Source: a marine gamma proteobacterium HTCC2148 (GTDB lineage: Bacteria > Pseudomonadota > Gammaproteobacteria > Pseudomonadales > Halieaceae). Taken from it: a stretch of DNA of 64,000 bases. This document shows positions 1-64,000 of the stretch, one piece after another. Positions within the stretch are counted from its first letter, which is position 1. The number at the start of each line of letters is the position of its first letter. Location: contig DS999232.1 in the NCBI GenBank assembly GCA_000156295.1, forward strand, positions 1-64,000, in the 5' to 3' direction. A model generated the notes under the pieces. The model saw nothing but the letters and a program-made list of their open reading frames with translations, was not told where the DNA came from and did not search any database. The translations under genes were made by a program, and so were the position numbers.

Positions 1-535
1 TGAATTGTTGCTTGTCAGTGCGTCGCTCCAGCTTGTCCAACTCATTGAGCATGGCTTCCACTCGCTTGACCTCACGGCCGCTAAAGCCAACTTCCAGCAA
101 CTCATCCAGCTCTTGAATGGCAGCTAGCGCTTGTCCGCAACAAGCCACACTGGTTTGGGTCAGTTCGTGAACTGCAGGGGCCAATTTTTCTGGAAAGCGC
201 ATGTCTCGCCCCATCAGGATGCTGGCGAAATCTTGAGCGGTATTGGCAACCTGGTCCTGAATGCCGACTAATACCAGCAGATCAGAACGCGGCACAGGCA
301 GAAACAGGCTTTTGGGTAAATGCCTGCGGACATCGCGTTTCATTTTGTCTGCATTTTTCTCAGACTCGATAATGGCTTTGTAAATTTCCTTGGCCCGATT
401 CCAGTCTTCATCTGCCGATGCTTGAACCAGCTCTGGGAGATGCTCCGCAGCCTCGAAGGCTACCTGCATATGTTCCTGTATGGGGCCTATAGGCGATCGC
501 CCAAACAAGCTGCCCAAAGTGTTTCTACCAGCCAT
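1..535 (-). CDS. DUF47/PhoU-like TIGR00153 family protein, 3' end outside window
   Basis: The frame on the minus strand is open from an ATG at 533-535 to the window edge (178 codons, C-terminus missing). It begins MAGRNTLGSLFGRSPIGPIQ and continues as a charged, mostly alpha-helical protein, typical of the TIGR00153 (DUF47) family related to PhoU. Family members usually sit beside a PiT-type low-affinity phosphate transporter and are thought to modulate it. The partner would lie off the left edge, so this is inference. A GGAG ribosome-binding site lies about 8 bases upstream of the ATG. The gene is divergent from the ATPase gene at 744. Confidence 0.85.
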   Translation of the reverse strand, partial: MAGRNTLGSLFGRSPIGPIQEHMQVAFEAAEHLPELVQASADEDWNRAKEIYKAIIESEKNADKMKRDVRRHLPKSLFLPVPRSDLLVLVGIQDQVANTAQDFASILMGRDMRFPEKLAPAVHELTQTSVACCGQALAAIQELDELLEVGFSGREVKRVEAMLNELDKLERRTDKQQF

Positions 536-743
536 GGAGTTTCTCCGTTTCATGATGCTTCGTTTCGGCGAAGTATAGGTACAAAGCGCGCGGCCGTCAC
601 GAAATCTTCGCATGGGCCTCATCCGGCTTAATGTCCTATATCAAGGGGTGGCACGCGAGACCCTGTGCTAGCATTAGTGGTTCAGGTGCAGGCTGACGAT
701 AAGTGCCCTAGCAAGCACCGGTTTACCAACAGGGATAGCCAAT

Positions 744-2514
744 ATGGCAACACATTTCGGCGAACAGGCCATGGAGCACAGACTGGAGCTGGCCCCGCTG
801 GCCCAACTGCTATTCAGTGACGGGCGGATAACCCGGGAGGATATGCTGCGGGTGACCAGAAACGCCCGGGTCAAGGTGCATCCGTTGATCTTTTTGGCAG
901 AGCAAAAGCTCGAAGATCCGTCCCGTTCTGGCAGCTTGCTGGATATGGATAGCCTGCTGGCCTGGTTGAGTGAAACGACAGACCAATTGGTTTACTCCAT
1001 TGACCCACTGAAAATTAATGTCACCGCCGTTGCAGATGTCATGTCCCAGGCCTTTGCTGAACGCCATCGTATCCTCGCTGTTGAAGTAAAAGATGACGAG
1101 GTATGGATAGCTTCAGCCGAGCCGTTTATACGCGGGTGGGAAGGAAACCTGGAGCATGTGCTGCGTAAGCGAATCCGTCGGGTCTTGGCCGACCCTCGCG
1201 ACATTGCTCGCCACACTTCCGAGTTCTACACCATGGCGGTTTCCGTTCGCGGGGCCCGCAGTGCTGACAGTCTAGAGAACAAGCCTGGCACCTCCAACCT
1301 GGAGCAAATGCTGGAGTTGGGTTCAATGAAGGAACCCGACGCCAACGACCAGCACATTGTTAACATTGTTGACTGGTTGCTGCAGTACGCGTTTGAGCAG
1401 CGCGCCAGTGACATTCATATTGAGCCCAGGCGTGACGTGGGTAATGTCCGCTTCCGCATCGATGGCGTGCTGCACAGTGTTTACGAATTGCCACAGCAGG
1501 TCAGTGCAGCAGTCTCCAGCCGCATTAAGATCCTTGGACGCATGGATGTGGCTGAAAAGCGCAGACCTCAGGACGGTCGCTTGAAAACGCGCACCCCTGA
1601 GGGCAATGAAGTGGAGTTGCGACTGGCAACCCTGCCCACCGCATTTGGCGAAAAATTGGTAATGCGTATTTTCGATCCGGATGTACTGCAAAAAAGTTTT
1701 GAACAACTGGGCCTGGCAGAGGAAGACCTGATTCGTTGGGATGATATGACCCGGATGGGCAACGGCATCGTTTTGGTTACCGGTCCCACGGGGTCAGGTA
1801 AAACCACGACCCTTTACTCAACCCTGCGTCAGTTGGCCACTGCTCAGGTGAATGTCTGCACCATTGAGGATCCTATCGAGATGATCGAGGAGGCCTTTAA
1901 CCAGATGCAGGTCAATCACGGCATCAATTTGGATTTCGCGTCCGGTGTTCGCGCTTTAATGCGCCAGGACCCCGATATCATCATGATCGGAGAGATTCGC
2001 GATCTGGAAACCGCCAACATGGCGGTGCAGGCAGCACTGACCGGTCACCTGGTGCTCTCGACCTTGCACACTAATGATTCACCCAGCTCCATCTCGCGAC
2101 TACTGGAACTAGGCGTACCCGCATACCTGTTAAAGGCCACAGTGCGAGGCATCATGTCCCAGCGCCTGGTGCGAATATTGTGCCCCAGCTGTAAAACATG
2201 GGAGCCCCTGGACATAGATGCCTGGAAGCAACTAACAGCACCGTGGCAAATCGACCCTCCGGAAAAGTGGCAAGGCCAGGCGGATGCAAGAGTGCCGTGA
2301 AACAGGTATATGGGGCGCCAGGGAATTTATGAGTGCTTGTTAACAGTCCGGCCCTGCAGCAGAGATTCACTCGCATTTAGAGACCGCCCGAATTCGTGAA
2401 ATTGCAATGGACGGCGGCATGAAAACATTGCGCCTTTCCGGCGCCGGCCGAGTGGCGCGGGGGCAGACCACTATTGAGGAGGTCATGCGGGTTGCTCCTG
2501 TTCTGGACGCCTGA
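744..2514 (+). pseudogene. GspE/PulE/PilB-family ATPase, 3' end disrupted by frameshifts
   Basis: This is a type II secretion/type IV pilus assembly ATPase homologue. The N-terminal T2SSE_N-like domain spans about residues 1-170. The catalytic core has Walker A GPTGSGKTTT near residue 347, Walker B DPDIIMIGEIRD near 409, the His box STLHTNDS, and the first zinc pair LCPSC near 480. The first frame stops at 2300, but the expected C-terminus continues to a TGA at 2512-2514 (ECRETG, GRQGIYECLL, PALQQRFTR, LETARIREIAMDGGMKTL, then VAPVLDA) only by changing frame. At least five net one-base losses are needed between about 2275 and 2378, which also spoil the second Cys-x2-Cys. All the rest is intact, so sequence error is as likely as decay. 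No other pilus or secretion gene is adjacent, so the system served is unknown. Confidence 0.8.
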
Positions 2515-2540
2515 TTTGTTAGTGATCGCCGAGAATTCCT

Positions 2541-5429
2541 ATGAGTGTTGAGACAAGCAGCTTGCCGGATCCTCTTGCAGAGCAGGCGCTGGCGGCCTGG
2601 GAAAATATTCTGGATCGGGCCGACCCGGTTCAGGCAGACAAACTGCGAGTCGCAGCTGCTGTCCGTCCGGTCAGTGAACAACTTGCTAGAGCGCTTTCCT
2701 GTAGTGCGTTTATCGCTGAGCTCAGTAAGCGGAAGCCGGGCTTGTTGTTGGAGGTGTTGTCTGGTGATTTTATTCAGCAGTCGCTGGACGAGGCGGATTT
2801 TCACGCTCAACTGGTGGCGGCGCTGGCCTCAGAAGAACTGGACCTGGGTTCCTGTTTGCGTGGCTTCCGGCAACGTCACATGTTGCGCATTATCTGGCGA
2901 GACTTTTGTCGCCTGGCAGATACCCGGGAAACTGTGCGAGATACCTCGTTGCTGGCGGAAGCCTGTATCACTGAAGCCCTGTCTTGCACTCAGGCTGAGC
3001 TGGAGCAACGCTTCGGTGTTCCCATCGGCAAAGACAGCGGTGAACCTCAGGAACTGATCGTTCTTGCCATGGGCAAGCTGGGAGCCAGGGAGCTCAACGT
3101 CTCATCTGACATCGACCTGATTTTCGCCTATCCAGAGGCGGGCTATACCAATAGCGAAAAACGACCCATCAGCAATGAGGAGTTCTTTATCAAGGTAGGA
3201 CAGGGTGTGATCAATGCCCTGGACCAGGTAACTCCGGAGGGTTTTGTATTTCGTGTAGACATGCGATTGCGCCCCTATGGCGAAAGCGGTGCACTGGTGC
3301 ATAACTTCACGGCGCTTGAAGAGTACTACCAGGATCAGGGCAGGGACTGGGAACGTTATGCACTGATCAAGGCAAACCCGGTGACCGGCGATCCGAGCGT
3401 GGCGCAGCGATTGATGCAAAGCCTGCGGCCATTTATTTATCGCCGTTACGTGGACTTCGGTGTGATTGACAGTTTGCGCGGAATGAAACAGATGATTACC
3501 GCAGAGGTCCGGCGCCGTGGGCTGCAGGACAACGTTAAACTAGGTCATGGCGGTATTCGAGAGGTTGAGTTTATTGCCCAGTGCTTTCAGCTGATTCGAG
3601 GGGGGCGCGACCTGGGCTTGCAGCAGCGCGAATTGCTGCTGGTGCTGGAGGAGTGTGTCAGCCTGGGCTGCTTGCCAAGGGAGGTAGTCGATGAATTACG
3701 AGCCGCCTATTTGTTTCTGCGGGATAGCGAACACGCCATACAGGGTTATCAGGATAAGCAGACACAGGAGCTGCCAGGCGACGCGCTAAGGCAGTTGGCC
3801 ATGGCAACAGTCATGGGCTTTGCAAGTTGGGAGCATTACAGGGCCGCTCTACAGCAGCACCGGGACAATGTCGCCGGGCATTTTTCCGAATTGATTGCGC
3901 CGCCGGAAGAAGAGAATTGTGCAAGCGTCGATGAGGATGGCCTGGACCTGTGGGGTGAGGACATGAGTAGCGCAGCGCTGGCAACGTTGGGTTATAGCGA
4001 TGCCGATGTGACCCTGCAGCGATTGCAAGACTTGCGCAGCAGCAACAGGGTGACGGCGCTGCAGGTAGAGGGCAGAGAGCGACTGGAACAGTTCATGCCG
4101 CTGCTGGTGCGTGCCTGTAGCGAATCAGTTAATCCGGATCTTGCCCTTCACCGGGTGCTGCCTTTGGTGATTGCGGTGCTCCGGCGCAGTGCCTACCTGG
4201 TACTGCTCATGGAAAATCCGCCGGCCCTGGCGGAGTTGGTTTCGCTATGTTGCGCCAGTCCCTGGATCGCGGAGCAAATGTCGCGCAATCCGGTCTTACT
4301 GGATGAGTTTCTCGATCGGTCCAGTCTTTATAACGCCCCTGATAAGGAGGAGTTGCGCGAGCAGCTCTCCCAGCAGGTCGCGCGCCTGGCTACCGATGAC
4401 CTGGAAGCGCAGATGGATGCCTTACGTTATTTCAAGGCATCGCAGGTTTTACGTGTCGCCGCTAGCGAAATTGCCGGGCGCTTGCCGGTGATGAAAGTCA
4501 GTGACAACCTGACCTGGATTGCCGAGGTGATTCTGGAACAGGTGCTTGCAGTTTCATGGGCTGACCTGGCCCGTAAACACGGTGAACCCAAGCGCCAAAG
4601 TGATGGCTCTGGTTTTGCCGTTTTCGGTTATGGCAAGCTGGGCGGGATAGAGCTGGGATATGGTTCAGACCTTGACCTGGTGTTTATCCACGACGGTGTT
4701 CGCGGCTCTACAGATGGCGAGCGCAGCATCGACAACAGTGTTTTTTATATGCGCCTGGGACAGCGCATGATCCATATTCTCGAGACACGTATGGCCCTGG
4801 GCCAGCTGTACGAGGTAGACATGCGGCTCAGGCCGGATGGTAACTCAGGCTCCCTGGTACCTGGGATCGATGGCTTTTCCAATTACCAGCAACAAAGCGC
4901 CTGGACCTGGGAGCATCAGGCATTGGTGAGGGCCCGGTTTGCAGCCGGCGATCCCGCGGTGGCTGCCCGAGTAGCGCAGGTTCGTAAGGACATTCTTTGC
5001 AAGCCGCGGGAACACGCTGAGCTTGCTCGGGACGTGGTCAAAATGCGCAGGCGCATGAGCGAGCATTTGTTGAGCGAGGGCGACAACACCTTGTTCCACT
5101 TGAAACAGGGCAGTGGTGGCATTGTTGATATTGAGTTCATGGTGCAATTCGCTGTTCTGGCCTGGGCTCACAGTCATCCGGAGCTGGCGCGTTGGTCTGA
5201 CAATGTTCGCATTCTCGAGGTATTGGGCAAGGAGGGCCTTTTTTCCAGCGATGAGGCCCAGGATCTTACCCAGGCGTACCTGGACTATCGAGGCGCCGCT
5301 CATCAGTTGGCCTTGCAGCAGGAGCCGATTGAGGTCAGTACAGCACAATTCAACGATCAGAGAAGCCGGGTACAGGGGCGTTGGCAGGCCTTGTTTGGTG
5401 AGATCGAGGAACAGGCGGCGAAGGCATGA
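2541..5429 (+). CDS. glnE: Bifunctional glutamine synthetase adenylyltransferase/adenylyl-removing enzyme
   Basis: GlnE adds and removes AMP on glutamine synthetase in response to PII and glutamine, setting its activity to nitrogen status. The 962-residue length is normal. Both nucleotidyltransferase domains are visible: the N-terminal adenylyl-removing domain with SSDIDLIFAYPE near residue 188, and the C-terminal adenylyltransferase domain with GYGSDLDLVFIHD near residue 706. Each is followed by a GlnD PII-uridylyltransferase-like helical segment (GHGGIREVEFIAQ; GSGGIVDIEFMVQ). Its stop overlaps the waaF start (ATGA), so it is translationally coupled to the LPS core genes, the same neighbourhood as in Pseudomonas except that ilvE is absent between them. 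Confidence 0.97.
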   Translation: MSVETSSLPDPLAEQALAAWENILDRADPVQADKLRVAAAVRPVSEQLARALSCSAFIAELSKRKPGLLLEVLSGDFIQQSLDEADFHAQLVAALASEELDLGSCLRGFRQRHMLRIIWRDFCRLADTRETVRDTSLLAEACITEALSCTQAELEQRFGVPIGKDSGEPQELIVLAMGKLGARELNVSSDIDLIFAYPEAGYTNSEKRPISNEEFFIKVGQGVINALDQVTPEGFVFRVDMRLRPYGESGALVHNFTALEEYYQDQGRDWERYALIKANPVTGDPSVAQRLMQSLRPFIYRRYVDFGVIDSLRGMKQMITAEVRRRGLQDNVKLGHGGIREVEFIAQCFQLIRGGRDLGLQQRELLLVLEECVSLGCLPREVVDELRAAYLFLRDSEHAIQGYQDKQTQELPGDALRQLAMATVMGFASWEHYRAALQQHRDNVAGHFSELIAPPEEENCASVDEDGLDLWGEDMSSAALATLGYSDADVTLQRLQDLRSSNRVTALQVEGRERLEQFMPLLVRACSESVNPDLALHRVLPLVIAVLRRSAYLVLLMENPPALAELVSLCCASPWIAEQMSRNPVLLDEFLDRSSLYNAPDKEELREQLSQQVARLATDDLEAQMDALRYFKASQVLRVAASEIAGRLPVMKVSDNLTWIAEVILEQVLAVSWADLARKHGEPKRQSDGSGFAVFGYGKLGGIELGYGSDLDLVFIHDGVRGSTDGERSIDNSVFYMRLGQRMIHILETRMALGQLYEVDMRLRPDGNSGSLVPGIDGFSNYQQQSAWTWEHQALVRARFAAGDPAVAARVAQVRKDILCKPREHAELARDVVKMRRRMSEHLLSEGDNTLFHLKQGSGGIVDIEFMVQFAVLAWAHSHPELARWSDNVRILEVLGKEGLFSSDEAQDLTQAYLDYRGAAHQLALQQEPIEVSTAQFNDQRSRVQGRWQALFGEIEEQAAKA

Positions 5430-6469
5430 ATCAGTTGCCTGAAAAGATACTGGTCATCGGGCCCTCCTGGGTAGGAGATATGGTGATGTCCCAGGTGCTT
5501 TACCGGTTCTTGCAGGAGACCAGGCCAGGCGTGGTTATCGATGTTGCAGCACCGGTCTGGAGTGAGCCCATTCTTGAACGTATGCCGGAAGTGAATCGAG
5601 CCATTACTAAAGCTATCGGGCACGGAGAACCCGCACTTGGCCGGCGTTGGAAGTTGGGTCGAGGCCTGCGCGCGGAGCATTACGATCAGGCCATTATGCT
5701 GCCCAACTCGTTCAAGTCTGCCCTGGTTCCCTGGTTCGCCGGCATTCCCAGGCGCACTGGCTGGCGCGGTGAAATGCGCTATGGCTTACTTAATGATATG
5801 CGCGTCTTGAGAGAGCAAGACCTGCCTTTGATGGTGCAGCAGTTTGCGGCTTTAGGTCAGGACGCCTCCGCAGTGCTTCCAGAGGTATTGCCCACCCCGA
5901 GACTGGTGGTGGATGAAATCCAGGCCAGAGAGTGTCGCGACAAGTTTGGCATCGCTGCGGATATGCCAATCCTGGCTTTGTGCCCTGGAGCAGAATTTGG
6001 CAGCGCCAAACGTTGGCCCGCCGAGTATTACGGTCAGTTGGCGAAGCAGTTTCTTGATCGCGGCTGGCAAGTGGCCTTGTTTGGCTCCATTAATGATCAG
6101 GCGGTAACGGCGCAAATTGCAGCGGCATCCGGCGCTAGCGAGCGCTGCTTTGATTTGGCGGGCCGCACCCAATTAGCTGAGGCGGTAGATATGCTGTCAC
6201 TGGCCACCGCCGTGGTGAGCAATGACTCCGGGCTAATGCATATCGCAGCAGCGCTGTCACGGCCTTTGGTGGTGATATACGGAGCAACATCTCCAGGCTT
6301 TACACCGCCTCTTAACGACAACAGTAGCGTTGTGGTCAGCGCAATTGACTGCGCGCCCTGTTTCCAGCGTGAGTGCCCTCTGGGCCATCATAAGTGCATG
6401 CGTGACACCCCAGTGGGCGAGCTTACTGGTAAACTAGACGCTTTATTGGCGGTAACTAGCGAGGCTTGA
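5426..6469 (+). CDS. waaF: ADP-heptose:LPS heptosyltransferase II
   Basis: This GT9-family enzyme transfers the second L-glycero-D-manno-heptose to the LPS inner core at the cytoplasmic face of the inner membrane. The N-terminus ILVIGPSWVGDMVMSQ carries the family's GD motif. The C-terminal ADP-heptose-binding segment SNDSGLMHIAAAL lies near residue 264, followed by VVIYGATSPGFTPP. The Cys-rich segment CAPCFQRECPLGHHKCM is typical of WaaF. The 347-residue length is normal. It overlaps glnE by four bases and its TGA shares one base with the waaC ATG. Confidence 0.96.
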   Translation: MNQLPEKILVIGPSWVGDMVMSQVLYRFLQETRPGVVIDVAAPVWSEPILERMPEVNRAITKAIGHGEPALGRRWKLGRGLRAEHYDQAIMLPNSFKSALVPWFAGIPRRTGWRGEMRYGLLNDMRVLREQDLPLMVQQFAALGQDASAVLPEVLPTPRLVVDEIQARECRDKFGIAADMPILALCPGAEFGSAKRWPAEYYGQLAKQFLDRGWQVALFGSINDQAVTAQIAAASGASERCFDLAGRTQLAEAVDMLSLATAVVSNDSGLMHIAAALSRPLVVIYGATSPGFTPPLNDNSSVVVSAIDCAPCFQRECPLGHHKCMRDTPVGELTGKLDALLAVTSEA

Positions 6470-7464
6470 TGCGCGTCCTGCTTGTCAAAATGTCGTCCCT
6501 GGGGGACGTGGTCCATACACTGCCGGCACTGACTGACGCTGCGGCCGCCGTTCCGGGTATACGTTTCGATTGGGTTGTTGAAGAAGCCTTCGCCGAGATT
6601 CCAGCCTGGCACTCAGCGGTCGACAAGGTCATCCCCATTGCCCTGAGGCGATGGCGTAAGCACCCGTTGCGGGATTTTTCCGGCCCCGAGTGGCGTGAAT
6701 GCCGCAGTCAGCTCAGGCGAAATCATTATGACGCGGTCATCGATGCCCAGGGCCTGCTTAAGAGCGCCTTCGTAGCTCGCCTGGTAAAAGCGCCCATTTA
6801 CGGACTCGATAAGCATTCAGCGCGCGAACCGCTGGCCTCAGCAATTTATCAACACAAACTTGCTGTACCCGCAGACATGCACGCGGTGGAACGAACGCGT
6901 CTGTTGTTTGCCAAGGCCTTGCGCTACGAGGTTCCTGCTGAAAAAGGTGATTATGGGGTTCGTGACAACCTGGTCGGCGGGAAATCCAGTCGATCTAAAG
7001 GATTGCTTTTTTTCCATGGTACCGCCAGAGACGAAAAGCTGTGGCCAGAATCGCACTGGATTGAACTTGCTGACAAGGCTCACGAACAGGGCTATCCCGT
7101 TTGGCTGCCCTGGGGCAACGAGGATGAAAAGGCGCGTGCTGACCGCATTGCCAGCCAATGTCAGTCTGCCAAGGTCTTGCCTAAACTGAATCTTATGGGC
7201 GTTGCCGGTCTGTTGCTGGAGGCCGATGGCGCTGTTGCCGTTGATACCGGGCTAGGCCATCTGGCCGCCGCATTGGATGTACCCAGCGTATCGCTCTACG
7301 GCCCGACAAGTACTCAGCTGATTGGTGCTTATGGTCGCAATCAGGTGCATATCCAGTCTGAGGTGGGTGTGAGCGACACTGCTGATCCGGTGGCGATGAT
7401 GAGCGCCATTGATCCGCAGCAAGCCTGGTCCGAGTTGCAGTCTATTCTCCCGGCAGGGCACTGA
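6469..7464 (+). CDS. waaC: ADP-heptose:LPS heptosyltransferase I
   Basis: This GT9 enzyme adds the first heptose to Kdo2-lipid A. The start is taken as the ATG at 6469 inside TGATG, coupled to the waaF stop; a TTG immediately before it is less likely. The N-terminus MRVLLVKMSSLGDVVHTLPAL is diagnostic, and VDTGLGHLAAALDVPSV with SLYGPTS near residue 257 forms the nucleotide-sugar site. Length is 331 residues. waaF, waaC, waaG and rfaP follow in order with overlaps or gaps of only a few bases, so they are almost certainly one operon. Confidence 0.96.
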   Translation: MRVLLVKMSSLGDVVHTLPALTDAAAAVPGIRFDWVVEEAFAEIPAWHSAVDKVIPIALRRWRKHPLRDFSGPEWRECRSQLRRNHYDAVIDAQGLLKSAFVARLVKAPIYGLDKHSAREPLASAIYQHKLAVPADMHAVERTRLLFAKALRYEVPAEKGDYGVRDNLVGGKSSRSKGLLFFHGTARDEKLWPESHWIELADKAHEQGYPVWLPWGNEDEKARADRIASQCQSAKVLPKLNLMGVAGLLLEADGAVAVDTGLGHLAAALDVPSVSLYGPTSTQLIGAYGRNQVHIQSEVGVSDTADPVAMMSAIDPQQAWSELQSILPAGH

Positions 7465-7466
7465 CG

Positions 7467-8612
7467 GTGCGTCTGGCCTTCTTGCTCTATAAATATTTTC
7501 CCTACGGTGGCATGCAGCGCGACTTCCGTCGCTTTGTTGAGGAAGTGCAGGCGCGCGGTCATCATTGCAGGGTTTATTATATTGATTGGCAGGGCGATAA
7601 AATTCCCGCAGCGGAACATCGCAAAGTGCCTGTGTCAGCTGCCAGCAATCATCGACGCAATGAACGCTTTCTGGCCTGGGTAAACAATGACCTGGCGGCT
7701 AACCCCGTAGATGGAGTGGTAGGTTTTAATAAGATGCCCGGGCTGGACGTCTATTATGCTGCGGACTCCTGTTACCTGGACAAGGCGATGAACGAGAGAG
7801 GACGTCTGTATCGCAGGGGGGGTCGCTTTCGTCATTTTGCTGACTATGAAAACGCCGTGTTTGGCAGCGCTTCCAGCACTGAGATATTGCTAATTTCCGA
7901 CACTGAAAAAGCCAAGTTCAAGCATCACTACCACACGTCCGAAGCACGCATGCATATGCTGCCTCCCGGTATTTCACGGGACCGCTGTGCTGGTGCGGAT
8001 GCCGCTGACCGGCGCAAGGTGATTCGTGACTCCCTGGGCATGGCTCGCTCGGAACATTTGTTATTATTTGTTGGCTCCGGCTTTATCAAGAAGGGCCTGG
8101 ACAGGGCAATTCGAGCCCTGGCCAATGTTCGTGAAGCGCAGCCTCACCAGACCATACGACTGGTGGTGGTGGGTCAGGACCGGGAACGGCGTTTTCGCCG
8201 CTTGGCAAAAAAACTGGGAGTGCATGACCTGGTGCATTTTCTTGGCGGCAGGGATGATGTGGCTGAACTGTTGCTGGGAGCCGATACCCTGGTGCACCCG
8301 GCCCTGGACGAAGCAGCGGGCATTGTTTTGCTAGAGGCACTTGTCGCTGGCTTGCCGGTAATCTGCACGGATGTCTGCGGTTATGCACACCATATTGCTG
8401 CCGCCAAGGCGGGCATGGTGTTGCGCAGTCCCTTCCTGCAGAAGGACTTGAATACAGCGGTATTGCGTTCCCTGGATGGCGTTTATCGCTCTCAATGCCG
8501 TGAGACAGGGCTGACCTACGCTCAATTGACAGACTTATACTCCATGCACAGCACCGGCGCAGCATTGATTGAAGCGGCCATTGCCCATAAACAGGAACGC
8601 GGCAATGACTAA
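7467..8612 (+). CDS. waaG: LPS core glucosyltransferase I (WaaG-like, GT4)
   Basis: WaaG-type GT4 retaining glycosyltransferase, expected to add the first outer-core hexose to heptose II. The N-terminus RLAFLLYKYFPYGGMQRDF and the C-terminal HPALDEAAGIVLLEAL (E-x7-E motif near residue 280) match the family, as does the 381-residue length. The start is GTG at 7467, two bases after the waaC stop. The 3' end overlaps rfaP by eight bases. The exact sugar transferred cannot be read from sequence. Confidence 0.93.
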   Translation: MRLAFLLYKYFPYGGMQRDFRRFVEEVQARGHHCRVYYIDWQGDKIPAAEHRKVPVSAASNHRRNERFLAWVNNDLAANPVDGVVGFNKMPGLDVYYAADSCYLDKAMNERGRLYRRGGRFRHFADYENAVFGSASSTEILLISDTEKAKFKHHYHTSEARMHMLPPGISRDRCAGADAADRRKVIRDSLGMARSEHLLLFVGSGFIKKGLDRAIRALANVREAQPHQTIRLVVVGQDRERRFRRLAKKLGVHDLVHFLGGRDDVAELLLGADTLVHPALDEAAGIVLLEALVAGLPVICTDVCGYAHHIAAAKAGMVLRSPFLQKDLNTAVLRSLDGVYRSQCRETGLTYAQLTDLYSMHSTGAALIEAAIAHKQERGND

Positions 8613-9501
8613 ATACTTTTTGCGGCAAGACCTGGCAGCTGGCACGGACGCTCCACGAGCTGAGGCCGCTGCTGTCCTTGACTGGGCGGAGCAGCTAGCC
8701 TCCCACGCAGCGCCTGAAGATGTCTACCGCAACAAAGAAGGGCGCAAGACCCTCCGTTTCGATTGGCAGGGGCGCTCATGGTTCCTGAAGTTACACAGCG
8801 GTATTGGCTGGGGCGAGATTTTCAAGAACCTGTTGCAGATGCGATTCCCTGTTTTGGGAGCCGCCAATGAATACAGTGCGGTAATGGCACTGGAAAAGTT
8901 GGGGGTGGATACCCTGTCGGTGGGGGCATATGCTTCCCTGGGCGAAAATCCGGCAAGGCGTCATTCAATGATTGTTACCGAAGATCTTGTGGATACAGTC
9001 AGCCTGGAAGATTACTGTGCCAACTGGGCTAACTCACCGCCCTCTTTTCCAGTGCGCCTTAAAATCATCCGCAAGTTGGCCGACAGTGCCGGGCGTATGC
9101 ATGGCGCTGGAATTAATCATCGGGATTTTTATATTTGCCATTTCCATCTCGATGAATCGACCCTGGTTAACCGGCAACCGACTTGCTATCTCATCGATTT
9201 ACATCGCGCTCAAATTCGACGTCGCACGCCACGGCGTTGGCAGGTAAAGGATCTGGCGGGGTTGTATTTTTCTGCTTTGGATTGTGGCCTGACCCGGCGG
9301 GATCTGTTGCGCTTCATGCGCTGTTACGCGCCCGGTGGTCTGCGGCAGGCCCAAACAGCGGATGCGGCCTTATGGCATGACGTGGAGAAGCGCGCGCTGG
9401 CACTGTACCGAAAAGAGCACGGCAGGGAGCCGTCTGCTGTGGCTCCAGCAGGTAGCCTAAAAGGTGGCCTGGAAGGTGGCCCAAATGGTGGTCGAGATTA
9501 G
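8605..9501 (+). CDS. rfaP: LPS core heptose(I) kinase
   Basis: WaaP/RfaP phosphorylates heptose I of the inner core, which stabilises the outer membrane through divalent-cation bridges. The eukaryotic-like kinase motifs are INHRDFYICHF near residue 169 and IDLHRAQIRRR near 196, followed by KDLAGLYFSA and GLTRRDLLRFMRCY, all characteristic. The start chosen is the ATG at 8605 inside the waaG 3' end; an in-frame upstream ATG at 8569 would add twelve non-family residues. The C-terminus ends in a glycine-rich tail (GGLEGGPNGG) encoded by an imperfect short DNA repeat at about 9460-9492 that also carries the next gene's start. Confidence 0.95.
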   Translation: MTKYFLRQDLAAGTDAPRAEAAAVLDWAEQLASHAAPEDVYRNKEGRKTLRFDWQGRSWFLKLHSGIGWGEIFKNLLQMRFPVLGAANEYSAVMALEKLGVDTLSVGAYASLGENPARRHSMIVTEDLVDTVSLEDYCANWANSPPSFPVRLKIIRKLADSAGRMHGAGINHRDFYICHFHLDESTLVNRQPTCYLIDLHRAQIRRRTPRRWQVKDLAGLYFSALDCGLTRRDLLRFMRCYAPGGLRQAQTADAALWHDVEKRALALYRKEHGREPSAVAPAGSLKGGLEGGPNGGRD

Positions 9502-10258
9502 ACGAGTCCTCAGAGACAATGACTGGGCTGGGGACCTGTCCCAGTGCCTGGCTCTCGAAGCCAATAGCATTGAGCTGTGGATGGAAAATAATACCCGAGT
9601 GATGAAACGCGATGCACACAGCTGCGTGAGTCTGCTCGAGGTGAGGGGCCACCTGTGTTACCTCAAATTTTATCGCAGTAAATCTCCACTACAATCGCTG
9701 GGCTTCCAACTGGGTTATGGCCGTGGCGTGCGCAGTTTTGATGCGGCAGGCCGCCTCGGCGCCGCTAGAGTCGTGGTACCCGAGCCTCGCTGTGTGTTGC
9801 TTGTTCCTGGAGGACTGGTGCTGTTAACCGAGGGTCTTGCAAACAGCGCCGACCTGAAATCTCTTTGGTCACAGCAGCTGCCGCCCAGTGAATTTCGCGA
9901 TTGGTTGGTGTTGGCCGGCGAAGCCTTGGCGAAACTGCACCTCGCAGGTTTTTTTCACGGAGACTGCAAGTGGAGTAACTTCCAGTGTTGTGAGTCTGCC
10001 GTGGTATTTGTCGATCTGGAGGCTGTGGGAGTCGCCGCGCCCGGCAGTGGTGCCCAATGCCGGGACCTGGCTCGCTTTACTCTTAACGCCGAGGATATGG
10101 CGCTGTCCCCGGATGATTACGCGTTATTTCTTGATGCCTATCTGGCAGCAACGGGTTGGAGTAAGGATGAGCTGCTCGCCGCAGTGCTCAAACCACTGCA
10201 GCCCCTGCGCTCCAGACATCTGGCGAAGTATGGTCCCCGGGGCCATGCGCTGGTCTGA
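9485..10258 (+). CDS. LPS kinase (Kdo/WaaP family), second copy
   Basis: A second WaaP-like small-molecule kinase of 257 residues. Catalytic-loop motif HGDCKWSNFQ lies near residue 157 and metal-binding VDLEAVG near 176. It resembles the InaA/WapG/WapQ-type kinases that phosphorylate further core heptoses in Pseudomonas; the acceptor is not known here. The start is placed at ATG 9485, preceded by a GGAAGG ribosome-binding site at 8 bases; a GTG at 9464 would extend it by seven residues. It overlaps rfaP by 17 bases, implying coupling. Its stop faces the FkbM gene at a distance of three bases. Confidence 0.85.
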   Translation: MVVEIRRVLRDNDWAGDLSQCLALEANSIELWMENNTRVMKRDAHSCVSLLEVRGHLCYLKFYRSKSPLQSLGFQLGYGRGVRSFDAAGRLGAARVVVPEPRCVLLVPGGLVLLTEGLANSADLKSLWSQQLPPSEFRDWLVLAGEALAKLHLAGFFHGDCKWSNFQCCESAVVFVDLEAVGVAAPGSGAQCRDLARFTLNAEDMALSPDDYALFLDAYLAATGWSKDELLAAVLKPLQPLRSRHLAKYGPRGHALV

Positions 10259-10261
10259 GCG

Positions 10262-11068
10262 TTAGGATTCCCCGTGGTATTCGAACACGGTATTGCCGTG
10301 TAGCGTGGCAGTCTGTCGGTAGCCCAGGCTGATAATAGTGCGATCAAACCATTCACTCTGCAGCAAATCACTGCCCTTGCGCACCTCCAGAATAATGATC
10401 GGGAGACAGCGGCTAATGGTTTGCAGTGCGCCAGAGAGGGCGGCTTTTTCGTGATCTTCTACATCCAGCTGGATGATTGATACGGGGCGCTCATCACCGA
10501 CAACGCTGTCGATGGTGACAATACGCACCTCCTCGTCGGTGTTGGCATTGAACTCTCCTGCAACCACAAGGTGACTCTTTCCGCCCAGGCTTACACCCTG
10601 GGAATCGCGCGTGCGCATGTGCAGTGTTGCCGGAGCATCTCCCAGACCAGCGTTTTGCAACTGAACATTATTCAGCGCGTTAATGAGCGTAGTGATCTGG
10701 GCGCAGCGGTAGTTCTCCCGGTTGGGCTCGAAGGCCCAGACGAGACAGTTGCTATCGCATGCCTGAGACAGTGCCGGTAAAAAGTCGCCAAAGTAAGTGC
10801 CCGCATGAACCACATCACCGCCGTGACAATGTGCACGCATGAATTCAATGGTCTCAGGCTCATAGGCTTCACCGCGAAGTATTTTACGGGGCGCAGTGCG
10901 ATGAAGAGATGCTTCCGGGAGACAATAGCCGCCGTACCGGTTGTACCAGATACGGCATTTCAGGGCGGTCAGCGCTTGATACTGTGCCGCGGGCAGTTTC
11001 TTGGGAGTGACGGTTTTTTTTTCGCTGCGCAGGGACCGGGGCAGCAACTTCTGCAGGAAATGGCTCAT
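10262..11068 (-). CDS. FkbM family methyltransferase
   Basis: A 268-residue SAM-dependent methyltransferase of the FkbM type. After an N-terminal basic leader, the Rossmann core is VVHAGTYFGDFLPAL, then WAFEPNRENYRC (acidic residue for SAM ribose) and IIQLDVEDHEKAALSGA, the usual FkbM C-terminal motif. Such enzymes often O-methylate sugars in surface polysaccharides. Its ATG overlaps the sulfotransferase stop (ATGA), so the two are coupled in a minus-strand operon with the kinase and GT-C genes. Sugar O-methylation of LPS or exopolysaccharide is inference. Confidence 0.85.
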   Translation of the reverse strand: MSHFLQKLLPRSLRSEKKTVTPKKLPAAQYQALTALKCRIWYNRYGGYCLPEASLHRTAPRKILRGEAYEPETIEFMRAHCHGGDVVHAGTYFGDFLPALSQACDSNCLVWAFEPNRENYRCAQITTLINALNNVQLQNAGLGDAPATLHMRTRDSQGVSLGGKSHLVVAGEFNANTDEEVRIVTIDSVVGDERPVSIIQLDVEDHEKAALSGALQTISRCLPIIILEVRKGSDLLQSEWFDRTIISLGYRQTATLHGNTVFEYHGES

Positions 11069-11793
11069 CGCTGGGCCTTATTCGGAAAACTGTATCCGAA
11101 AGTATCGATATCGACCGCGTAGAGATCAGCGATGATATTTTTGGACTTCTCGCTGTAAAAATCCTGATAGGATGCCTGTCGGCTCTGATTGATATGGGGC
11201 AGGCTGGTATCCAGCTTCAATCGGTTTGCGATAGTGGCAAAGTCTTCCGTTAGGCTCTCGAAACGGCCCACGAAGTCCATGGCCAATCTCCCGTACTCAT
11301 CTTGCAGAAACAGAATTTGCGGAGTCAGCAGGGCATTGCGCATGATGTTATCTGCTGTCATCCACTGGCAGACAAAATCGTCAAAAGAATCAAAGCTGTT
11401 GATGAAGTGGGCCCAGTGCTGGTCTTCTTCACTGGCGGCCGAGCCTCCATTTTTCAAATAAGTATAGGCGGAAACGGCACGATCCCAAGGGTTGCGCACG
11501 AAGGTGAATTTGAAGTACCGCTCGAACTTTTCCCGATCAAGTCGCTGGTACCAATCTGCCGGTGCATGTTCCACCGACTTTACGTTGAAGAGTCCGCGAA
11601 CAATACTGCGGCCAGCAGATTTGGGTACGTGAATAAAAAGTGCCTCGTGTTTGTCAAAGCAGGGCTGGTAAATGGCTCTTCCGCGCAGGATGCGATCGAT
11701 ATGCCGTTGCTGGTATTGCGGTGCATAGGATAACAACATATTTCGCTCGCTAGCGGGGATCATGCGCCAAAGCATTTTGGTGAGCAGGTTCAT
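11065..11793 (-). CDS. Sulfotransferase family 2 protein
   Basis: A PAPS-dependent carbohydrate sulfotransferase-like protein of 242 residues. The 5'-phosphosulfate loop is FIHVPKSAGRSI (residues 53-64) and the 3'-phosphate-binding motif is FTFVRNPWDRAVSAY (residues 96-110), both intact. The start is the ATG at 11791-11793, overlapping the upstream kinase stop as ATGA; an earlier ATG at 11832 would lie inside that gene. There is no signal peptide, so sulfation would take place in the cytoplasm, before export of the glycan. Its position inside an LPS-core locus suggests a sulfated core or O-glycan, which is inference. Confidence 0.88.
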   Translation of the reverse strand: MNLLTKMLWRMIPASERNMLLSYAPQYQQRHIDRILRGRAIYQPCFDKHEALFIHVPKSAGRSIVRGLFNVKSVEHAPADWYQRLDREKFERYFKFTFVRNPWDRAVSAYTYLKNGGSAASEEDQHWAHFINSFDSFDDFVCQWMTADNIMRNALLTPQILFLQDEYGRLAMDFVGRFESLTEDFATIANRLKLDTSLPHINQSRQASYQDFYSEKSKNIIADLYAVDIDTFGYSFPNKAQR

Positions 11794-12479
11794 AGAAGTT
11801 TTCCTTTTGCTCGCAAGCGTCGCATCGCCCAATGGTAGGCCTCAGTGGCGACAAGGTGTGCTTCCGGATCCGCAAGATTATGCATCTCCCGACGCCAATG
11901 GCTGAAAAACCGCATGCGATCGGTATTGCTGATATCGGCTGGCGTTAACATGTTCAATTGCATTAAGTTGCGCAAGATATCGCGTCCAGCGGGGGGCTGG
12001 CGTTGCCGGTTACGCTCATTGTCAATCAGGGAGAAGTGGAAAGCATTTCCCTCACGGTGGGCGAGTACATTGCTGGTGCGCAAATCACCGTGAGTAAAGC
12101 CAGCGTGGTGCATGCGACCAATGAAGCTGCCAAGACCAAACAAGAGGTTGCGTCGCAAAGACAGCGATTCGCCCTGCCGGTCCACCAGTGTCTCGCGCAA
12201 CCACGCGGTGACGCCTTTTCCTGGAACCGCACTGCTGAAAAGGTATTCACTTCCGCCAGCGATTGATCCCCATGCCAGGTTCACCGGCGCCGGAAAGCTT
12301 GCTGCACGCAGAGCCTCATTGTTCCGCCTGGCGCGGTAAGCGCGGCTGCCTTTTACCCGGGCTTTTACTGTCTCAAGCGGACTGCGCTTCAAAAACTCTT
12401 TGTAATAGACCTGGGTGTGCTGATCTACCGCAACTCTGGCATTTATTGAACTGCCAACCATGCTCCAGCCATCGGGCAT
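11790..12479 (-). CDS. LPS kinase (KdkA/WaaP family), third copy
   Basis: A 229-residue kinase-fold protein with Lys27 in VYYKEFL, the catalytic loop FTHGDLRTSNVL (His130-Gly-Asp132) and metal motif LIDNERNRQR. It resembles Kdo kinase KdkA and WaaP-like LPS kinases. The first ATG is at 12477-12479, but the frame is open for 26 more codons upstream with plausible coding content (including EHFEQLAQSLARHE) and no ATG, GTG or TTG. An ATT or CTG start there is possible. The stop overlaps the sulfotransferase start. The substrate is unknown; Kdo or heptose are the likely acceptors. Confidence 0.82.
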   Translation of the reverse strand: MPDGWSMVGSSINARVAVDQHTQVYYKEFLKRSPLETVKARVKGSRAYRARRNNEALRAASFPAPVNLAWGSIAGGSEYLFSSAVPGKGVTAWLRETLVDRQGESLSLRRNLLFGLGSFIGRMHHAGFTHGDLRTSNVLAHREGNAFHFSLIDNERNRQRQPPAGRDILRNLMQLNMLTPADISNTDRMRFFSHWRREMHNLADPEAHLVATEAYHWAMRRLRAKGKLL

Positions 12480-12582
12480 TTCATGCCGTGCCAGACTCTG
12501 CGCAAGTTGCTCGAAGTGTTCGCTGTTAGTGGCGATGTCAGTAATAGCAGTAATCTCTTAGTGTACCGTCGGAGCTGGCCTC

Positions 12583-14097
12583 TTAATCGCTTGCCGATGG
12601 TAGCTGAACAATGACTACGCGACCTTTATTTCCGCCGCCGAAGCTGCGCTGTTCAGTGAGCGTATTTTTTTGTAGAAAATTTCGCCAGAGTTCTTCCCGC
12701 TGGGACTTGATGTACATTACCAGATAGTCCTCGTCTTGCCATAGTTGGGGAGTTTCCAATAGAGATCCGAGTGAGAAGCGTTTCGCCTGAATTGCCTCCC
12801 AGTTAAATTCGCGACCGCTGAAATAAGCGATGTATTTTTCATTACTGGCCAGGGATGCGTCTTTGGGTGTGTTTTGCACAACCCACTCGGTGGCATCCTT
12901 AATAAAAATTTTGTCCCTATCGCCATTATGTAAGGTATCGGCGGACATACCCGCCAGCAGAGCAATTACCAGCAATTTTTTCCATCCCCCGCTTTGCCAT
13001 AGAGCGCCGAGAACAAAGGGCAGGTAGAGCAACAGGAATATAACAACCTGCATGCTGTAGCGTTCCAGCATGAAGCGGTTAATGAGGATAAAGACAGCCA
13101 GGTAGCCGACCGCTATCACTAGGTGAGCACGCAGAATAGCCCTGTCATCGGGACGGAAATGACGATGTAGACGAGCCTGGGCGCCCCAGGCAAGCGTTAT
13201 TACCCAGGGCCAGGACAACGCTCTGCAGACGTTAAGTATCAGTACGATTGCCAGGCCTGCGGCAGCTGCCCAGCTCGCGTCCTCCCGGGAGGTAAATTGC
13301 AGCAATGTCCCTGCCGTTTGCTGGGCGACAGCGCTGAATTGTTCGGGAAAGTTTTTCAAGCCGTCGAAGTAGTAGGCAATGCCTGGGAACAGGTGCGCAG
13401 CGTCGGTTTGCTGGCTGCGATAGATCATGAATGCAGCTGTTACCAGAGCCAGGGTCGTCAGTTGGGGCACTAGTAATAACAGGCAATGTCGCAGGCGATG
13501 CTCCAGATTGCGGGTAAATAGCAATGCGAAGGGCGCCATAATCGCGAAAAACAGGCCTTCAAAGCGGAAGCTGCAAGCAAGCATGACGTAAAGAAACCAC
13601 CGCAGTCGCTGGACCAGAGAGGGTTGGCGCAGGTAAAGCAGTAACTCCCTGAGGGCTAACATAAGTAATGCCCAGTAAACCGGGTCGCGCATGATGGAGC
13701 TGCGCATGTGGTTCAACCACGGGTGGGAAAGCACCACGACCGCCGCTATTATTTGTACGGTTCGGTTGCCGCCCAATAAACGAACAGTGGCGACAAAGCT
13801 TGTGCATAAAATGGCATAAGCCACTGCCGCAATGGCGAGGCCGGTGTAAAGTAGAGACAAGCCCGTCAATTGATGCACCAGCGCGATACACACAGAAAGG
13901 ATTGGCCTGCCATGTACCTGCTGTGCTGCAGCCAAGCCTCCCTGCAGGTAGGCATCTGCAGAACGCAGGTATATGATAGCGTCGCGATTAATGAGCGGGT
14001 CCAGCCACACAAGCCAGGCTGACAGCAACAGGCTGACGACGATAACCCATCGGTATTGGAGAGGGGGCTGTGAACTGGCAGCGGGGTGTGTTTGCAC
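12583..14097 (-). CDS. GT-C/GT39-like membrane glycosyltransferase
   Basis: A 504-residue polytopic membrane protein with about ten to twelve hydrophobic segments starting at residue 16. The first periplasmic loop LDPLINRDAIIYLRSADAYL has the acidic pattern seen in ArnT/PMT-type (GT39/GT83) transferases, which use polyprenyl-phosphate sugars on the periplasmic face of the inner membrane. The soluble C-terminal part follows EWVVQNTPKDASLASNEK, as in that superfamily. It leads the minus-strand cluster kinase-sulfotransferase-FkbM, about 100 bases upstream of the kinase ATG. A role in decorating lipid A, core or a lipid-linked glycan is inference; donor and acceptor cannot be assigned. Confidence 0.75.
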   Translation of the reverse strand: MQTHPAASSQPPLQYRWVIVVSLLLSAWLVWLDPLINRDAIIYLRSADAYLQGGLAAAQQVHGRPILSVCIALVHQLTGLSLLYTGLAIAAVAYAILCTSFVATVRLLGGNRTVQIIAAVVVLSHPWLNHMRSSIMRDPVYWALLMLALRELLLYLRQPSLVQRLRWFLYVMLACSFRFEGLFFAIMAPFALLFTRNLEHRLRHCLLLLVPQLTTLALVTAAFMIYRSQQTDAAHLFPGIAYYFDGLKNFPEQFSAVAQQTAGTLLQFTSREDASWAAAAGLAIVLILNVCRALSWPWVITLAWGAQARLHRHFRPDDRAILRAHLVIAVGYLAVFILINRFMLERYSMQVVIFLLLYLPFVLGALWQSGGWKKLLVIALLAGMSADTLHNGDRDKIFIKDATEWVVQNTPKDASLASNEKYIAYFSGREFNWEAIQAKRFSLGSLLETPQLWQDEDYLVMYIKSQREELWRNFLQKNTLTEQRSFGGGNKGRVVIVQLPSASD

Positions 14098-14175
14098 GTA
14101 ATAAACTCTGGCTTACGGCTAGTTTAACGCTCTGATCGCAGTCAGGCCAGCGCCTATCGGAGAGAGGAAATCTGT

Positions 14176-15057
14176 TTGATTCAAAAAGTGTTGATTACCG
14201 GGGCCGCTGGCCAGCTGGGCCGGGAATTGTTGCGCTCAGTGCCTGAGGGTGTTGAGTGTATAGCGGCTACTCGAGAGATACTGGATATTGCTGACGCGGC
14301 TCAGGTACGGGCATTTGTCCGGCGGGAGCGCCCGGGCTTGATTATCAATGCCGCCGCTTATACAGCGGTGGATAAAGCAGAGTCAGAGCAGGAATTGGCT
14401 GCGGCGATTAATGTCAATGGTGCTGCCAATCTGGCAACAGCCTGCGCTGAGAACGGGTCGCGACTGATCCATGTTTCTACAGATTTTGTGTTTGATGGCA
14501 CCTCTTCTACCCCCTATCTTCCCGATGCACCAACATCGCCACTGGGCGAGTATGGGCGCAGTAAGCTTGCGGGAGAGCAAGCTGTTGTCGCAGGCCTACC
14601 CTCTGCCCTCATTATGAGAACCGCCTGGGTGTACTCAGCCTTTGGTGGGAATTTTGTGAAAACCATGCTGAGATTGATGGCTGAGAGGGAGGAACTGTCC
14701 GTGGTCGCAGATCAGGTGGGAACGCCCACCTGGGCCCGGGGCTTGGCGGATGCTCTATGGCTGGCTGCCGACCAATCTGATTTGCAGGGGTTATACCATT
14801 GGACTGACGCGGGTGTTTGCAGTTGGTACGATTTTGCCGTGGCGATTGCCGAAGAAGCGCTTGAAATCGGCTTGTTACAGCGCATGCCGCGTATTCACCC
14901 CATTCCCGGTAGCGCCTATCCGACGCCAGCGGCTCGGCCCGCGTTTAGTGTGCTGGATAAAAACAGTACCTGGGCGGTGCTGAAAACAGAGGGCCTGCAC
15001 TGGAGATCTCAGTTACGGTCTATGCTTAAAGAATTAAAGGAGTCATCGTTTGAGTAA
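14176..15057 (+). CDS. rfbD: dTDP-4-dehydrorhamnose reductase
   Basis: The last step of dTDP-L-rhamnose synthesis: NADPH-dependent reduction of the 4-keto group. It is a short-chain-dehydrogenase fold with ITGAAGQLGREL (residues 7-18), the NAAAYTAVDKAESE segment, the catalytic Tyr-x3-Lys in EYGRSKLAGEQ near residue 126, and MRTAWVYSAFGGNFVKTM. Length is 293 residues. The start is TTG at 14176, with a strong AGAGAGGAAA ribosome-binding site seven bases upstream. It overlaps rfbB by eight bases, so the two are coupled. Confidence 0.96.
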   Translation: MIQKVLITGAAGQLGRELLRSVPEGVECIAATREILDIADAAQVRAFVRRERPGLIINAAAYTAVDKAESEQELAAAINVNGAANLATACAENGSRLIHVSTDFVFDGTSSTPYLPDAPTSPLGEYGRSKLAGEQAVVAGLPSALIMRTAWVYSAFGGNFVKTMLRLMAEREELSVVADQVGTPTWARGLADALWLAADQSDLQGLYHWTDAGVCSWYDFAVAIAEEALEIGLLQRMPRIHPIPGSAYPTPAARPAFSVLDKNSTWAVLKTEGLHWRSQLRSMLKELKESSFE

Positions 15058-16111
15058 GTCCCTTCTGGTAACCGGCGCTGCCGGATTTATCGGCGCCAAC
15101 TTTGTGCATTACTGGCGCAGCCAATATCCCGATGATCGCATCGTCGCCTTTGATGCCCTGACCTATGCCGGAAACCGCGCCAACCTCGCCTCGCTGGAAG
15201 GTACGGAGGGTTTTCACTTTGTGCATGCGGACATTTGTGATTACGACAAAGTGCTGGCAACTTTGCGCGAGCACGCGGTGGACACCCTGGTGCATTTCGC
15301 TGCCGAGAGCCATGTGGATCGTTCTATCACCGGCCCGGATGCCTTTATCGAGACCAATGTGGTGGGTACCCACAGCCTGCTCAAGGCGGCCAGAGAATAT
15401 TGGTTGGGGGGTGAGGGAGAATTGCCACACCGTTTCCACCATGTGTCCACCGATGAGGTTTATGGTTCCCTGGCGTCTGATGCGCCAGGCTTTTATGAAG
15501 AACAGAAATACGAGCCCAACTCGCCCTACTCGGCGAGCAAAGCGGCTTCAGACCATTTGGTACGCGCGTATCTTCATACCTATGGTCTGCAGGTGACTAC
15601 TAGTAATTGTTCTAACAATTATGGGCCTTATCATTTCCCGGAGAAGCTGGTGCCCTTGTGCCTGACCAATATTCTGCGGGGTCTGCCCCTGCCGGTTTAT
15701 GGTGACGGTAGTAATATCCGTGACTGGCTGTTTGTGGCCGATCACTGCCGGGGGATCGAAAAAGTTCTGTTGGACGGTGTGGTGGGCGAGACTTATAACA
15801 TCGGCGGTAATAACGAATGGAACAATCTTGATATCGTGCATCTGTTGTGTGAGCAGATGGACGCACGTTTTGCGGCCGATAGCAGCCTCGCCCAGCGTTT
15901 CCCTGATTCTCCCTGTGCCGGTGATGGCAGTGCCCGAGATCTGATTATTTTTGTTGAGGACAGGGCCGGTCACGATTGGCGCTACGCCATCGATGCCAGC
16001 AAAATTAGCAGCGAATTGGGCTATGAGCCGGCAGAAACCTTTGAGACAGGTTTAAGTAAGACGCTGGACTGGTACCTTGCCAACGAGGACTGGTGGCGGC
16101 CGCTACTCTAG
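15050..16111 (+). CDS. rfbB: dTDP-glucose 4,6-dehydratase
   Basis: Converts dTDP-glucose to dTDP-4-keto-6-deoxyglucose using tightly bound NAD. It has TGAAGFIGANFVHYW near the N-terminus, the STDEVYGSL active-site segment, Tyr-x3-Lys in YSASKAASDH near residue 160, and NCSNNYGPYHFPEKL. The 353-residue length is normal. The start is TTG at 15050, preceded by AAGGAG at 15037-15042 inside the end of rfbD. The stop TAG (16109-16111) directly abuts the rfbC stop on the other strand, without space for a separate terminator. Confidence 0.97.
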   Translation: MSKSLLVTGAAGFIGANFVHYWRSQYPDDRIVAFDALTYAGNRANLASLEGTEGFHFVHADICDYDKVLATLREHAVDTLVHFAAESHVDRSITGPDAFIETNVVGTHSLLKAAREYWLGGEGELPHRFHHVSTDEVYGSLASDAPGFYEEQKYEPNSPYSASKAASDHLVRAYLHTYGLQVTTSNCSNNYGPYHFPEKLVPLCLTNILRGLPLPVYGDGSNIRDWLFVADHCRGIEKVLLDGVVGETYNIGGNNEWNNLDIVHLLCEQMDARFAADSSLAQRFPDSPCAGDGSARDLIIFVEDRAGHDWRYAIDASKISSELGYEPAETFETGLSKTLDWYLANEDWWRPLL

Positions 16112-16660
16112 TCAGTCCAGCAAGGGCGCTTGTGTAAACGCCAGGCCCTGTGCATCTTTGCCAGAGACTTGAGGGGTTTCGCCCTCAGGCACTGGCCAGT
16201 CGATACCTACCTGAGGGTCATCCCAGGCCAGCGATATTTCACTTTCCGGGTGATACACATCGGTACATTTGTACTGGAAGTCGGCAACGTCGGTGAGCAC
16301 GTAAAAGCCGTGGGCGAATCCCGCCGGGACCCAGAGCATTTGATGATTTTCGGCGCTCAAAGTGGCGCCATACCACTGGCCCAGAGTGGGTGAATCCTTG
16401 CGCATATCGACCACCGCATCGAATACAGCCCCGGCTGTGACCCTTACCAACTTGCCCTGGGTATGTTCGGTCTGGTAGTGCAGACCGCGTAGAATACCCC
16501 TGGCCGAACGGCTGTGATTGTCCTGCACAAAGTGCATGTCGAAGCCTTCGTTGGCAAACGTAGTCGCGCTCCAGCTTTCCATAAAGAAGCCGCGTTCATC
16601 GCCAAAAACTTTGGGTGTCAGCAGATAGACGCCCTGCAGCGGAGTCGCCTCAAACTTCAT
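16112..16660 (-). CDS. rfbC: dTDP-4-dehydrorhamnose 3,5-epimerase
   Basis: A cupin-fold epimerase acting on dTDP-4-keto-6-deoxyglucose. The catalytic His lies in GILRGLHYQ, with [12 protein letters not shown] before it and the substrate-site Tyr in [11 protein letters not shown]. It has 182 residues, a normal length. The start at 16660 overlaps the end of rfbA by eleven bases, so both are translated from one minus-strand message. Together with rfbD and rfbB the complete dTDP-L-rhamnose pathway is present, indicating rhamnose in the LPS core, O-antigen or another surface glycan. Confidence 0.96.
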
Positions 16661-17567
16661 GGAAAACTACACCGTCGTCGTTGAGCAGGCCTTTGAGATA
16701 ATGTCCGTAGCCGCTTTTCTCTAGCGGTGCGGCCAGGGCCAGCAGCTGTTCGGCATTGATGTAACCCATGCGGAAGGCGACCTCTTCAGGGCAGGCAATC
16801 TTCAAGCCCTGGCGTTCCTCCACCACGCGCACGAAGTTGGCCGCATCAAGCAGGGAATTGTGGGTGCCCGTATCCAGCCAGGCGCTGCCGCGGCTCATGA
16901 CTTCCACGTTGAGTTTGCCGCGCTCCATGTAAACCTTGTTGACGTCGGTAATTTCCAGCTCCCCCCGGGGGGACGGCGCAATGGACTTGGCTACATCTAC
17001 CACGTCGTTGTCGTAAAAGTAGAGTCCGGTCACCGCGTAATGGGACTTTGGCTGCGCAGGCTTTTCCTCGATATCCTGAGCGACGCCCTTGGCGTCAAAG
17101 GAAACTACGCCGTAGCGCTCGGGATCCTGGACATAGTAGGCAAATACGGAGGCACCGGCTTCCCGCTGGGCAGCATTTTGCAGTTTTACGGTGAATCCGC
17201 CGCCGTAAAAGATGTTGTCTCCCAGGACCAGGGAGACCTTGTCGCCACCAATAAAGTCCTCACCCAGTATAAAAGCCTGGGCCAGGCCGTCTGGGCTGGG
17301 TTGCACTGTGTAACTGATGTTAATGCCCCAGCGTGAGCCGTCCCCCAGCAGGTCGGCAAAAGCCGCCTGATCCCGTGGCGTGGTAATCACCAAAATGTCG
17401 CGAATACCTGCCAGCATCAGCGTGGCCAGGGGGTAGTAGATCATTGGTTTGTCGTAGATCGGCATTAATTGCTTGGATACGGTGCTGGTGAGCGGGTGCA
17501 GGCGTGTGCCCGAGCCTCCAGCGAGGATGATGCCTTTATAGGCGGATTTGGCAGTTGAGTCGCTCAT
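16650..17567 (-). CDS. rfbA: Glucose-1-phosphate thymidylyltransferase
   Basis: First enzyme of dTDP-rhamnose synthesis (dTTP plus glucose-1-phosphate). It has the nucleotidyltransferase signature [16 protein letters not shown], then [17 protein letters not shown] and [10 protein letters not shown]. The start chosen is ATG 17565-17567, giving 305 residues ([12 protein letters not shown]...); an upstream in-frame ATG at 17642 adds 25 residues unlike the family. A TATAAT on the minus strand at 17599-17604 is a possible -10 for this gene, although the -35 is weak. Confidence 0.96.
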
Positions 17568-17812
17568 GCGGTGAGGGTTCCACGGGGGGGTAGTACAGAT
17601 TATAGCTGAAAAGGGAATGATTTGACGATAACCGGAATTCACACCGGGCCCCCAAAAGGGGTGGATTTTTGATCAATCGCTGACTAAAATCTAGCCCCTT
17701 TGCTCGCAGGACAGTCACTCTAGGTGTCCTTGATCGAGCTGAAGTATCTCCTGATCGTCCGAGTTTTGTTCTCAATTAGACAGAGGAAGCTGACATCACG
17801 CAGCTAGAAACA

Positions 17813-19105
17813 GTGCAGGCCGAAGCGCAGCCCGCGGAAGTGGCCAACCCCACTCCGTCACCTGTGTCGGTGAAACCCCTGCGAATAGCCTTACTCGGCT
17901 ATCGTAGTCAGCCCTATGGGGGCGGTCAGGGCGTGTACCTGCGATATCTCAGTAAAGCTCTGGTCGATGCCGGGCACTCAGTCGATGTTATTTCCGGGCC
18001 ACCCTATCCTCACCTGGATCCCCGGGTGCGGCTTATTGAGTTACCCAGTCTGGATTTGTTTGAGAACGGTTTGTTATCGCTGCGCCCGCGTCACCTCATG
18101 TCTATGACCGATATTATCGAATGGACCAGCAAGCTGACTGGTGGTTTCGCGGAGCCCTATACCTTTGGCCGGCGAGCGGTAAAGTATCTGCGTGAGCACC
18201 GGGAAGAATACGACCTTGTTCACGATAACCAGAGCCTCAGTTACGGCATGCTGCAGTTGCAACGCATGGGAATACCTCTGGTAACCACAGTGCATCACCC
18301 GATTACCTCGGACTTACGCATTGCCCTCAATGCCGCTCGCAGCGCCTGGGAGCGCGTGCTGATCCGGCGCTGGCACTCCTTCCTCAACATGCAGAAGAGA
18401 GTGGTCAAAGACCTGCACAACGTGGTCACAGTTTCTGACTGCTCTCGGCAAGACATTGCCAGGGACTTCGGGCTGCAGCCCGCGGGCATCAGCCTTGTTT
18501 ATAACGGTATCGATACTGACGTATTCAGGCCCGTTAAGGGCGTTGAACGCAGGCCGCTGCGCCTGATGGCAACCTGTTCTGCCGATGCCCCTCTCAAGGG
18601 AACCCGTTATTTACTGCTGGCTTATGCCCGACTATTGGAGACGTATCCGCAGCTAGAGCTGTTGTTGGTCAGTAAACCACAGCCCGGCGGCAAGACGGAG
18701 AGGCTGGTTAAGAAGTTGGGCCTGGTAGACAGGATTCAGTTTGTCAGCGGAATCACTACCGAACAAATGGTTCAGTATTATGCCGAGGCCAGCATCGCGG
18801 TGGTGCCTTCGGTCTATGAAGGCTTTGGCCTGCCCGCAGGCGAGGCCATGGCCTGCGGCGTGCCGGTGGTTTCAACCGATGGCGGTGCCTTGCCAGAAGT
18901 GGTGGGCGACGCCGGTATTATCGTGCCGGTGAAAAATGTAGAGGCGATGGCTAAGGCTATCGATGAGTTGTTGCGCGACCCCGGCCGACGGGAGACGCTG
19001 GGTAATGCGGGGCGCGAACGTATTTTGGACAAATTTTGCTGGCAGGTCTGTGCCAGGGAGATGAGTCAGTATTATCGGGAAGTTTTGTCGCATGCAGACT
19101 GTTGA
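17813..19105 (+). CDS. Glycosyltransferase family 4 protein
   Basis: A 430-residue GT-B retaining glycosyltransferase. The N-terminal glycine loop is RSQPYGGGQGVYLRYLSKAL, and the C-terminal donor site includes PSVYEGFGLPAGEAMACG (E-x7-E near residue 334) and STDGGALPEVVGDAG. GTG at 17813 is used because an in-frame TAG lies just upstream; a GTG closer to KPLRIALLG is possible, since the first 25 residues are low-complexity. It overlaps the following methyltransferase by 14 bases. Donor and acceptor are unknown; it belongs to the cassette with the next two genes. Confidence 0.88.
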   Translation: MQAEAQPAEVANPTPSPVSVKPLRIALLGYRSQPYGGGQGVYLRYLSKALVDAGHSVDVISGPPYPHLDPRVRLIELPSLDLFENGLLSLRPRHLMSMTDIIEWTSKLTGGFAEPYTFGRRAVKYLREHREEYDLVHDNQSLSYGMLQLQRMGIPLVTTVHHPITSDLRIALNAARSAWERVLIRRWHSFLNMQKRVVKDLHNVVTVSDCSRQDIARDFGLQPAGISLVYNGIDTDVFRPVKGVERRPLRLMATCSADAPLKGTRYLLLAYARLLETYPQLELLLVSKPQPGGKTERLVKKLGLVDRIQFVSGITTEQMVQYYAEASIAVVPSVYEGFGLPAGEAMACGVPVVSTDGGALPEVVGDAGIIVPVKNVEAMAKAIDELLRDPGRRETLGNAGRERILDKFCWQVCAREMSQYYREVLSHADC

Positions 19106-19808
19106 TTTTAGCCATTTTCCTCTGCAGTCAGGCGATGTCGTCCTTGACCTGGGTTGCGGCGAAGGCCGTCACGTGATCTCCGCTTATGTTGAGGCGCAGG
19201 TGCACTCCATTGGCGTAGACCTTAGCCTCGACGATCTCAAAACCACGCAACAAAAATTTCAGGACTTTGCCGAGCCTGACAACGAAACCAAGACCTTTGG
19301 CTTATCTTCAGCCAATGCGCTGGAGCTGCCATTTGCCGATAATACCTTCGATAAAGTGATTTGCAGCGAGGTCCTGGAGCATATTCCTGATTATCAGGGT
19401 GCGCTTAAAGAAGTAGAACGGGTGCTCAAACCGGGTGGCCTTTTTTGCGCCAGTGTTCCCCGGCTCTGGCCAGAAAAAATATGTTGGGCTCTCAGCGAGG
19501 AGTATCACAACACCCCCGGGGGGCATATTCGTATATTTCGCGCCAGTGAACTGCGCGATGATATCGAGAGCCTGGGCTTTAGCCGTTATCATCGTCACTG
19601 GGCGCATGCCCTGCACGCACCTTACTGGTGGTTGAAGTGTTTGTTCTGGGATCAACAGGACAGCAACTGGCTGGTAAAGCAATACCATCGCCTGCTGGTT
19701 TGGGACTTGATGGAGCGCCCCGCCCTTACTCGGGTGACGGAGCAGCTAATGAATCCCGTGGTTGGCAAAAGTGTGGTGATGTATTTCCGCAAGGGAGCAG
19801 TTGTATGA
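19092..19808 (+). CDS. Class I SAM-dependent methyltransferase (Methyltransf_11)
   Basis: A 238-residue methyltransferase with motif I VVLDLGCGEGRHVISAY, acidic loop IGVDLSLDDL, ALELPFADNTFDKVICSEVLEHI (split here from a longer conserved run), and LKPGGLFCASVPR. It is of the type that modifies small molecules or lipid/sugar intermediates. The start lies 14 bases inside the GT4 gene and the stop overlaps the next start as ATGA, so the three genes are tightly coupled. Substrate unknown. Confidence 0.85.
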   Translation: MQTVDFSHFPLQSGDVVLDLGCGEGRHVISAYVEAQVHSIGVDLSLDDLKTTQQKFQDFAEPDNETKTFGLSSANALELPFADNTFDKVICSEVLEHIPDYQGALKEVERVLKPGGLFCASVPRLWPEKICWALSEEYHNTPGGHIRIFRASELRDDIESLGFSRYHRHWAHALHAPYWWLKCLFWDQQDSNWLVKQYHRLLVWDLMERPALTRVTEQLMNPVVGKSVVMYFRKGAVV

Positions 19809-20875
19809 GTGGTCTGTATTTGAGTAGGGGCTTGTTTCCTACCGAATTTCTACGCCCAACCGTGCAGTTTATTTTGAATACTCAGCAGGACAGCGGTGAA
19901 ATTCCCTGGTTTGAGGGCGGCTATGCCGATCCCTGGGATCATGTTGAAGCGGCCATGGGCTTATCGATTGGTGGCGAGCACGACGCGGCGCGCAAGGCCT
20001 ACGAATGGCTTTATAGCATGCAGTTGGTAGATGGCAGCTGGTGGGCCTCTTACCGCGGCGAAGTGGTCGACAACCGTGAGCGACGCGAAACCAATTTCGT
20101 CGCTTATATTGCCGTCGGTATCTGGCACCATTTCCTAATCACCGAGGACAGGGATTTCCTTCGGGCTATGTGGCCCATGGTCGACAAGGCCATCGGCTTT
20201 GTTCTTGCCCTCCAAACAGAACATGGCGAGATCCATTGGTCTGTTGACGGCGAAGGCAAGCCCAAGGAAGACGCGCTCATGACGGGCTGTAGTTCAATCT
20301 ATAAGAGCCTGGAGTGCGCCCATAATATTGCCTGTACCCTGGAAGAAGCACGACCTCATTGGCTGCTCGCCCGGGAACGATTGGGCCACGCCCTGCGTCA
20401 TAAGCCGGAGCGTTTTGATCGCACCTGGGAAAGTAAAGCGCGCTATTCCATGGACTGGTTTTATCCGGTACTTGCGGGGGTGCTGCCCCCTGAAGAATCC
20501 CGGGCCCGCATCGCTTCGCGCTGGGATGAATTCGTAGAGAAAGGCTTGGGTTGTCGCTGTGTGTCTGATGAGCCTTGGGTCACGGTCGCCGAATCCTGTG
20601 AGCTGGTTATGGCGCTGCTGGCCGCTGGGGATCACGCCAGGGCGGTAGAAGTTTACAGCTGGTTACACCAGTGGCGTCTCAATGACGGTTCTTACTGGAC
20701 GGGTTACCAGATGGTGGAAGATCTGCTCTGGCCAGATGAAAAACCGACCTGGACCGCTGGCGCAATATTATTGGCAGCTGACGCCCTGACAGAACACACA
20801 GCTGCAGCAAAGCTGTTTTGTAGTGTGCAGCTGTTGGGTGTGGATACTCAGGAACGCATCTCCCACGTAGACTGA
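19805..20875 (+). CDS. Alpha/alpha-toroid (prenyltransferase/squalene cyclase-like fold) protein
   Basis: A 356-residue soluble protein without signal peptide. Repeated helical-hairpin motifs such as ILNTQQDSGEIPWFEGG, EWLYSMQLVDGSWWASY, WLHQWRLNDGSYWTGYQ and a Trp/Asp-rich AVDPWDH-like segment (YADPWDHVEAAMG) resemble the QW-type repeats of alpha/alpha toroids, the fold of terpenoid cyclases, prenyltransferase beta subunits and (alpha/alpha)6 glycosidases. Proteins like this are often labelled prenyltransferase without experimental support. The start is ATG 19805, coupled to the methyltransferase stop. The context argues for a role on a glycosylated or lipid-linked substrate; no function can be assigned. 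Confidence 0.65.
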   Translation: MSGLYLSRGLFPTEFLRPTVQFILNTQQDSGEIPWFEGGYADPWDHVEAAMGLSIGGEHDAARKAYEWLYSMQLVDGSWWASYRGEVVDNRERRETNFVAYIAVGIWHHFLITEDRDFLRAMWPMVDKAIGFVLALQTEHGEIHWSVDGEGKPKEDALMTGCSSIYKSLECAHNIACTLEEARPHWLLARERLGHALRHKPERFDRTWESKARYSMDWFYPVLAGVLPPEESRARIASRWDEFVEKGLGCRCVSDEPWVTVAESCELVMALLAAGDHARAVEVYSWLHQWRLNDGSYWTGYQMVEDLLWPDEKPTWTAGAILLAADALTEHTAAAKLFCSVQLLGVDTQERISHVD

Positions 20876-20892
20876 TATTAGCGTTATCCAGA

Positions 20893-21510
20893 TCAGAGCC
20901 GGCGCAACAAACCCAGCGAGTTGATCTGGCCGAGGTCTTCGAATAACCCCGATGCTTTTGCCATGCGATAGACCGCAAAGGGCGCCTGTCCGCCTTCATG
21001 GGCATCTTCGAACAGGTCGTGAATGGCCAGAATACCCCCGCGCAAGAGGTGCGCTGTCCAGCACCGATAGTCAGTGAGAGCGGCTTCCAGGCTATGACCG
21101 CCGTCGATAAAAACCATCGCCAGCGGGGTTTGCCACTGTCTGGCTGCGGCCTCCGAGCCTGCAACGACAGGTACCACTGTTTCATCCAGCCTAGCGTTGC
21201 GAATATTGCGGCGGAATTCTTTGAATGTATCTACTTTCCCCTCACCGTCGTCGTAGAGGTCAGGGTCGTGAAAATACTCGCCTATCTGGTGCTCCTCAGA
21301 GCCTCGGTGATGGTCCAGTGCGAATACTGTTGCCTTGTTTTGTTGACAAGCCAGGCCCAGGTAAATGGTGGACTTGCCACAGTAGCTGCCTATCTCCAGC
21401 ACTGCACCATTGCGACTGGCATTCAGGGCGTGATGATATAGCGCCTCGGCCTCGTCCTCTGCCAGAAAGCCTTTAATGTCGTTAATAGTGTCCGGCAGGT
21501 TGGGGATCAT
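20893..21510 (-). CDS. Class I SAM-dependent methyltransferase (Methyltransf_24-like)
   Basis: A 205-residue methyltransferase. The SAM loop is AVLEIGSYCGKSTIYLGLA, and the downstream MVFIDGGHSLEAALTDYRCW with GGILAIHDLFEDAHEGG is typical of the Methyltransf_24 group, which contains sugar and macrolide O-methyltransferases (metal-binding Asp/His positions). It faces the toroid gene with a gap of 17 bases and is divergent from hldE. A link to the GT4 cassette is suggested only by position. Confidence 0.8.
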   Translation of the reverse strand: MIPNLPDTINDIKGFLAEDEAEALYHHALNASRNGAVLEIGSYCGKSTIYLGLACQQNKATVFALDHHRGSEEHQIGEYFHDPDLYDDGEGKVDTFKEFRRNIRNARLDETVVPVVAGSEAAARQWQTPLAMVFIDGGHSLEAALTDYRCWTAHLLRGGILAIHDLFEDAHEGGQAPFAVYRMAKASGLFEDLGQINSLGLLRRL

Positions 21511-21635
21511 GTGGATGAGCGTATTGTCTGAGGGCTGGGCAAAGTAGCTGTTTTAACGCGCAGAGGCAAGCGAGCAGCGTGGTATGATGACGCCACGTCG
21601 ACCTGGCCGCCCGCCGACATTGAGGACAAAAATTG

Positions 21636-23072
21636 ATGAAACTGGAAATGCCCCGTTTTGACCGGGCTCAGGTGCTGGTACTTGGGGATATTATGCTCGA
21701 CCGGTACTGGGAGGGGGGCACCTCGCGGATTTCTCCGGAAGCGCCGGTGCCGGTGGTAAAAGTCGATCAGATTAATGATCGGCCCGGAGGCGCGGGAAAC
21801 GTGGCCCTCAATATTGCTGCCCTGGGTGCCGGCGCACAGTTGAGCGGCTATACCGGTGACGATGAGATGGCAGATTCCCTTCAGGATATGCTTACCGGCG
21901 CGGGTGTTCACTGCGATTTCACTCGGGTGCAAGCGCACCCTACTATCACCAAGCTTAGAGTGGTCAGCCGCCATCAGCAGTTAATTCGATTGGATTTCGA
22001 AGAGTCGGACTTATCACGTTCAGGTCCGCCGCTGGCAGATTCCCTGCCCGCATTATTGCCTCACTGCGGAGCACTGGTGCTTAGCGATTACGCCAAAGGC
22101 GCGCTGGAAGACCCCGCTCCGTTAATAGCGGCTGCCAGGAACGCGAAGGTGCCTGTGCTGGTAGATCCGAAGGGCTCAGACTTTGCCCGCTATCGCGGCG
22201 CTACCCTGCTGACACCCAATCTCAATGAGTTCGAGGCCGTTGTTGGCCATTGCCCCAGTGAAAGTGAACTGGTCGAGCGCGGCAAAAAACTGATGACTGA
22301 ACTGGAATTGCAGGCCCTGCTCGTAACCCGCGGTGAGCACGGTATGACATTGTTGCGCCCCGGCGCGCAGGAGCTGCATTTACCTGCCAGAGCGCGGGAA
22401 GTCTTCGATGTGACTGGTGCCGGCGATACAGTGATCGCAGTGCTTGCCAGTGCGGTTGCCGCGGGAGCCGAGCTGCCTCATGCCGTTGCCCTGGCGAATA
22501 TTGCTGCCAGCATCGTGGTGGGCAAACTAGGCACAGCAACAGTCAGCGGTCCGGAACTGCGCCGCGCCGTGCAGCAGGACCAGGGTTCTGAGCGTGGTGC
22601 CGTCTCCCTTGAGCAACTGCAAATCGCGATGGCTGATGCCAGAAGTCATGGTGAAAGGGTGGTGTTCACCAACGGTTGTTTCGACATTATCCACGCTGGC
22701 CATGTGACTTATCTAGAGGAGGCCAGAGAGCAGGGTGACCGGCTCATCGTGGCGGTCAATTCTGATGACTCGGTACGCAGATTAAAGGGTAAGGGTCGTC
22801 CCATTAATCCGCAGGACCGTCGAATGGCGGTTCTTTCCGGCCTGGAGGCGGTAGATTGGGTTGTTTGTTTTGACGGTGATACCCCACGTCACCTGCTGGA
22901 GACATTGCAGCCTGATGTTTTGGTGAAGGGCGGTGACTATGCCGGCAAGGAGAAGGTTGTAGGCTGGGAGATCGTCGAGGCCTATGGCGGCGAGGTTAAG
23001 GTATTAAGCGTGGTGGACGAACTTTCAACGACCGCCATCGTTACCCAGATTCAGCAGGACAAAGAGTCCTGA
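21636..23072 (+). CDS. hldE: Bifunctional heptose-7-phosphate kinase/heptose-1-phosphate adenylyltransferase
   Basis: HldE makes ADP-heptose for the LPS inner core. The N-terminal PfkB-like kinase (about residues 1-320) carries [14 protein letters not shown] and the catalytic [12 protein letters not shown] near residue 259. The C-terminal cytidylyltransferase-like domain starts near 344 with [17 protein letters not shown] (HxGH) and includes [14 protein letters not shown]. The 478-residue length is normal for the fused form. ATG 21636 is chosen, with GAGGA about ten bases upstream; a TTG just before it is less likely. It supplies the donor for waaC and waaF in the same window. Confidence 0.97.
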
Positions 23073-23075
23073 CAC

Positions 23076-23879
23076 CTAGTTGCTCTGCGCCTGCTTATTC
23101 AGTGTTTGATGAGCGGCTTCTACATTGGCCCGGAGATGCTTGGGGGTGATGGTTCCAATGATAGCAGCGCCGGTGCCAGGGTGCCCCAACACCAAATCCA
23201 TTGAAGCCTGTATCGGGTCCTCGCAGTCTTGCGTGAGGTGGCCACTGGCCAGTGCTTTCTTGATGATTGCACCTTTGCCAAGCTCAGCGCAGGTATTGAG
23301 CACGGCCTCTTCTTCGCGCTGCGCCAGATTATAAGTAAGCATTACGATGTCGGCTTGCTGGGCTGCGGCCCGTCCTCCGGCGACCGTTTTAGTCGACATA
23401 CCGAAAGCCCTGATCAAACCTTCCGATTTGAGTTCTGCCAAGGCCTGCAGTGTGCCCAGCTCTTCGATGATGTGCTGGTCGTTGCCGTCGGAATGGATAA
23501 GCACCATATCGATCATCTCGGTATCGAGGCGTTCCAGGCTGCGTTGCACAGAGGCACGGGTGTGCTCCGGGCTAAAGTCAAAGTGAGACACGCCCTGTTC
23601 GAACTCTTCCCCCACTTTGGAACAAATCACCCACTGGTTCCGTTGACCTTTCAACAATTTGCCCAACCGCTCTTCGCTACTGCCATAGGCGGGGGCGGTA
23701 TCGATAAGGTTGATGCCAAGTTCGCGAGCCTGGCTTAACAGCCGGGTTGCGGCCTGATCGTCGGGAATGGTGAAATTTCCGGGATACTTAACGCCTTCAT
23801 TACGCCCCAACTTCACGGTGCCCAGCCCGAGGGCACTGACCTCAATGCCCGTATCACCCAGTACCCGTATCCAGCTCAT
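23076..23879 (-). CDS. Aldo/keto reductase
   Basis: A 267-residue TIM-barrel NADPH oxidoreductase. The catalytic tetrad is visible: Asp in LIDTAPAYG with Tyr in the same motif, Lys in WVICSKVGEEF, and His in DMVLIHSDGND. The C-terminal nicotinamide-site segment LGHPGTGAAIIGTITPKHL is also present. Its ATG overlaps the stop of the FAD oxidoreductase (ATGA), so the pair is one operon. The same pairing sits near hldE and waaA in Pseudomonas, from memory. The substrate is unknown. Confidence 0.85.
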   Translation of the reverse strand: MSWIRVLGDTGIEVSALGLGTVKLGRNEGVKYPGNFTIPDDQAATRLLSQARELGINLIDTAPAYGSSEERLGKLLKGQRNQWVICSKVGEEFEQGVSHFDFSPEHTRASVQRSLERLDTEMIDMVLIHSDGNDQHIIEELGTLQALAELKSEGLIRAFGMSTKTVAGGRAAAQQADIVMLTYNLAQREEEAVLNTCAELGKGAIIKKALASGHLTQDCEDPIQASMDLVLGHPGTGAAIIGTITPKHLRANVEAAHQTLNKQAQSN

Positions 23880-25072
23880 GTGAATACGCTATCCCAGTAG
23901 GTTTCGGCGATGCCGGGCCTGCCAAGATCTTCTAAAGCAGTGAGGTCGGTTGCCGGGCCGGGGATGACGTTGCGCTGCTGCAGGGCAATATCAACTTCGT
24001 CGGCAAGATTGGGGCTGAGGCTTAGTTTAGTCGGCCAGGCCACCAGGGCATTGTCTACGCCCTCTACCGGGCCAACGAAGGCACTATCCGGGCGAAGCAG
24101 GGCGGACTGCAGTGGCTCGCCTCTGTCCAGTTGAAGCGTGCGCCACTGGCATTGTCCAAAGTCGATCCAGGGCAGCAATTCGGCAACTTCCCTCTGGGCT
24201 TTGGCGATAAGCTGATCAGGGTCTGCGTTGGCACCTTCAGTGGCGAGGTCGCCGCCCAGGTACCAAACGGGTTCGCCGCTGCTGTTTTTGTGGCTGGAAA
24301 TAGTGAGTCGGGGTGCGGCGCTGCCGCCGGTGCAATGAGAGTAAAACGGCTCTGCGTACTCGTGCTTCATCAGTACCTGTTGCAGCGGTCGGCGCTGCAT
24401 TGCCGGCTCATTAGCGCCCAGCGCTTTGATCAGGGCTTCATTGCCAGCGCCGGCCGTAAGAATCAATTGTCCGGGATGTAACTCCCAATCGCGCCCGCGA
24501 ATATAAGCCCTGTCTCCGTCCCGTTCCAGCGAGGCCTGGCTCCAATCTATGCGGTAAATAACATCACGGTGTTGCCGGGCGAGAACCTCCACCAGAGAGG
24601 GCACGTCCAGTACCAGGTCTGCCAAGCGGTAGGCTTGTCCCTTGAAGCTGGGGGAGCGCAGTGGCGGGGGATAATCGGCAGCTGCTAATTTGTCTACCCG
24701 GCCACGCAGCATTTTGCTGGCGAAAAAGGAGCTTACCTTTGACGTGAGCCCGGTGTGAGACCAGAGATAAAAGTCTTCGCTTAATACCTGGCAGCCGCGC
24801 AGATCAACTTTACCTTCACCAGCCAGACAGCTGCGCCATACGCCAGGCATGGCAGAAATAGCCTCCGAGCTACCGCTCCAGGCGCCCGACAGGGCGTACT
24901 TGATGCCGCCGTGAATCATGCCCTGGGAGCCTACGGTCTGGTAGCTCCCCAACGCTTCCTGTTCGAACAAAACGGCGTTGAAGCCCTGGTTACGCAGCTG
25001 ACTCAAGGTCCACAGGCCAGCGATGCCGCCGCCGATAATCGCGATGTCTGTTGCTATTACAGGCGAGCCCAT
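23876..25072 (-). CDS. FAD-dependent oxidoreductase (DAO family)
   Basis: A 398-residue flavoprotein with N-terminal dinucleotide-binding motif DIAIIGGGIAGLWTLSQL (residues 9-26) and SYQTVGSQGMIHGGIKYAL, typical of the DAO/glycerol-3-phosphate dehydrogenase-like fold. ATG 25070-25072 is preferred: it has AGGGAG upstream, and an earlier ATG at 25225 would add 51 non-family residues. It is translated with the aldo/keto reductase. There is no membrane segment. The substrate is unknown; an amino acid, amine or hydroxy acid is likely for the fold. Confidence 0.85.
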   Translation of the reverse strand: MGSPVIATDIAIIGGGIAGLWTLSQLRNQGFNAVLFEQEALGSYQTVGSQGMIHGGIKYALSGAWSGSSEAISAMPGVWRSCLAGEGKVDLRGCQVLSEDFYLWSHTGLTSKVSSFFASKMLRGRVDKLAAADYPPPLRSPSFKGQAYRLADLVLDVPSLVEVLARQHRDVIYRIDWSQASLERDGDRAYIRGRDWELHPGQLILTAGAGNEALIKALGANEPAMQRRPLQQVLMKHEYAEPFYSHCTGGSAAPRLTISSHKNSSGEPVWYLGGDLATEGANADPDQLIAKAQREVAELLPWIDFGQCQWRTLQLDRGEPLQSALLRPDSAFVGPVEGVDNALVAWPTKLSLSPNLADEVDIALQQRNVIPGPATDLTALEDLGRPGIAETYWDSVFT

Positions 25073-25223
25073 CAGGCACTCCCTATGAAATGAGGATCCA
25101 AGTATAGCCTGCCTGAATTGAGGGTAGTCTCTTCGCCGGGAGATTATTTTTTTAGCCCTCGCGGTGGGCGAGTGCAAGTCAGCGCTGTTATGCTTTGCCT
25201 GATGTCCTGTCGTGGAGCTTTTC

Positions 25224-26495
25224 ATGCGCTACCTATATAGCGCCCTGTTTTATTTGTTGCTGCCCATTATCGTTGTGCGCATGTTGTGGCGCTCGCGCAA
25301 GGCGCCGGCATATCGGCGGCGGCTGGCGGAGCGCTTTGGTTTTTTCCACGGCCCCGACAGCGTCGCTTCAGACAAAGTGATATGGGTGCATGCGGTTTCG
25401 GTGGGAGAGACCCTGGCTGTAGCTCCCTTGATTGAAGAGCTGCTTGATACCTGTCCCCAACATCAGCTTGTGGTAACCACGACTACACCGACTGGTTCAG
25501 AAAGAGTAGAGGCGCTCTTTGGCGACAGGGTATTCCATGTTTATTCTCCCTGGGATATGCCCGGAGCTGTGCGTCGATTTTTGTCCAAGGTTCGCCCGGG
25601 TTTATTGCTGGTGATGGAGACAGAACTTTGGCCGAATATGCTGCATTACACCCACCGTAGCGGGTGTGGCATTGTGCTGGGCAATGCCCGATTGTCAGCC
25701 CGCTCTGCACAGGGTTATAGCAGGCTTACCTCACTCACCCGAGATATGTTGCAGCAGTTGGATGTTGTCGCGTGCCAGTCTGAAGCTGATGGCGAGCGGT
25801 TGGTTACATTGGGCTTGCCCCGCCCACGCCTGCAGGTAACAGGGAGCATTAAGTTCGATATCGATATCGATGAAAATTTACGTGCCGAGGTGGGTGCCCT
25901 GAAGCAGTCTTTGGGCCGGCCGGTCCTGCTGGGCTCCAGTACCCATGCCTCGGAAGAGGCGATAATCCTGGATGCGTTTGCTATCGCGCGGCAATCTATT
26001 CCCGATCTGTTGTGTCTGCTGGTGCCCCGTCACCCGGAGCGCTTTGAATCGGTTTATCAACTGTGCCTTGCCCGGGGCCTAATGACTGCCCGCAGGTCAA
26101 TGGGTGAGCGGGTTAGCGAGGGTCACCAAGTATTGCTCGGCGATACTATGGGAGAATTGCGCTTGTTGTCAGGCCTTGCCTCGGTTTGCGTGATTGGTGG
26201 CAGTTTTATAGAGCACGGCGGGCAAAACGTGCTGGAGGCTGCAGCCTGGGGCGTACCGGTGATAAGCGGCCCGCATATGCATAACTTTACCGAAATTACC
26301 GAACGTCTGACCAGCGCAGGGGCCATGTCTCAGCTGAACGGAGCCGACGAGCTGGCACCAGCCGTACAGTCGCTGCTGGAAGATGCGTCACGTCAGGCGG
26401 CAATGGGTGCAGCAGGGGAGGCGGTCATTGCTGCTAATCGCGGTGCCCGAGATCGCTTGTTGGCGTTGATAAAGGAGCAGCTAGGCGGCGCCTGA
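25224..26495 (+). CDS. waaA: Kdo transferase (3-deoxy-D-manno-octulosonic acid transferase)
   Basis: WaaA/KdtA attaches Kdo to lipid IVA on the cytoplasmic side of the inner membrane. The N-terminal membrane anchor is MRYLYSALFYLLLPIIVVRM, followed by WVHAVSVGETLAVAPLI (catalytic Glu) and LLVMETELWPNML. The GT-B C-terminal domain contains GGSFIEHGGQNVLEAAAWG. Length is 423 residues from ATG 25224, which has GGAG six bases upstream; a GTG at 25212 is the alternative. Confidence 0.96.
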   Translation: MRYLYSALFYLLLPIIVVRMLWRSRKAPAYRRRLAERFGFFHGPDSVASDKVIWVHAVSVGETLAVAPLIEELLDTCPQHQLVVTTTTPTGSERVEALFGDRVFHVYSPWDMPGAVRRFLSKVRPGLLLVMETELWPNMLHYTHRSGCGIVLGNARLSARSAQGYSRLTSLTRDMLQQLDVVACQSEADGERLVTLGLPRPRLQVTGSIKFDIDIDENLRAEVGALKQSLGRPVLLGSSTHASEEAIILDAFAIARQSIPDLLCLLVPRHPERFESVYQLCLARGLMTARRSMGERVSEGHQVLLGDTMGELRLLSGLASVCVIGGSFIEHGGQNVLEAAAWGVPVISGPHMHNFTEITERLTSAGAMSQLNGADELAPAVQSLLEDASRQAAMGAAGEAVIAANRGARDRLLALIKEQLGGA

Positions 26496-26519
26496 GCAGG
26501 CACCGCAAAGAGGCAATGC

Positions 26520-27932
26520 CTACTTGCTACCTGAGGCTGCAGGCGCTGCAGGCACAATCAGGTAGGAGTTCAGGTTGTAGACGTCATCAGGACTGAGCAG
26601 GCCGGCCTGTTCTTTCAATCTCAGCAAATCCAGAATGTAATCATAACGGCTGTTAGCGTAGTCACGCTGTGAAGAGAACAAAGTGTTTTGCGCATTTAAA
26701 ACATCCACTACGTTACGGGTACCGACCTCATAGCCCGCCTGAGTAGCATCCAACGCGCTTTTGGAAGACACAATACTCTGCTTGCGCGCTTTCACTCGAG
26801 AAACATCGCTGACCACGGTCATGTGCAGCGACCGGGTAGCGGTCACCGTATTGCGGCTCAGGTTGATACGATTTTCCCTGGCTGCATTGAATTCCTGCGC
26901 CGATTTTCGGCGATTGGCGCTGATGGCCCCTCCGGAATAAAGCGGTAAATCTACGCGCACCTCCCAGCGGTCACCGTCGGTGGAATTGAACGGAGATGTG
27001 TTGAAGCCCGTATCCGGCACAATGTTGCGACTACCGTCAGTTTCGGTGTCGGAGTAGCGATAATTGCCGCTTATCCGAAAGGCGTGTTCAGAGGCATTGG
27101 CTTTTGAATTCTGGCGTGACGCTTCTTCGCCATATTTGGCCGCTTTCAGATTGAAATTATTTTCCAGGGCGAAGTCGACCCAGGAAGCTCTGTCAATGGG
27201 TTCGGGTAGTTTGATCTCGAAGTCTTCTTTGAGAATATTGAGAGTGCTGTGCTTTTGCCCGGTGAGAACGGAAAGCTGCTCCAGGGCGACTGCGACATTA
27301 TTTTCATCGACGATGCGGTTTACCCGAGACAAGTCATAGGCTGCCTGGGCTTCATAAACGTCGGTAATGGCAATCAAACCCACTTCAAAGCGCTGTTGGG
27401 TTTGCTCCAGCTGGCGTTCAAAGGCGCGCTCCTGCGCTTTGGATGCTTCGAGGTTGTCCTGTGCTCGCAGCACAGTGAGGTATGCCTCTACCACTCGCAC
27501 CACCAGGTTTTGCTGGTTGCCTGCAAACGTCGCCTCAGCCTGCTTGCTTAATTCTTTGCCCGACTGAAAGCTGAACCATGCTGGCAAGTCGAAAAGCGCC
27601 TGGTTAAGAGAGACCGAAAAACCTTCTGAGATAGTGTCATTGGTCGTCGTGGTATCTATAGTCGACAAAGTGTTGTCTGCAAAATCAACACTTTCACTAT
27701 CGGTATCTGTATCGGAGCCGGACCTGGAATAGTCTGCGCCAATCTGAGGTAAGAGTGCAGAAAGCCCGAGGTTTTCCCGTTCCCGATTAGCCAGATAGGT
27801 AGCCTCTTCCGACTTCAACTGGGCATCGTTTTCCAGTGCCAGTTCGTAAATATCAAGCAGCGAGTCTGCACGGGTTGTAAAGCTTCCCAGCGAAAGTGTC
27901 AGCGCTAATAGCGTGACTCCAGTCTTTCTCAT
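26520..27932 (-). CDS. tolC: TolC family outer membrane efflux protein
   Basis: The outer membrane channel for tripartite efflux pumps and type I secretion. The 470-residue precursor has a signal peptide (MRKTGVTLLALTLSLGSFTTRADS, cleavage expected near residue 22; written here as the whole leader only in part: MRKTGVTLLALTLSLGSF). Two OEP repeats of long coiled helices follow, with the typical NAQNTLFSSQRDYANSRYD near the C-terminus. The ATG at 27930-27932 has AAGAGGAC eight bases upstream; an earlier in-frame ATG would precede the signal peptide. It is divergent from yqiB-cpdA-parE, the tolC neighbourhood of E. coli. Confidence 0.93.
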   Translation of the reverse strand: MRKTGVTLLALTLSLGSFTTRADSLLDIYELALENDAQLKSEEATYLANRERENLGLSALLPQIGADYSRSGSDTDTDSESVDFADNTLSTIDTTTTNDTISEGFSVSLNQALFDLPAWFSFQSGKELSKQAEATFAGNQQNLVVRVVEAYLTVLRAQDNLEASKAQERAFERQLEQTQQRFEVGLIAITDVYEAQAAYDLSRVNRIVDENNVAVALEQLSVLTGQKHSTLNILKEDFEIKLPEPIDRASWVDFALENNFNLKAAKYGEEASRQNSKANASEHAFRISGNYRYSDTETDGSRNIVPDTGFNTSPFNSTDGDRWEVRVDLPLYSGGAISANRRKSAQEFNAARENRINLSRNTVTATRSLHMTVVSDVSRVKARKQSIVSSKSALDATQAGYEVGTRNVVDVLNAQNTLFSSQRDYANSRYDYILDLLRLKEQAGLLSPDDVYNLNSYLIVPAAPAASGSK

Positions 27933-27975
27933 GTCTTGTCCTCTTAACGGGGGAAATAACGGCTTGTAACCGCTT

Positions 27976-27984
27976 ATTCTAGCA
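27976..27984 (-). promoter_or_regulatory. Possible extended -10 promoter for tolC
   Basis: On the minus strand TGCTAGAAT forms an extended -10 (TGn plus TAGAAT) about 44 bases before the tolC ATG. The -35 region is poor, so this rests on the extended -10 only. Confidence 0.3.
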
Positions 27985-28134
27985 GTACAGGAACTGACTT
28001 GCATTGTGTGCGCCACATTCCACAACGCGGATAGTCTGCGCTATCATAAGTGCTACACTCAAAGCAGGTCTATGCCATAGAGCATGGATTTGACTCAATT
28101 CATCGCATGAATGCGTTAAACAGGAGCAAGACCG

Positions 28135-28581
28135 TTGCTACAAGCCCGAAACAGGCAATTTAAGCTGGACCTCGCAGAGCTTCACGCGATCTGCGAGGCT
28201 AATTATGTCCGGTTTTTAAGGCTGTTTCCTGCGTATGAAACCAGTAATGTTCGGGAATTCCAGCTGGGGCCCGCCCACGTGCACCTGGAGGTCATCGAAC
28301 GTTGTCGGTATACCACGATCTTCTCTTTGTCACAGCAACACGCGGAGGCTCGTTGGCTGGGGGGACTTAAAGTCGAAGTGCGGGCCTATCATGACGCGGG
28401 CATGTTGGAAGTCGGTAGCTTTCAATCGCATCGGCGTATCCAGCCCCGCTATAATTACCCCAACGAACAAATGCATCAGCAAGATGAAAAGTCCCAACAA
28501 AATCGCTTTCTTGCGGACTGGCTGGAACATTGCCTCGGCAATGGCCGCAGCAGCCACCAACTGGTTATCGGCGGAGTTTAA
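28135..28581 (+). CDS. yqiB: DUF1249 family protein (YqiB)
   Basis: A 148-residue conserved protein of unknown function. The family core is recognisable: LHAICEANYVRFLRLFP, VIERCRYTTIFSL, and the C-terminal RYNYPNEQMHQQDEKSQQNR with FLADWLEHCL. The start is TTG at 28135 with AGGAG about eight bases upstream. It sits between tolC and cpdA as in E. coli, where nudF is also present; nudF is absent here. Co-conservation with cpdA is the only hint to its job. Confidence 0.88.
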   Translation: MLQARNRQFKLDLAELHAICEANYVRFLRLFPAYETSNVREFQLGPAHVHLEVIERCRYTTIFSLSQQHAEARWLGGLKVEVRAYHDAGMLEVGSFQSHRRIQPRYNYPNEQMHQQDEKSQQNRFLADWLEHCLGNGRSSHQLVIGGV

Positions 28582-28603
28582 GCGGGCTTAACCGCGCCTC
28601 GTT

Positions 28604-29443
28604 ATGTCGAAAACAGAACACAAGCCCCGCTACATCCAGACTGAAGGAGATACGGTTCGTCTGGTGCAGATCACAGATACTCATCTGTGCGCCAACCCGG
28701 GCGGCACACTGCTGGATATGGATACTGATCGTTCGCTGAAACTGGTTATTGAGCGAGCCCTGCAGGAGCGTGGAACGCCCGATGGTGTTCTCTGCACCGG
28801 TGATCTGTCTGATCAGGGTTCCCTGCAGGCGTACCGCCGATTAATCGCTCATCTGCAAGAGATTCCCGCTCCTGATTTCTGGCTCCCAGGCAATCATGAT
28901 GATCTCAGCGAAATGCAGGCCGCGGTAGACACTAGCGATCGGCTTTGTGCTGAAGTGCTGGCGGGCAACTGGCAGGTCATTCTATTAAACTCCCAAATTC
29001 CCGGTGAAGTAGGCGGCCGGCTGGGTAGCGATGAGCTGGAAAAACTGCGCTTGGCACTCGAGCGTGCACAAGCCGAGGGTTTGCACTCACTCGTTTGTTT
29101 GCATCATCAACCCGTTGCCATTGGCAGTGCATGGATTGATCAGCAGATGGTAGAAGACGCGGATCAATTCTGGGAAATTGTGGATGCGGCCAGTTCGGTC
29201 AAGGGAGTCCTGTGGGGGCACGTTCATCAACAGATAGATGAGCGTCGTGGCGATATTGCCCTGATGGCGTCTCCGTCAAGCTGCGTTCAGTTCGCCCCCG
29301 GGAGTGCAATGTTCAAAGCTGACGATAAACCGCCCGGTTATCGTTGGCTGGATCTGTGTAGCGATGGCAGCATCAATACTGGGGTCTCGAGGGTGACCGG
29401 TGTTGATTTTACCGTCGACCTGGAATCTGGCGGTTATTTGTAG
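28604..29443 (+). CDS. cpdA: 3',5'-cyclic-AMP phosphodiesterase
   Basis: A class III cAMP phosphodiesterase that lowers cellular cAMP. Metallophosphoesterase motifs occur in order: ITDTHLC (D-x-H), GDLSDQGS (GD), LPGNHDD (GNHD), LHHQPV, and GHVHQQ (GHxH), giving a full di-metal site. Length is 279 residues. It begins 22 bases after yqiB, so the two are co-transcribed, and parE follows after 126 bases. Confidence 0.94.
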   Translation: MSKTEHKPRYIQTEGDTVRLVQITDTHLCANPGGTLLDMDTDRSLKLVIERALQERGTPDGVLCTGDLSDQGSLQAYRRLIAHLQEIPAPDFWLPGNHDDLSEMQAAVDTSDRLCAEVLAGNWQVILLNSQIPGEVGGRLGSDELEKLRLALERAQAEGLHSLVCLHHQPVAIGSAWIDQQMVEDADQFWEIVDAASSVKGVLWGHVHQQIDERRGDIALMASPSSCVQFAPGSAMFKADDKPPGYRWLDLCSDGSINTGVSRVTGVDFTVDLESGGYL

Positions 29444-29569
29444 GCGCCATCAACCCCTCTTTACACGAAGCCGTCCAAATATTTCTTACGCCAGCCGCTG
29501 TCGTTTGCTCTCGCTCATGTACAATGGCTGCATCCTAATTTCTAAAGCCATAAATCGCTAAAACTACGA

Positions 29570-31456
29570 ATGAGCCAATATACCGCCGAAGATATCGAAG
29601 TCCTCACGGGACTTGAACCCGTGCGCAAGCGCCCGGGTATGTATACCGACACTACTCGCCCTAACCACCTTGCACAGGAGGTTATCGATAACTCCGTGGA
29701 CGAAGCACTTGCTGGCCACGCAGACCAGATCGATGTCATTCTTCATAAGGGCGGCTCCGTATCTGTATCGGACAATGGCCGGGGCATGCCAGTCGACATT
29801 CATCCCGAGCAGGGTAAGCCGGGGGTGGAGGTTATTCTTTCTACCCTGCATGCCGGGGGTAAGTTCTCTAACAAAAACTACGAGTTTAGTGGCGGCCTGC
29901 ATGGCGTGGGTGTGTCGGTGGTTAACGCCCTCTCCAGCGAATTAGTGGTGAGTATCAAGCGCGATGGCAGCGTTCATCAGATTACTTTTTCTGGGGGGGA
30001 AAAAACGTCTGACCTGGCTGTGATAGACAGCTGCGGCAAGCGTAATACCGGCACCATGGTGAAGTTTACCCCGGATGCCAAGTATTTCGATTCTATCAAT
30101 TTTTCCGTATCGCGCCTGGTACATGTGCTACGTGCCAAAGCTGTCTTATGCCCTGGTCTCAGGGTTAAGTTCAAAGACGAAAAAAAGGGTGAGACCCAGG
30201 AGTGGTATTACGAAGACGGCCTTACTGACTATTTAGCAGACGCCACAATTGATTTTCCGGCGATTCCTGAAGAACCGTTTGTGGGCAGTTTTAGTGGCAG
30301 CAGCGAAGGTGTGGACTGGGCGGTCCAGTGGTTGCCCGAGGGTGGGGAGGTTATCGCCGAGTCCTATGTGAATCTTATTCCTACCGCCCAGGGCGGCACC
30401 CACGTAAACGGCCTGCGTACCGGATTACTGGACGCTATGCGCGAGTTTTGTGAGTTGCGCAGCTTATTGCCTCGGGGCATCAAGCTCGCCCCCGACGATA
30501 TTTGGGATCGCTGTTGTTATGTACTGTCTTCCAAACTGGGTGATCCGCAATTTTCCGGTCAAACCAAGGAGCGGCTCTCTTCCAGGGAAGCTGCGGCGTT
30601 TGTTTCGGGCGTTTCCAAGGATGCGTTTAGCCTGTGGCTTAACCAGCACACTGAGGAAGCCGAGAAGCTGGCGGAAATGTGCATTAATAATGCGCAGAGC
30701 CGTATGCGTAGCGCCAAGAAAATCGTGCGCAAAAAAGTTTCTGCCGGCCCAGCCCTGCCGGGTAAATTGGCAGATTGCTCAGGTGAAGATCCTACCCGCG
30801 GCGAGCTGTTTCTGGTGGAGGGGGACTCAGCTGGCGGCAGTGCCAAGCAGGCGCGGGACCGCGAGTTCCAGGCTATCCTGCCTTTGCGCGGTAAAATCCT
30901 GAATACCTGGGAAGTAGATTCCCAGGAAATCCTGGCCTCCCAGGAAGTGCACAATATTTCGATCGCCCTTGGCATTGATCCCGCCAGCGACGATCTCTCC
31001 GATTTGCGCTATCACAAAGTGTGCATCCTGGCGGATGCGGATTCAGATGGTTTGCACATCGCTACCTTGATCTGCGCATTGTTTGTTCGCCATTTCCGTA
31101 GTTTGGTCGCGGCGGGCCACGTTTATGTGGCTATGCCGCCTCTTTACCGCATTGATGTGGGCAAAGAGGTTTTCTACGCCTTGGATGAAGGCGAAAAGCA
31201 AGGCGTGCTTGATCGAATCGAGGCGGAAAAAAAGCGCGGCAACGTCAATGTGCAGCGTTTCAAGGGCCTGGGTGAGATGAACCCGCTACAGTTGCGCGAG
31301 ACTACAATGGACCCGGATACACGCCGTCTGGTCCGTCTGGTATTGGACGCCGGTGATGGCACCAATAATATGCTGGATATGTTGCTGGCCAAGAAGCGAG
31401 CTTCCGATCGCAAGGCTTGGCTGGAGAAAAAAGGCGACCTGGCCGAGGTTGTTTAG
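29570..31456 (+). CDS. parE: DNA topoisomerase IV subunit B
   Basis: The ATPase subunit of topoisomerase IV, which decatenates daughter chromosomes together with ParC. The GHKL motifs are EVIDNSVDEALAG, VSDNGRGMPVD and GGLHGVGVSVVNALSS. The TOPRIM domain has LVEGDSAGGSAKQ and ILADADSDGLHI. It ends QRFKGLGEMNPLQL... as in ParE (628 residues, normal, versus about 800 for GyrB). parC is not in the window. It converges on recG across 22 bases. Confidence 0.97.
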   Translation: MSQYTAEDIEVLTGLEPVRKRPGMYTDTTRPNHLAQEVIDNSVDEALAGHADQIDVILHKGGSVSVSDNGRGMPVDIHPEQGKPGVEVILSTLHAGGKFSNKNYEFSGGLHGVGVSVVNALSSELVVSIKRDGSVHQITFSGGEKTSDLAVIDSCGKRNTGTMVKFTPDAKYFDSINFSVSRLVHVLRAKAVLCPGLRVKFKDEKKGETQEWYYEDGLTDYLADATIDFPAIPEEPFVGSFSGSSEGVDWAVQWLPEGGEVIAESYVNLIPTAQGGTHVNGLRTGLLDAMREFCELRSLLPRGIKLAPDDIWDRCCYVLSSKLGDPQFSGQTKERLSSREAAAFVSGVSKDAFSLWLNQHTEEAEKLAEMCINNAQSRMRSAKKIVRKKVSAGPALPGKLADCSGEDPTRGELFLVEGDSAGGSAKQARDREFQAILPLRGKILNTWEVDSQEILASQEVHNISIALGIDPASDDLSDLRYHKVCILADADSDGLHIATLICALFVRHFRSLVAAGHVYVAMPPLYRIDVGKEVFYALDEGEKQGVLDRIEAEKKRGNVNVQRFKGLGEMNPLQLRETTMDPDTRRLVRLVLDAGDGTNNMLDMLLAKKRASDRKAWLEKKGDLAEVV

Positions 31457-31478
31457 ATCCAAGGGGCATAAAGAACGC

Positions 31479-33545
31479 CTAGACCTTGGCGAATTCCCGG
31501 CTGGTCCCAGTCCATCGGTGTATTAGCGGCTCTGCGAGGTCGGGATGATTCGCTTGAATATTGGCAGCGATATCTTGCACCTCTTCCAGCAGGTGATTAT
31601 GCGTCGGCAATTGTGCAATCCTGAATTCCATTAAGCCGGTTTGGCGGGTGCCTAGCACTTCGCCGGGCCCTCGCAGCTCGAGGTCTTTTTCGGCAATGTA
31701 AAAGCCATCGGTACTTGCCCGCATTGCTTGTAAGCGCTGCTTGCCATTCAACGAAAGTGGGCTTTGGTAGAGCAGTACACAGTGACTGGCGGCTGTGCCA
31801 CGGCCTACTCGACCGCGCAACTGATGAAGCTGGGCGAGGCCAAGTCGCTCAGGGTTTTCGATAATCATCAGGCTGGCATTGGGCACATCTACCCCCACTT
31901 CGATCACTGTGGTGGCCACCAGTAAGTCAATTTTTCCTGCCTTGAAGGCCGCCATGACCAAGTCTTTTTCCGTCGGCTTTAAGCGGCCGTGTACCAGGCC
32001 AACCGCAAGGTCGGGCAGCGCCTCAGCCAATTCGGCAGCGGTAGCTTCTGCCGCCTGGGCCTGCAATACGTCGCTTTCCTCAACCAGGGTGCAGACCCAA
32101 TAAGTTTGGCGACCTCCGGCACAGGCGTTTGCCACGCGTTGCACAATTTGTTCTCGGCGGCTGTTATCAATTAACGCGGTCTCTACAGGTTGTCGACCTG
32201 GCGGCAACTCATCAATAACGGAACAATCGAGGTCGGCATAAGCAACCATGGAAAGGGTGCGGGGTATGGGTGTAGCCGTCATAACCAACTGGTGAGGGCG
32301 TCCCACATCAGGTCCTGATTTTTCAGTAAGCGATAGCCGCTGGTGCACTCCGAACCGGTGTTGTTCATCGACGATAACGAGGCCCAGTCGTTCGAACATG
32401 ACATCGGCTTGAAACAGGGCGTGCGTTCCTATGACCAGAGCTGCGCTTCCGGAGGAAATAGTTTCCAGGGCTTCGACCCGCTTCTTGCCCTTTATGCGGC
32501 CGCTGAGCCATGCGATGTTGATATCAAGCTGGGAAAACCAGCTCATAAAATTCAGGCGATGCTGCTCCGCCAGAATTTCTGTGGGCGCCATAATAGCAAC
32601 CTGATAGCCGCTGGCGATGGCTTGCAGTGCCGCAGCCGCAGCCACCAGGGTTTTGCCTGACCCGACGTCTCCCTGCACCAGGCGCAGCATGGGATGAGGC
32701 TTGGCGATATCCTCGGTGATCTCCTGCATAACGCGCTGCTGGGCAGCGGTCGGTGAAAAAGGCAAAGAGCCAAGAAACTGTTCCAGTAGTTGTGCATTGC
32801 CATGTAGCTGAGGAGATCCTGCCGCTTGCTGTTGTGCCCGCAAGCCTTGCAAGGTGAGGTTATGTGCGACCAGTTCTTCGACTGCCAGGCGCAGCTGAGC
32901 AGGGTGGTTGCCTTCGCGCAGGGATTCCTGTGGCGCATCCGGCGGTGGTGTGTGCAGAAACACCAGCGCCTCTCCGAGGCCATAGGGCAGGGGGTGCTCT
33001 GTAGGCAGCAACTCTTGCGGGGTGCTGTGCTTTAACCGCGTGACGGCTTGTGCACAAAGCTTGCGCCACTGATTTTGTCCTATCCCTCCAAGCGCAGGAT
33101 AAACTGGAGTGAGGGCGTCTTCTGTCTCGACTTCGCCCTCGATGACCTGTCGGTATTCGGGATGGTACATTTCCAGCCCGCTGCCGCCGCGGCGGACCTG
33201 GCCGAAACAGCGCAGGCGTGTGCCTGGTTTGAGATTGTTTTTTTGGGCGGCGGAAAAATGAAAGAAGCGCAAGCTGATGGTGCCGGTGCCATCCTGTAAG
33301 CGAACAACCAGACTTCGGCGCCGACCAAAAGCGATATCGGCCACCCGGACCTCACCCTCTATGACTACATCAACGCCGTCTTGAGTCGCGCCTATGGGGG
33401 TAACTCGAGTGCGGTCCTGGTAGCGTAGCGGTAAGTGGAAGAGCAGGTCTTCAACCCGGTGAATGCCAACGTCTGCAAGCTTGGTAGCAAGCTTGGGGCC
33501 TACACCACGCAGTTGCGTTACTGGATCAGCAGCTATTCCCGGCAC
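31479..33545 (-). CDS. recG: ATP-dependent DNA helicase RecG
   Basis: A branched-DNA helicase that regresses stalled forks and processes recombination intermediates. The N-terminal wedge/OB domain (about residues 1-250) opens with TQLRGVGPKLATKLADVGI. The helicase core has Walker A QGDVGSGKTLVA, the DEQH box VDEQHRFGV, VMTATPIPRTL, and VGVDVPNASLMIIENPERLG, ending with the RGRVGRG motif. It has 688 residues. The start is GTG at 33545, overlapping the oxyR stop by one base, so it closes the operon from yicC. Confidence 0.96.
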   Translation of the reverse strand: MPGIAADPVTQLRGVGPKLATKLADVGIHRVEDLLFHLPLRYQDRTRVTPIGATQDGVDVVIEGEVRVADIAFGRRRSLVVRLQDGTGTISLRFFHFSAAQKNNLKPGTRLRCFGQVRRGGSGLEMYHPEYRQVIEGEVETEDALTPVYPALGGIGQNQWRKLCAQAVTRLKHSTPQELLPTEHPLPYGLGEALVFLHTPPPDAPQESLREGNHPAQLRLAVEELVAHNLTLQGLRAQQQAAGSPQLHGNAQLLEQFLGSLPFSPTAAQQRVMQEITEDIAKPHPMLRLVQGDVGSGKTLVAAAAALQAIASGYQVAIMAPTEILAEQHRLNFMSWFSQLDINIAWLSGRIKGKKRVEALETISSGSAALVIGTHALFQADVMFERLGLVIVDEQHRFGVHQRLSLTEKSGPDVGRPHQLVMTATPIPRTLSMVAYADLDCSVIDELPPGRQPVETALIDNSRREQIVQRVANACAGGRQTYWVCTLVEESDVLQAQAAEATAAELAEALPDLAVGLVHGRLKPTEKDLVMAAFKAGKIDLLVATTVIEVGVDVPNASLMIIENPERLGLAQLHQLRGRVGRGTAASHCVLLYQSPLSLNGKQRLQAMRASTDGFYIAEKDLELRGPGEVLGTRQTGLMEFRIAQLPTHNHLLEEVQDIAANIQANHPDLAEPLIHRWTGTSREFAKV

Positions 33546-34444
33546 TAATCTTTCAGGGCCTCGGCAAGCAGATCAATCACCTGGGGACGGGGGTAGCTCA
33601 CTCTCCAGGCCAGGGCTATTGTGCGGTAAGGGCTGGGCTCCTGAAATGGACGCACTACTAAATCGTGTTCTGAGTAAAGGGCGATATTAGCGGCAGATTC
33701 GGGCAGTACGGTAATGCCCATGCCACTGGCCACCATGTGCTTGAGAGTGTCCAGAGAACTGCCTTCAACGACAGTGTGGTCCCGGGCGTTATGAGCCACG
33801 ATAGACTCCTGTAATCCGGGGCAGGCCTCCAGCACCTGATCCCTGAAACAATGACCTTCACCCATTAGCAGCACTTTGTGTTCTGCCAGTGCCGTTGGAG
33901 CGATAGTGCTCTGTTTGGCCATAGAGTGATCTCGCGGCATCATCACAACGAACGGCTCATCAAACAGTGAACGGGTAACGACTTCTGGCTCAGTGAACGG
34001 GAGGGCCACGAAAATAGCATCGAGGGCACCGCTACTCAGTTTGACTCGCAGGTCGGCGGTGTAGTTCTCCTCGAGATACATGGGCATTTCCGGGGCCAGT
34101 TGATTTATGCCGGGCACCAGGCGAGGAAATAGGTAAGGACCAACGGTATAAATCGCCCCCACTGACAGCACGCTGCCGAGCGGGTCTTTGCCTTGCTCGG
34201 CCATGCTCACCAGGTTACTGGCCTCTTGCAGCACCGTCCTGGCCTGGGCAACGATTTGTTCTCCCGTGGGCGTGGGGCTGACCTTGTGTCGTGCTCGCTC
34301 GAACAGCGCAATGCCCAGTTCATCCTCCAGTTTTTTGATGGCGATGCTGAGAGTCGGCTGGCTTACATTGCAGGCATCGGCGGCCTTGCGGAAATGTCCC
34401 GCTTCAGACAATGCAACCAGATAGCGTAGTTCAGTGAGAGTCAT
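33545..34444 (-). CDS. oxyR: LysR-type peroxide-sensing regulator OxyR
   Basis: A 299-residue LysR-type regulator. The N-terminal helix-turn-helix RKAADACNVSQPTLSIAIKK is followed by the effector domain. Both redox cysteines are at the E. coli positions: Cys199 in GEGHCFRDQ and Cys208 in LEACPG, which form the disulphide on oxidation by peroxide. It should therefore act as a real OxyR. It is placed between ridA (one-base overlap, TAATG) and recG. OxyR next to recG is also seen in Pseudomonas. Unlike many oxyR genes it has no divergent target; a separate promoter is not evident. Confidence 0.93.
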   Translation of the reverse strand: MTLTELRYLVALSEAGHFRKAADACNVSQPTLSIAIKKLEDELGIALFERARHKVSPTPTGEQIVAQARTVLQEASNLVSMAEQGKDPLGSVLSVGAIYTVGPYLFPRLVPGINQLAPEMPMYLEENYTADLRVKLSSGALDAIFVALPFTEPEVVTRSLFDEPFVVMMPRDHSMAKQSTIAPTALAEHKVLLMGEGHCFRDQVLEACPGLQESIVAHNARDHTVVEGSSLDTLKHMVASGMGITVLPESAANIALYSEHDLVVRPFQEPSPYRTIALAWRVSYPRPQVIDLLAEALKD

Positions 34445-34827
34445 TATAAGGCGAGTATGGCTTCAACCTCGATGTCGACCGCTTTAGGCAGGGCCGCCAC
34501 CTGGACGCAGGCGCGAGCTGGATAGGGCTCTTCAAAGTAGGAGGCCATCAACTCATTAACCACTGCGAAGTTGCCAAGATCAGTGAGGGAGATGTTAATT
34601 TTCACTGCGTCATTGAGACTGCCACCAGCGGCATTGGCGATTGCGGCAAGGTTTTTAAAAACCTGAGTTGCCTGAGCGCTAATATCGCCAGTGACCAACT
34701 CCATGGTGTCAGGAACAAGCGGAATTTGTCCTGAAATCCAGACCGTATTGCCAACCTTGACTGCCTGGGAATAAGGCCCAATCGCGGCCGGTGCATCAGG
34801 CGTTGAAATAATTGCGCGGTTAGTCAC
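34444..34827 (-). CDS. ridA: RidA family reactive imine deaminase
   Basis: A 127-residue RidA/YjgF (TIGR00004) protein that hydrolyses reactive 2-aminoacrylate and related imines made by PLP enzymes. Typical motifs: APAAIGPYSQAVKVGN, VWISGQIPL, and the catalytic Arg in ARACVQVAALPKAVDIEVE. The start is GTG at 34827, with AAGGAG upstream. It lies 18 bases after spoT, an arrangement also seen in Pseudomonas. Confidence 0.95.
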   Translation of the reverse strand: MTNRAIISTPDAPAAIGPYSQAVKVGNTVWISGQIPLVPDTMELVTGDISAQATQVFKNLAAIANAAGGSLNDAVKINISLTDLGNFAVVNELMASYFEEPYPARACVQVAALPKAVDIEVEAILAL

Positions 34828-34845
34828 GTTGTGGCTCCTTGTTGC

Positions 34846-36966
34846 CTAATTCTTGATGCGCACTACTTTGCGGACAGAGGTGGTGCTGCGCAGGCGCTTC
34901 ATGATGCGCGCCAGGTGTATCCGGTTCTCAACCAGCATTTCCAGGTCTACGAAGGTGAACTGGTAATCTTTGTCTTCGGTCGATATTTTCTCAATATTGA
35001 CACCCATGGCGTTAATGCGGGTGGCTAGAACCGCGATCATACCGCGGCGGTTCTCGACTTCAATACGCAGTTCCACGGCGTATTCACCTTCAACTTGATC
35101 ATCCCAGCGCAGGGCGACCAGGCGTTCGCTATTCACTCGCATATCGCCCAGATTGTTGCACCGCTCCCGATGCACAACCACTCCTTTTTCCGAGCTGAGG
35201 TAGCCCTCGATGGGATCCCCGGGGATGGGGTGGCAGCACTTGGCGTAGGAGAGCATGAAGCCTTCCGTGCCGCGAATAGCGACAGGGTGAGCGTTATCCG
35301 GCTCCTGCTGCTCTTCTGCAGGTTCGCCCAGTAATTGCTGGGCAGTGATAGCCGGGAGTCGGTTGCCCCTGGCAATATCTTCCAGCAACTGTTCTAGCGA
35401 CTCGTACTGGTGCTCTTGTAGGTATTCCTGCAGCTCGTCTTCGGGAATGGTTTCCAGGTTGCTGTCCAGCCCTGCGAGGGCACGATCCAGCAGACGTTGG
35501 CCAAGGGCAACTGAGTCTTCGCGCGTCTGGTTCTTGAGAAAATGGCGAATATTGGTGCGCGCTTTAGCCGTTACTGCGTAGTTAAACCAGGACGGATTGG
35601 GACTGGCGCCCTTGGCGGTAAGAATTTCAACCGTCTGACCACTTTGCAGTGGCTCAGACAGTGGTGCCAGACGGCGGTTTATGCGGCAGGCAACACAGCT
35701 GTTACCCACGTCGGTGTGCACGGCGTAGGCAAAATCGACGGCGGTGGCCCCACGGGGCAATTCCATGATCCTGCCCTTGGGGCTGAACACGTAAATCTCA
35801 TCCGGGAACAGGTCGATTTTAACGCTTTCGATAAACTCCAGGGAGTTACCGGCGCGCTGCTGCATCTCCAGTAAGCCTTGCACCCATTCGCGGGCCCTGG
35901 CGTGGCTGCCATTGGCTGATTGTGCATCGCTTTTGTACAGCCAGTGGGCGGCGATACCATTGTTTGCCATATCTTCCATTTCGCGGGTGCGGATCTGGAT
36001 TTCGATAGGGACGCCATGCATACCCATCAGCACGGTGTGCAGTGATTGATAACCGTTAGCCTTGGGGATGGCTATGTAGTCTTTGAATTCGCCGGGTACT
36101 GGCTTGTAAAGGCTGTGTACGCAGCCCAGGACTCGATAGCAGGTGTCAACAGAATCAACGATGATGCGAAAAGCGTAGATGTCCATGATCTCGGAAAAGG
36201 ACTTACGCTTGGATTTCATCTTTTTATAAATGCTGTACAGGTGTTTTTCTCGCCCCATCACCTCGGCGGGGTGGCCTTCCTGATTGAGAGTGGCCTCGAT
36301 TTGCTGGCGAATCTTGTCTACCAGTTCTTTGCGGTGGCCACGAGCGTTGCGCAGCGCTGCTTCGATCCGCCTCGCCCGCATGGGATGCATGGCAGAAAAG
36401 CCCAGATCCTCGAACTCCATGCGAATATTGTTCATACCCAGGCGCATCGCGATAGGTGCGTAGATTTCGAGAGTCTCTCTGGAAATGCGCCGGGCTTTGC
36501 TGGTTTGGAGTACACCCAGCGTGCGCATGTTATGCAGCCTGTCAGCCAGCTTTACCAGAATCACGCGGATGTCCCGCGCCATGGCCAAAGCCATCTTTTG
36601 GAAGTTCTCCGCCTGCTTTTCTTCCAGCGATCCAAACTCCATTTGGGTCAATTTGCTGACGCCGTCCACCAGTTCGGCAACGGGAGCGCCGAACTGTTCG
36701 CCAATCGCTGATTTGGGAATACCAGTGTCTTCAATAACGTCATGGAGCATGGCGGCAATCAGGCTCTGGTGGTCCATGTGCATTTCAGCAAGAATGCCGG
36801 CGACCGCCAGTGGATGTGTCACATAAGGCTCACCACTGCGCCGAAGCTGACCATGGTGGGCCTGCTCGGCGAAGTAGTATGCGCGCCTTACGTGATTGCT
36901 TTGCTCTGAGGTGAGGTAGGTGTGGAGCGTGTTGGAGAGGGCATCGATAGATTGAATGGCGTTCAT
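34846..36966 (-). CDS. spoT: Bifunctional (p)ppGpp synthetase/hydrolase SpoT
   Basis: Makes and degrades (p)ppGpp in the stringent response. The HD hydrolase domain is intact (AYYFAEQAHHGQLRRSGEPY, VTHPLAVAGIL and MLHDVIEDTGI, giving His and HD ligands near residues 53-78), indicating active hydrolysis. The synthetase domain includes YSIYKKMKSKRKSF, DIYAFRIIV and GYQSLHTVLMG. A TGS domain (DEIYVFSPKGRIMELPRGAT) and a C-terminal ACT domain follow. The 706-residue length is normal. It lies 30 bases after rpoZ in one transcription unit, as in many Gammaproteobacteria. Confidence 0.97.
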   Translation of the reverse strand: MNAIQSIDALSNTLHTYLTSEQSNHVRRAYYFAEQAHHGQLRRSGEPYVTHPLAVAGILAEMHMDHQSLIAAMLHDVIEDTGIPKSAIGEQFGAPVAELVDGVSKLTQMEFGSLEEKQAENFQKMALAMARDIRVILVKLADRLHNMRTLGVLQTSKARRISRETLEIYAPIAMRLGMNNIRMEFEDLGFSAMHPMRARRIEAALRNARGHRKELVDKIRQQIEATLNQEGHPAEVMGREKHLYSIYKKMKSKRKSFSEIMDIYAFRIIVDSVDTCYRVLGCVHSLYKPVPGEFKDYIAIPKANGYQSLHTVLMGMHGVPIEIQIRTREMEDMANNGIAAHWLYKSDAQSANGSHARAREWVQGLLEMQQRAGNSLEFIESVKIDLFPDEIYVFSPKGRIMELPRGATAVDFAYAVHTDVGNSCVACRINRRLAPLSEPLQSGQTVEILTAKGASPNPSWFNYAVTAKARTNIRHFLKNQTREDSVALGQRLLDRALAGLDSNLETIPEDELQEYLQEHQYESLEQLLEDIARGNRLPAITAQQLLGEPAEEQQEPDNAHPVAIRGTEGFMLSYAKCCHPIPGDPIEGYLSSEKGVVVHRERCNNLGDMRVNSERLVALRWDDQVEGEYAVELRIEVENRRGMIAVLATRINAMGVNIEKISTEDKDYQFTFVDLEMLVENRIHLARIMKRLRSTTSVRKVVRIKN

Positions 36967-36996
36967 AGGTCTGCCTTTCTTCGATGCCCCCGGAGC

Positions 36997-37263
36997 TTAG
37001 AGAGCCTCGCTGGTGGCCTCTGACATCACTTCAGCCAGTTCTTCCTCGGCCTCCAGCTCGTCTTCGCGGGTCAGGATGTCCGCTGTAACCAGACCCTCTG
37101 CGATTTCACGCAGGGCGATAACAGTGGGCTTATCAGATTCTTCTTCGACCAGCGGATCCTTTCCGCCAGTCGCTATTTGCCGAGCTCGCTTGCTGGCTAC
37201 CATGACCAGTTCAAAGCGGTTAGCAACGTTTTCCAGGCAATCTTGAACAGTGACTCGTGCCAT
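36997..37263 (-). CDS. rpoZ: RNA polymerase omega subunit
   Basis: An 88-residue omega subunit that helps assemble RNA polymerase and mediates ppGpp binding. It starts [20 protein letters not shown] and has [13 protein letters not shown], diagnostic of RpoZ, with an acidic C-terminal tail. It is located between gmk and spoT, as in E. coli and Pseudomonas. Confidence 0.97.
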
Positions 37264-37356
37264 TAGTACAACTTCCCATAATAAGTAAAAAAATAGAACC
37301 GGAAATTATACCTCGCCAAGCCCCATTGCTCCAGCGTGAATAATGCCCGCCTATTG

Positions 37357-37986
<630 letters not shown>

Positions 37987-38856
37987 TTACTCAATATTCT
38001 GGATCTGCTCGCGCATTTGCTCGATCAGCACTTTCAGCTCTACTGCGTTTTGGGTGGTGCCGCTGGAGGTGGATTTGGAGGACAAAGTATTGGCCTCCCG
38101 GTTGAGTTCCTGCATCAGGAAGTCCAGGCGCCGGCCACAGGGTCCGCCCTTGTCCAGGGTGCGACGTACTTCGCTGACATGAGCGTCGAGGCGGTCCAGT
38201 TCCTCATCGACATCGGCTTTATGTGAAAGGTGCACAAGTTCTTGTTCAAGCCGCCCCTGATCTACGTCGACTTCCAGTTCCTGTATGCGAGCGATCACCT
38301 TGTCACGCTGTTGCTGGAGTAATTCGGGCACTCGCGCTTTGGTCACTGCGACCTCAGCTTCGACCAGGTGTATTCGTTCGTTGATCATCTTGGCAAGCTT
38401 CGCCCCTTCGCGAGCGCGATTGTCTGCGAGCGAACTCAGCGCCTGTTTGGCTAACACGAGTGAGGCCTTGTGGAGCTCTTCCTCGGAATCCTCAGGTGCG
38501 CTGCAAATGCCCGGGAATTGCAGTACCTGCAAAGCGGTGGGCTGAGCTGTTTTCATGACCGTCTCAATCTCACTGGACGCTTTAGCCAGATCCTCGAGCA
38601 TTTCCCTATTGATCACAAGAGAGGCGCTGCGCTGCGAGTTCGCCTGCAGTCGCATCATGCAATCAACCTTCCCTCGGGCCAGGTTTTTTGCAATCATTTC
38701 ACGCAACTTTGGCTCCAGCGCGCGCAGGCTATCAGGTAGTTTGAAGCTGCTATCCAGGTAGCGGTGGTTCACGGTTCGCAGTTCAATGGTCAGCATCCCT
38801 TGTTCGGTATTAGCGCTCTCCCTGGCGAAGGCTGTCATGCTGTGTATCTTGGCCAA
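37987..38856 (-). CDS. yicC: YicC family endoribonuclease
   Basis: A YicC/YloC-family protein, members of which are endoribonucleases. It has the N-terminal SMTAFARESA motif, ELRTVNHRYLD, and a C-terminal GRRLDFLMQELNREANTLSSK. The start is placed at TTG 38856 (MAKIHSMTAFA..., 289 residues), supported by GAGGA nine bases upstream and by the family length near 287. ATG 38838 is the alternative. It is divergent from rph, and is probably the first gene of the run yicC-gmk-rpoZ-spoT-ridA-oxyR-recG. Confidence 0.93.
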   Translation of the reverse strand: MAKIHSMTAFARESANTEQGMLTIELRTVNHRYLDSSFKLPDSLRALEPKLREMIAKNLARGKVDCMMRLQANSQRSASLVINREMLEDLAKASSEIETVMKTAQPTALQVLQFPGICSAPEDSEEELHKASLVLAKQALSSLADNRAREGAKLAKMINERIHLVEAEVAVTKARVPELLQQQRDKVIARIQELEVDVDQGRLEQELVHLSHKADVDEELDRLDAHVSEVRRTLDKGGPCGRRLDFLMQELNREANTLSSKSTSSGTTQNAVELKVLIEQMREQIQNIE

Positions 38857-38967
38857 TGCTGCGATTCCTCGTTGAAATAGGACGGAATGAGAGTGTAGCA
38901 GTTTGCCGGGACTGCTCACAGTGCGCCACGCAGCGTATACTGGCGTTTTTGTTTAGCGGAGAGCTTT

Positions 38968-39690
38968 ATGCAACGCCCCAGTGGTCGCACCCCGGAACAA
39001 CTACGGGACATTTCTATCACTCGTAATTTCACCTGCCACGCGGAAGGCTCAGTGCTGGTTAGTTTCGGAAAAACCAAGGTGATATGCACCGCCTCCGTAG
39101 AGGAGGGAGTGCCCCGTTTCCTGCGGGGCAAGGGCAGCGGATGGGTTACTGCAGAGTACGGAATGCTGCCTCGCTCCACCGGCAGCCGAATGGGGCGCGA
39201 GGCCAGTCGGGGTAAGCAAGGGGGCCGCACGGTAGAGATTCAGCGATTGATTGGACGCTCCCTGCGGGCCGCGGTCGATCTCAAAAAATTAGGCGAAAAT
39301 ACTATCAATATTGATTGTGATGTCATTCAGGCAGATGGCGGTACCCGCACGGCGTCCATTACAGGTGCCTTGGTCGCCCTGGTTGATGCAATTAACTATC
39401 TGCAACGCAAGAAAATTATCAACACCGATCCTCTGCTGGAGATGATGGCATCTGTGTCTGTGGGTATCTACCAGGGAGTGCCAGTGCTGGACCTGGACTA
39501 CCCCGAAGACTCGGCCGCTGATACCGACATGAATGTGATCATGGGGGAGTCCGGCGGTTTTATCGAGGTGCAGGGCACAGCTGAAGGGGCTACTTTTGCC
39601 CGCGATGAGCTCAATGCTATGTTGGATTTAGCCAGCGCAGGGATTTTGGAGCTGATTGAAAAGCAGAAAGCGGCATTGGCGGAGGGCTGA
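38968..39690 (+). CDS. rph: Ribonuclease PH
   Basis: A phosphorolytic 3' exoribonuclease that trims tRNA precursors. It begins [20 protein letters not shown] and contains [33 protein letters not shown] and [17 protein letters not shown]. The 240-residue length and intact C-terminus indicate an active enzyme, unlike the frameshifted K-12 gene. The neighbours crc-like and pyrE match the Pseudomonas order. Confidence 0.97.
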
Positions 39691-39782
39691 TCGCCTGGGC
39701 ATTAGTCCACGGTGCCTGGGCCAGTGTCCAGGTTTCAGTATTGGTTAGATTGTGGAGCTCTTGTGAGTGCTTGCCATAGTGC

Positions 39783-40547
39783 TTACAGCTCGATGTCGTA
39801 ATCCATGATGACCGGCGCGTGCGTGGAAAACTCGCGGCTTTTGTAGATTGCGCCGTAGTCTACGGCGTATTGCAGGTCTTTGGATATCACCTGGAAATCT
39901 GAACGCCAGCCGTTTGTTGCACGATCTCCCTCAGGCCACCAGGTGAATTCATCCTGGTCTGAATTAATCTCGCGGAAGGGGTCTATATATCCCTCGGTAA
40001 ACAGCTCGTTCATCCACTGGCGCTCCTCGGCGAGGAAGCCGGAAATCGTGCTGTTGCGCTCGGTGTCCTGAACGTCGGCAGGTGTGTGGGCGACATTCCA
40101 GTTGCCACAGATGACGAACTCACGGCGCTTGTTACGCACCTTTTGTAGGTGATTACCCAGGAGCTCATAAAAGTCATTCTTGCGCGATTGCTGCTCGGCA
40201 TTTCCCGGCTCAGCACTGGGAGCCAGCAGGCAGCCGATGCTGATATTTTCGTAGTCCGCCTGAATGTAGCGCCCTTCCATATCAAAATCAGCGAATCCAA
40301 GGCCAGTCATGATTGCCTTGGGTAGCTGGCGGCAGTAAATCGCAACGCCGTTGGCCTTGCCGTCTATATCGTCAAAGAAGTAGGGGTTGTATTCCTCGGG
40401 AAAGAAAAGGTTGTCCTGAAGGTCATACTCCGAGCACCGTAGGTCCTGAATACAAACGAAGTCAGCATCCTGCTCTTTTAACCAGTCGTAAAACCCTTTT
40501 TCAGCGGCGTTCTTGATGCCGTCTGCGCTGAAACTGATGACCCGCAT
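39783..40547 (-). CDS. crc: Crc-like exonuclease III family protein
   Basis: A 254-residue endonuclease/exonuclease/phosphatase-fold protein. Its place between rph and pyrE and its motifs (RSDFQVIS, FSTHAPVIMDYD, FTWWPEGD, GFLAEERQWMNELF) match Pseudomonas Crc, which works with Hfq to repress translation of catabolic mRNAs. Compared with E. coli exonuclease III from memory, metal and catalytic positions are changed: Asn7 to Ser (SFSADG), Glu34 to Asp (CIQDLR), Asp151 to Asn (CGNWNV). The Asp229 and His259 equivalents remain. A regulatory rather than nuclease role is therefore inferred. A TATAAT on the minus strand at 40575-40580 is a possible -10. Confidence 0.8.
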   Translation of the reverse strand: MRVISFSADGIKNAAEKGFYDWLKEQDADFVCIQDLRCSEYDLQDNLFFPEEYNPYFFDDIDGKANGVAIYCRQLPKAIMTGLGFADFDMEGRYIQADYENISIGCLLAPSAEPGNAEQQSRKNDFYELLGNHLQKVRNKRREFVICGNWNVAHTPADVQDTERNSTISGFLAEERQWMNELFTEGYIDPFREINSDQDEFTWWPEGDRATNGWRSDFQVISKDLQYAVDYGAIYKSREFSTHAPVIMDYDIEL

Positions 40548-40825
40548 TCGTAGCCCCTTGATATTAGAGCGTGTATTATATGCAGCCCAATCGGGCGGCC
40601 TGTTATGACTTCCAAAAGGACTATCCGAAACTTGTATTCCGATTGCTACTGACTAGCGGTCCCGTCTCTGCTGATTATTTGTTTTGCCCGTGCAGATACG
40701 AAAACGCTCGGGTAAGCCACAAAGACCGCGCAGCAGTGCATTCTAGCTGGGAATGCCTTGATAACAAAGTCCGGAAGCGACAAACATTGGTGATTACAGA
40801 TCATATTGACGAGAGAAGCGCAGGT

Positions 40826-41467
40826 ATGCAGGCATATCAGAAAGAATTCATAGAACTGGCCAGGGAATACGAAGTGCTTAAGTTTGGTGAATTCACCCTT
40901 AAGTCGGGCCGAGTCAGCCCCTATTTCTTTAACGCAGGTGCATTTGACAGTGGTCGTGCACTGGCGGCCCTGGGCCGCTGCTATGCTAATCGCATCGTCG
41001 AGTCAGGTATTGAATTTGATGTGCTGCTGGGCCCAGCCTACAAGGGTATTCCCCTGGCGGCGGCGACTGCGGTGGCATTGGCCAATGATCACGGTATGGA
41101 CCTGCCCTTTGCTTACAATCGAAAAGAGGCAAAGACCCATGGTGAGGGAGGTACGCTCGTGGGTGCCCCTCTCACAGGCCGTGTTCTGATAATCGATGAC
41201 GTGATTACGGCTGGTACCGCAGTGCGGGAGGTTATAGCAATGATAGAGTCTGCCGGTGCAGAGCTGGCTGGTGTCGCCATTGGACTCAACCGGCAAGAGC
41301 GAGGAGCGGGTGAACTGTCGGCGATTCAGGAGCTCGAAAAATTATATTCCATTCCTGTGCTTAGCATTATTGATATGGGGCACATCATTACCTTTCTGGA
41401 GCAAACCGGTGGTTCTGCAGAAGCTTTGGAAAAAATGAAAGAATACCGCACTCGCTACGGGGTCTGA
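40826..41467 (+). CDS. pyrE: Orotate phosphoribosyltransferase
   Basis: Makes OMP from orotate and PRPP in pyrimidine synthesis. It has [47 protein letters not shown], the flexible loop [10 protein letters not shown] and the PRPP motif [16 protein letters not shown]. The 213-residue length is normal from ATG 40826. The frame stays open upstream to 40571, but those codons are unlike PyrE. The roughly 280-base gap between crc and pyrE shows no recognisable gene or clear attenuator. Confidence 0.96.
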
Positions 41468-41504
41468 CTTGTTCCTTATTCACCCAACGCCTATATTGGG
41501 CGGC

Positions 41505-42203
41505 ATGAAAGTTAATTGCCTCAAATCCTCGAACTTGTTAGCCATGGTCCTATTACTGGTGCTGGGCACAGTCGCCCAGGCCACCGATCTATATCGTTAT
41601 GTTAACGACGAAGAGGTGACGGTTGTAGGTTTTCAGGTGCCTCCGGAACATGTCAAGAAAGGCTACGAAGTGGTCAATGACAAAGGAGTTGTTATCCGGG
41701 TGGTGCCCAGGGAGCTTTCCGCAGAAGAACAGAAGCATGCAGACGCGCAAAAGCGCCTGGAAGAAGAAGCGGCAGCAGAACAGGTGCGATTAAAAGAGTG
41801 GGACGAGGCACTACTGCTGCGTTATAGCTCTATAGAGGATATCGAAGCTGCAGCAGAGCGCGGCCTGGGCGATTTACGAATACGAGTCAGTATTATCAAG
41901 TCCAATAAACGATCTTTGAAGCAGCAGGTCGAAAACTATCAAGCACAAGCCGCTGAAATGGAGCGGTTGGGCCGTGAGGTTGATATTGGGCGGTTACAGG
42001 CCATTGAAGACCTGCAGTCAGAAATCGCTATTTCTGACCGTGCAATTGCCGATCGGCAGATCGAAATCGAAGCGGTAGAAGCCGCCTACCAGGCGGATAT
42101 TGAGCGCTTTGAGATTTTGTTGGATATGGTGGAGTTCCGGCGCAACATGATGGCCCAACAACGGGCCGAACAGCAAAAAACCACGCACGACCCGCGACGT
42201 TAG
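41505..42203 (+). CDS. DUF4124-like periplasmic coiled-coil protein
   Basis: A 232-residue protein with a signal peptide at residues 1-25 (hydrophobic [16 protein letters not shown]) and then [19 protein letters not shown], like the start of DUF4124 domains. The rest is long charged helix predicted to form coiled coil (residues about 75-225). It lies downstream of pyrE, where Pseudomonas also has a hypothetical secreted protein. The stop overlaps the slmA stop on the other strand by four bases. Function unknown; probably periplasmic. Confidence 0.7.
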
Positions 42204-42847
42204 CCCTGGTTTAAGGGCTGAGAAAATCCACCTTGTCCGGGAACCGGCTGACTGACAGCTTCCTTGAAAAACCCCGTCATTAGCAGCTCCCACTGCTGCT
42301 TCCAGTCTTCTGTGGGTGACCTTTTAAATCCAGAGCGAACGTACTGTGAGATGCGTCCTTCTGCAGTGGCCATTAACAGGTTGGCTGCGGCAGGCAGTGG
42401 AATAGCCGGACGCAGCCCCTCGCGCATCTCCGCCTCGCGGATAACCTGTTTCAGTTGAGTTTCAAACCTGTCAAACAACTGCGCTACACGCACGTGTAGC
42501 CGCTCGGTCTCGCCCGCCAGAGCATCACCGGTAAGAATGCGAGTTATGCCGGGATTGCGCTCGGCAAAGGCTAGTAACAACGTCAACATTTTTTCACAGC
42601 GGCCAGTGGCGCTAGGCTCTTCGCTGAGAATAAGCTTGATACGGCTGAACAGGGTTTCCTCGATGAACTCGATAAGGCCCTCGAACATTTTTGACTTACT
42701 GGGGAAGTGACGATAGAGCGCCGCCTCTGAGACACCCACCTGCTTCGCCAGTCCCGCCGTGGTAATCCTGTTACCGGGGTTGGCCTCCAGCATTTGAGCC
42801 AGTGCTTCCAGGATTTGTTGACGCCGTTGGGATTTTCTGGGGGGCAT
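42200..42847 (-). CDS. slmA: Nucleoid occlusion factor SlmA
   Basis: A TetR-family DNA-binding protein that blocks FtsZ ring assembly over the nucleoid. The helix-turn-helix is [21 protein letters not shown] (residues 28-48; the recognition helix is SEAALYRHF). The C-terminal part [20 protein letters not shown] is typical of SlmA. Length is 215 residues. Its position upstream of argB on the minus strand matches other Gammaproteobacteria. Confidence 0.94.
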
Positions 42848-42964
42848 GAAAATTACACACTATTCAGGTGATGCTCCATGCTAGCGATTAGCCGGTGACC
42901 CTGCAATAAGCAGCGAGCGAAAATGCCTGAAATTATAGTCCCGGGTCGTATTTTTTTGCCCTGT

Positions 42965-43870
<906 letters not shown>

Positions 43871-43893
43871 TTACCTGTGGGAGCCTATTGAGC

Positions 43894-46476
43894 TCAGAAG
43901 TTCAGTTCAAGTGTGGAGTCTACCAGTGCGATCTGCTCACGGAATTCGTTCATGATCATCTCCAGTGCATCTGTACTGGTGGCTTCAAATCGGGCAGTCA
44001 GTGCCGGGCTGGTGTTGGACGCTCGAACCAGACCCCAGCCTTCTGAGAAGTCTACCCGAATCCCATCCATGGTGTTGACCTTGCCCGAGGAGAAATCAGT
44101 ATTACGGATGATTCTATCGATCAGCGGTTGCTTGCTCTGCTCTGAGACAGGTATCAGAATCTCCGGCGTATTTACTGTGACGGGGAAAGTATCGATGATG
44201 TCGTCCAGGCTGTCACCCTGAGTGCTCATAATTTCAGCCAGTCGTCCCGCCGCGTACATGCCATCATCGAAACCGAACCAGCGTTCGCCGAAGAACATGT
44301 GGCCGGAAAATTCGCCGCCCAGGAGGGCACCGGTTTCCGCCATTTTTTCCTTCATAAAGGCATGGCCAGTTTTCCAGAGCACAGGGCGGCCGCCATTACT
44401 GGTAATCAGCTGGGTCAGGTTGCGACTGCACTTCACATCAAACACGACATCAGCACCGGGGTTGCGTGACACCACATCCTGGGCAAATATCATCAGCAAG
44501 GTGTCTGAGCGGACAATGCGGCCACTGCCTGTGACCACCGCCAATCTGTCGCCATCGCCGTCGAATGCAACGCCGAAGTCTGCTTCCTCCCGTTGGACTG
44601 CATCGCACAGGGCGCGCAAATTATCCTCGTTTGAAGTGTCTGGAGAATGGTTGGGAAAGTTGCCGTCTACGCTGCAATACATTGGAATGACTTCGCAGCC
44701 CAATTCTTCGAACAATTGGGGTGCAACATCGCTGGTCGCGCCATTACCCGCGTCCACCACAATTTTGAGGGGCACCGCGATAGCAATGTCTTCGGTGACC
44801 GCATCGATGTAGGCGGGAATGACATCCTCTTTGATCATCCTGCCGCTGCCCTTGCTGAATTTACCCTCGATCACCTTGTCTCGAACATCCTCAATACCAC
44901 CGGCATGTATCGTGTGTTGGTTGAGAACGATTTTGAGGCCATTGTCGTTCTTGGGGTTGTGGCTACCCGTCACCATCAGGCCCGAGCGGCAGTTCAGGTG
45001 GCGGGTAGCGAAGTAGAGAACAGGTGTGGGTACCAGGCCAATGTCGATAACATCGCGACCAGATTCCATGAGCGAGCGTACCAGCGCGGACTTAAGTACG
45101 GGGCTCGAGTTGCGCCCGTCGCAGCCTACCAGTAACGACTGTTCTCCCATTTCGCCAGCGATAGTGCCCAGAGCAAGACCAATGTTTGCCATCAATTCTT
45201 GGGTAAGCTCGCGGCTTGCGTCTCCACGAATATCATAGGCTCTGAATATATGGGCCGGAAAATCAGAGGGAAGGGCGGAAATTTGTTCCGGATCTTCCTC
45301 CATGACCAGGTCCAGCTCCAACACATCATCCAGGTCAGCAGCAGAGGGCGCGCTTTTCACCGATTCTAGCGTCTCTACTTCCATGCTGGGCATTGGAGCA
45401 CTATGACCACCGTCTATCTGGCGAAGAGCGCGCAGCGTGGCCCTGCGCAACTGTCTTGCAACAGTGACTAGTTCCGGGATGGCTAGGCTTAATTCAGACT
45501 TGCGGTCCGAGGCAGATATCATTCGATTGACGTCGTCCTTGATGATATTGGGCATCCGGATAGCGACAATGGCAAAACCTCCAAGAGTAGCCACAATGCA
45601 CAATATGAGCACAATCTGAAGGGGTCGGCTGGACGAGCCCAAAAGGCTGATCAACTCCCTGGAGGGGGTGAAAGCGACTCGCCAATTGGTGTCGGGTATG
45701 GTGGCGAATCGCTCATAGTTCGCCGCGTCGCCGCTACCTGCCTGGGCGATGATGTTAGTGCTGGTTTTACCATCTCTGGACGTATACATCTGTTCCAGGG
45801 CATATTTTCCGGTGCCGGAGTTCAGGGCCTGAAGCTCCCGGGTAAATGCCTGATTATCGACTGTTGCGACTAGCACTGCTCTGCGATTTTTTTCCCGCGG
45901 GTGCTTGACCAATTCGGCAATCGTGGTCAGCCAGCGCTTTTCAAATTGAAACGCCTCGGGCAGGGTTTGTTCGCCATTTGCCGTGCGGCGCACCAGGTCT
46001 ACTTCAATATGATTGCGCAGCCCCTGGTCGCCGCCTTCAAACTGTGCGGTGCCCATGTCACCCACCGGTACGATCTTGAGGGTCAGCAAATCGGGGAAGT
46101 AGTCCAGCACTGCCTGCTCTACCAGTTCTATGTCTTCCCGGGCGCTGCTGGCAATTGCCGACAAGGCCAGTGGAGATTGTGCGGTACTTCGCAGCCGCTC
46201 GCGCACAAGGCTGATTCGGGCGCTAATGTTGGTGGCTTGCTGAGTGGCATAAGCACCGGCAACCCGATCTGCCTGTTGAGTCCTTACGCCAGGTTCGCGA
46301 ACCAAAAGTAGATAGGCGAAGCTCACCAAAATAACCAAAAGAGTAATCGCTAGTCCGGTGCCGGTTATTTTGTAGGTCGCATTGCCGGAAGCCGAGATGC
46401 CCTGGGGATTACTTGCAGCCTGGCGTTTGGGCTCTTTCGCTGCGTCACCTTTATTTTTTTTAAGTTTATTCAGCAT
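43894..46476 (-). CDS. algC: Phosphomannomutase/phosphoglucomutase, membrane-anchored
   Basis: Interconverts hexose 1- and 6-phosphates for LPS, rhamnose and exopolysaccharide precursors. The C-terminal half (from about residue 410) is the enzyme, with phosphoserine loop MVTGSHNPKNDNG, metal loop FDGDGDRLAVV, sugar loop GEFSGHMFF and phosphate site RASNTSPALTARF. The N-terminal half (about 1-400) adds two membrane segments (near 45-65 and 290-310) flanking a periplasmic region, as in the long AlgC of Pseudomonas. ATG 46476 (860 residues) has AGGGA upstream; an ATG at 46527 is possible. Supplies glucose-1-phosphate for rfbA. Confidence 0.93.
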   Translation of the reverse strand: MLNKLKKNKGDAAKEPKRQAASNPQGISASGNATYKITGTGLAITLLVILVSFAYLLLVREPGVRTQQADRVAGAYATQQATNISARISLVRERLRSTAQSPLALSAIASSAREDIELVEQAVLDYFPDLLTLKIVPVGDMGTAQFEGGDQGLRNHIEVDLVRRTANGEQTLPEAFQFEKRWLTTIAELVKHPREKNRRAVLVATVDNQAFTRELQALNSGTGKYALEQMYTSRDGKTSTNIIAQAGSGDAANYERFATIPDTNWRVAFTPSRELISLLGSSSRPLQIVLILCIVATLGGFAIVAIRMPNIIKDDVNRMISASDRKSELSLAIPELVTVARQLRRATLRALRQIDGGHSAPMPSMEVETLESVKSAPSAADLDDVLELDLVMEEDPEQISALPSDFPAHIFRAYDIRGDASRELTQELMANIGLALGTIAGEMGEQSLLVGCDGRNSSPVLKSALVRSLMESGRDVIDIGLVPTPVLYFATRHLNCRSGLMVTGSHNPKNDNGLKIVLNQHTIHAGGIEDVRDKVIEGKFSKGSGRMIKEDVIPAYIDAVTEDIAIAVPLKIVVDAGNGATSDVAPQLFEELGCEVIPMYCSVDGNFPNHSPDTSNEDNLRALCDAVQREEADFGVAFDGDGDRLAVVTGSGRIVRSDTLLMIFAQDVVSRNPGADVVFDVKCSRNLTQLITSNGGRPVLWKTGHAFMKEKMAETGALLGGEFSGHMFFGERWFGFDDGMYAAGRLAEIMSTQGDSLDDIIDTFPVTVNTPEILIPVSEQSKQPLIDRIIRNTDFSSGKVNTMDGIRVDFSEGWGLVRASNTSPALTARFEATSTDALEMIMNEFREQIALVDSTLELNF

Positions 46477-46557
46477 GTTCCCTGCCAGCGTGTCCTTGAA
46501 CGGGATGATATTACGCTCACGCCTCAACGTGAATGCGCTTTGGTACTTTTTGAGTAA

Positions 46558-47754
46558 CTAGTTTTTGGTGGCCTTGGCGATCAGGTCCATGATTTGGCGG
46601 GCGATGGTCGGCTTTCCTGCTCTGGACAGGGCTTGTTCCCCGGTCTCCCAAAGTACAGTGACCTCGTTTTCGTCGCTATTGAAGCCGATGCCATGATCCG
46701 AGACGTCGTTAGCAATAATCATGTTCAGGCCCTTACGTTGCATTTTATCCCTGGCATAGCCAAGTACATTCTGGGTTTCGGCGGCAAAGCCCACAGTGAA
46801 GGGAGCGCGTTCGCCGGCTGCGACGGCATTGACTATATCGGGATTTTTAACCAACTGAAGGCTGATTTCCTCGGCTCCTTTCTTGATTTTCTGACCTTCT
46901 ATTTGAGCTGGGCGATAATCCGCCACCGCAGCACAGGCGATGAAAATGTCACAATCAGCAACCAGGTCCAGGCATGCTTCCAGCATCTCTTGGGCGCTTT
47001 CAACTCGGTGGCACTTTGCGTGCTCGGGTGGGTCCAAGCTGACTGGTCCACTAACCAGGGTTGTTACAGCTCCCGCATCAACCGCCGCTTGTGCCAGGGC
47101 GTAGCCCATTTTGCCGGAGCTGTGGTTGGAGATATATCGCACTGGATCCAGCAGCTCTCTGGTGGGCCCGGCGGTAATAACAACTTTTTTTCCAGCCAGC
47201 GCGCCAGTGTGAAAAAGTGCCGCAGCAGCTGCGGCGATAGCGGGTGGTTGCTCCATGCGCCCCGGGCCTATATCGCCGCAGGCCTGCTCTCCAGCTGCCG
47301 GGCCAATGAAATGTACATCCCGACGCTGCAGGGTTTCGATATTGGCAGTAGTGGCCTGGTCGCGCCACATTTGTTGATTCATGGCAGGCGCCAATAGTAC
47401 AGGGGCAGGCGTCGCCAGGCTGACTGTTGTGAGCAAATCGTCGGCGCGACCCGCCGCCAGACGAGCGATGAGATCTGCCGTTGCGGGTGCTATTAATAGC
47501 AAGTCCGCCCAGCGGGCTAGTTCGATGTGTCCCATGCCCTGCTCGGCCTGTTCGTCCAGCAATTGGGTATGAACCGGGTGACCTGACAGCGCCTGCAGGG
47601 TCAGCGGCGTAATAAATTCCTGGGCGCCATGAGTCATGATCACACGGACCGTGGCTCCCTGCTCCTGTAACTGCCGCACTACCTCCGCTGATTTGTAGGC
47701 GGCGATGCCGCCGCTTACGCCCAGGAGTACATTACGATTAAATAGATGTGCCAT
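46558..47754 (-). CDS. coaBC: Phosphopantothenoylcysteine decarboxylase/phosphopantothenate-cysteine ligase
   Basis: A bifunctional flavoenzyme (Dfp) of coenzyme A synthesis. The CoaC domain (about residues 1-190) has LLGVSGGIAAYKS, LSGHPVHTQL (catalytic His) and APAMNQQMW. The CoaB domain has VVITAGPTRELLDPVR, IACAAVADYRP and KIKKGAEEISL. Length is 398 residues from ATG 47752-47754. In Pseudomonas dut lies between algC and coaBC; here the gap to algC is short and dut is absent. Divergent from radC. Confidence 0.96.
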   Translation of the reverse strand: MAHLFNRNVLLGVSGGIAAYKSAEVVRQLQEQGATVRVIMTHGAQEFITPLTLQALSGHPVHTQLLDEQAEQGMGHIELARWADLLLIAPATADLIARLAAGRADDLLTTVSLATPAPVLLAPAMNQQMWRDQATTANIETLQRRDVHFIGPAAGEQACGDIGPGRMEQPPAIAAAAAALFHTGALAGKKVVITAGPTRELLDPVRYISNHSSGKMGYALAQAAVDAGAVTTLVSGPVSLDPPEHAKCHRVESAQEMLEACLDLVADCDIFIACAAVADYRPAQIEGQKIKKGAEEISLQLVKNPDIVNAVAAGERAPFTVGFAAETQNVLGYARDKMQRKGLNMIIANDVSDHGIGFNSDENEVTVLWETGEQALSRAGKPTIARQIMDLIAKATKN

Positions 47755-47858
47755 TGTCGGACCTGAATTGCCACAATAGTTACCCGAAAGCAGCGAAAGA
47801 TACCATTTGGCCCGCGTTTTTGACACCGGGGGGCCAGAGAGGCTCAAGGAGGAGCGTC

Positions 47859-48533
47859 TTGGAGGATGCACGTTGGGAGCCCGGAGAGGGGCCTAGAGAC
47901 AGGCTGTTATTGCGTGGAGCGAACAGTCTCTCGGATCCCGAATTACTGGCGGTGCTGTTACAAACCGGCTATCGCCAATGTAATGCGGTTGTGCTGGCCA
48001 AAGAGCTACTCCAGCAATTTGGTGGACTGACAGGTTTGATGCGAGCAGACGCGAGCAGTTTGCTGGCCTTTCAGGGGATAGGTGATGCCAAGTATGCCCT
48101 GCTGCAAGCGTCGATAGAGCTCGCTCGCCGCCGGGCTTTGCAAGAGCTGCAGGGAGCGGACGTGCTTTCCAGTCCTGGCCAGACCCGGCTGTTTTTGCAG
48201 CATCACCTGGGCAGCCGGGTGAGAGAGGTATTCAGTGTCATTTTTCTGGATAACCAGCACCGCATCATGCGCTGTGAGGACCTCTTTCTTGGAACGCTGG
48301 ACGGAGCCGCAGTTTACCCCCGGGAAGTTGCGGTCCGAGCTCTGCAATATCGGGCGGCTGCAGTGATTTTTGCTCATAACCATCCCTCTGGAGTGGCCGA
48401 GCCCAGCAGTGCAGACAAGCGTATCACTGAGCGCCTGGTTGCTGCCCTGGGCCTGCTGGATATAAGGGTTCTGGACCACATTATCGTTGGATCTGGTTGT
48501 GAATTTTCTTTTGCCGAGCAGGGGCTGCTGTGA
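47859..48533 (+). CDS. radC: RadC family JAB-domain protein
   Basis: A 224-residue protein of the RadC family. The N-terminal helix-hairpin-helix region includes LSDPELLAVLLQTG and LLAFQGIGDAKYALLQA. The C-terminal JAMM metal site is complete: EVFSVIFLD followed by FAHNHPSGVAEPSSADKR (H-x-H with Asp). The start is TTG 47859, preceded by AAGGAGGAGC at seven bases. A role in DNA repair is historical and uncertain. It is upstream of rpmB as in many Gammaproteobacteria. Confidence 0.92.
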   Translation: MEDARWEPGEGPRDRLLLRGANSLSDPELLAVLLQTGYRQCNAVVLAKELLQQFGGLTGLMRADASSLLAFQGIGDAKYALLQASIELARRRALQELQGADVLSSPGQTRLFLQHHLGSRVREVFSVIFLDNQHRIMRCEDLFLGTLDGAAVYPREVAVRALQYRAAAVIFAHNHPSGVAEPSSADKRITERLVAALGLLDIRVLDHIIVGSGCEFSFAEQGLL

Positions 48534-48610
48534 ACCTGGCCAGGCTAGCAGGTCGCGCGTGTCGCATAGCAGGTGCCAGTGCTGGAGAAGAGCTCCGGGC
48601 AGAGATTTTC

Positions 48611-48639
48611 TTGCTATGGTCTAGCCCTTCTGGTATAAA
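48611..48639 (+). promoter_or_regulatory. Sigma-70 promoter for rpmB-rpmG
   Basis: TTGCTA at 48611-48616, a 17-base spacer, and TATAAA at 48634-48639 preceded by TGG, giving an extended -10. It lies about 90 bases upstream of rpmB. Both elements and the spacing fit consensus well. Confidence 0.65.
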
Positions 48640-48729
48640 GTCGCGCTCCGTGCGGCTGGGGTCCTTTTTCGGATCCGTTATGGCCACTTATTTTTTATGA
48701 AATCCCGCGATTTTGGGAGAGACAGGATC

Positions 48730-48966
48730 ATGGCAAGAGTATGTCAGGTCACCGGCAAGCGTCCGGTCACCGGTAACAACGTATCACACGCAAAAAACCG
48801 CACCCGTCGCCGTTTTTTGCCTAATCTCCACAAGCACCGCTTTTGGGTGGAGTCTGAGAAACGCTTCGTGAGCCTGAGGGTATCCTCAAAGGGTATGCGT
48901 ATTATCGACAAGAAGGGTATCGAAACCGTTCTTGAAGAAATGCGATCTCGCGGCGAGAAGGTTTAA
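48730..48966 (+). CDS. rpmB: 50S ribosomal protein L28
   Basis: The 78-residue L28 protein of the large ribosomal subunit: [20 protein letters not shown] at the N-terminus and [20 protein letters not shown] in the body. The ATG at 48730 fits the standard length, with an in-frame ATG at 48697 rejected. It is followed by rpmG after 11 bases. Confidence 0.98.
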
Positions 48967-48977
48967 GGAGAAGATCG

Positions 48978-49133
48978 ATGAGAGAAAAAGTTCGCATGAA
49001 TTCTTCAGCTGGTACTGGACACTTCTATACCACTGACAAAAACAAGCGCACCACCCCGGATAAGCTGGAGCAGAAGAAGTACGATCCAGTCGCCCGCAAG
49101 CATGTGATGTATAAGGAAGGCAAAATTAAGTAA
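48978..49133 (+). CDS. rpmG: 50S ribosomal protein L33
   Basis: A 51-residue protein: [20 protein letters not shown] then [20 protein letters not shown]. It lacks the zinc-binding Cys pairs, so it is the Cys-minus (zinc-independent) paralogue. AAGGAG lies about 8 bases before the ATG. It is co-transcribed with rpmB and ends in a clear terminator. Confidence 0.97.
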
Positions 49134-49156
49134 GCCGCTCTGCATAATACATCCTG

Positions 49157-49184
49157 AAACCCCGGCATAGTCCCGGGGTTTTTT
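49157..49184 (+). terminator. Rho-independent terminator of rpmB-rpmG
   Basis: Stem AACCCCGG (49158-49165), loop of seven bases, CCGGGGTT (49173-49180), then a T run through 49184. It lies 24 bases after the rpmG stop. Confidence 0.88.
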
Positions 49185-49232
49185 GTGCCCGCTGTCGCGG
49201 TATGATGTGGGTTTTGCTGTTGATAGATTGTC

Positions 49233-50045
49233 ATGCCGGAGCTTCCCGAGGTAGAAACCACTCGTCGTGGGGTAGAACCCCATGTAAAAGACCAACGGGT
49301 GAAACGCCTGCTGGTTAGAGAGGGCCGTTTGCGCTGGCCTATTCCCCCTGACCTTCCAGGCTTGTTACAGGGGCAACGTATAGAGCGCGTGGAACGTCGG
49401 GCAAAATACCTCCTGTTCCATACCGCTGCCGGAGCTTTGTTGGTGCATCTGGGAATGTCTGGTTCGCTGCGTCTGGTACCTCCCTCACAGCAACCTGCAC
49501 GGCACGATCACTTCGATATTGAACTCGCTGGCGGTAACGTCCTTCGCTACAACGATCCCCGCCGCTTTGGCTGTTGTTTATGGGTGGCCCACGGGGAATC
49601 CCATGCCCTGTTAGAAAACCTGGGGCCATAGCCGCTATCAGATTCGTTCGATGGAGCGCTTCTCTATACACGATCCCGATGACGTAAAGGCCCGATTAAA
49701 TCATTCCTGATGGACCAAAAAATCGTTGTCGGCGTTGGTAATATTTACGCTAACGAGGCTCTGTTTTTGTCGGGCATTCGCCCCAACCGGGCTGCCGGGC
49801 GAATTTCAGAGGCCAGGTATCAGCGCCTCGCTGACCAAGTGAAGTTAGTGCTTACTTCCGCTATAAATCATGGTGGTACTACACTTAGAGATTTCGTGGG
49901 TGGCGATGGAAAGCCTGGATACTTTGCCCAACAGTTATATGTTTATGGCCGTGGGGGCGAACCCTGCAAGCATTGCAGCGAGAAATTGCAAGAAAGTCGA
50001 ATTAGTCAGCGAACTACCGTGTACTGCGTGGCCTGCCAGCGTTGA
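49233..50045 (+). pseudogene. mutM: Formamidopyrimidine-DNA glycosylase, interrupted by two in-frame stops
   Basis: MutM/Fpg excises 8-oxoguanine and other oxidised purines. The frame from 49233 to 50045 encodes a normal 270-codon protein: catalytic [26 protein letters not shown] with the beta-turn Lys, [27 protein letters not shown] and the zinc finger EPCKHC...VYCVAC. However, codon 133 is TAG (49629-49631), where the family has Glu (GP-E-PLSD), and codon 150 is TGA (49680-49682), where SRGRK is expected. No frame change is involved. The downstream part could restart at ATG 49710 but would lack the catalytic N-terminus. As it stands the gene cannot make MutM; sequence error is the main alternative. 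Confidence 0.88.
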
Positions 50046-50102
50046 ACAGGCTACACTAAAAAGACCATAGGGGACGGGGAAGGGATCCCGCGGAGAAATA
50101 AT

Positions 50103-50459
50103 ATGAAAAAAACGGTTGGCGCGAAGCGCCTTGTAATAGCCCTGATGATTTCATGCTTGCTGATTCCACAGTCGCTGTTGGCAGCAAAAGCGGTCGACGA
50201 GAGCCCCAACGAGTGGGCTATGGTGGGTGATTTGTTGGTGGCGCGCCCGGTCGGGTTGGTGATGACAGTGGGTGGTGCCGCCGTCTGGTTGGTCAGCCTG
50301 CCCTTTACGCTGCTTGCTGGACATGCAGGTGAAGCTGCGGAAACACTGGTGATTGGCCCCGGTGCAACGACGTTCATGCGTTGCCTGGGTTGTCGTAACA
50401 CGGGCTACACCAACAAAGACGTGGACTCAATTCGCGCTTCCAGAGCGGCACGCGAATAG
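50103..50459 (+). CDS. Hypothetical small membrane protein
   Basis: A 118-residue protein with a signal peptide or first membrane helix (RLVIALMISCLLIPQSLLA, residues 9-27) and a second hydrophobic segment (RPVGLVMTVGGAAVWLVSLP, about 57-76), ending in CLGCRNTGYTNKD. Similar short proteins exist in Pseudomonas under the label multidrug transporter, without evidence. Located between mutM and coaD. Function unknown. Confidence 0.6.
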   Translation: MKKTVGAKRLVIALMISCLLIPQSLLAAKAVDESPNEWAMVGDLLVARPVGLVMTVGGAAVWLVSLPFTLLAGHAGEAAETLVIGPGATTFMRCLGCRNTGYTNKDVDSIRASRAARE

Positions 50460-50515
50460 GGCTAGTCAGTCAAACGCGGCCAGGGGCTCAACGCAGACCC
50501 CATTGCGCCAAATCT

Positions 50516-51046
<531 letters not shown>

Positions 51047-51634
51047 TTACTCGGGGTGAACAATGAACAAGCGGTAGCTAACGCCCCCGGCCTTTTTCTC
51101 CCGATGCGGCTCCCAGCTCGCTGGGAAATCAGGTAGCTTTTCTTTAGCGCCGGACTCTACGTAAACCATCGCTCCCGGCGAAAGGCATTTTAGTTGATTC
51201 AATAGGTCACAGGTTGGGGCAAGCAGGTCCTGGCCGAAAGGGGGGTCTACAAATACGATGTCCCAGCGCTGCTGCGCCTTGGTGAGGAAGGACAGCGCAG
51301 AGTCGTTATGGCAGCGGCCTCGGCTTGCGTCATCAAGGACTTGTAAATGTGATTGCAACTGCTTAATTGCCGCGGCGGACGTATCGATGAAGTCGCAATG
51401 GGTCGCCCCCCGGGACAGCGATTCCAGCCCTAGAGCACCGCTGCCGGCGAAGAGATCCAGGCATTTCGCCCCATGTATATCCGCAGCCAACCAGTTGAAC
51501 AGGGTTTCTCGCACCCGGTCGGAGGTGGGCCGAAGGCCTTCAGCTGCAGTGAATGACAGCTTCCTACCGCGCCATTGACCGCCGATGATGCGTAATTGAC
51601 CGTTACCGCTTGGGCCTTTTGTGCCTCTCGACAT
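51047..51634 (-). CDS. rsmD: 16S rRNA (guanine966-N2)-methyltransferase
   Basis: RsmD methylates G966 of 16S rRNA. It has LRIIGGQWRGRKLSF, GLRPTSDRVRETLFNWL, SAM motif CLDLFAGSGALGLESL and catalytic motif FVDPPFG (DPPF). 195 residues. Divergent from ftsY; the rsmD start codon lies at the putative -35 of the ftsY promoter. Confidence 0.96.
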   Translation of the reverse strand: MSRGTKGPSGNGQLRIIGGQWRGRKLSFTAAEGLRPTSDRVRETLFNWLAADIHGAKCLDLFAGSGALGLESLSRGATHCDFIDTSAAAIKQLQSHLQVLDDASRGRCHNDSALSFLTKAQQRWDIVFVDPPFGQDLLAPTCDLLNQLKCLSPGAMVYVESGAKEKLPDFPASWEPHREKKAGGVSYRLFIVHPE

Positions 51635-51663
51635 TTAATCACTCTGTACAGCAGTGGTAGGAT
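51635..51663 (+). promoter_or_regulatory. Possible promoter for ftsYEX
   Basis: TTAATC at 51635-51640, a 17-base spacer, and TAGGAT at 51658-51663 preceded by TGG (extended -10). The -35 is poor, so support rests on the extended -10 and position, about 53 bases upstream of the ftsY ATG. Confidence 0.35.
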
Positions 51664-51715
51664 AGACCCTTTCGCGGCTACCCTTCTGGTGACTGCAGAC
51701 TTTAACACGACCGAT

Positions 51716-52807
51716 ATGAAAATTTTCAAACGAAAGAACAAGCTGGAAGCGCAACCGCTTGCCGAGGCAGGCGCTGCACAGGAACTCCCTGAGCCCGCTG
51801 TTGAAAGCTCGGCTCAGCCCGAGCCTCAAGTCGAGGCAACGCCGGGGTTCACTAATGACGCAGCGCCCCAGGACAAGCCCGGAATTTTCGGCCGCCTGCG
51901 CCGGGGCCTTGGGCGAACCAGCGATAGTCTGGTTCAGGGTTTGGGGAACCTGTTCCTAGGGCGCAAGGAAATCGACGAAGAGTTGCTCGAGGAACTGGAG
52001 TCGCGTTTGCTGATGGCCGACGTGGGTATCGAGGCCACCATGGATATTATCGACAAGCTCATGTTACGTGTATCCCGTAAGGAATTGACCAATCCGGAAT
52101 TGTTACAAGGGGCGCTCAAAGAAGAACTTCTGTCTTTACTGAAGCCCTGCGAGCAGCCGCTGTCAGTAAGCGGGCATCAACCTTATGTAATATTGATGGT
52201 CGGCGTAAATGGTGTCGGCAAGACCACAACCATCGGTAAACTGGCGAAGCGATTTCAGTCCCAGGGGAAGTCAGTCATGTTGGCGGCCGGCGATACCTTT
52301 CGGGCTGCAGCGGTAGAGCAGTTGCAGGTATGGGGTGACAGAAACAGTGTGCCAGTGGTGGCACAACACACCGGTGCAGACAGCGCTTCCGTCATTTTCG
52401 ATGCATTACAGGCCGCACAGGCCCGGAATATCGATGTGTTGATTGCTGACACGGCGGGTCGTCTGCACAACAAGGACAATTTGATGGAGGAGCTTAAGAA
52501 AGTGGTTCGGGTGATGGGTAAACTCGATCAAAGTGCTCCCCACGAAGTGATGCTGGTACTGGATGCGGGCACTGGACAGAATGCCCTGGCCCAGGCCGAT
52601 CATTTCCAGCAATGGGTAGGCGTATCAGGCATTAGCCTGACCAAGCTTGATGGTACGGCCAAGGGTGGAGTAATTTTTGCGATCGCCAAAAAACTGGGTT
52701 TACCGATTCGGTTTATCGGTATTGGAGAGGCGGTAGATGATTTAAGACCTTTTGAGGCTGAGCCTTTTATCGAGGCCTTGTTCGCCGGGAACGAAGACCC
52801 TGCATGA
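51716..52807 (+). CDS. ftsY: Signal recognition particle receptor FtsY
   Basis: The SRP receptor GTPase, which docks ribosome-nascent chains at the inner membrane. A short Pro/Glu-rich acidic A domain (about residues 10-60) precedes the NG domain: GVNGVGKTTTIGKLA, AGDTFRAAAVEQL, IADTAGRLHNK and LTKLDGTAKGGVIF. 363 residues from ATG 51716. Its stop overlaps the ftsE start by four bases, giving the classical ftsY-ftsE-ftsX-rpoH order. Confidence 0.97.
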   Translation: MKIFKRKNKLEAQPLAEAGAAQELPEPAVESSAQPEPQVEATPGFTNDAAPQDKPGIFGRLRRGLGRTSDSLVQGLGNLFLGRKEIDEELLEELESRLLMADVGIEATMDIIDKLMLRVSRKELTNPELLQGALKEELLSLLKPCEQPLSVSGHQPYVILMVGVNGVGKTTTIGKLAKRFQSQGKSVMLAAGDTFRAAAVEQLQVWGDRNSVPVVAQHTGADSASVIFDALQAAQARNIDVLIADTAGRLHNKDNLMEELKKVVRVMGKLDQSAPHEVMLVLDAGTGQNALAQADHFQQWVGVSGISLTKLDGTAKGGVIFAIAKKLGLPIRFIGIGEAVDDLRPFEAEPFIEALFAGNEDPA

Positions 52808-53469
52808 TCTGCTTCGAGCGCGTCAGTAAGCGCTATGATGAGGGCCACGATGCCCTGCGTGAAGTCAGCTTTGAGATTGTCAAAGATGACCTGGTTTTTC
52901 TGACCGGCCATTCTGGCGCGGGTAAGAGCACGCTCATGCGCCTGGTGATGTTGATGGATAGGGCAACCCGCGGCAAGGTCATCGTCGATGGGATAGACAT
53001 GGCGAGCATTCCAAATCGAAGTATTCCCGCTCATCGACGGGATATCGGCGTGGTGTTCCAGAACCATCAGCTGCTTTTTGATCGCTGCGTATTCGACAAT
53101 GTGGCTCTGCCCTTAGTCATTGCCGGTTACGATCATCGAGAGATTGGCAGACGAGTGCGCGCGGCGTTGGACAAGGTGGGCTTACTGAATCGCGAACGGG
53201 CCTTGCCAGTAACCTTGTCAGGGGGGGAACAGCAGCGAGTAGGCATCGCACGCGCGGTAGTGGGCAAGCCAAAGATCCTGTTGGCTGATGAGCCCACGGG
53301 AAACCTCGATCCGGCGCTGTCTGCTGAAATCATGCAGCTGTTCGAGGAATTCAACCAGGTGGGCGTCACGGTGCTTATCGCCAGCCACGACCTGATATTG
53401 ATTTCCAAGTTGCGCCACCGAATCATCACGTTAAGTGAAGGCCGCCTGGTGACCGGGGGTGCCCTGTGA
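52804..53469 (+). CDS. ftsE: Cell division ATP-binding protein FtsE
   Basis: The ABC ATPase of the FtsEX complex, which controls septal peptidoglycan hydrolysis. Walker A GHSGAGKSTLMRL, signature LSGGEQQRVGIARAV, Walker B ILLADEPTGNLD and the His switch ASHD. 221 residues. It overlaps both ftsY and ftsX by four bases. Confidence 0.97.
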   Translation: MICFERVSKRYDEGHDALREVSFEIVKDDLVFLTGHSGAGKSTLMRLVMLMDRATRGKVIVDGIDMASIPNRSIPAHRRDIGVVFQNHQLLFDRCVFDNVALPLVIAGYDHREIGRRVRAALDKVGLLNRERALPVTLSGGEQQRVGIARAVVGKPKILLADEPTGNLDPALSAEIMQLFEEFNQVGVTVLIASHDLILISKLRHRIITLSEGRLVTGGAL

Positions 53470-54434
53470 GTAAGTCCCGGATCGAAGGCGCAGTGCAAAG
53501 TAAGACGCGTTTATCTGATCGTTATAATGCGTGGCTGCGTCATCATCGACTGTCTGCGGCTGATAGCCTTCACCGGGTGTTAGACAATCTTGTCGCCAGC
53601 TTGATGACCTGGCTTGTTATTGGTATCGCAATGGCATTGCCTGTGGGGCTTGATGTGGCGCTGGACAATGCAACTGAGCTGAGCGCTGGCTGGGACAGCC
53701 CTTCGCAGATTTCCTTATTTCTTAAAGAGGGTCAGGACTCGGCTTCAGCTGAAACTTTAGTCCGTGAAATTGAAGCCAGGGACGATGTGGCCGGGGTGCA
53801 CTTTGTGTCGCGCGAGGATGCTCTGGCTGAATTTAGCGCGCTGTCTGGTTTTGCGGATGTGCTGGCTAGCCTGGAGAAAAACCCGCTGCCCAATCTGTTA
53901 TTGGTAACTCCGGTTGCGTCTTTGGTGGGAACCGCCATCGATGGCCTGCGCTCGCAGTTAGCCCAGCGAGAAGAAGTGGCGGAGGCGGTGCTGGATATGG
54001 AATGGCTGCAACGTCTCAACAGCATCATGCAGTTGAGCCGGCGCCTGGTCATGGCCATTGGCGGGCTGTTGATTTTAGGGGTGGTATTGATATTAGGTAA
54101 TACCATTCGCCTGTCGATCGAGAATCGCCGGGAAGAGATCGTCATTGTGAAATTGGTGGGGGGCAGCAATCCTTTCGTGCGTCGACCTTTTTTATACACG
54201 GGACTCTGGTACGGTGTCGGAGGCGGCTTCTTTGCCGCATTGCTGGTGAGTTTGTCTCTTTGGTTTCTGGAATCGCCGGTCTCTGAATTGGCCGCTTTGT
54301 ACCAGAGTGACTTTGAACTGGAGGGACTGGGCATGATGGGCGCTCTCAATCTGCTTATCCTGGGCGGGCTGCTAGGTCTGGCTGGCGCCTGGCTTGCAGT
54401 CACGCGCCATCTGGCTGCAATCCAGCCCCGTTAG
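53466..54434 (+). CDS. ftsX: Cell division protein FtsX
   Basis: The membrane partner of FtsE. A cytoplasmic N-terminus of about 45 residues is followed by the first membrane helix (LMTWLVIGIAMALPVGLDVA), a periplasmic extracellular domain that would contact a peptidoglycan hydrolase activator, and three C-terminal helices (including LVMAIGGLLILGVVLILGNT). 322 residues. The start is GTG at 53466, overlapping the ftsE stop. Confidence 0.95.
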   Translation: MSKSRIEGAVQSKTRLSDRYNAWLRHHRLSAADSLHRVLDNLVASLMTWLVIGIAMALPVGLDVALDNATELSAGWDSPSQISLFLKEGQDSASAETLVREIEARDDVAGVHFVSREDALAEFSALSGFADVLASLEKNPLPNLLLVTPVASLVGTAIDGLRSQLAQREEVAEAVLDMEWLQRLNSIMQLSRRLVMAIGGLLILGVVLILGNTIRLSIENRREEIVIVKLVGGSNPFVRRPFLYTGLWYGVGGGFFAALLVSLSLWFLESPVSELAALYQSDFELEGLGMMGALNLLILGGLLGLAGAWLAVTRHLAAIQPR

Positions 54435-54501
54435 TGGGTTTTAGGTGGCAGCTTACCCCCGTCTCGCAAAATTGCCTGCAACCGGTGCGTTTGGTAGAAT
54501 T

Positions 54502-54526
54502 TTGAGCATAAGTTACTGATTATAAT
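54502..54526 (+). promoter_or_regulatory. Possible upstream sigma-70 promoter of rpoH
   Basis: A perfect -10 TATAAT at 54521-54526 lies about 105 bases before rpoH. The best upstream match, TTTTGA/TTGAGC, is only 13-15 bases away, so the -35 is weak. A transcript from here would include the full CIRCE inverted repeat in its leader. Confidence 0.3.
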
Positions 54527-54557
54527 AAAAAAGTATGATTTTTTTTGATACCTCCAT

Positions 54558-54584
54558 GGAACTATGTGGTGATTAGCACTCTAA
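54558..54584 (+). promoter_or_regulatory. Sigma-E (RpoE)-like promoter of rpoH
   Basis: GGAACTA at 54558-54564, a 15-base spacer, and TCTAA at 54580-54584 match the sigma-E consensus (GGAACTT, N15-16, TCTAA/TCTGA) with one -35 mismatch. The predicted start point near 54590 is about 40 bases before the rpoH ATG. Enterobacterial rpoH also has a sigma-E promoter. The -10 lies inside the CIRCE operator. Confidence 0.65.
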
Positions 54585-54599
54585 TACAAAGAGTGCTAA
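54573..54599 (+). promoter_or_regulatory. CIRCE element (HrcA operator) upstream of rpoH
   Basis: A perfect match to the CIRCE consensus: TTAGCACTC (54573-54581), a nine-base spacer, and GAGTGCTAA (54591-54599). CIRCE binds the HrcA repressor and normally controls groESL or dnaK operons. Here it ends 32 bases before the rpoH ATG and covers the -10 and start point of the sigma-E-like promoter, so HrcA bound here would block transcription. hrcA is not in the window. Confidence 0.9.
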
Positions 54600-54631
54600 T
54601 ATTGCTGGCCAAAATTTAATGGAGGTTTTTT

Positions 54632-55486
54632 ATGAGTAGTAACCTGCAACCCGTCGATCAGATGGTACCGGGAGCCAACCTTGCCGCCTATGTGCAAGCC
54701 GTTGGCAGTATCCCTGTGCTCAGTCCTGAGCGCGAGCGGGAACTGGCAGAAGATCTCTTTTACAATGACAACCTCACCGCTGCCCGAGAGCTGGTGATGT
54801 CTCACTTGCGTTTTGTCGTCCACATTGCCCGCAGCTACTCTGGCTATGGCCTGGCTGAAGCCGACCTGATTCAGGAAGGCAACGTGGGTTTGATGAAAGC
54901 CATTAAGCGCTTTGATCCGGAGAAGGGCGTTCGGCTGGTCTCTTTTGCCGTCCATTGGATCAAGGCAGAAATGCATGAGTACATTCTGCGTAACTGGCGT
55001 ATTGTCAAAGTGGCGACCACTAAAGCGCAACGCAAACTGTTCTTTAATTTACGCAGCAAGAAGAAGAGCCTGTCGTGGCTCAGCGCTGACGAGGCCAAGG
55101 CTGTCGCTGAGGACCTTGGGGTTGATGTAAAAGAAGTTCACCGCATGGAAGGCCGACTGACTAGCCGTGACCTCGCATACGATATGTCTACTGACAGCGA
55201 TGATGATGACGCTTGGCAAGCACCCCAGTATTACCTGGAAGATCATAGCTCCGACCCCGCCCAGACAGTAGAGGAGGGTGACTGGAAGCAGAACTCGCAG
55301 GCCCAACTGCACAGTGCTTTGGCAGACCTGGATGAACGCAGCCGCAATATTCTGGCACAGCGTTGGCTGGCCGAGGATAAGTCGACCCTGCACGAGCTTG
55401 CCGATCAATACGGTGTCTCGGCAGAGCGTATTCGTCAGTTAGAAGCGAATGCGATGAAAAAGCTAAAGGTCGCCATCGCCGCCTGA
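54632..55486 (+). CDS. rpoH: RNA polymerase sigma factor RpoH (sigma-32)
   Basis: The heat-shock sigma factor. Region 2 includes [39 protein letters not shown] and [17 protein letters not shown]. The RpoH box [15 protein letters not shown] is present (region C), and region 4 has [20 protein letters not shown]. 284 residues, normal. GGAGG lies six bases before the ATG. It follows ftsX after a 197-base gap that holds the promoters and CIRCE. Confidence 0.97.
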
Positions 55487-55504
55487 TTTAGCCAACATAC
55501 TCTT

Positions 55505-55566
55505 GTAGGAGCCCACTGTGTGGGCGATGATTGTCTTCGGTCATCGCCCATCCAGTGGGCTTCTTC
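55505..55566. repeat. REPIN-like pair of inverted REP units
   Basis: Two 26-base arms (55505-55530 and 55541-55566) in inverted orientation around a ten-base loop (TTGTCTTCGG). The left arm starts GTAGGAGCCCACTG and ends TGGGCGATGA. The right arm, read on the other strand, starts GAAGAAGCCCACTG and ends TGGGCGATGA, 22 of 26 identical. The GTAG foot and internal hairpin (GCCCAC...GTGGGC) are features of REP sequences mobilised by RAYT transposases. It lies 18 bases after rpoH and may serve as its terminator, though no long T run follows. Confidence 0.6.
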
Positions 55567-55588
55567 AGTTTCAGGACAGATACAAACC

Positions 55589-55966
55589 ATGGCAAAACTA
55601 TTTATTACCCTTGCGTCCCTCAGTGGCATGTTGGCAGTTACTTTCGGCGCCTTTGGCGCCCATGCTTTGCGCGACAAGCTTGATAACGACATGATGCGAG
55701 TTTTCGAAACTGCAGTTCAGTACCACTTTTACCATTCACTGGCCCTGTTGGCGGTGGGGGTGATTGCCCTTAGTCAGCCCCAGACCGTCATGCTTAAAAG
55801 CGCCGGCTGGTTGTTCCTGTCAGGCATAGCGGTATTTTCCGGAAGTCTTTATATTCTGGCAATGACCGACACCAAGTGGCTGGGTGCCCTTACCCCTCTG
55901 GGCGGCCTGTCATTCATTGCGGGCTGGGCGTGTTTGGCAGCAGTGGGCTGGAAGTTGCTGGGTTGA
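55589..55966 (+). CDS. DUF423 family membrane protein (YgdD)
   Basis: A 125-residue inner membrane protein with four hydrophobic segments. Typical family motifs: LSGMLAVTFGAFGAHALRDK, YHFYHSLALLAVG and SGSLYILAMT, then LGALTPLGGLSFIAGW. ATG 55589 is used; upstream in-frame codons run through the REPIN and are not coding. It lies one base before trmB. Function unknown. Confidence 0.9.
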   Translation: MAKLFITLASLSGMLAVTFGAFGAHALRDKLDNDMMRVFETAVQYHFYHSLALLAVGVIALSQPQTVMLKSAGWLFLSGIAVFSGSLYILAMTDTKWLGALTPLGGLSFIAGWACLAAVGWKLLG

Positions 55967-55967
55967 T

Positions 55968-56654
55968 ATGAGCGAAACAGAAAAGCATCGTCGCATTCGC
56001 AGCTATGTGCTGCGCACCGGACGCATGACCCCCGGACAAGAGCGAGCGTACGAGGAAAATTGGTCCCGCTGGGGCCTGGTGCATGCAGATGGCCCCCTGG
56101 ATTTCGACACCTGTTTTGGCCGGCCCGGGCCAAAGGTGCTGGAAATAGGCTTCGGTATGGGCCAGTCCCTTGTAGAGATGGCGGCAGCAGCTCCCGATAA
56201 CAACTTTGTTGGCATAGAGGTCCATAAACCCGGTGTCGGACGCCTGCTGCATTCCATGGTGGATGAGGGCGTGAATAATGTCAGAGTCTATTGTCATGAT
56301 GCAGTAGAAGTATTGCGCGACTGTATTGCCGATGAATCTCTGGACACGGTGCAGATTTTTTTCCCCGACCCATGGCACAAAAAACGCCATCATAAGCGGC
56401 GCCTGATCCAGCCCGAATTTGTAACGCAGCTTACACGCAAGCTGAAATCCGGCGGTATTTTACACCTGGCTACAGATTGGCAGCAGTATGCTGAGCAGAT
56501 GATGGAGGTTTTGACCGCTGCCGAGGGTTTGTCGAATAGCGTCGGGCCCGAGCAGTTTTCTCCTCGGCCCGATGATCGGCCACTGACCAAGTTTGAAGCC
56601 CGTGGGGAGCGACTCGGGCATGGGGTTTGGGATCTTTTGTTTGTAAAAGATTAG
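55968..56654 (+). CDS. trmB: tRNA (guanine46-N7)-methyltransferase
   Basis: Forms m7G46 in tRNA variable loops. Motifs: RIRSYVLRTGRMTPGQERA, KVLEIGFGMGQSLVEMA (SAM), FVGIEVHKPGVGRLL, and the catalytic IFFPDPWHKKRHHKRRL. 228 residues from ATG 55968, an in-family start. It converges on hemW. Confidence 0.96.
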   Translation: MSETEKHRRIRSYVLRTGRMTPGQERAYEENWSRWGLVHADGPLDFDTCFGRPGPKVLEIGFGMGQSLVEMAAAAPDNNFVGIEVHKPGVGRLLHSMVDEGVNNVRVYCHDAVEVLRDCIADESLDTVQIFFPDPWHKKRHHKRRLIQPEFVTQLTRKLKSGGILHLATDWQQYAEQMMEVLTAAEGLSNSVGPEQFSPRPDDRPLTKFEARGERLGHGVWDLLFVKD

Positions 56655-56709
56655 TACCGCAGCTATTTCACTGCCTGCGCAGTGAGTTATCAGGTCGGCT
56701 GGCCCAGGG

Positions 56710-57846
56710 TCAGTCGTTAGGCAGAAATTCCGCGATCACGCTGTCGAGGAAGCGCCTTCCTAGAGGTGTTGCTCGAATATTGTCGCCGTCCGTAGAAAGT
56801 AGTTCTCGATCCGCTAGTGACTGCACCTTTGGGCGCAGTTGATCTGCTGACAATCCGGTGACCTGCTCGAACCGCTGTGTGCTGAAGCCATTATTGAGCC
56901 GTAAGGCAAACATCATAAATTCTCCGATAAGCTCACCCTGGTTGAGAACGCGCTTGCTGGCGGTGTAACGCTCGCCCTGCAAATAGTCTTGCGGTGCCCT
57001 GGTCTTGGCGTAGCGTCTGATGCTGCCGTCGGCTGTGGTAATTTTGCCGTGAGCGCCTGCGCCCAGGGCTAGATAGTCACCAAAGGACCAATAGTTGAGG
57101 TTGTGTTGACACTGCAACTCGGGACGGCTGTAGGCCGACACTTCATATTGGGCATAGCCCTGATTTTCAAGCAACAATTCCCCCCGGTCCTGAATGTCTG
57201 CCAGGGCGTCTTCTACCGGCAGAGTGGGTGGTCGTTTGTTGAAGACGGTATTGGGTTCAATCGTCAGCTGATACCAGGACAAATGCGGCGGATGGAAGCT
57301 GATGGCTGTTTCTAGGTCGTAAATAGCGTCTGCTTCAGTTTGTCCCGGTAAACCGTGCATTAAATCGATATTGAAACTATCGAAGCCGGCGGCACTGGCA
57401 TATTCGATGGCAGCGCGGGCCTGCTTACTATCGTGCACCCGCCCTAGCGCGCCCAGCTTGTCATCCTGGAAACTCTGGACACCCAGCGAGAGACGATTAA
57501 TGCCTGCCTGGCGAAAGCCGAGAAATTTGTCCGCTTCGGCGCTTCCCGGGTTTGCCTCCATGGTCGCCTCTGCGTCAGGGGCCAGTTCAAGTCTGTCACC
57601 GATGCCCGCCAGCAAGCGGGAGATCGCCTCGGCGCTAAACAGGCTCGGGGTTCCTCCACCGATGAACAGGGTCTGGATTTCACGCCCAGCCGCCATGGCC
57701 AGGTCGGCGTCCAGGTCTTGCAAAAGCGCGGTGATATAGGCCTGCTCTGGAACATGACTGCTCTCATGGGAGTTAAAGTCACAATAGGGGCACTTGCGCT
57801 CGCACCAGGGAAGGTGAATATAAAGGCTAAGTGGGGGCAGCGACAT
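56710..57846 (-). CDS. hemW: Radical SAM protein HemW
   Basis: A radical-SAM heme chaperone, often mislabelled coproporphyrinogen III oxidase. The Fe-S motif is HLPWCERKCPYCDFNSHE (CxxxCxxC, residues 14-21), followed by TLFIGGGTPSLFS and MEANPGS. The N-terminal Cys seen in HemN is absent, as usual for HemW. 378 residues. It starts five bases after the rdgB stop and is the last gene of the minus-strand operon from proC. Confidence 0.95.
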   Translation of the reverse strand: MSLPPLSLYIHLPWCERKCPYCDFNSHESSHVPEQAYITALLQDLDADLAMAAGREIQTLFIGGGTPSLFSAEAISRLLAGIGDRLELAPDAEATMEANPGSAEADKFLGFRQAGINRLSLGVQSFQDDKLGALGRVHDSKQARAAIEYASAAGFDSFNIDLMHGLPGQTEADAIYDLETAISFHPPHLSWYQLTIEPNTVFNKRPPTLPVEDALADIQDRGELLLENQGYAQYEVSAYSRPELQCQHNLNYWSFGDYLALGAGAHGKITTADGSIRRYAKTRAPQDYLQGERYTASKRVLNQGELIGEFMMFALRLNNGFSTQRFEQVTGLSADQLRPKVQSLADRELLSTDGDNIRATPLGRRFLDSVIAEFLPND

Positions 57847-57851
57847 TGGGT

Positions 57852-58448
57852 TTAGGCGCTTGTGCCTAAAGCCTTCAGCAGCAGAGCACTGGCAATTGCG
57901 CGGTGACTAATACCGTTTTTGATGTCCGTCGAGAGCTCGGCCGCGCTGCACTGGTAGTCTGGTAAATAAAACAAAGGATCGTAACCAAACCCATTTACGC
58001 CCTGTTCAGCTTCTAGAATGCGTCCTTCCCAGCTACCCTGGCAAACGATTGGCGTGGGGTCTTCAGCATGGCGCATATACACTAATGCGCATTGATAGCG
58101 GGCACCGCGCTGTGGCTCGGGCACCCCTTCGAGTGCGCGAAGTAACTTTGCATTATTGGCTATATCACCTGCCCCGGAATAGCGGGCTGAGTGAATGCCT
58201 GGCGCGCCTTTCAGGTGGTCCACTTCTAGCCCGGAGTCGTCGGCGACTGCCGGCAGTCCACTGTGGCGACAGGCAGCGCGGGCTTTGATAATAGCGTTTT
58301 CAACAAAACTAAGCCCGTCTTCGGCTACCTCGGGAACGTCAAATTCTGCCTGTGATTTGAGTTCCAGCCCAAGTGGGGTCAAAGTACGGTTCAGTTCCTT
58401 GAGCTTCCCTGCGTTGCCACTGGCGAGAACCACGGTTTGTTTGTCCAT
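57852..58448 (-). CDS. rdgB: dITP/XTP pyrophosphatase
   Basis: Hydrolyses dITP, dXTP and ITP to clean the nucleotide pool. Motifs: [33 protein letters not shown] and SARYSG, with [11 protein letters not shown]. 198 residues, normal. It lies between the DUF4426 gene and hemW, an order conserved in Pseudomonas. Confidence 0.96.
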
Positions 58449-58456
58449 GGGCGGGC

Positions 58457-58897
58457 TTAGTCCTTGTACATCTGATGCTTGAGTTCGAATGTGTAGGTTT
58501 GTTGAGCACCCTCTGGTCGAAAGTAGACCTCAAAAGACCGGTGCTCCTCGTTGAGAAATTTGAATTCAGCGATGTAGTAAACGGCAGGCCCTTCGCGGAT
58601 CTCCTGAAACTCCAGGACATCGAGTTTTTGCAGTAGATCCCTGCTGGTGCCCTTTAATTGCATGGGGCGGCCTACGTCGCCGCCTGCATCCAGGTGTTCG
58701 CGCACCGACAGGTTCAGTATGGCGCGCTCTTCGCCGCGGATAATCCCGTACGTAGCGGCGACGCTGGGTTCAAGAAAGGTAGTGTTAACTACGCTGTAGT
58801 GCAGCTCAAAAGGACCGAACATTTTTGACTGTTGACCATGGGCCGCGACAGCAGGCCACAGTGCCATGATGAGAAAGGTAAGAAAGAATGTACGCAT
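58457..58897 (-). CDS. DUF4426 periplasmic protein
   Basis: A 146-residue protein with signal peptide [20 protein letters not shown] (residues 1-20). The mature domain starts with [18 protein letters not shown] and ends [19 protein letters not shown], matching DUF4426. ATG 58895-58897 is chosen because it begins the signal peptide. It lies seven bases after metW. Function unknown; its place between metW and rdgB is conserved. Confidence 0.85.
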
Positions 58898-58904
58898 GCT
58901 GACC

Positions 58905-59495
58905 TCAGCGGGTAATGTGATAGATCGCAGTGGTGGCGAACAAATTCGGCCAGGCATTGGCTAGCATCGGTTCGCGCTCTGTGTTGCCTACCACGTCGCG
59001 CGCCAGAATTCGTATTCCTCGTTCACTGCAAAGGGCTTCGAAGTCGTGCACGGTACAAAAGTGGATATTAGGCGTGTTGTACCAGGTGTGTGGCATAAAA
59101 CTGGAGACTGGCATGCGTCCTCTTGCACCGAGGAACAGGCGGCAGCGCCAGTGGCCGAAGTTGGGAAAAGTGACTATGCCCTGGCGGCCAATGCGCAGCA
59201 TTTCTTCCAGCACTCGATCCGGGTAATGGACAGCCTGCAGAGCGTGGGCGAGCACTACGGTATCAAAGCTCTGGTCGGGGAAGTTTGCCAGGCCTTTATC
59301 CATATCCTGTTCGATAATATTCAAGCCACGTCCGATAGCGCTGTTGATATCGGCCTGGTCGATTTCGATCCCCGTGCCACGCACTTGTCGCTGATCACGG
59401 AGAGTCTGCAGGAATTCACCGTCAGCACAGCCCAGGTCCAGCACCCTTGAACCAGGAGCTATCCAGCGTTGTATGTGAGTAAGGTCCAGGCGCAT
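58905..59495 (-). CDS. metW: Methionine biosynthesis protein MetW
   Basis: A methyltransferase-fold protein needed with MetX for methionine synthesis in many Proteobacteria. The start RLDLTHIQRWIAPGSRVLDL with DLGCADGEF, then VVLAHALQAVHYPDRVLEEML and TFPNFGHWRCRLFLG, are diagnostic. 196 residues. Its ATG shares one base with the metX stop (TGATG), so translation is coupled. Confidence 0.96.
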   Translation of the reverse strand: MRLDLTHIQRWIAPGSRVLDLGCADGEFLQTLRDQRQVRGTGIEIDQADINSAIGRGLNIIEQDMDKGLANFPDQSFDTVVLAHALQAVHYPDRVLEEMLRIGRQGIVTFPNFGHWRCRLFLGARGRMPVSSFMPHTWYNTPNIHFCTVHDFEALCSERGIRILARDVVGNTEREPMLANAWPNLFATTAIYHITR

Positions 59496-60640
59496 CAGCT
59501 TTCCCCCACCCGCTTCATATAAGCTGAAAACGCTTCCAGGTAGCGTGGTATGGGCATGAGAAAAGCGTCATGCCCCTCGTCGGCCTCGATTTCCGTGTAG
59601 GTCACCGGACGATCGGCGGCAATTAAGGCATTGACGATTTCCCGTGAGCGAGCCGGTGCGAATCGCCAGTCTGTTGAGAACGAGGCGACAAAGAAGCTGC
59701 AGTTCGCGTTGCTGAATGCTTTCACAGGGTCGTGCTGGTATTCGCGGGCCAGATCGAAATAATCCAGTGCCCGGGTCATTAATATATAGGTATTGGCATC
59801 AAAGTTTCCCGAGAATTGACTGCCCTGGTGACGCAGGTAGCTCTGGACCTGAAACTCGATATTGTCCTCGTCGCCCATCTCGAAGCTTCCTGAGCGAAGC
59901 TCTCTGCCAAATTTGTTGGCCATGGCTTCGTCAGACAAGTAAGTGATATGACCGACCATTCTCGCCAGAGCGAGACCCTGGCCCGGTACTGCACCCTTAT
60001 AAATATAGTTACCGTCTTCAAACGCGGGATCGGAAACTATGGCTTGTCGGGCGAGTTCATTGAACGCCAGGTTTTGGGCGCTTAGCTTCATGGCTGCTGC
60101 AATGACAATACAGTGCTTGAGCCTGTCAGGGTATTCAAGCGACCAGCGCATAGCCTGCATGCCGCCCAAACTGCCGCCTATGACAGCGGCCCAGCAATCG
60201 ATACCCAAACGGTCTGCCAGCCGGGCCTGGCTATTTACCCAGTCCCTTGCACGCAGTGATGGAAAATCTGGCCCCCAGGCCTTTCCCGTCGCTGGGTTGA
60301 TGGCCGTGGGTCCGGTTGAGCCGTGACAGCCTCCAATATTATTGGCGCTGACGACAAAAAATTGATTAGTGTCGATGGGCTTGCCGGGGCCGATGCACTC
60401 GTTCCACCAGCCTGGCTTGCGATCTTCTTCGCTATGATAACCCGCGGCATGGTGGTGCCCGGACAATGCATGACAGATTAGTACTGCGTTACTGTTGTCA
60501 TGGTTGAGTTCACCATAGGTTTCGTAAGTCAGCTCATAATTGGGTAATTCCCTGCCACAGGCGAGCATCAGGGGGTCATCAAAGCGGGCCACCTGGGGGG
60601 TAACAATGCCAATCGAGTGGCTGTCGAAGTTAGCGCTCAT
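59495..60640 (-). CDS. metX: Homoserine O-succinyltransferase/acetyltransferase MetX
   Basis: An alpha/beta-hydrolase acyltransferase that activates homoserine for methionine synthesis. It has the nucleophile motif [20 protein letters not shown] (Ser), the catalytic Asp in [12 protein letters not shown], and His in [12 protein letters not shown]. 381 residues. Proteobacterial MetX paired with MetW commonly uses succinyl-CoA, so the succinyltransferase form is likely, but this is inference. Confidence 0.93.
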
Positions 60641-60650
60641 CGCGTGGCTG

Positions 60651-61238
60651 TCAGAGTCCGATTACCAGGGCCGGGTGCAGGCCCACGCCCGCGGCCATGT
60701 GGCGCAACGCAATCTGAATGATATTGATAAGAATGAATACCAGAATAGGCGAAAAATCCATGCCGCCCGCAGAAGGCAGTAGTTTCCTGAAAGGCGCCAT
60801 AACCGGTTCGGTGATCTGGTACAGCAGATAAACCGCGGGGTTGCTACTGCCCGGGGCAATCCAGCTCAGGATAATCATGGCCAGCAGGGCAAAAAAGTAG
60901 ACGTTAACCATCAGTCCTGTCACGCCAAGTACCGACCATACCAGCAGCAGGCCGATGTTGGGCATACCGAGGCCGTAAAGCGCCATAAGCAGAACGATTG
61001 CGAGGCATTGCAGTATCAAGGTCAAAAGTAGCGAGGCGATATCCAGGCCACCAAGCCCTGGAATTATCTTGCGCAGCGGGATGACCAATGGATTAGTGAT
61101 TTTTACCAGGAACTGACTGACAGGATTGTAAAAGTCAGCTCGCACCAGTTGCAGCACAAAGCGCAACAGCATTGCCATCATGTACAGGGTCAGAACAGTC
61201 TGTATCAGGTAGGTGAATATTTCGTTTAAAGCGCCCAT
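60651..61238 (-). CDS. yggT: YggT family membrane protein
   Basis: A 195-residue inner membrane protein with two YggT repeats, each carrying a hydrophobic helix and an amphipathic segment ([40 protein letters not shown]). ATG 61236-61238 is chosen ([15 protein letters not shown]), since the longer form overlaps proC. It lies four bases after proC and ten bases before metX. Function unknown, perhaps osmotic or envelope-related. Confidence 0.92.
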
Positions 61239-61242
61239 GCCC

Positions 61243-62064
61243 TTATCCCATTTCCTTTGCCATTTCATCGGCTCTGTCGGCGGCTGCTTGCATGGCATCA
61301 TCCACCAGTTTACGCAGGCCAGCCGTTTCGAAATTTTCGATGGCTGCCTGGGTGGTGCCCCCCGGGCTGGTTACCCGGCGGCGTAACTCTACAAGATCGA
61401 CATCGCTTTCAAGGGCCATCCGCGCAGCACCCAAACCGGTCTGCTGGGCGAGTTTGCGGGCGGTTTCCCGGTCCAGTCCCTGCGCTACTCCTGCATCGAT
61501 CATCGCTTCCATAAACAGGAAAAAGTAGGCCGGGCCGCTGCCCGAAAGTGCGGTGACCGCATTCAGGTCCCGTTCTTTGGGAACCCAGTCAAGAATCCCG
61601 ACAGCAGACAACACCTGCTCTGCATATGCTCGCTGCTGATCGCTGGTGTTGGCGTTTGCAAACAGTCCGCTGGCCCCGCAGCCCAGCAAAGCAGGTGTAT
61701 TGGGCATGCAGCGCACGATGGCGGTTTCGCGTCCCAACCAGGTCAACATGCTATCGATGGTGATACCCGCGGCGATGGAGATAACCAGCGGCGCGGTTGC
61801 AGTCACGGCTTCTGCGATTCCGCGACAGACCTCAGCCATAACCTGTGGCTTCACCGCCAGAATGATCACATCTGCCCCCCGGGCTGCTTCCCGGTTATCA
61901 GAGCAGACATGCACTGGAGCGATCTGTTGCAGCCGCTCAATGCTCTCTGGGAAGGGATCAGCAGCGCGGATACAGTCAGCGGGATGTCCAGCTTCGACCA
62001 GGCCGCCGACGATGCTGGTAGCCATATTGCCGGCGCCGATGAAGGCTATTGTAGGTGTCTTCAA
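61243..62064 (-). CDS. proC: Pyrroline-5-carboxylate reductase
   Basis: The last step of proline synthesis. NAD(P)-binding IAFIGAGNMATSIVGGL, then LAVKPQVM, the VRCMPNTPALLGCGASGLF segment and C-terminal TALSGSGPAYFFLFMEAM with VTSPGGTTQAAI. 273 residues. It is the probable first gene of the compact run proC-yggT-metX-metW-DUF4426-rdgB-hemW. Confidence 0.97.
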   Translation of the reverse strand: MKTPTIAFIGAGNMATSIVGGLVEAGHPADCIRAADPFPESIERLQQIAPVHVCSDNREAARGADVIILAVKPQVMAEVCRGIAEAVTATAPLVISIAAGITIDSMLTWLGRETAIVRCMPNTPALLGCGASGLFANANTSDQQRAYAEQVLSAVGILDWVPKERDLNAVTALSGSGPAYFFLFMEAMIDAGVAQGLDRETARKLAQQTGLGAARMALESDVDLVELRRRVTSPGGTTQAAIENFETAGLRKLVDDAMQAAADRADEMAKEMG

Positions 62065-62169
62065 TTATGTTCTCAGTGACTTGCACAAGGTTGTGGGCTT
62101 GTCTTTACCGCCCAGGCCAGAATCCAGGCATCCGCGCGGTCGGTGTCTTAGCGCTTTAGTATAACAATA

Positions 62170-62862
62170 TCACCCCTGTCTTGGGCCAAAGATCGCGGTG
62201 CCTATACGAACCATGGTCGAGCCCTCGGCAATGGCTGATTCCATATCGCCGGACATGCCCATCGATAAGGTGTCAATTTGAGGGTGCTTCAACTTCAGTT
62301 GTTCGAAGGCCTTGCGCAGGGCGGCAAATGTGGCCCGTTGCTCGGACTCAGAATCGGTGGCTGCCGGGATGGCCATGAGACCCCTCAATTGGAGGCGGGG
62401 AAGCTCGTCCACCAGCGTTGCCAGCTCATCCAGTTCATTCAGGCTGACCCCCGACTTACTCTGTTCTGAGGAGATATTGACCTGCAGGCACACTTGCAGG
62501 GGGGGCAGGCTATCGGGTCGCTGCTCATTCAGTCGGCGGGCAATTTTTGGCCGCTCTATGCTCTGCACCCATTGGAAGTGCTCTGCGATAGGCCGTGTTT
62601 TGTTGGACTGGATAGGACCAATGAAATGCCAGGTAATGGGTAAGTCGGCCAGATCGGTAATTTTGTCGACCGCTTCTTGCAGATAGTTTTCTCCAAACTG
62701 GGTCAGGCCGCAATCGTAGGCAGCCCGGACGTCGTCAGCGGGCCGGGTTTTGCTGACTGCAAGCAGTATTATGTCACTTTCGGGTTTCTGGCTTTTTTGT
62801 GATCTGATTCGTACTCTCTTGAGTAGCTTTGCTATATTGTCTTTAGATAAGGGCTGAGTCAT
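62170..62862 (-). CDS. yggS: YggS family PLP-binding protein
   Basis: A 230-residue PLP homeostasis protein (COG0325). The PLP Lys lies in IILLAVSKTRPADDV near residue 38, with FGENYLQEAVDK, WHFIGPIQSNK and the phosphate-binding SMGMSGDMESAIAEGSTMVR near the end. ATG 62860-62862 is preferred; an upstream in-frame ATG at 62970 adds unrelated residues. Divergent from pilT, as in Pseudomonas. Confidence 0.95.
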   Translation of the reverse strand: MTQPLSKDNIAKLLKRVRIRSQKSQKPESDIILLAVSKTRPADDVRAAYDCGLTQFGENYLQEAVDKITDLADLPITWHFIGPIQSNKTRPIAEHFQWVQSIERPKIARRLNEQRPDSLPPLQVCLQVNISSEQSKSGVSLNELDELATLVDELPRLQLRGLMAIPAATDSESEQRATFAALRKAFEQLKLKHPQIDTLSMGMSGDMESAIAEGSTMVRIGTAIFGPRQG

Positions 62863-63000
62863 GGCATGAATGGTAGCTGATTCGCGGCCGTTGGGGCCAC
62901 AGCAAAGCCCTAAATACAGAAAAACAAGCGGCCATGGTGCTGCGGGTCTGGCGTTATCAGGGGAGCCCACCAGGCAAACGCCCTACCAGAGAGGATAAAT

Positions 63001-64000
63001 ATGGATATTACAGAACTTCTCGCATTCAGTGCCAAGCAGGGGGCATCGGATCTTCACCTTTCGGCGGGTTTACCGCCTATGATCAGGGTCGATGGCGATA
63101 TTCGCCGAATCAACCTTCCTCCCATGGACCACAAACAAGTTCATGAATTGATTTACGACATCATGAACGACAAACAACGCAAGGACTATGAAGAGTTTCT
63201 GGAAACAGACTTTTCTTTTGAAGTTCCAGGCGTGGCTCGTTTTCGAGTCAATGCGTTCAACCAGAATCGTGGTGCCGGTGCGGTATTCAGAACAATCCCC
63301 TCGAAAGTCCTGACGATGGAAGATTTGGGCATGGGGCAGGTGTTTCGGGATATTTGCATGATGCCTCGTGGCCTGGTGCTGGTTACCGGACCAACCGGCT
63401 CAGGAAAGTCCACCACACTCGCCGCTATGGTCGATTTCATTAACGATAACAAGTATGAGCACGTTCTCACCATTGAGGACCCTATCGAATTTGTTCACGA
63501 GTCCAAGAAGTGCCTGGTTAACCAGCGGGAAGTTCATAAGGATACCCTGGGCTTCTCTGAGGCATTACGCTCTGCGTTGCGTGAAGACCCGGATATTATT
63601 TTGGTGGGTGAAATGCGCGATCTGGAAACCATCCGTCTCGCACTCACTGCAGCGGAAACCGGACACCTGGTTTTCGGTACTTTGCATACAACCTCTGCCG
63701 CAAAAACAATCGACCGGGTGATCGACGTATTTCCCGCTGCAGAGAAAGACATGGTTCGCTCTATGCTCTCAGAGTCTTTGATGGCAGTTTGTTCCCAGAC
63801 CCTGCTCAAACGAACTACCGGCGGTCGGGTGGCGGCTCACGAGATTATGCGTGGTACTTCGGCGATCCGAAACCTGATTCGCGAGGATAAGGTGGCGCAA
63901 ATGTACTCGGCCATCCAGACTGGTCACGCCCTTGGTATGCAGACCATGGACCAGTGTCTGCAGGAGTTGGTGGAAAAGCGGGTTGTTTCTCGCGAAGCCG
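63001..64000 (+). CDS. pilT: Twitching motility ATPase PilT, 3' end outside window
   Basis: The retraction ATPase of type IV pili. The first 333 codons are present; the family is about 344 residues, so only the last residues are missing. Motifs: MDITELLAFSAKQGASDLHL, LVTGPTGSGKSTTLAAMVDF (Walker A), the Asp box LTIEDPIEFVH, Walker B LREDPDIILVGEMRD, the His box FGTLHTTSAAKTIDRVID, and the AIRNLIRE motif needed for retraction. GAGAGGATAAAT precedes the ATG. Confidence 0.97.
   Translation, partial: MDITELLAFSAKQGASDLHLSAGLPPMIRVDGDIRRINLPPMDHKQVHELIYDIMNDKQRKDYEEFLETDFSFEVPGVARFRVNAFNQNRGAGAVFRTIPSKVLTMEDLGMGQVFRDICMMPRGLVLVTGPTGSGKSTTLAAMVDFINDNKYEHVLTIEDPIEFVHESKKCLVNQREVHKDTLGFSEALRSALREDPDIILVGEMRDLETIRLALTAAETGHLVFGTLHTTSAAKTIDRVIDVFPAAEKDMVRSMLSESLMAVCSQTLLKRTTGGRVAAHEIMRGTSAIRNLIREDKVAQMYSAIQTGHALGMQTMDQCLQELVEKRVVSREA

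Follow-up and report, generated by a model that had tools for sequence, protein, structure and literature searches.

A predicted HrcA operator laid over promoter-like elements upstream of rpoH in a marine gammaproteobacterium and its relatives

The window analysed here, a 64-kb stretch of DNA, carries a perfect CIRCE directly upstream of rpoH, the gene of the heat-shock sigma factor sigma-32. We propose, with a probability of roughly 0.75, that this element is a functional operator through which HrcA would repress rpoH, and that it is laid over a sigma-E-type promoter and over a sigma-70-type extended -10 situated in its right arm. Bacterial heat-shock control is commonly described as either repression by HrcA or activation by sigma-32, two strategies kept apart. 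If rpoH does bear a conserved HrcA operator, the two would form one circuit in many Gammaproteobacteria, in which chaperonin load would set the amount of sigma-32 and the same promoter would also receive input from the envelope-stress sigma factor; E. coli and Pseudomonas, the basis of much of the textbook picture, would then be derived cases.

The CIRCE site and its genomic setting

A motif search of the window found TTAGCACTC-N9-GAGTGCTAA at 54573-54599 with 0 mismatches to CIRCE. The full element reads TTAGCACTC TAATACAAA GAGTGCTAA, with arms and spacer in a 9-9-9 arrangement, and a gap of 32 bases (54600-54631) separates it from the rpoH ATG at 54632 (Table 1). The ORF starting there (54632-55486) scores above the RpoH equivalog cut-off (TIGR02392, 399.2 bits vs 323.1), and the perfect CIRCE directly 5' of rpoH described in an earlier note on this DNA is confirmed both in its letters and in its position. 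The shuffled window holds a mean of 0.01 CIRCE matches at <=3 mismatches and shuffled upstream regions hold none (0/2,700), and on these figures a chance repeat at rpoH was dropped as an explanation. Read by eye, the ORFs 5' of rpoH resemble ftsE and ftsX, and in E. coli K-12 ftsX is likewise found directly upstream of rpoH. The named rpoH loci closest to that of the window belong to Haliea, Halioglobus and Parahaliea, which places the organism within Halieaceae or close to it.

Table 1. Features upstream of and including rpoH, in positions of the window
Feature	Position	Strand	Basis or remark
Possible promoter of sigma-70-like type, 5' of the operator and outside it (TTGCCT-17-TAGAAT, TG present)	54472..54500	+	1 found
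GGAACT, proposed sigma-E (RpoE/AlgU)-type -35 of rpoH	54558..54563	+	Nearly fixed distance to CIRCE in relatives
CIRCE operator (predicted HrcA site), perfect 9-9-9 inverted repeat	54573..54599	+	Motif search of window and genome
TCTAA, proposed sigma-E -10	54580..54584	+	16 nt after GGAACT
TGCTAATAT, proposed extended -10 of a second promoter, of sigma-70 type (TGn plus hexamer TAATAT)	54594..54602	+	Conserved T
GGAGG, rpoH ribosome-binding site	54621..54625	+	Sequence
rpoH, sigma-32, 284 aa	54632..55486	+	TIGR02392, 399.2 bits

The genome (4.33 Mb, 31 contigs) contains one hrcA (PF01628, E 1.4e-63; TIGR00331, 331.8 bits vs a cut-off of 197.2), so that the repressor assumed by the earlier note does have its gene here. 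It is followed by grpE and a dnaK-like ORF, and a recN-like ORF is divergent from it. Other CIRCE copies, whose possible presence the earlier note had raised, were sought in the whole genome at <=3 mismatches and three CIRCE-like places were obtained in all: rpoH, groES and 25152-25178 of the window. The site upstream of groES (groESL; C5:947-973) is the other perfect CIRCE of the genome, and the near-perfect HrcA sites are hence two, groESL and rpoH. The match at 25152-25178 has 3 mismatches and is probably due to chance. At the hrcA-grpE-dnaK genes the same whole-genome search showed no CIRCE at <=3 mismatches.

Upstream of groES the order of elements is TTGACT-N16-TAGAAT, CIRCE and CTTGAA-N15-CCCCAT, with no GGAACT box, and the gap between hrcA and grpE (locus L004 1301-1449) holds CTTGAA-N14-CCCCAT. 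The first of these resembles a sigma-70 promoter, and the CTTGAA-N15/N14-CCCCAT elements at groES and in the hrcA-grpE gap resemble sigma-32 promoters, the groES one being consensus-like. With such a sigma-32-like site placed between hrcA and grpE-dnaK, hrcA itself may be outside the sigma-32 regulon. In 17 genomes, the 170 nt that precede hrcA contain no convincing CTTGAA-N12-16-CCCCAT, the best matches having 2 to 5 mismatches; for three of these genomes (L288, L291 and L292) the hrcA start used was not set on a start codon. A feedback loop from sigma-32 to hrcA was dropped for want of a convincing sigma-32 site upstream of hrcA. Furthermore, rpoE (TIGR02939, 323.7 bits vs 236.15) and rseA, the gene of the anti-sigma factor (RseA_N match), are present in the genome.

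Conservation in close relatives and promoter-like elements under the operator

The set of relatives comprised 58 genomes, namely the window's own and 57 relatives, with hrcA found in 42/58 and rpoH in 57/58; three genomes do not enter the counts: G028, whose upstream region is cut by the end of a contig, G036, which gave no rpoH match, and G041, which was not placed automatically. When hrcA is present and the region upstream of rpoH readable, CIRCE was found at <=2 mismatches in 41/41 genomes, the window's own included, whereas the hrcA-lacking genomes with a readable upstream region show it in 2/14 (G038, 75% complete, and G052, 96% complete), all conservation counts and Fisher tests ignoring relatedness among genomes. 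The rpoH CIRCE is perfect in 29 of the 41. The conservation that the earlier note looked for is thus observed, and the putative link between HrcA and sigma-32 supply which it put forward is well supported by sequence, since hrcA is present and the site is conserved in 41/41. Among 80 named rpoH loci, CIRCE at <=1 mismatch occurs in 13/13 loci of the Halieaceae group (L005-L017) and in L082 and L084; the remaining 65 display no CIRCE, the best match having 4 mismatches (Gilvimarinus, L075). In one relative (G039), contig C22 carries a second RpoH-like gene (351243-352031, 315.7 bits, just below the cut-off), located ~10 kb from hrcA (340557-341213).

Sigma-E promoters have a GGAACTT-type -35 and a TCtAA/TCtGA-type -10 about 16-17 nt apart, and the window's GGAACT-N16-TCTAA has this layout. 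The TCTAA begins with the two bases that close the left CIRCE arm and continues into spacer positions 1 to 3, and TGCTAATAT consists of the right CIRCE arm and three further bases, its general form being TGCTAAnnT. The element seen by the earlier note stands, but its reading had missed the candidate sigma-E-type promoter beneath and the possibility that the arms double as -10 elements.

Among the hrcA-bearing genomes of this set, the window's own included, GAAC precedes CIRCE in 40/41, at a distance of 10 nt in 36 of them and of 11 nt in 4. TCTAA is kept in 36/41, the -35 to -10 spacing is 16 nt in 36/41 and the third base following CIRCE is T in 41/41; four hrcA-bearing genomes (G015, G018, G040 and G057) have GAAC and no TCTAA. 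A 17 nt spacing is seen instead in E. coli, as the mode in the class and upstream of rpoE in the window's genome. GGAACT is also found before most of the fetched Pseudomonas rpoH loci, which are without CIRCE. Outside the operator, the one sigma-70-like match (54472-54500; shuffle mean 0.8) is not above shuffle level, may be chance and was set aside. A promoter at this place may supply HrcA-independent transcription of rpoH, and read-through from ftsX could also feed rpoH without HrcA.

Distribution in order, class and phylum, and alternative readings

The order was scanned with a GGAACT-N9-CIRCE composite that tolerates 3 mismatches, some matches therefore being without GGAACT, and 72/390 genomes from 16 families were matched, compared to 1/390 with the reversed composite as control. 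hrcA was found in 63 of these 72 genomes and in 96/390 overall, with no hrcA match in the other 9/72, and all of the fetched composite loci (30/30) lie upstream of rpoH. In the class, 268/369 genomes have hrcA and a looser composite matched 106/369. With one count per palindrome and without the genome of the window, the 114 class sites examined fall at rpoH (88, in 88 genomes), groES (18), hrcA (6), groEL (1) and a place without assigned gene (1), in a pattern that holds AACT and TAA around CIRCE, so that both the 88/114 and the spacer letters are enriched for the rpoH type. Such an rpoH site was present in 84/268 genomes with hrcA, the window's own counted, vs 5/101 without. These five of the 88 rpoH-site genomes that lack an hrcA match include four that are 62-85% complete and one, G631, that is 98% complete. 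Together with the 9/72 of the order, they speak against a strict coupling of the rpoH site to hrcA.

A less biased sample was formed by 30 random genomes from the 184 hrcA-bearing class genomes outside the scan-positive set. rpoH was matched in 27/30, and CIRCE at <=3 mismatches was found upstream of it in 24/27 (no mismatch in 7, one in 8, two in 5 and three in 4), the other 3/27 showing no CIRCE at rpoH at this threshold, which likewise argues against a strict coupling. The controls gave no CIRCE in 2,700 shuffles nor in 320 neighbouring-gene stretches. Were the sample representative, roughly 90% of the Gammaproteobacteria with hrcA would, by our estimate, carry an rpoH CIRCE. The rpoH CIRCE, which could have been taken for a peculiarity of the window's genome, is hence widespread in the class. 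A strict composite applied to the phylum matched 32/269 genomes; of the 30 loci examined, 23 belong to groES and 7 to rpoH. The rpoH loci, the window's own included, all come from the class, and with this one pattern 17/17 loci outside the class are at groES. Together, these scans suggest that an HrcA site on rpoH is common in a large bacterial class and that the standard laboratory species are without it.

The bases around CIRCE differ between rpoH and other genes. GAAC lies within 22 nt of CIRCE in 77/88 class rpoH sites (at offset 11 in 66/88) vs 1/25 groES/groEL/hrcA sites retrieved by the same pattern, and a T stands at +3 after CIRCE in 84/88 vs 7/25. Spacer position 1 is T and position 3 is A in 76/88 and 77/88 class rpoH sites, compared to 10/25 and 10/25 at the other sites. 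In the random sample, GAAC is nearby in 17/24 sites, and spacer 1 T, spacer 3 A and +3 T occur in 14/24, 18/24 and 22/24 respectively. The full spacer TAA is less frequent, with 39/88 class rpoH sites and 5/24 sampled ones. These extra bases, promoter-like in their sequence, mark the rpoH CIRCE sites and not those of groES or hrcA. From the counts in relatives, class and sample, the -35, the last -10 base and the extended -10 appear widespread, and the complete TCTAA typical of the window's relatives.

GAAC is missing from 11/88 class sites, 7/24 sampled sites, L015-L017 and G011, and since these sites still carry CIRCE, an rpoH gene can have the element without having GAAC. Spacer A3 occurs in 71/77 class sites with GAAC vs 6/11 without, and in 15/17 vs 3/7 in the random sample; 4 of the 11 class sites that lack GAAC nevertheless have the spacer TAA. 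Two Luminiphilus loci and that of a Halieaceae MAG (L015-L017), as well as G011 (L140), keep CIRCE with both GGAACT and the spacer TAA absent, as if a sigma-E promoter had been lost and HrcA control kept.

The first alternative shares the operator with our reading. In it, HrcA represses rpoH through CIRCE, but the promoter beneath would be the sigma-70 extended -10 only, GGAACT being unused by sigma-E. The right-arm extended -10 is indeed the most constant extra feature, as judged from the +3 T in class and sample, and it is kept when GAAC is absent (10/11 class sites, L015-L017 and G011), the full sigma-E -10 TCTAA being constant only near the window's family. On the other hand, GAAC is near-fixed in position, at offset 11 in most class sites and at offset 10 in 36/41 relatives, and spacer A3, with which the proposed sigma-E -10 ends, tracks it in both data sets. 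We therefore regard a sigma-70 promoter standing alone as unlikely.

Much less probable is a repeat that is not chiefly a DNA operator but works in the mRNA, as a 5' UTR hairpin or thermosensor-like element. An inverted repeat near the start codon could fold if transcription starts upstream, for example at 54472-54500, but the starts predicted for the sigma-E promoter and the extended -10 fall inside or after the repeat and would give transcripts without the complete hairpin. Moreover, the RNA from 54590 onward, the only one folded, is no more structured than its shuffled versions (z 0.87), and a leader RNA hairpin was dropped on this result. The exact CIRCE letters are also conserved and co-occur with hrcA.

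The CIRCE-lacking named loci that have a -35 box, 57 in number and largely from Pseudomonas, keep the right-arm AGTGCT and have most left-arm positions eroded. Least probable of all is that the CIRCE likeness is a mere by-product of overlapping promoters (TCTAA and TGCTAnnnT) with HrcA inactive here: AGTGCT (repeat positions 20-25) is kept in 79-91% of these 57 loci, a range inflated by an alignment register fitted to the right arm, but at left-arm positions 1, 3, 4, 6 and 7 no more than 16-19% of them agree with CIRCE, whereas these positions are intact or nearly so in hrcA genomes, and promoters alone leave both the left arm and the 41/41 vs 2/14 split by hrcA unexplained.

Proposed circuit and comparison with known systems

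We infer HrcA binding, repression, sigma-E and sigma-70 promoter use and GroE titration in this organism, and the preferred reading, an HrcA operator over two promoters, would then work as follows. With GroE free, HrcA would sit on CIRCE and cover both the sigma-E -10 and the extended -10 of the second promoter, so that RNA polymerase would be blocked at both by occlusion and little sigma-32 would be made. Once GroE is taken up by unfolded protein, HrcA would become less active and rpoH would be derepressed; derepression combined with active sigma-E would give a high output, merging cytoplasmic and envelope stress at one site. A chaperone-titration input to sigma-32, together with a second input from envelope stress, is thus plausible. 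Given that grpE has a sigma-32-like promoter and is without a near-perfect CIRCE, the rpoH site is the likely route of HrcA to DnaK-GrpE and to the rest of the sigma-32 regulon, and HrcA probably reaches DnaK-GrpE via rpoH.

A broader proposal is held more tentatively, and we would give it somewhat less than even odds. According to it, rpoH would be a standard HrcA target in the Gammaproteobacteria that keep HrcA, the operator being built from two overlapping -10 elements (sigma-E and sigma-70) so that one repressor gates envelope-stress and housekeeping input, and loss of hrcA would have left behind the rpoH promoters now seen in Pseudomonas and, perhaps, in E. coli. The pattern in the CIRCE-lacking loci fits operator loss with the promoter kept, and also the reverse order of events.

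In E. coli, the P3 promoter of rpoH is RpoE-dependent (PMC8103513), and an AlgU-dependent rpoH promoter is described for Pseudomonas (PMC4585239). Upstream of the E. coli gene we read TGAACT-N17-TCTGA, and both promoters share the GAACT-(16/17)-TC layout of the window. The region before rpoH shows no CIRCE in E. coli K-12, inspected by eye, or in the fetched Pseudomonas loci, and E. coli as control genome gave no hrcA match. The E. coli K-12 upstream region (L303) has CAGTG at the right-arm distance from GAACT, with four bases fitting GAGTG, which is possibly an operator relic, or chance.

HrcA and CIRCE at groESL, of the B. subtilis type and represented here by C5:947-973, share the operator and the repressor family with the rpoH case, but there the target is a chaperonin and groES has no GGAACT box, whereas the target in the window is a sigma factor gene. 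In Helicobacter pylori, HrcA operators overlap core promoter elements and GroE raises the affinity of HrcA for DNA (PMC6032397), and the occlusion and GroE-titration model proposed here draws on these descriptions; the H. pylori targets given in that source are chaperone operons shared with HspR, unlike rpoH in the window.

The closest precedent is Geobacter sulfurreducens, a delta-proteobacterium for which Rodionov et al. 2004 (PMC545781) list a perfect CIRCE at -51 relative to the start of rpoH, along with CIRCE at groESL and hrcA-grpE-dnaK-dnaJ. The earlier note's observation of CIRCE on rpoH holds, but the idea is not unprecedented. A full-text search of the literature, judged by title and start of abstract, returned no report of CIRCE at rpoH besides PMC545781, and others may exist. 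In contrast to the window, the G. sulfurreducens rpoH site is listed in that source without a promoter or a sigma-E-type overlap. The prediction of an rpoH CIRCE thus dates back to 2004, and what appears to be new is the widespread, promoter-embedded form of the site.
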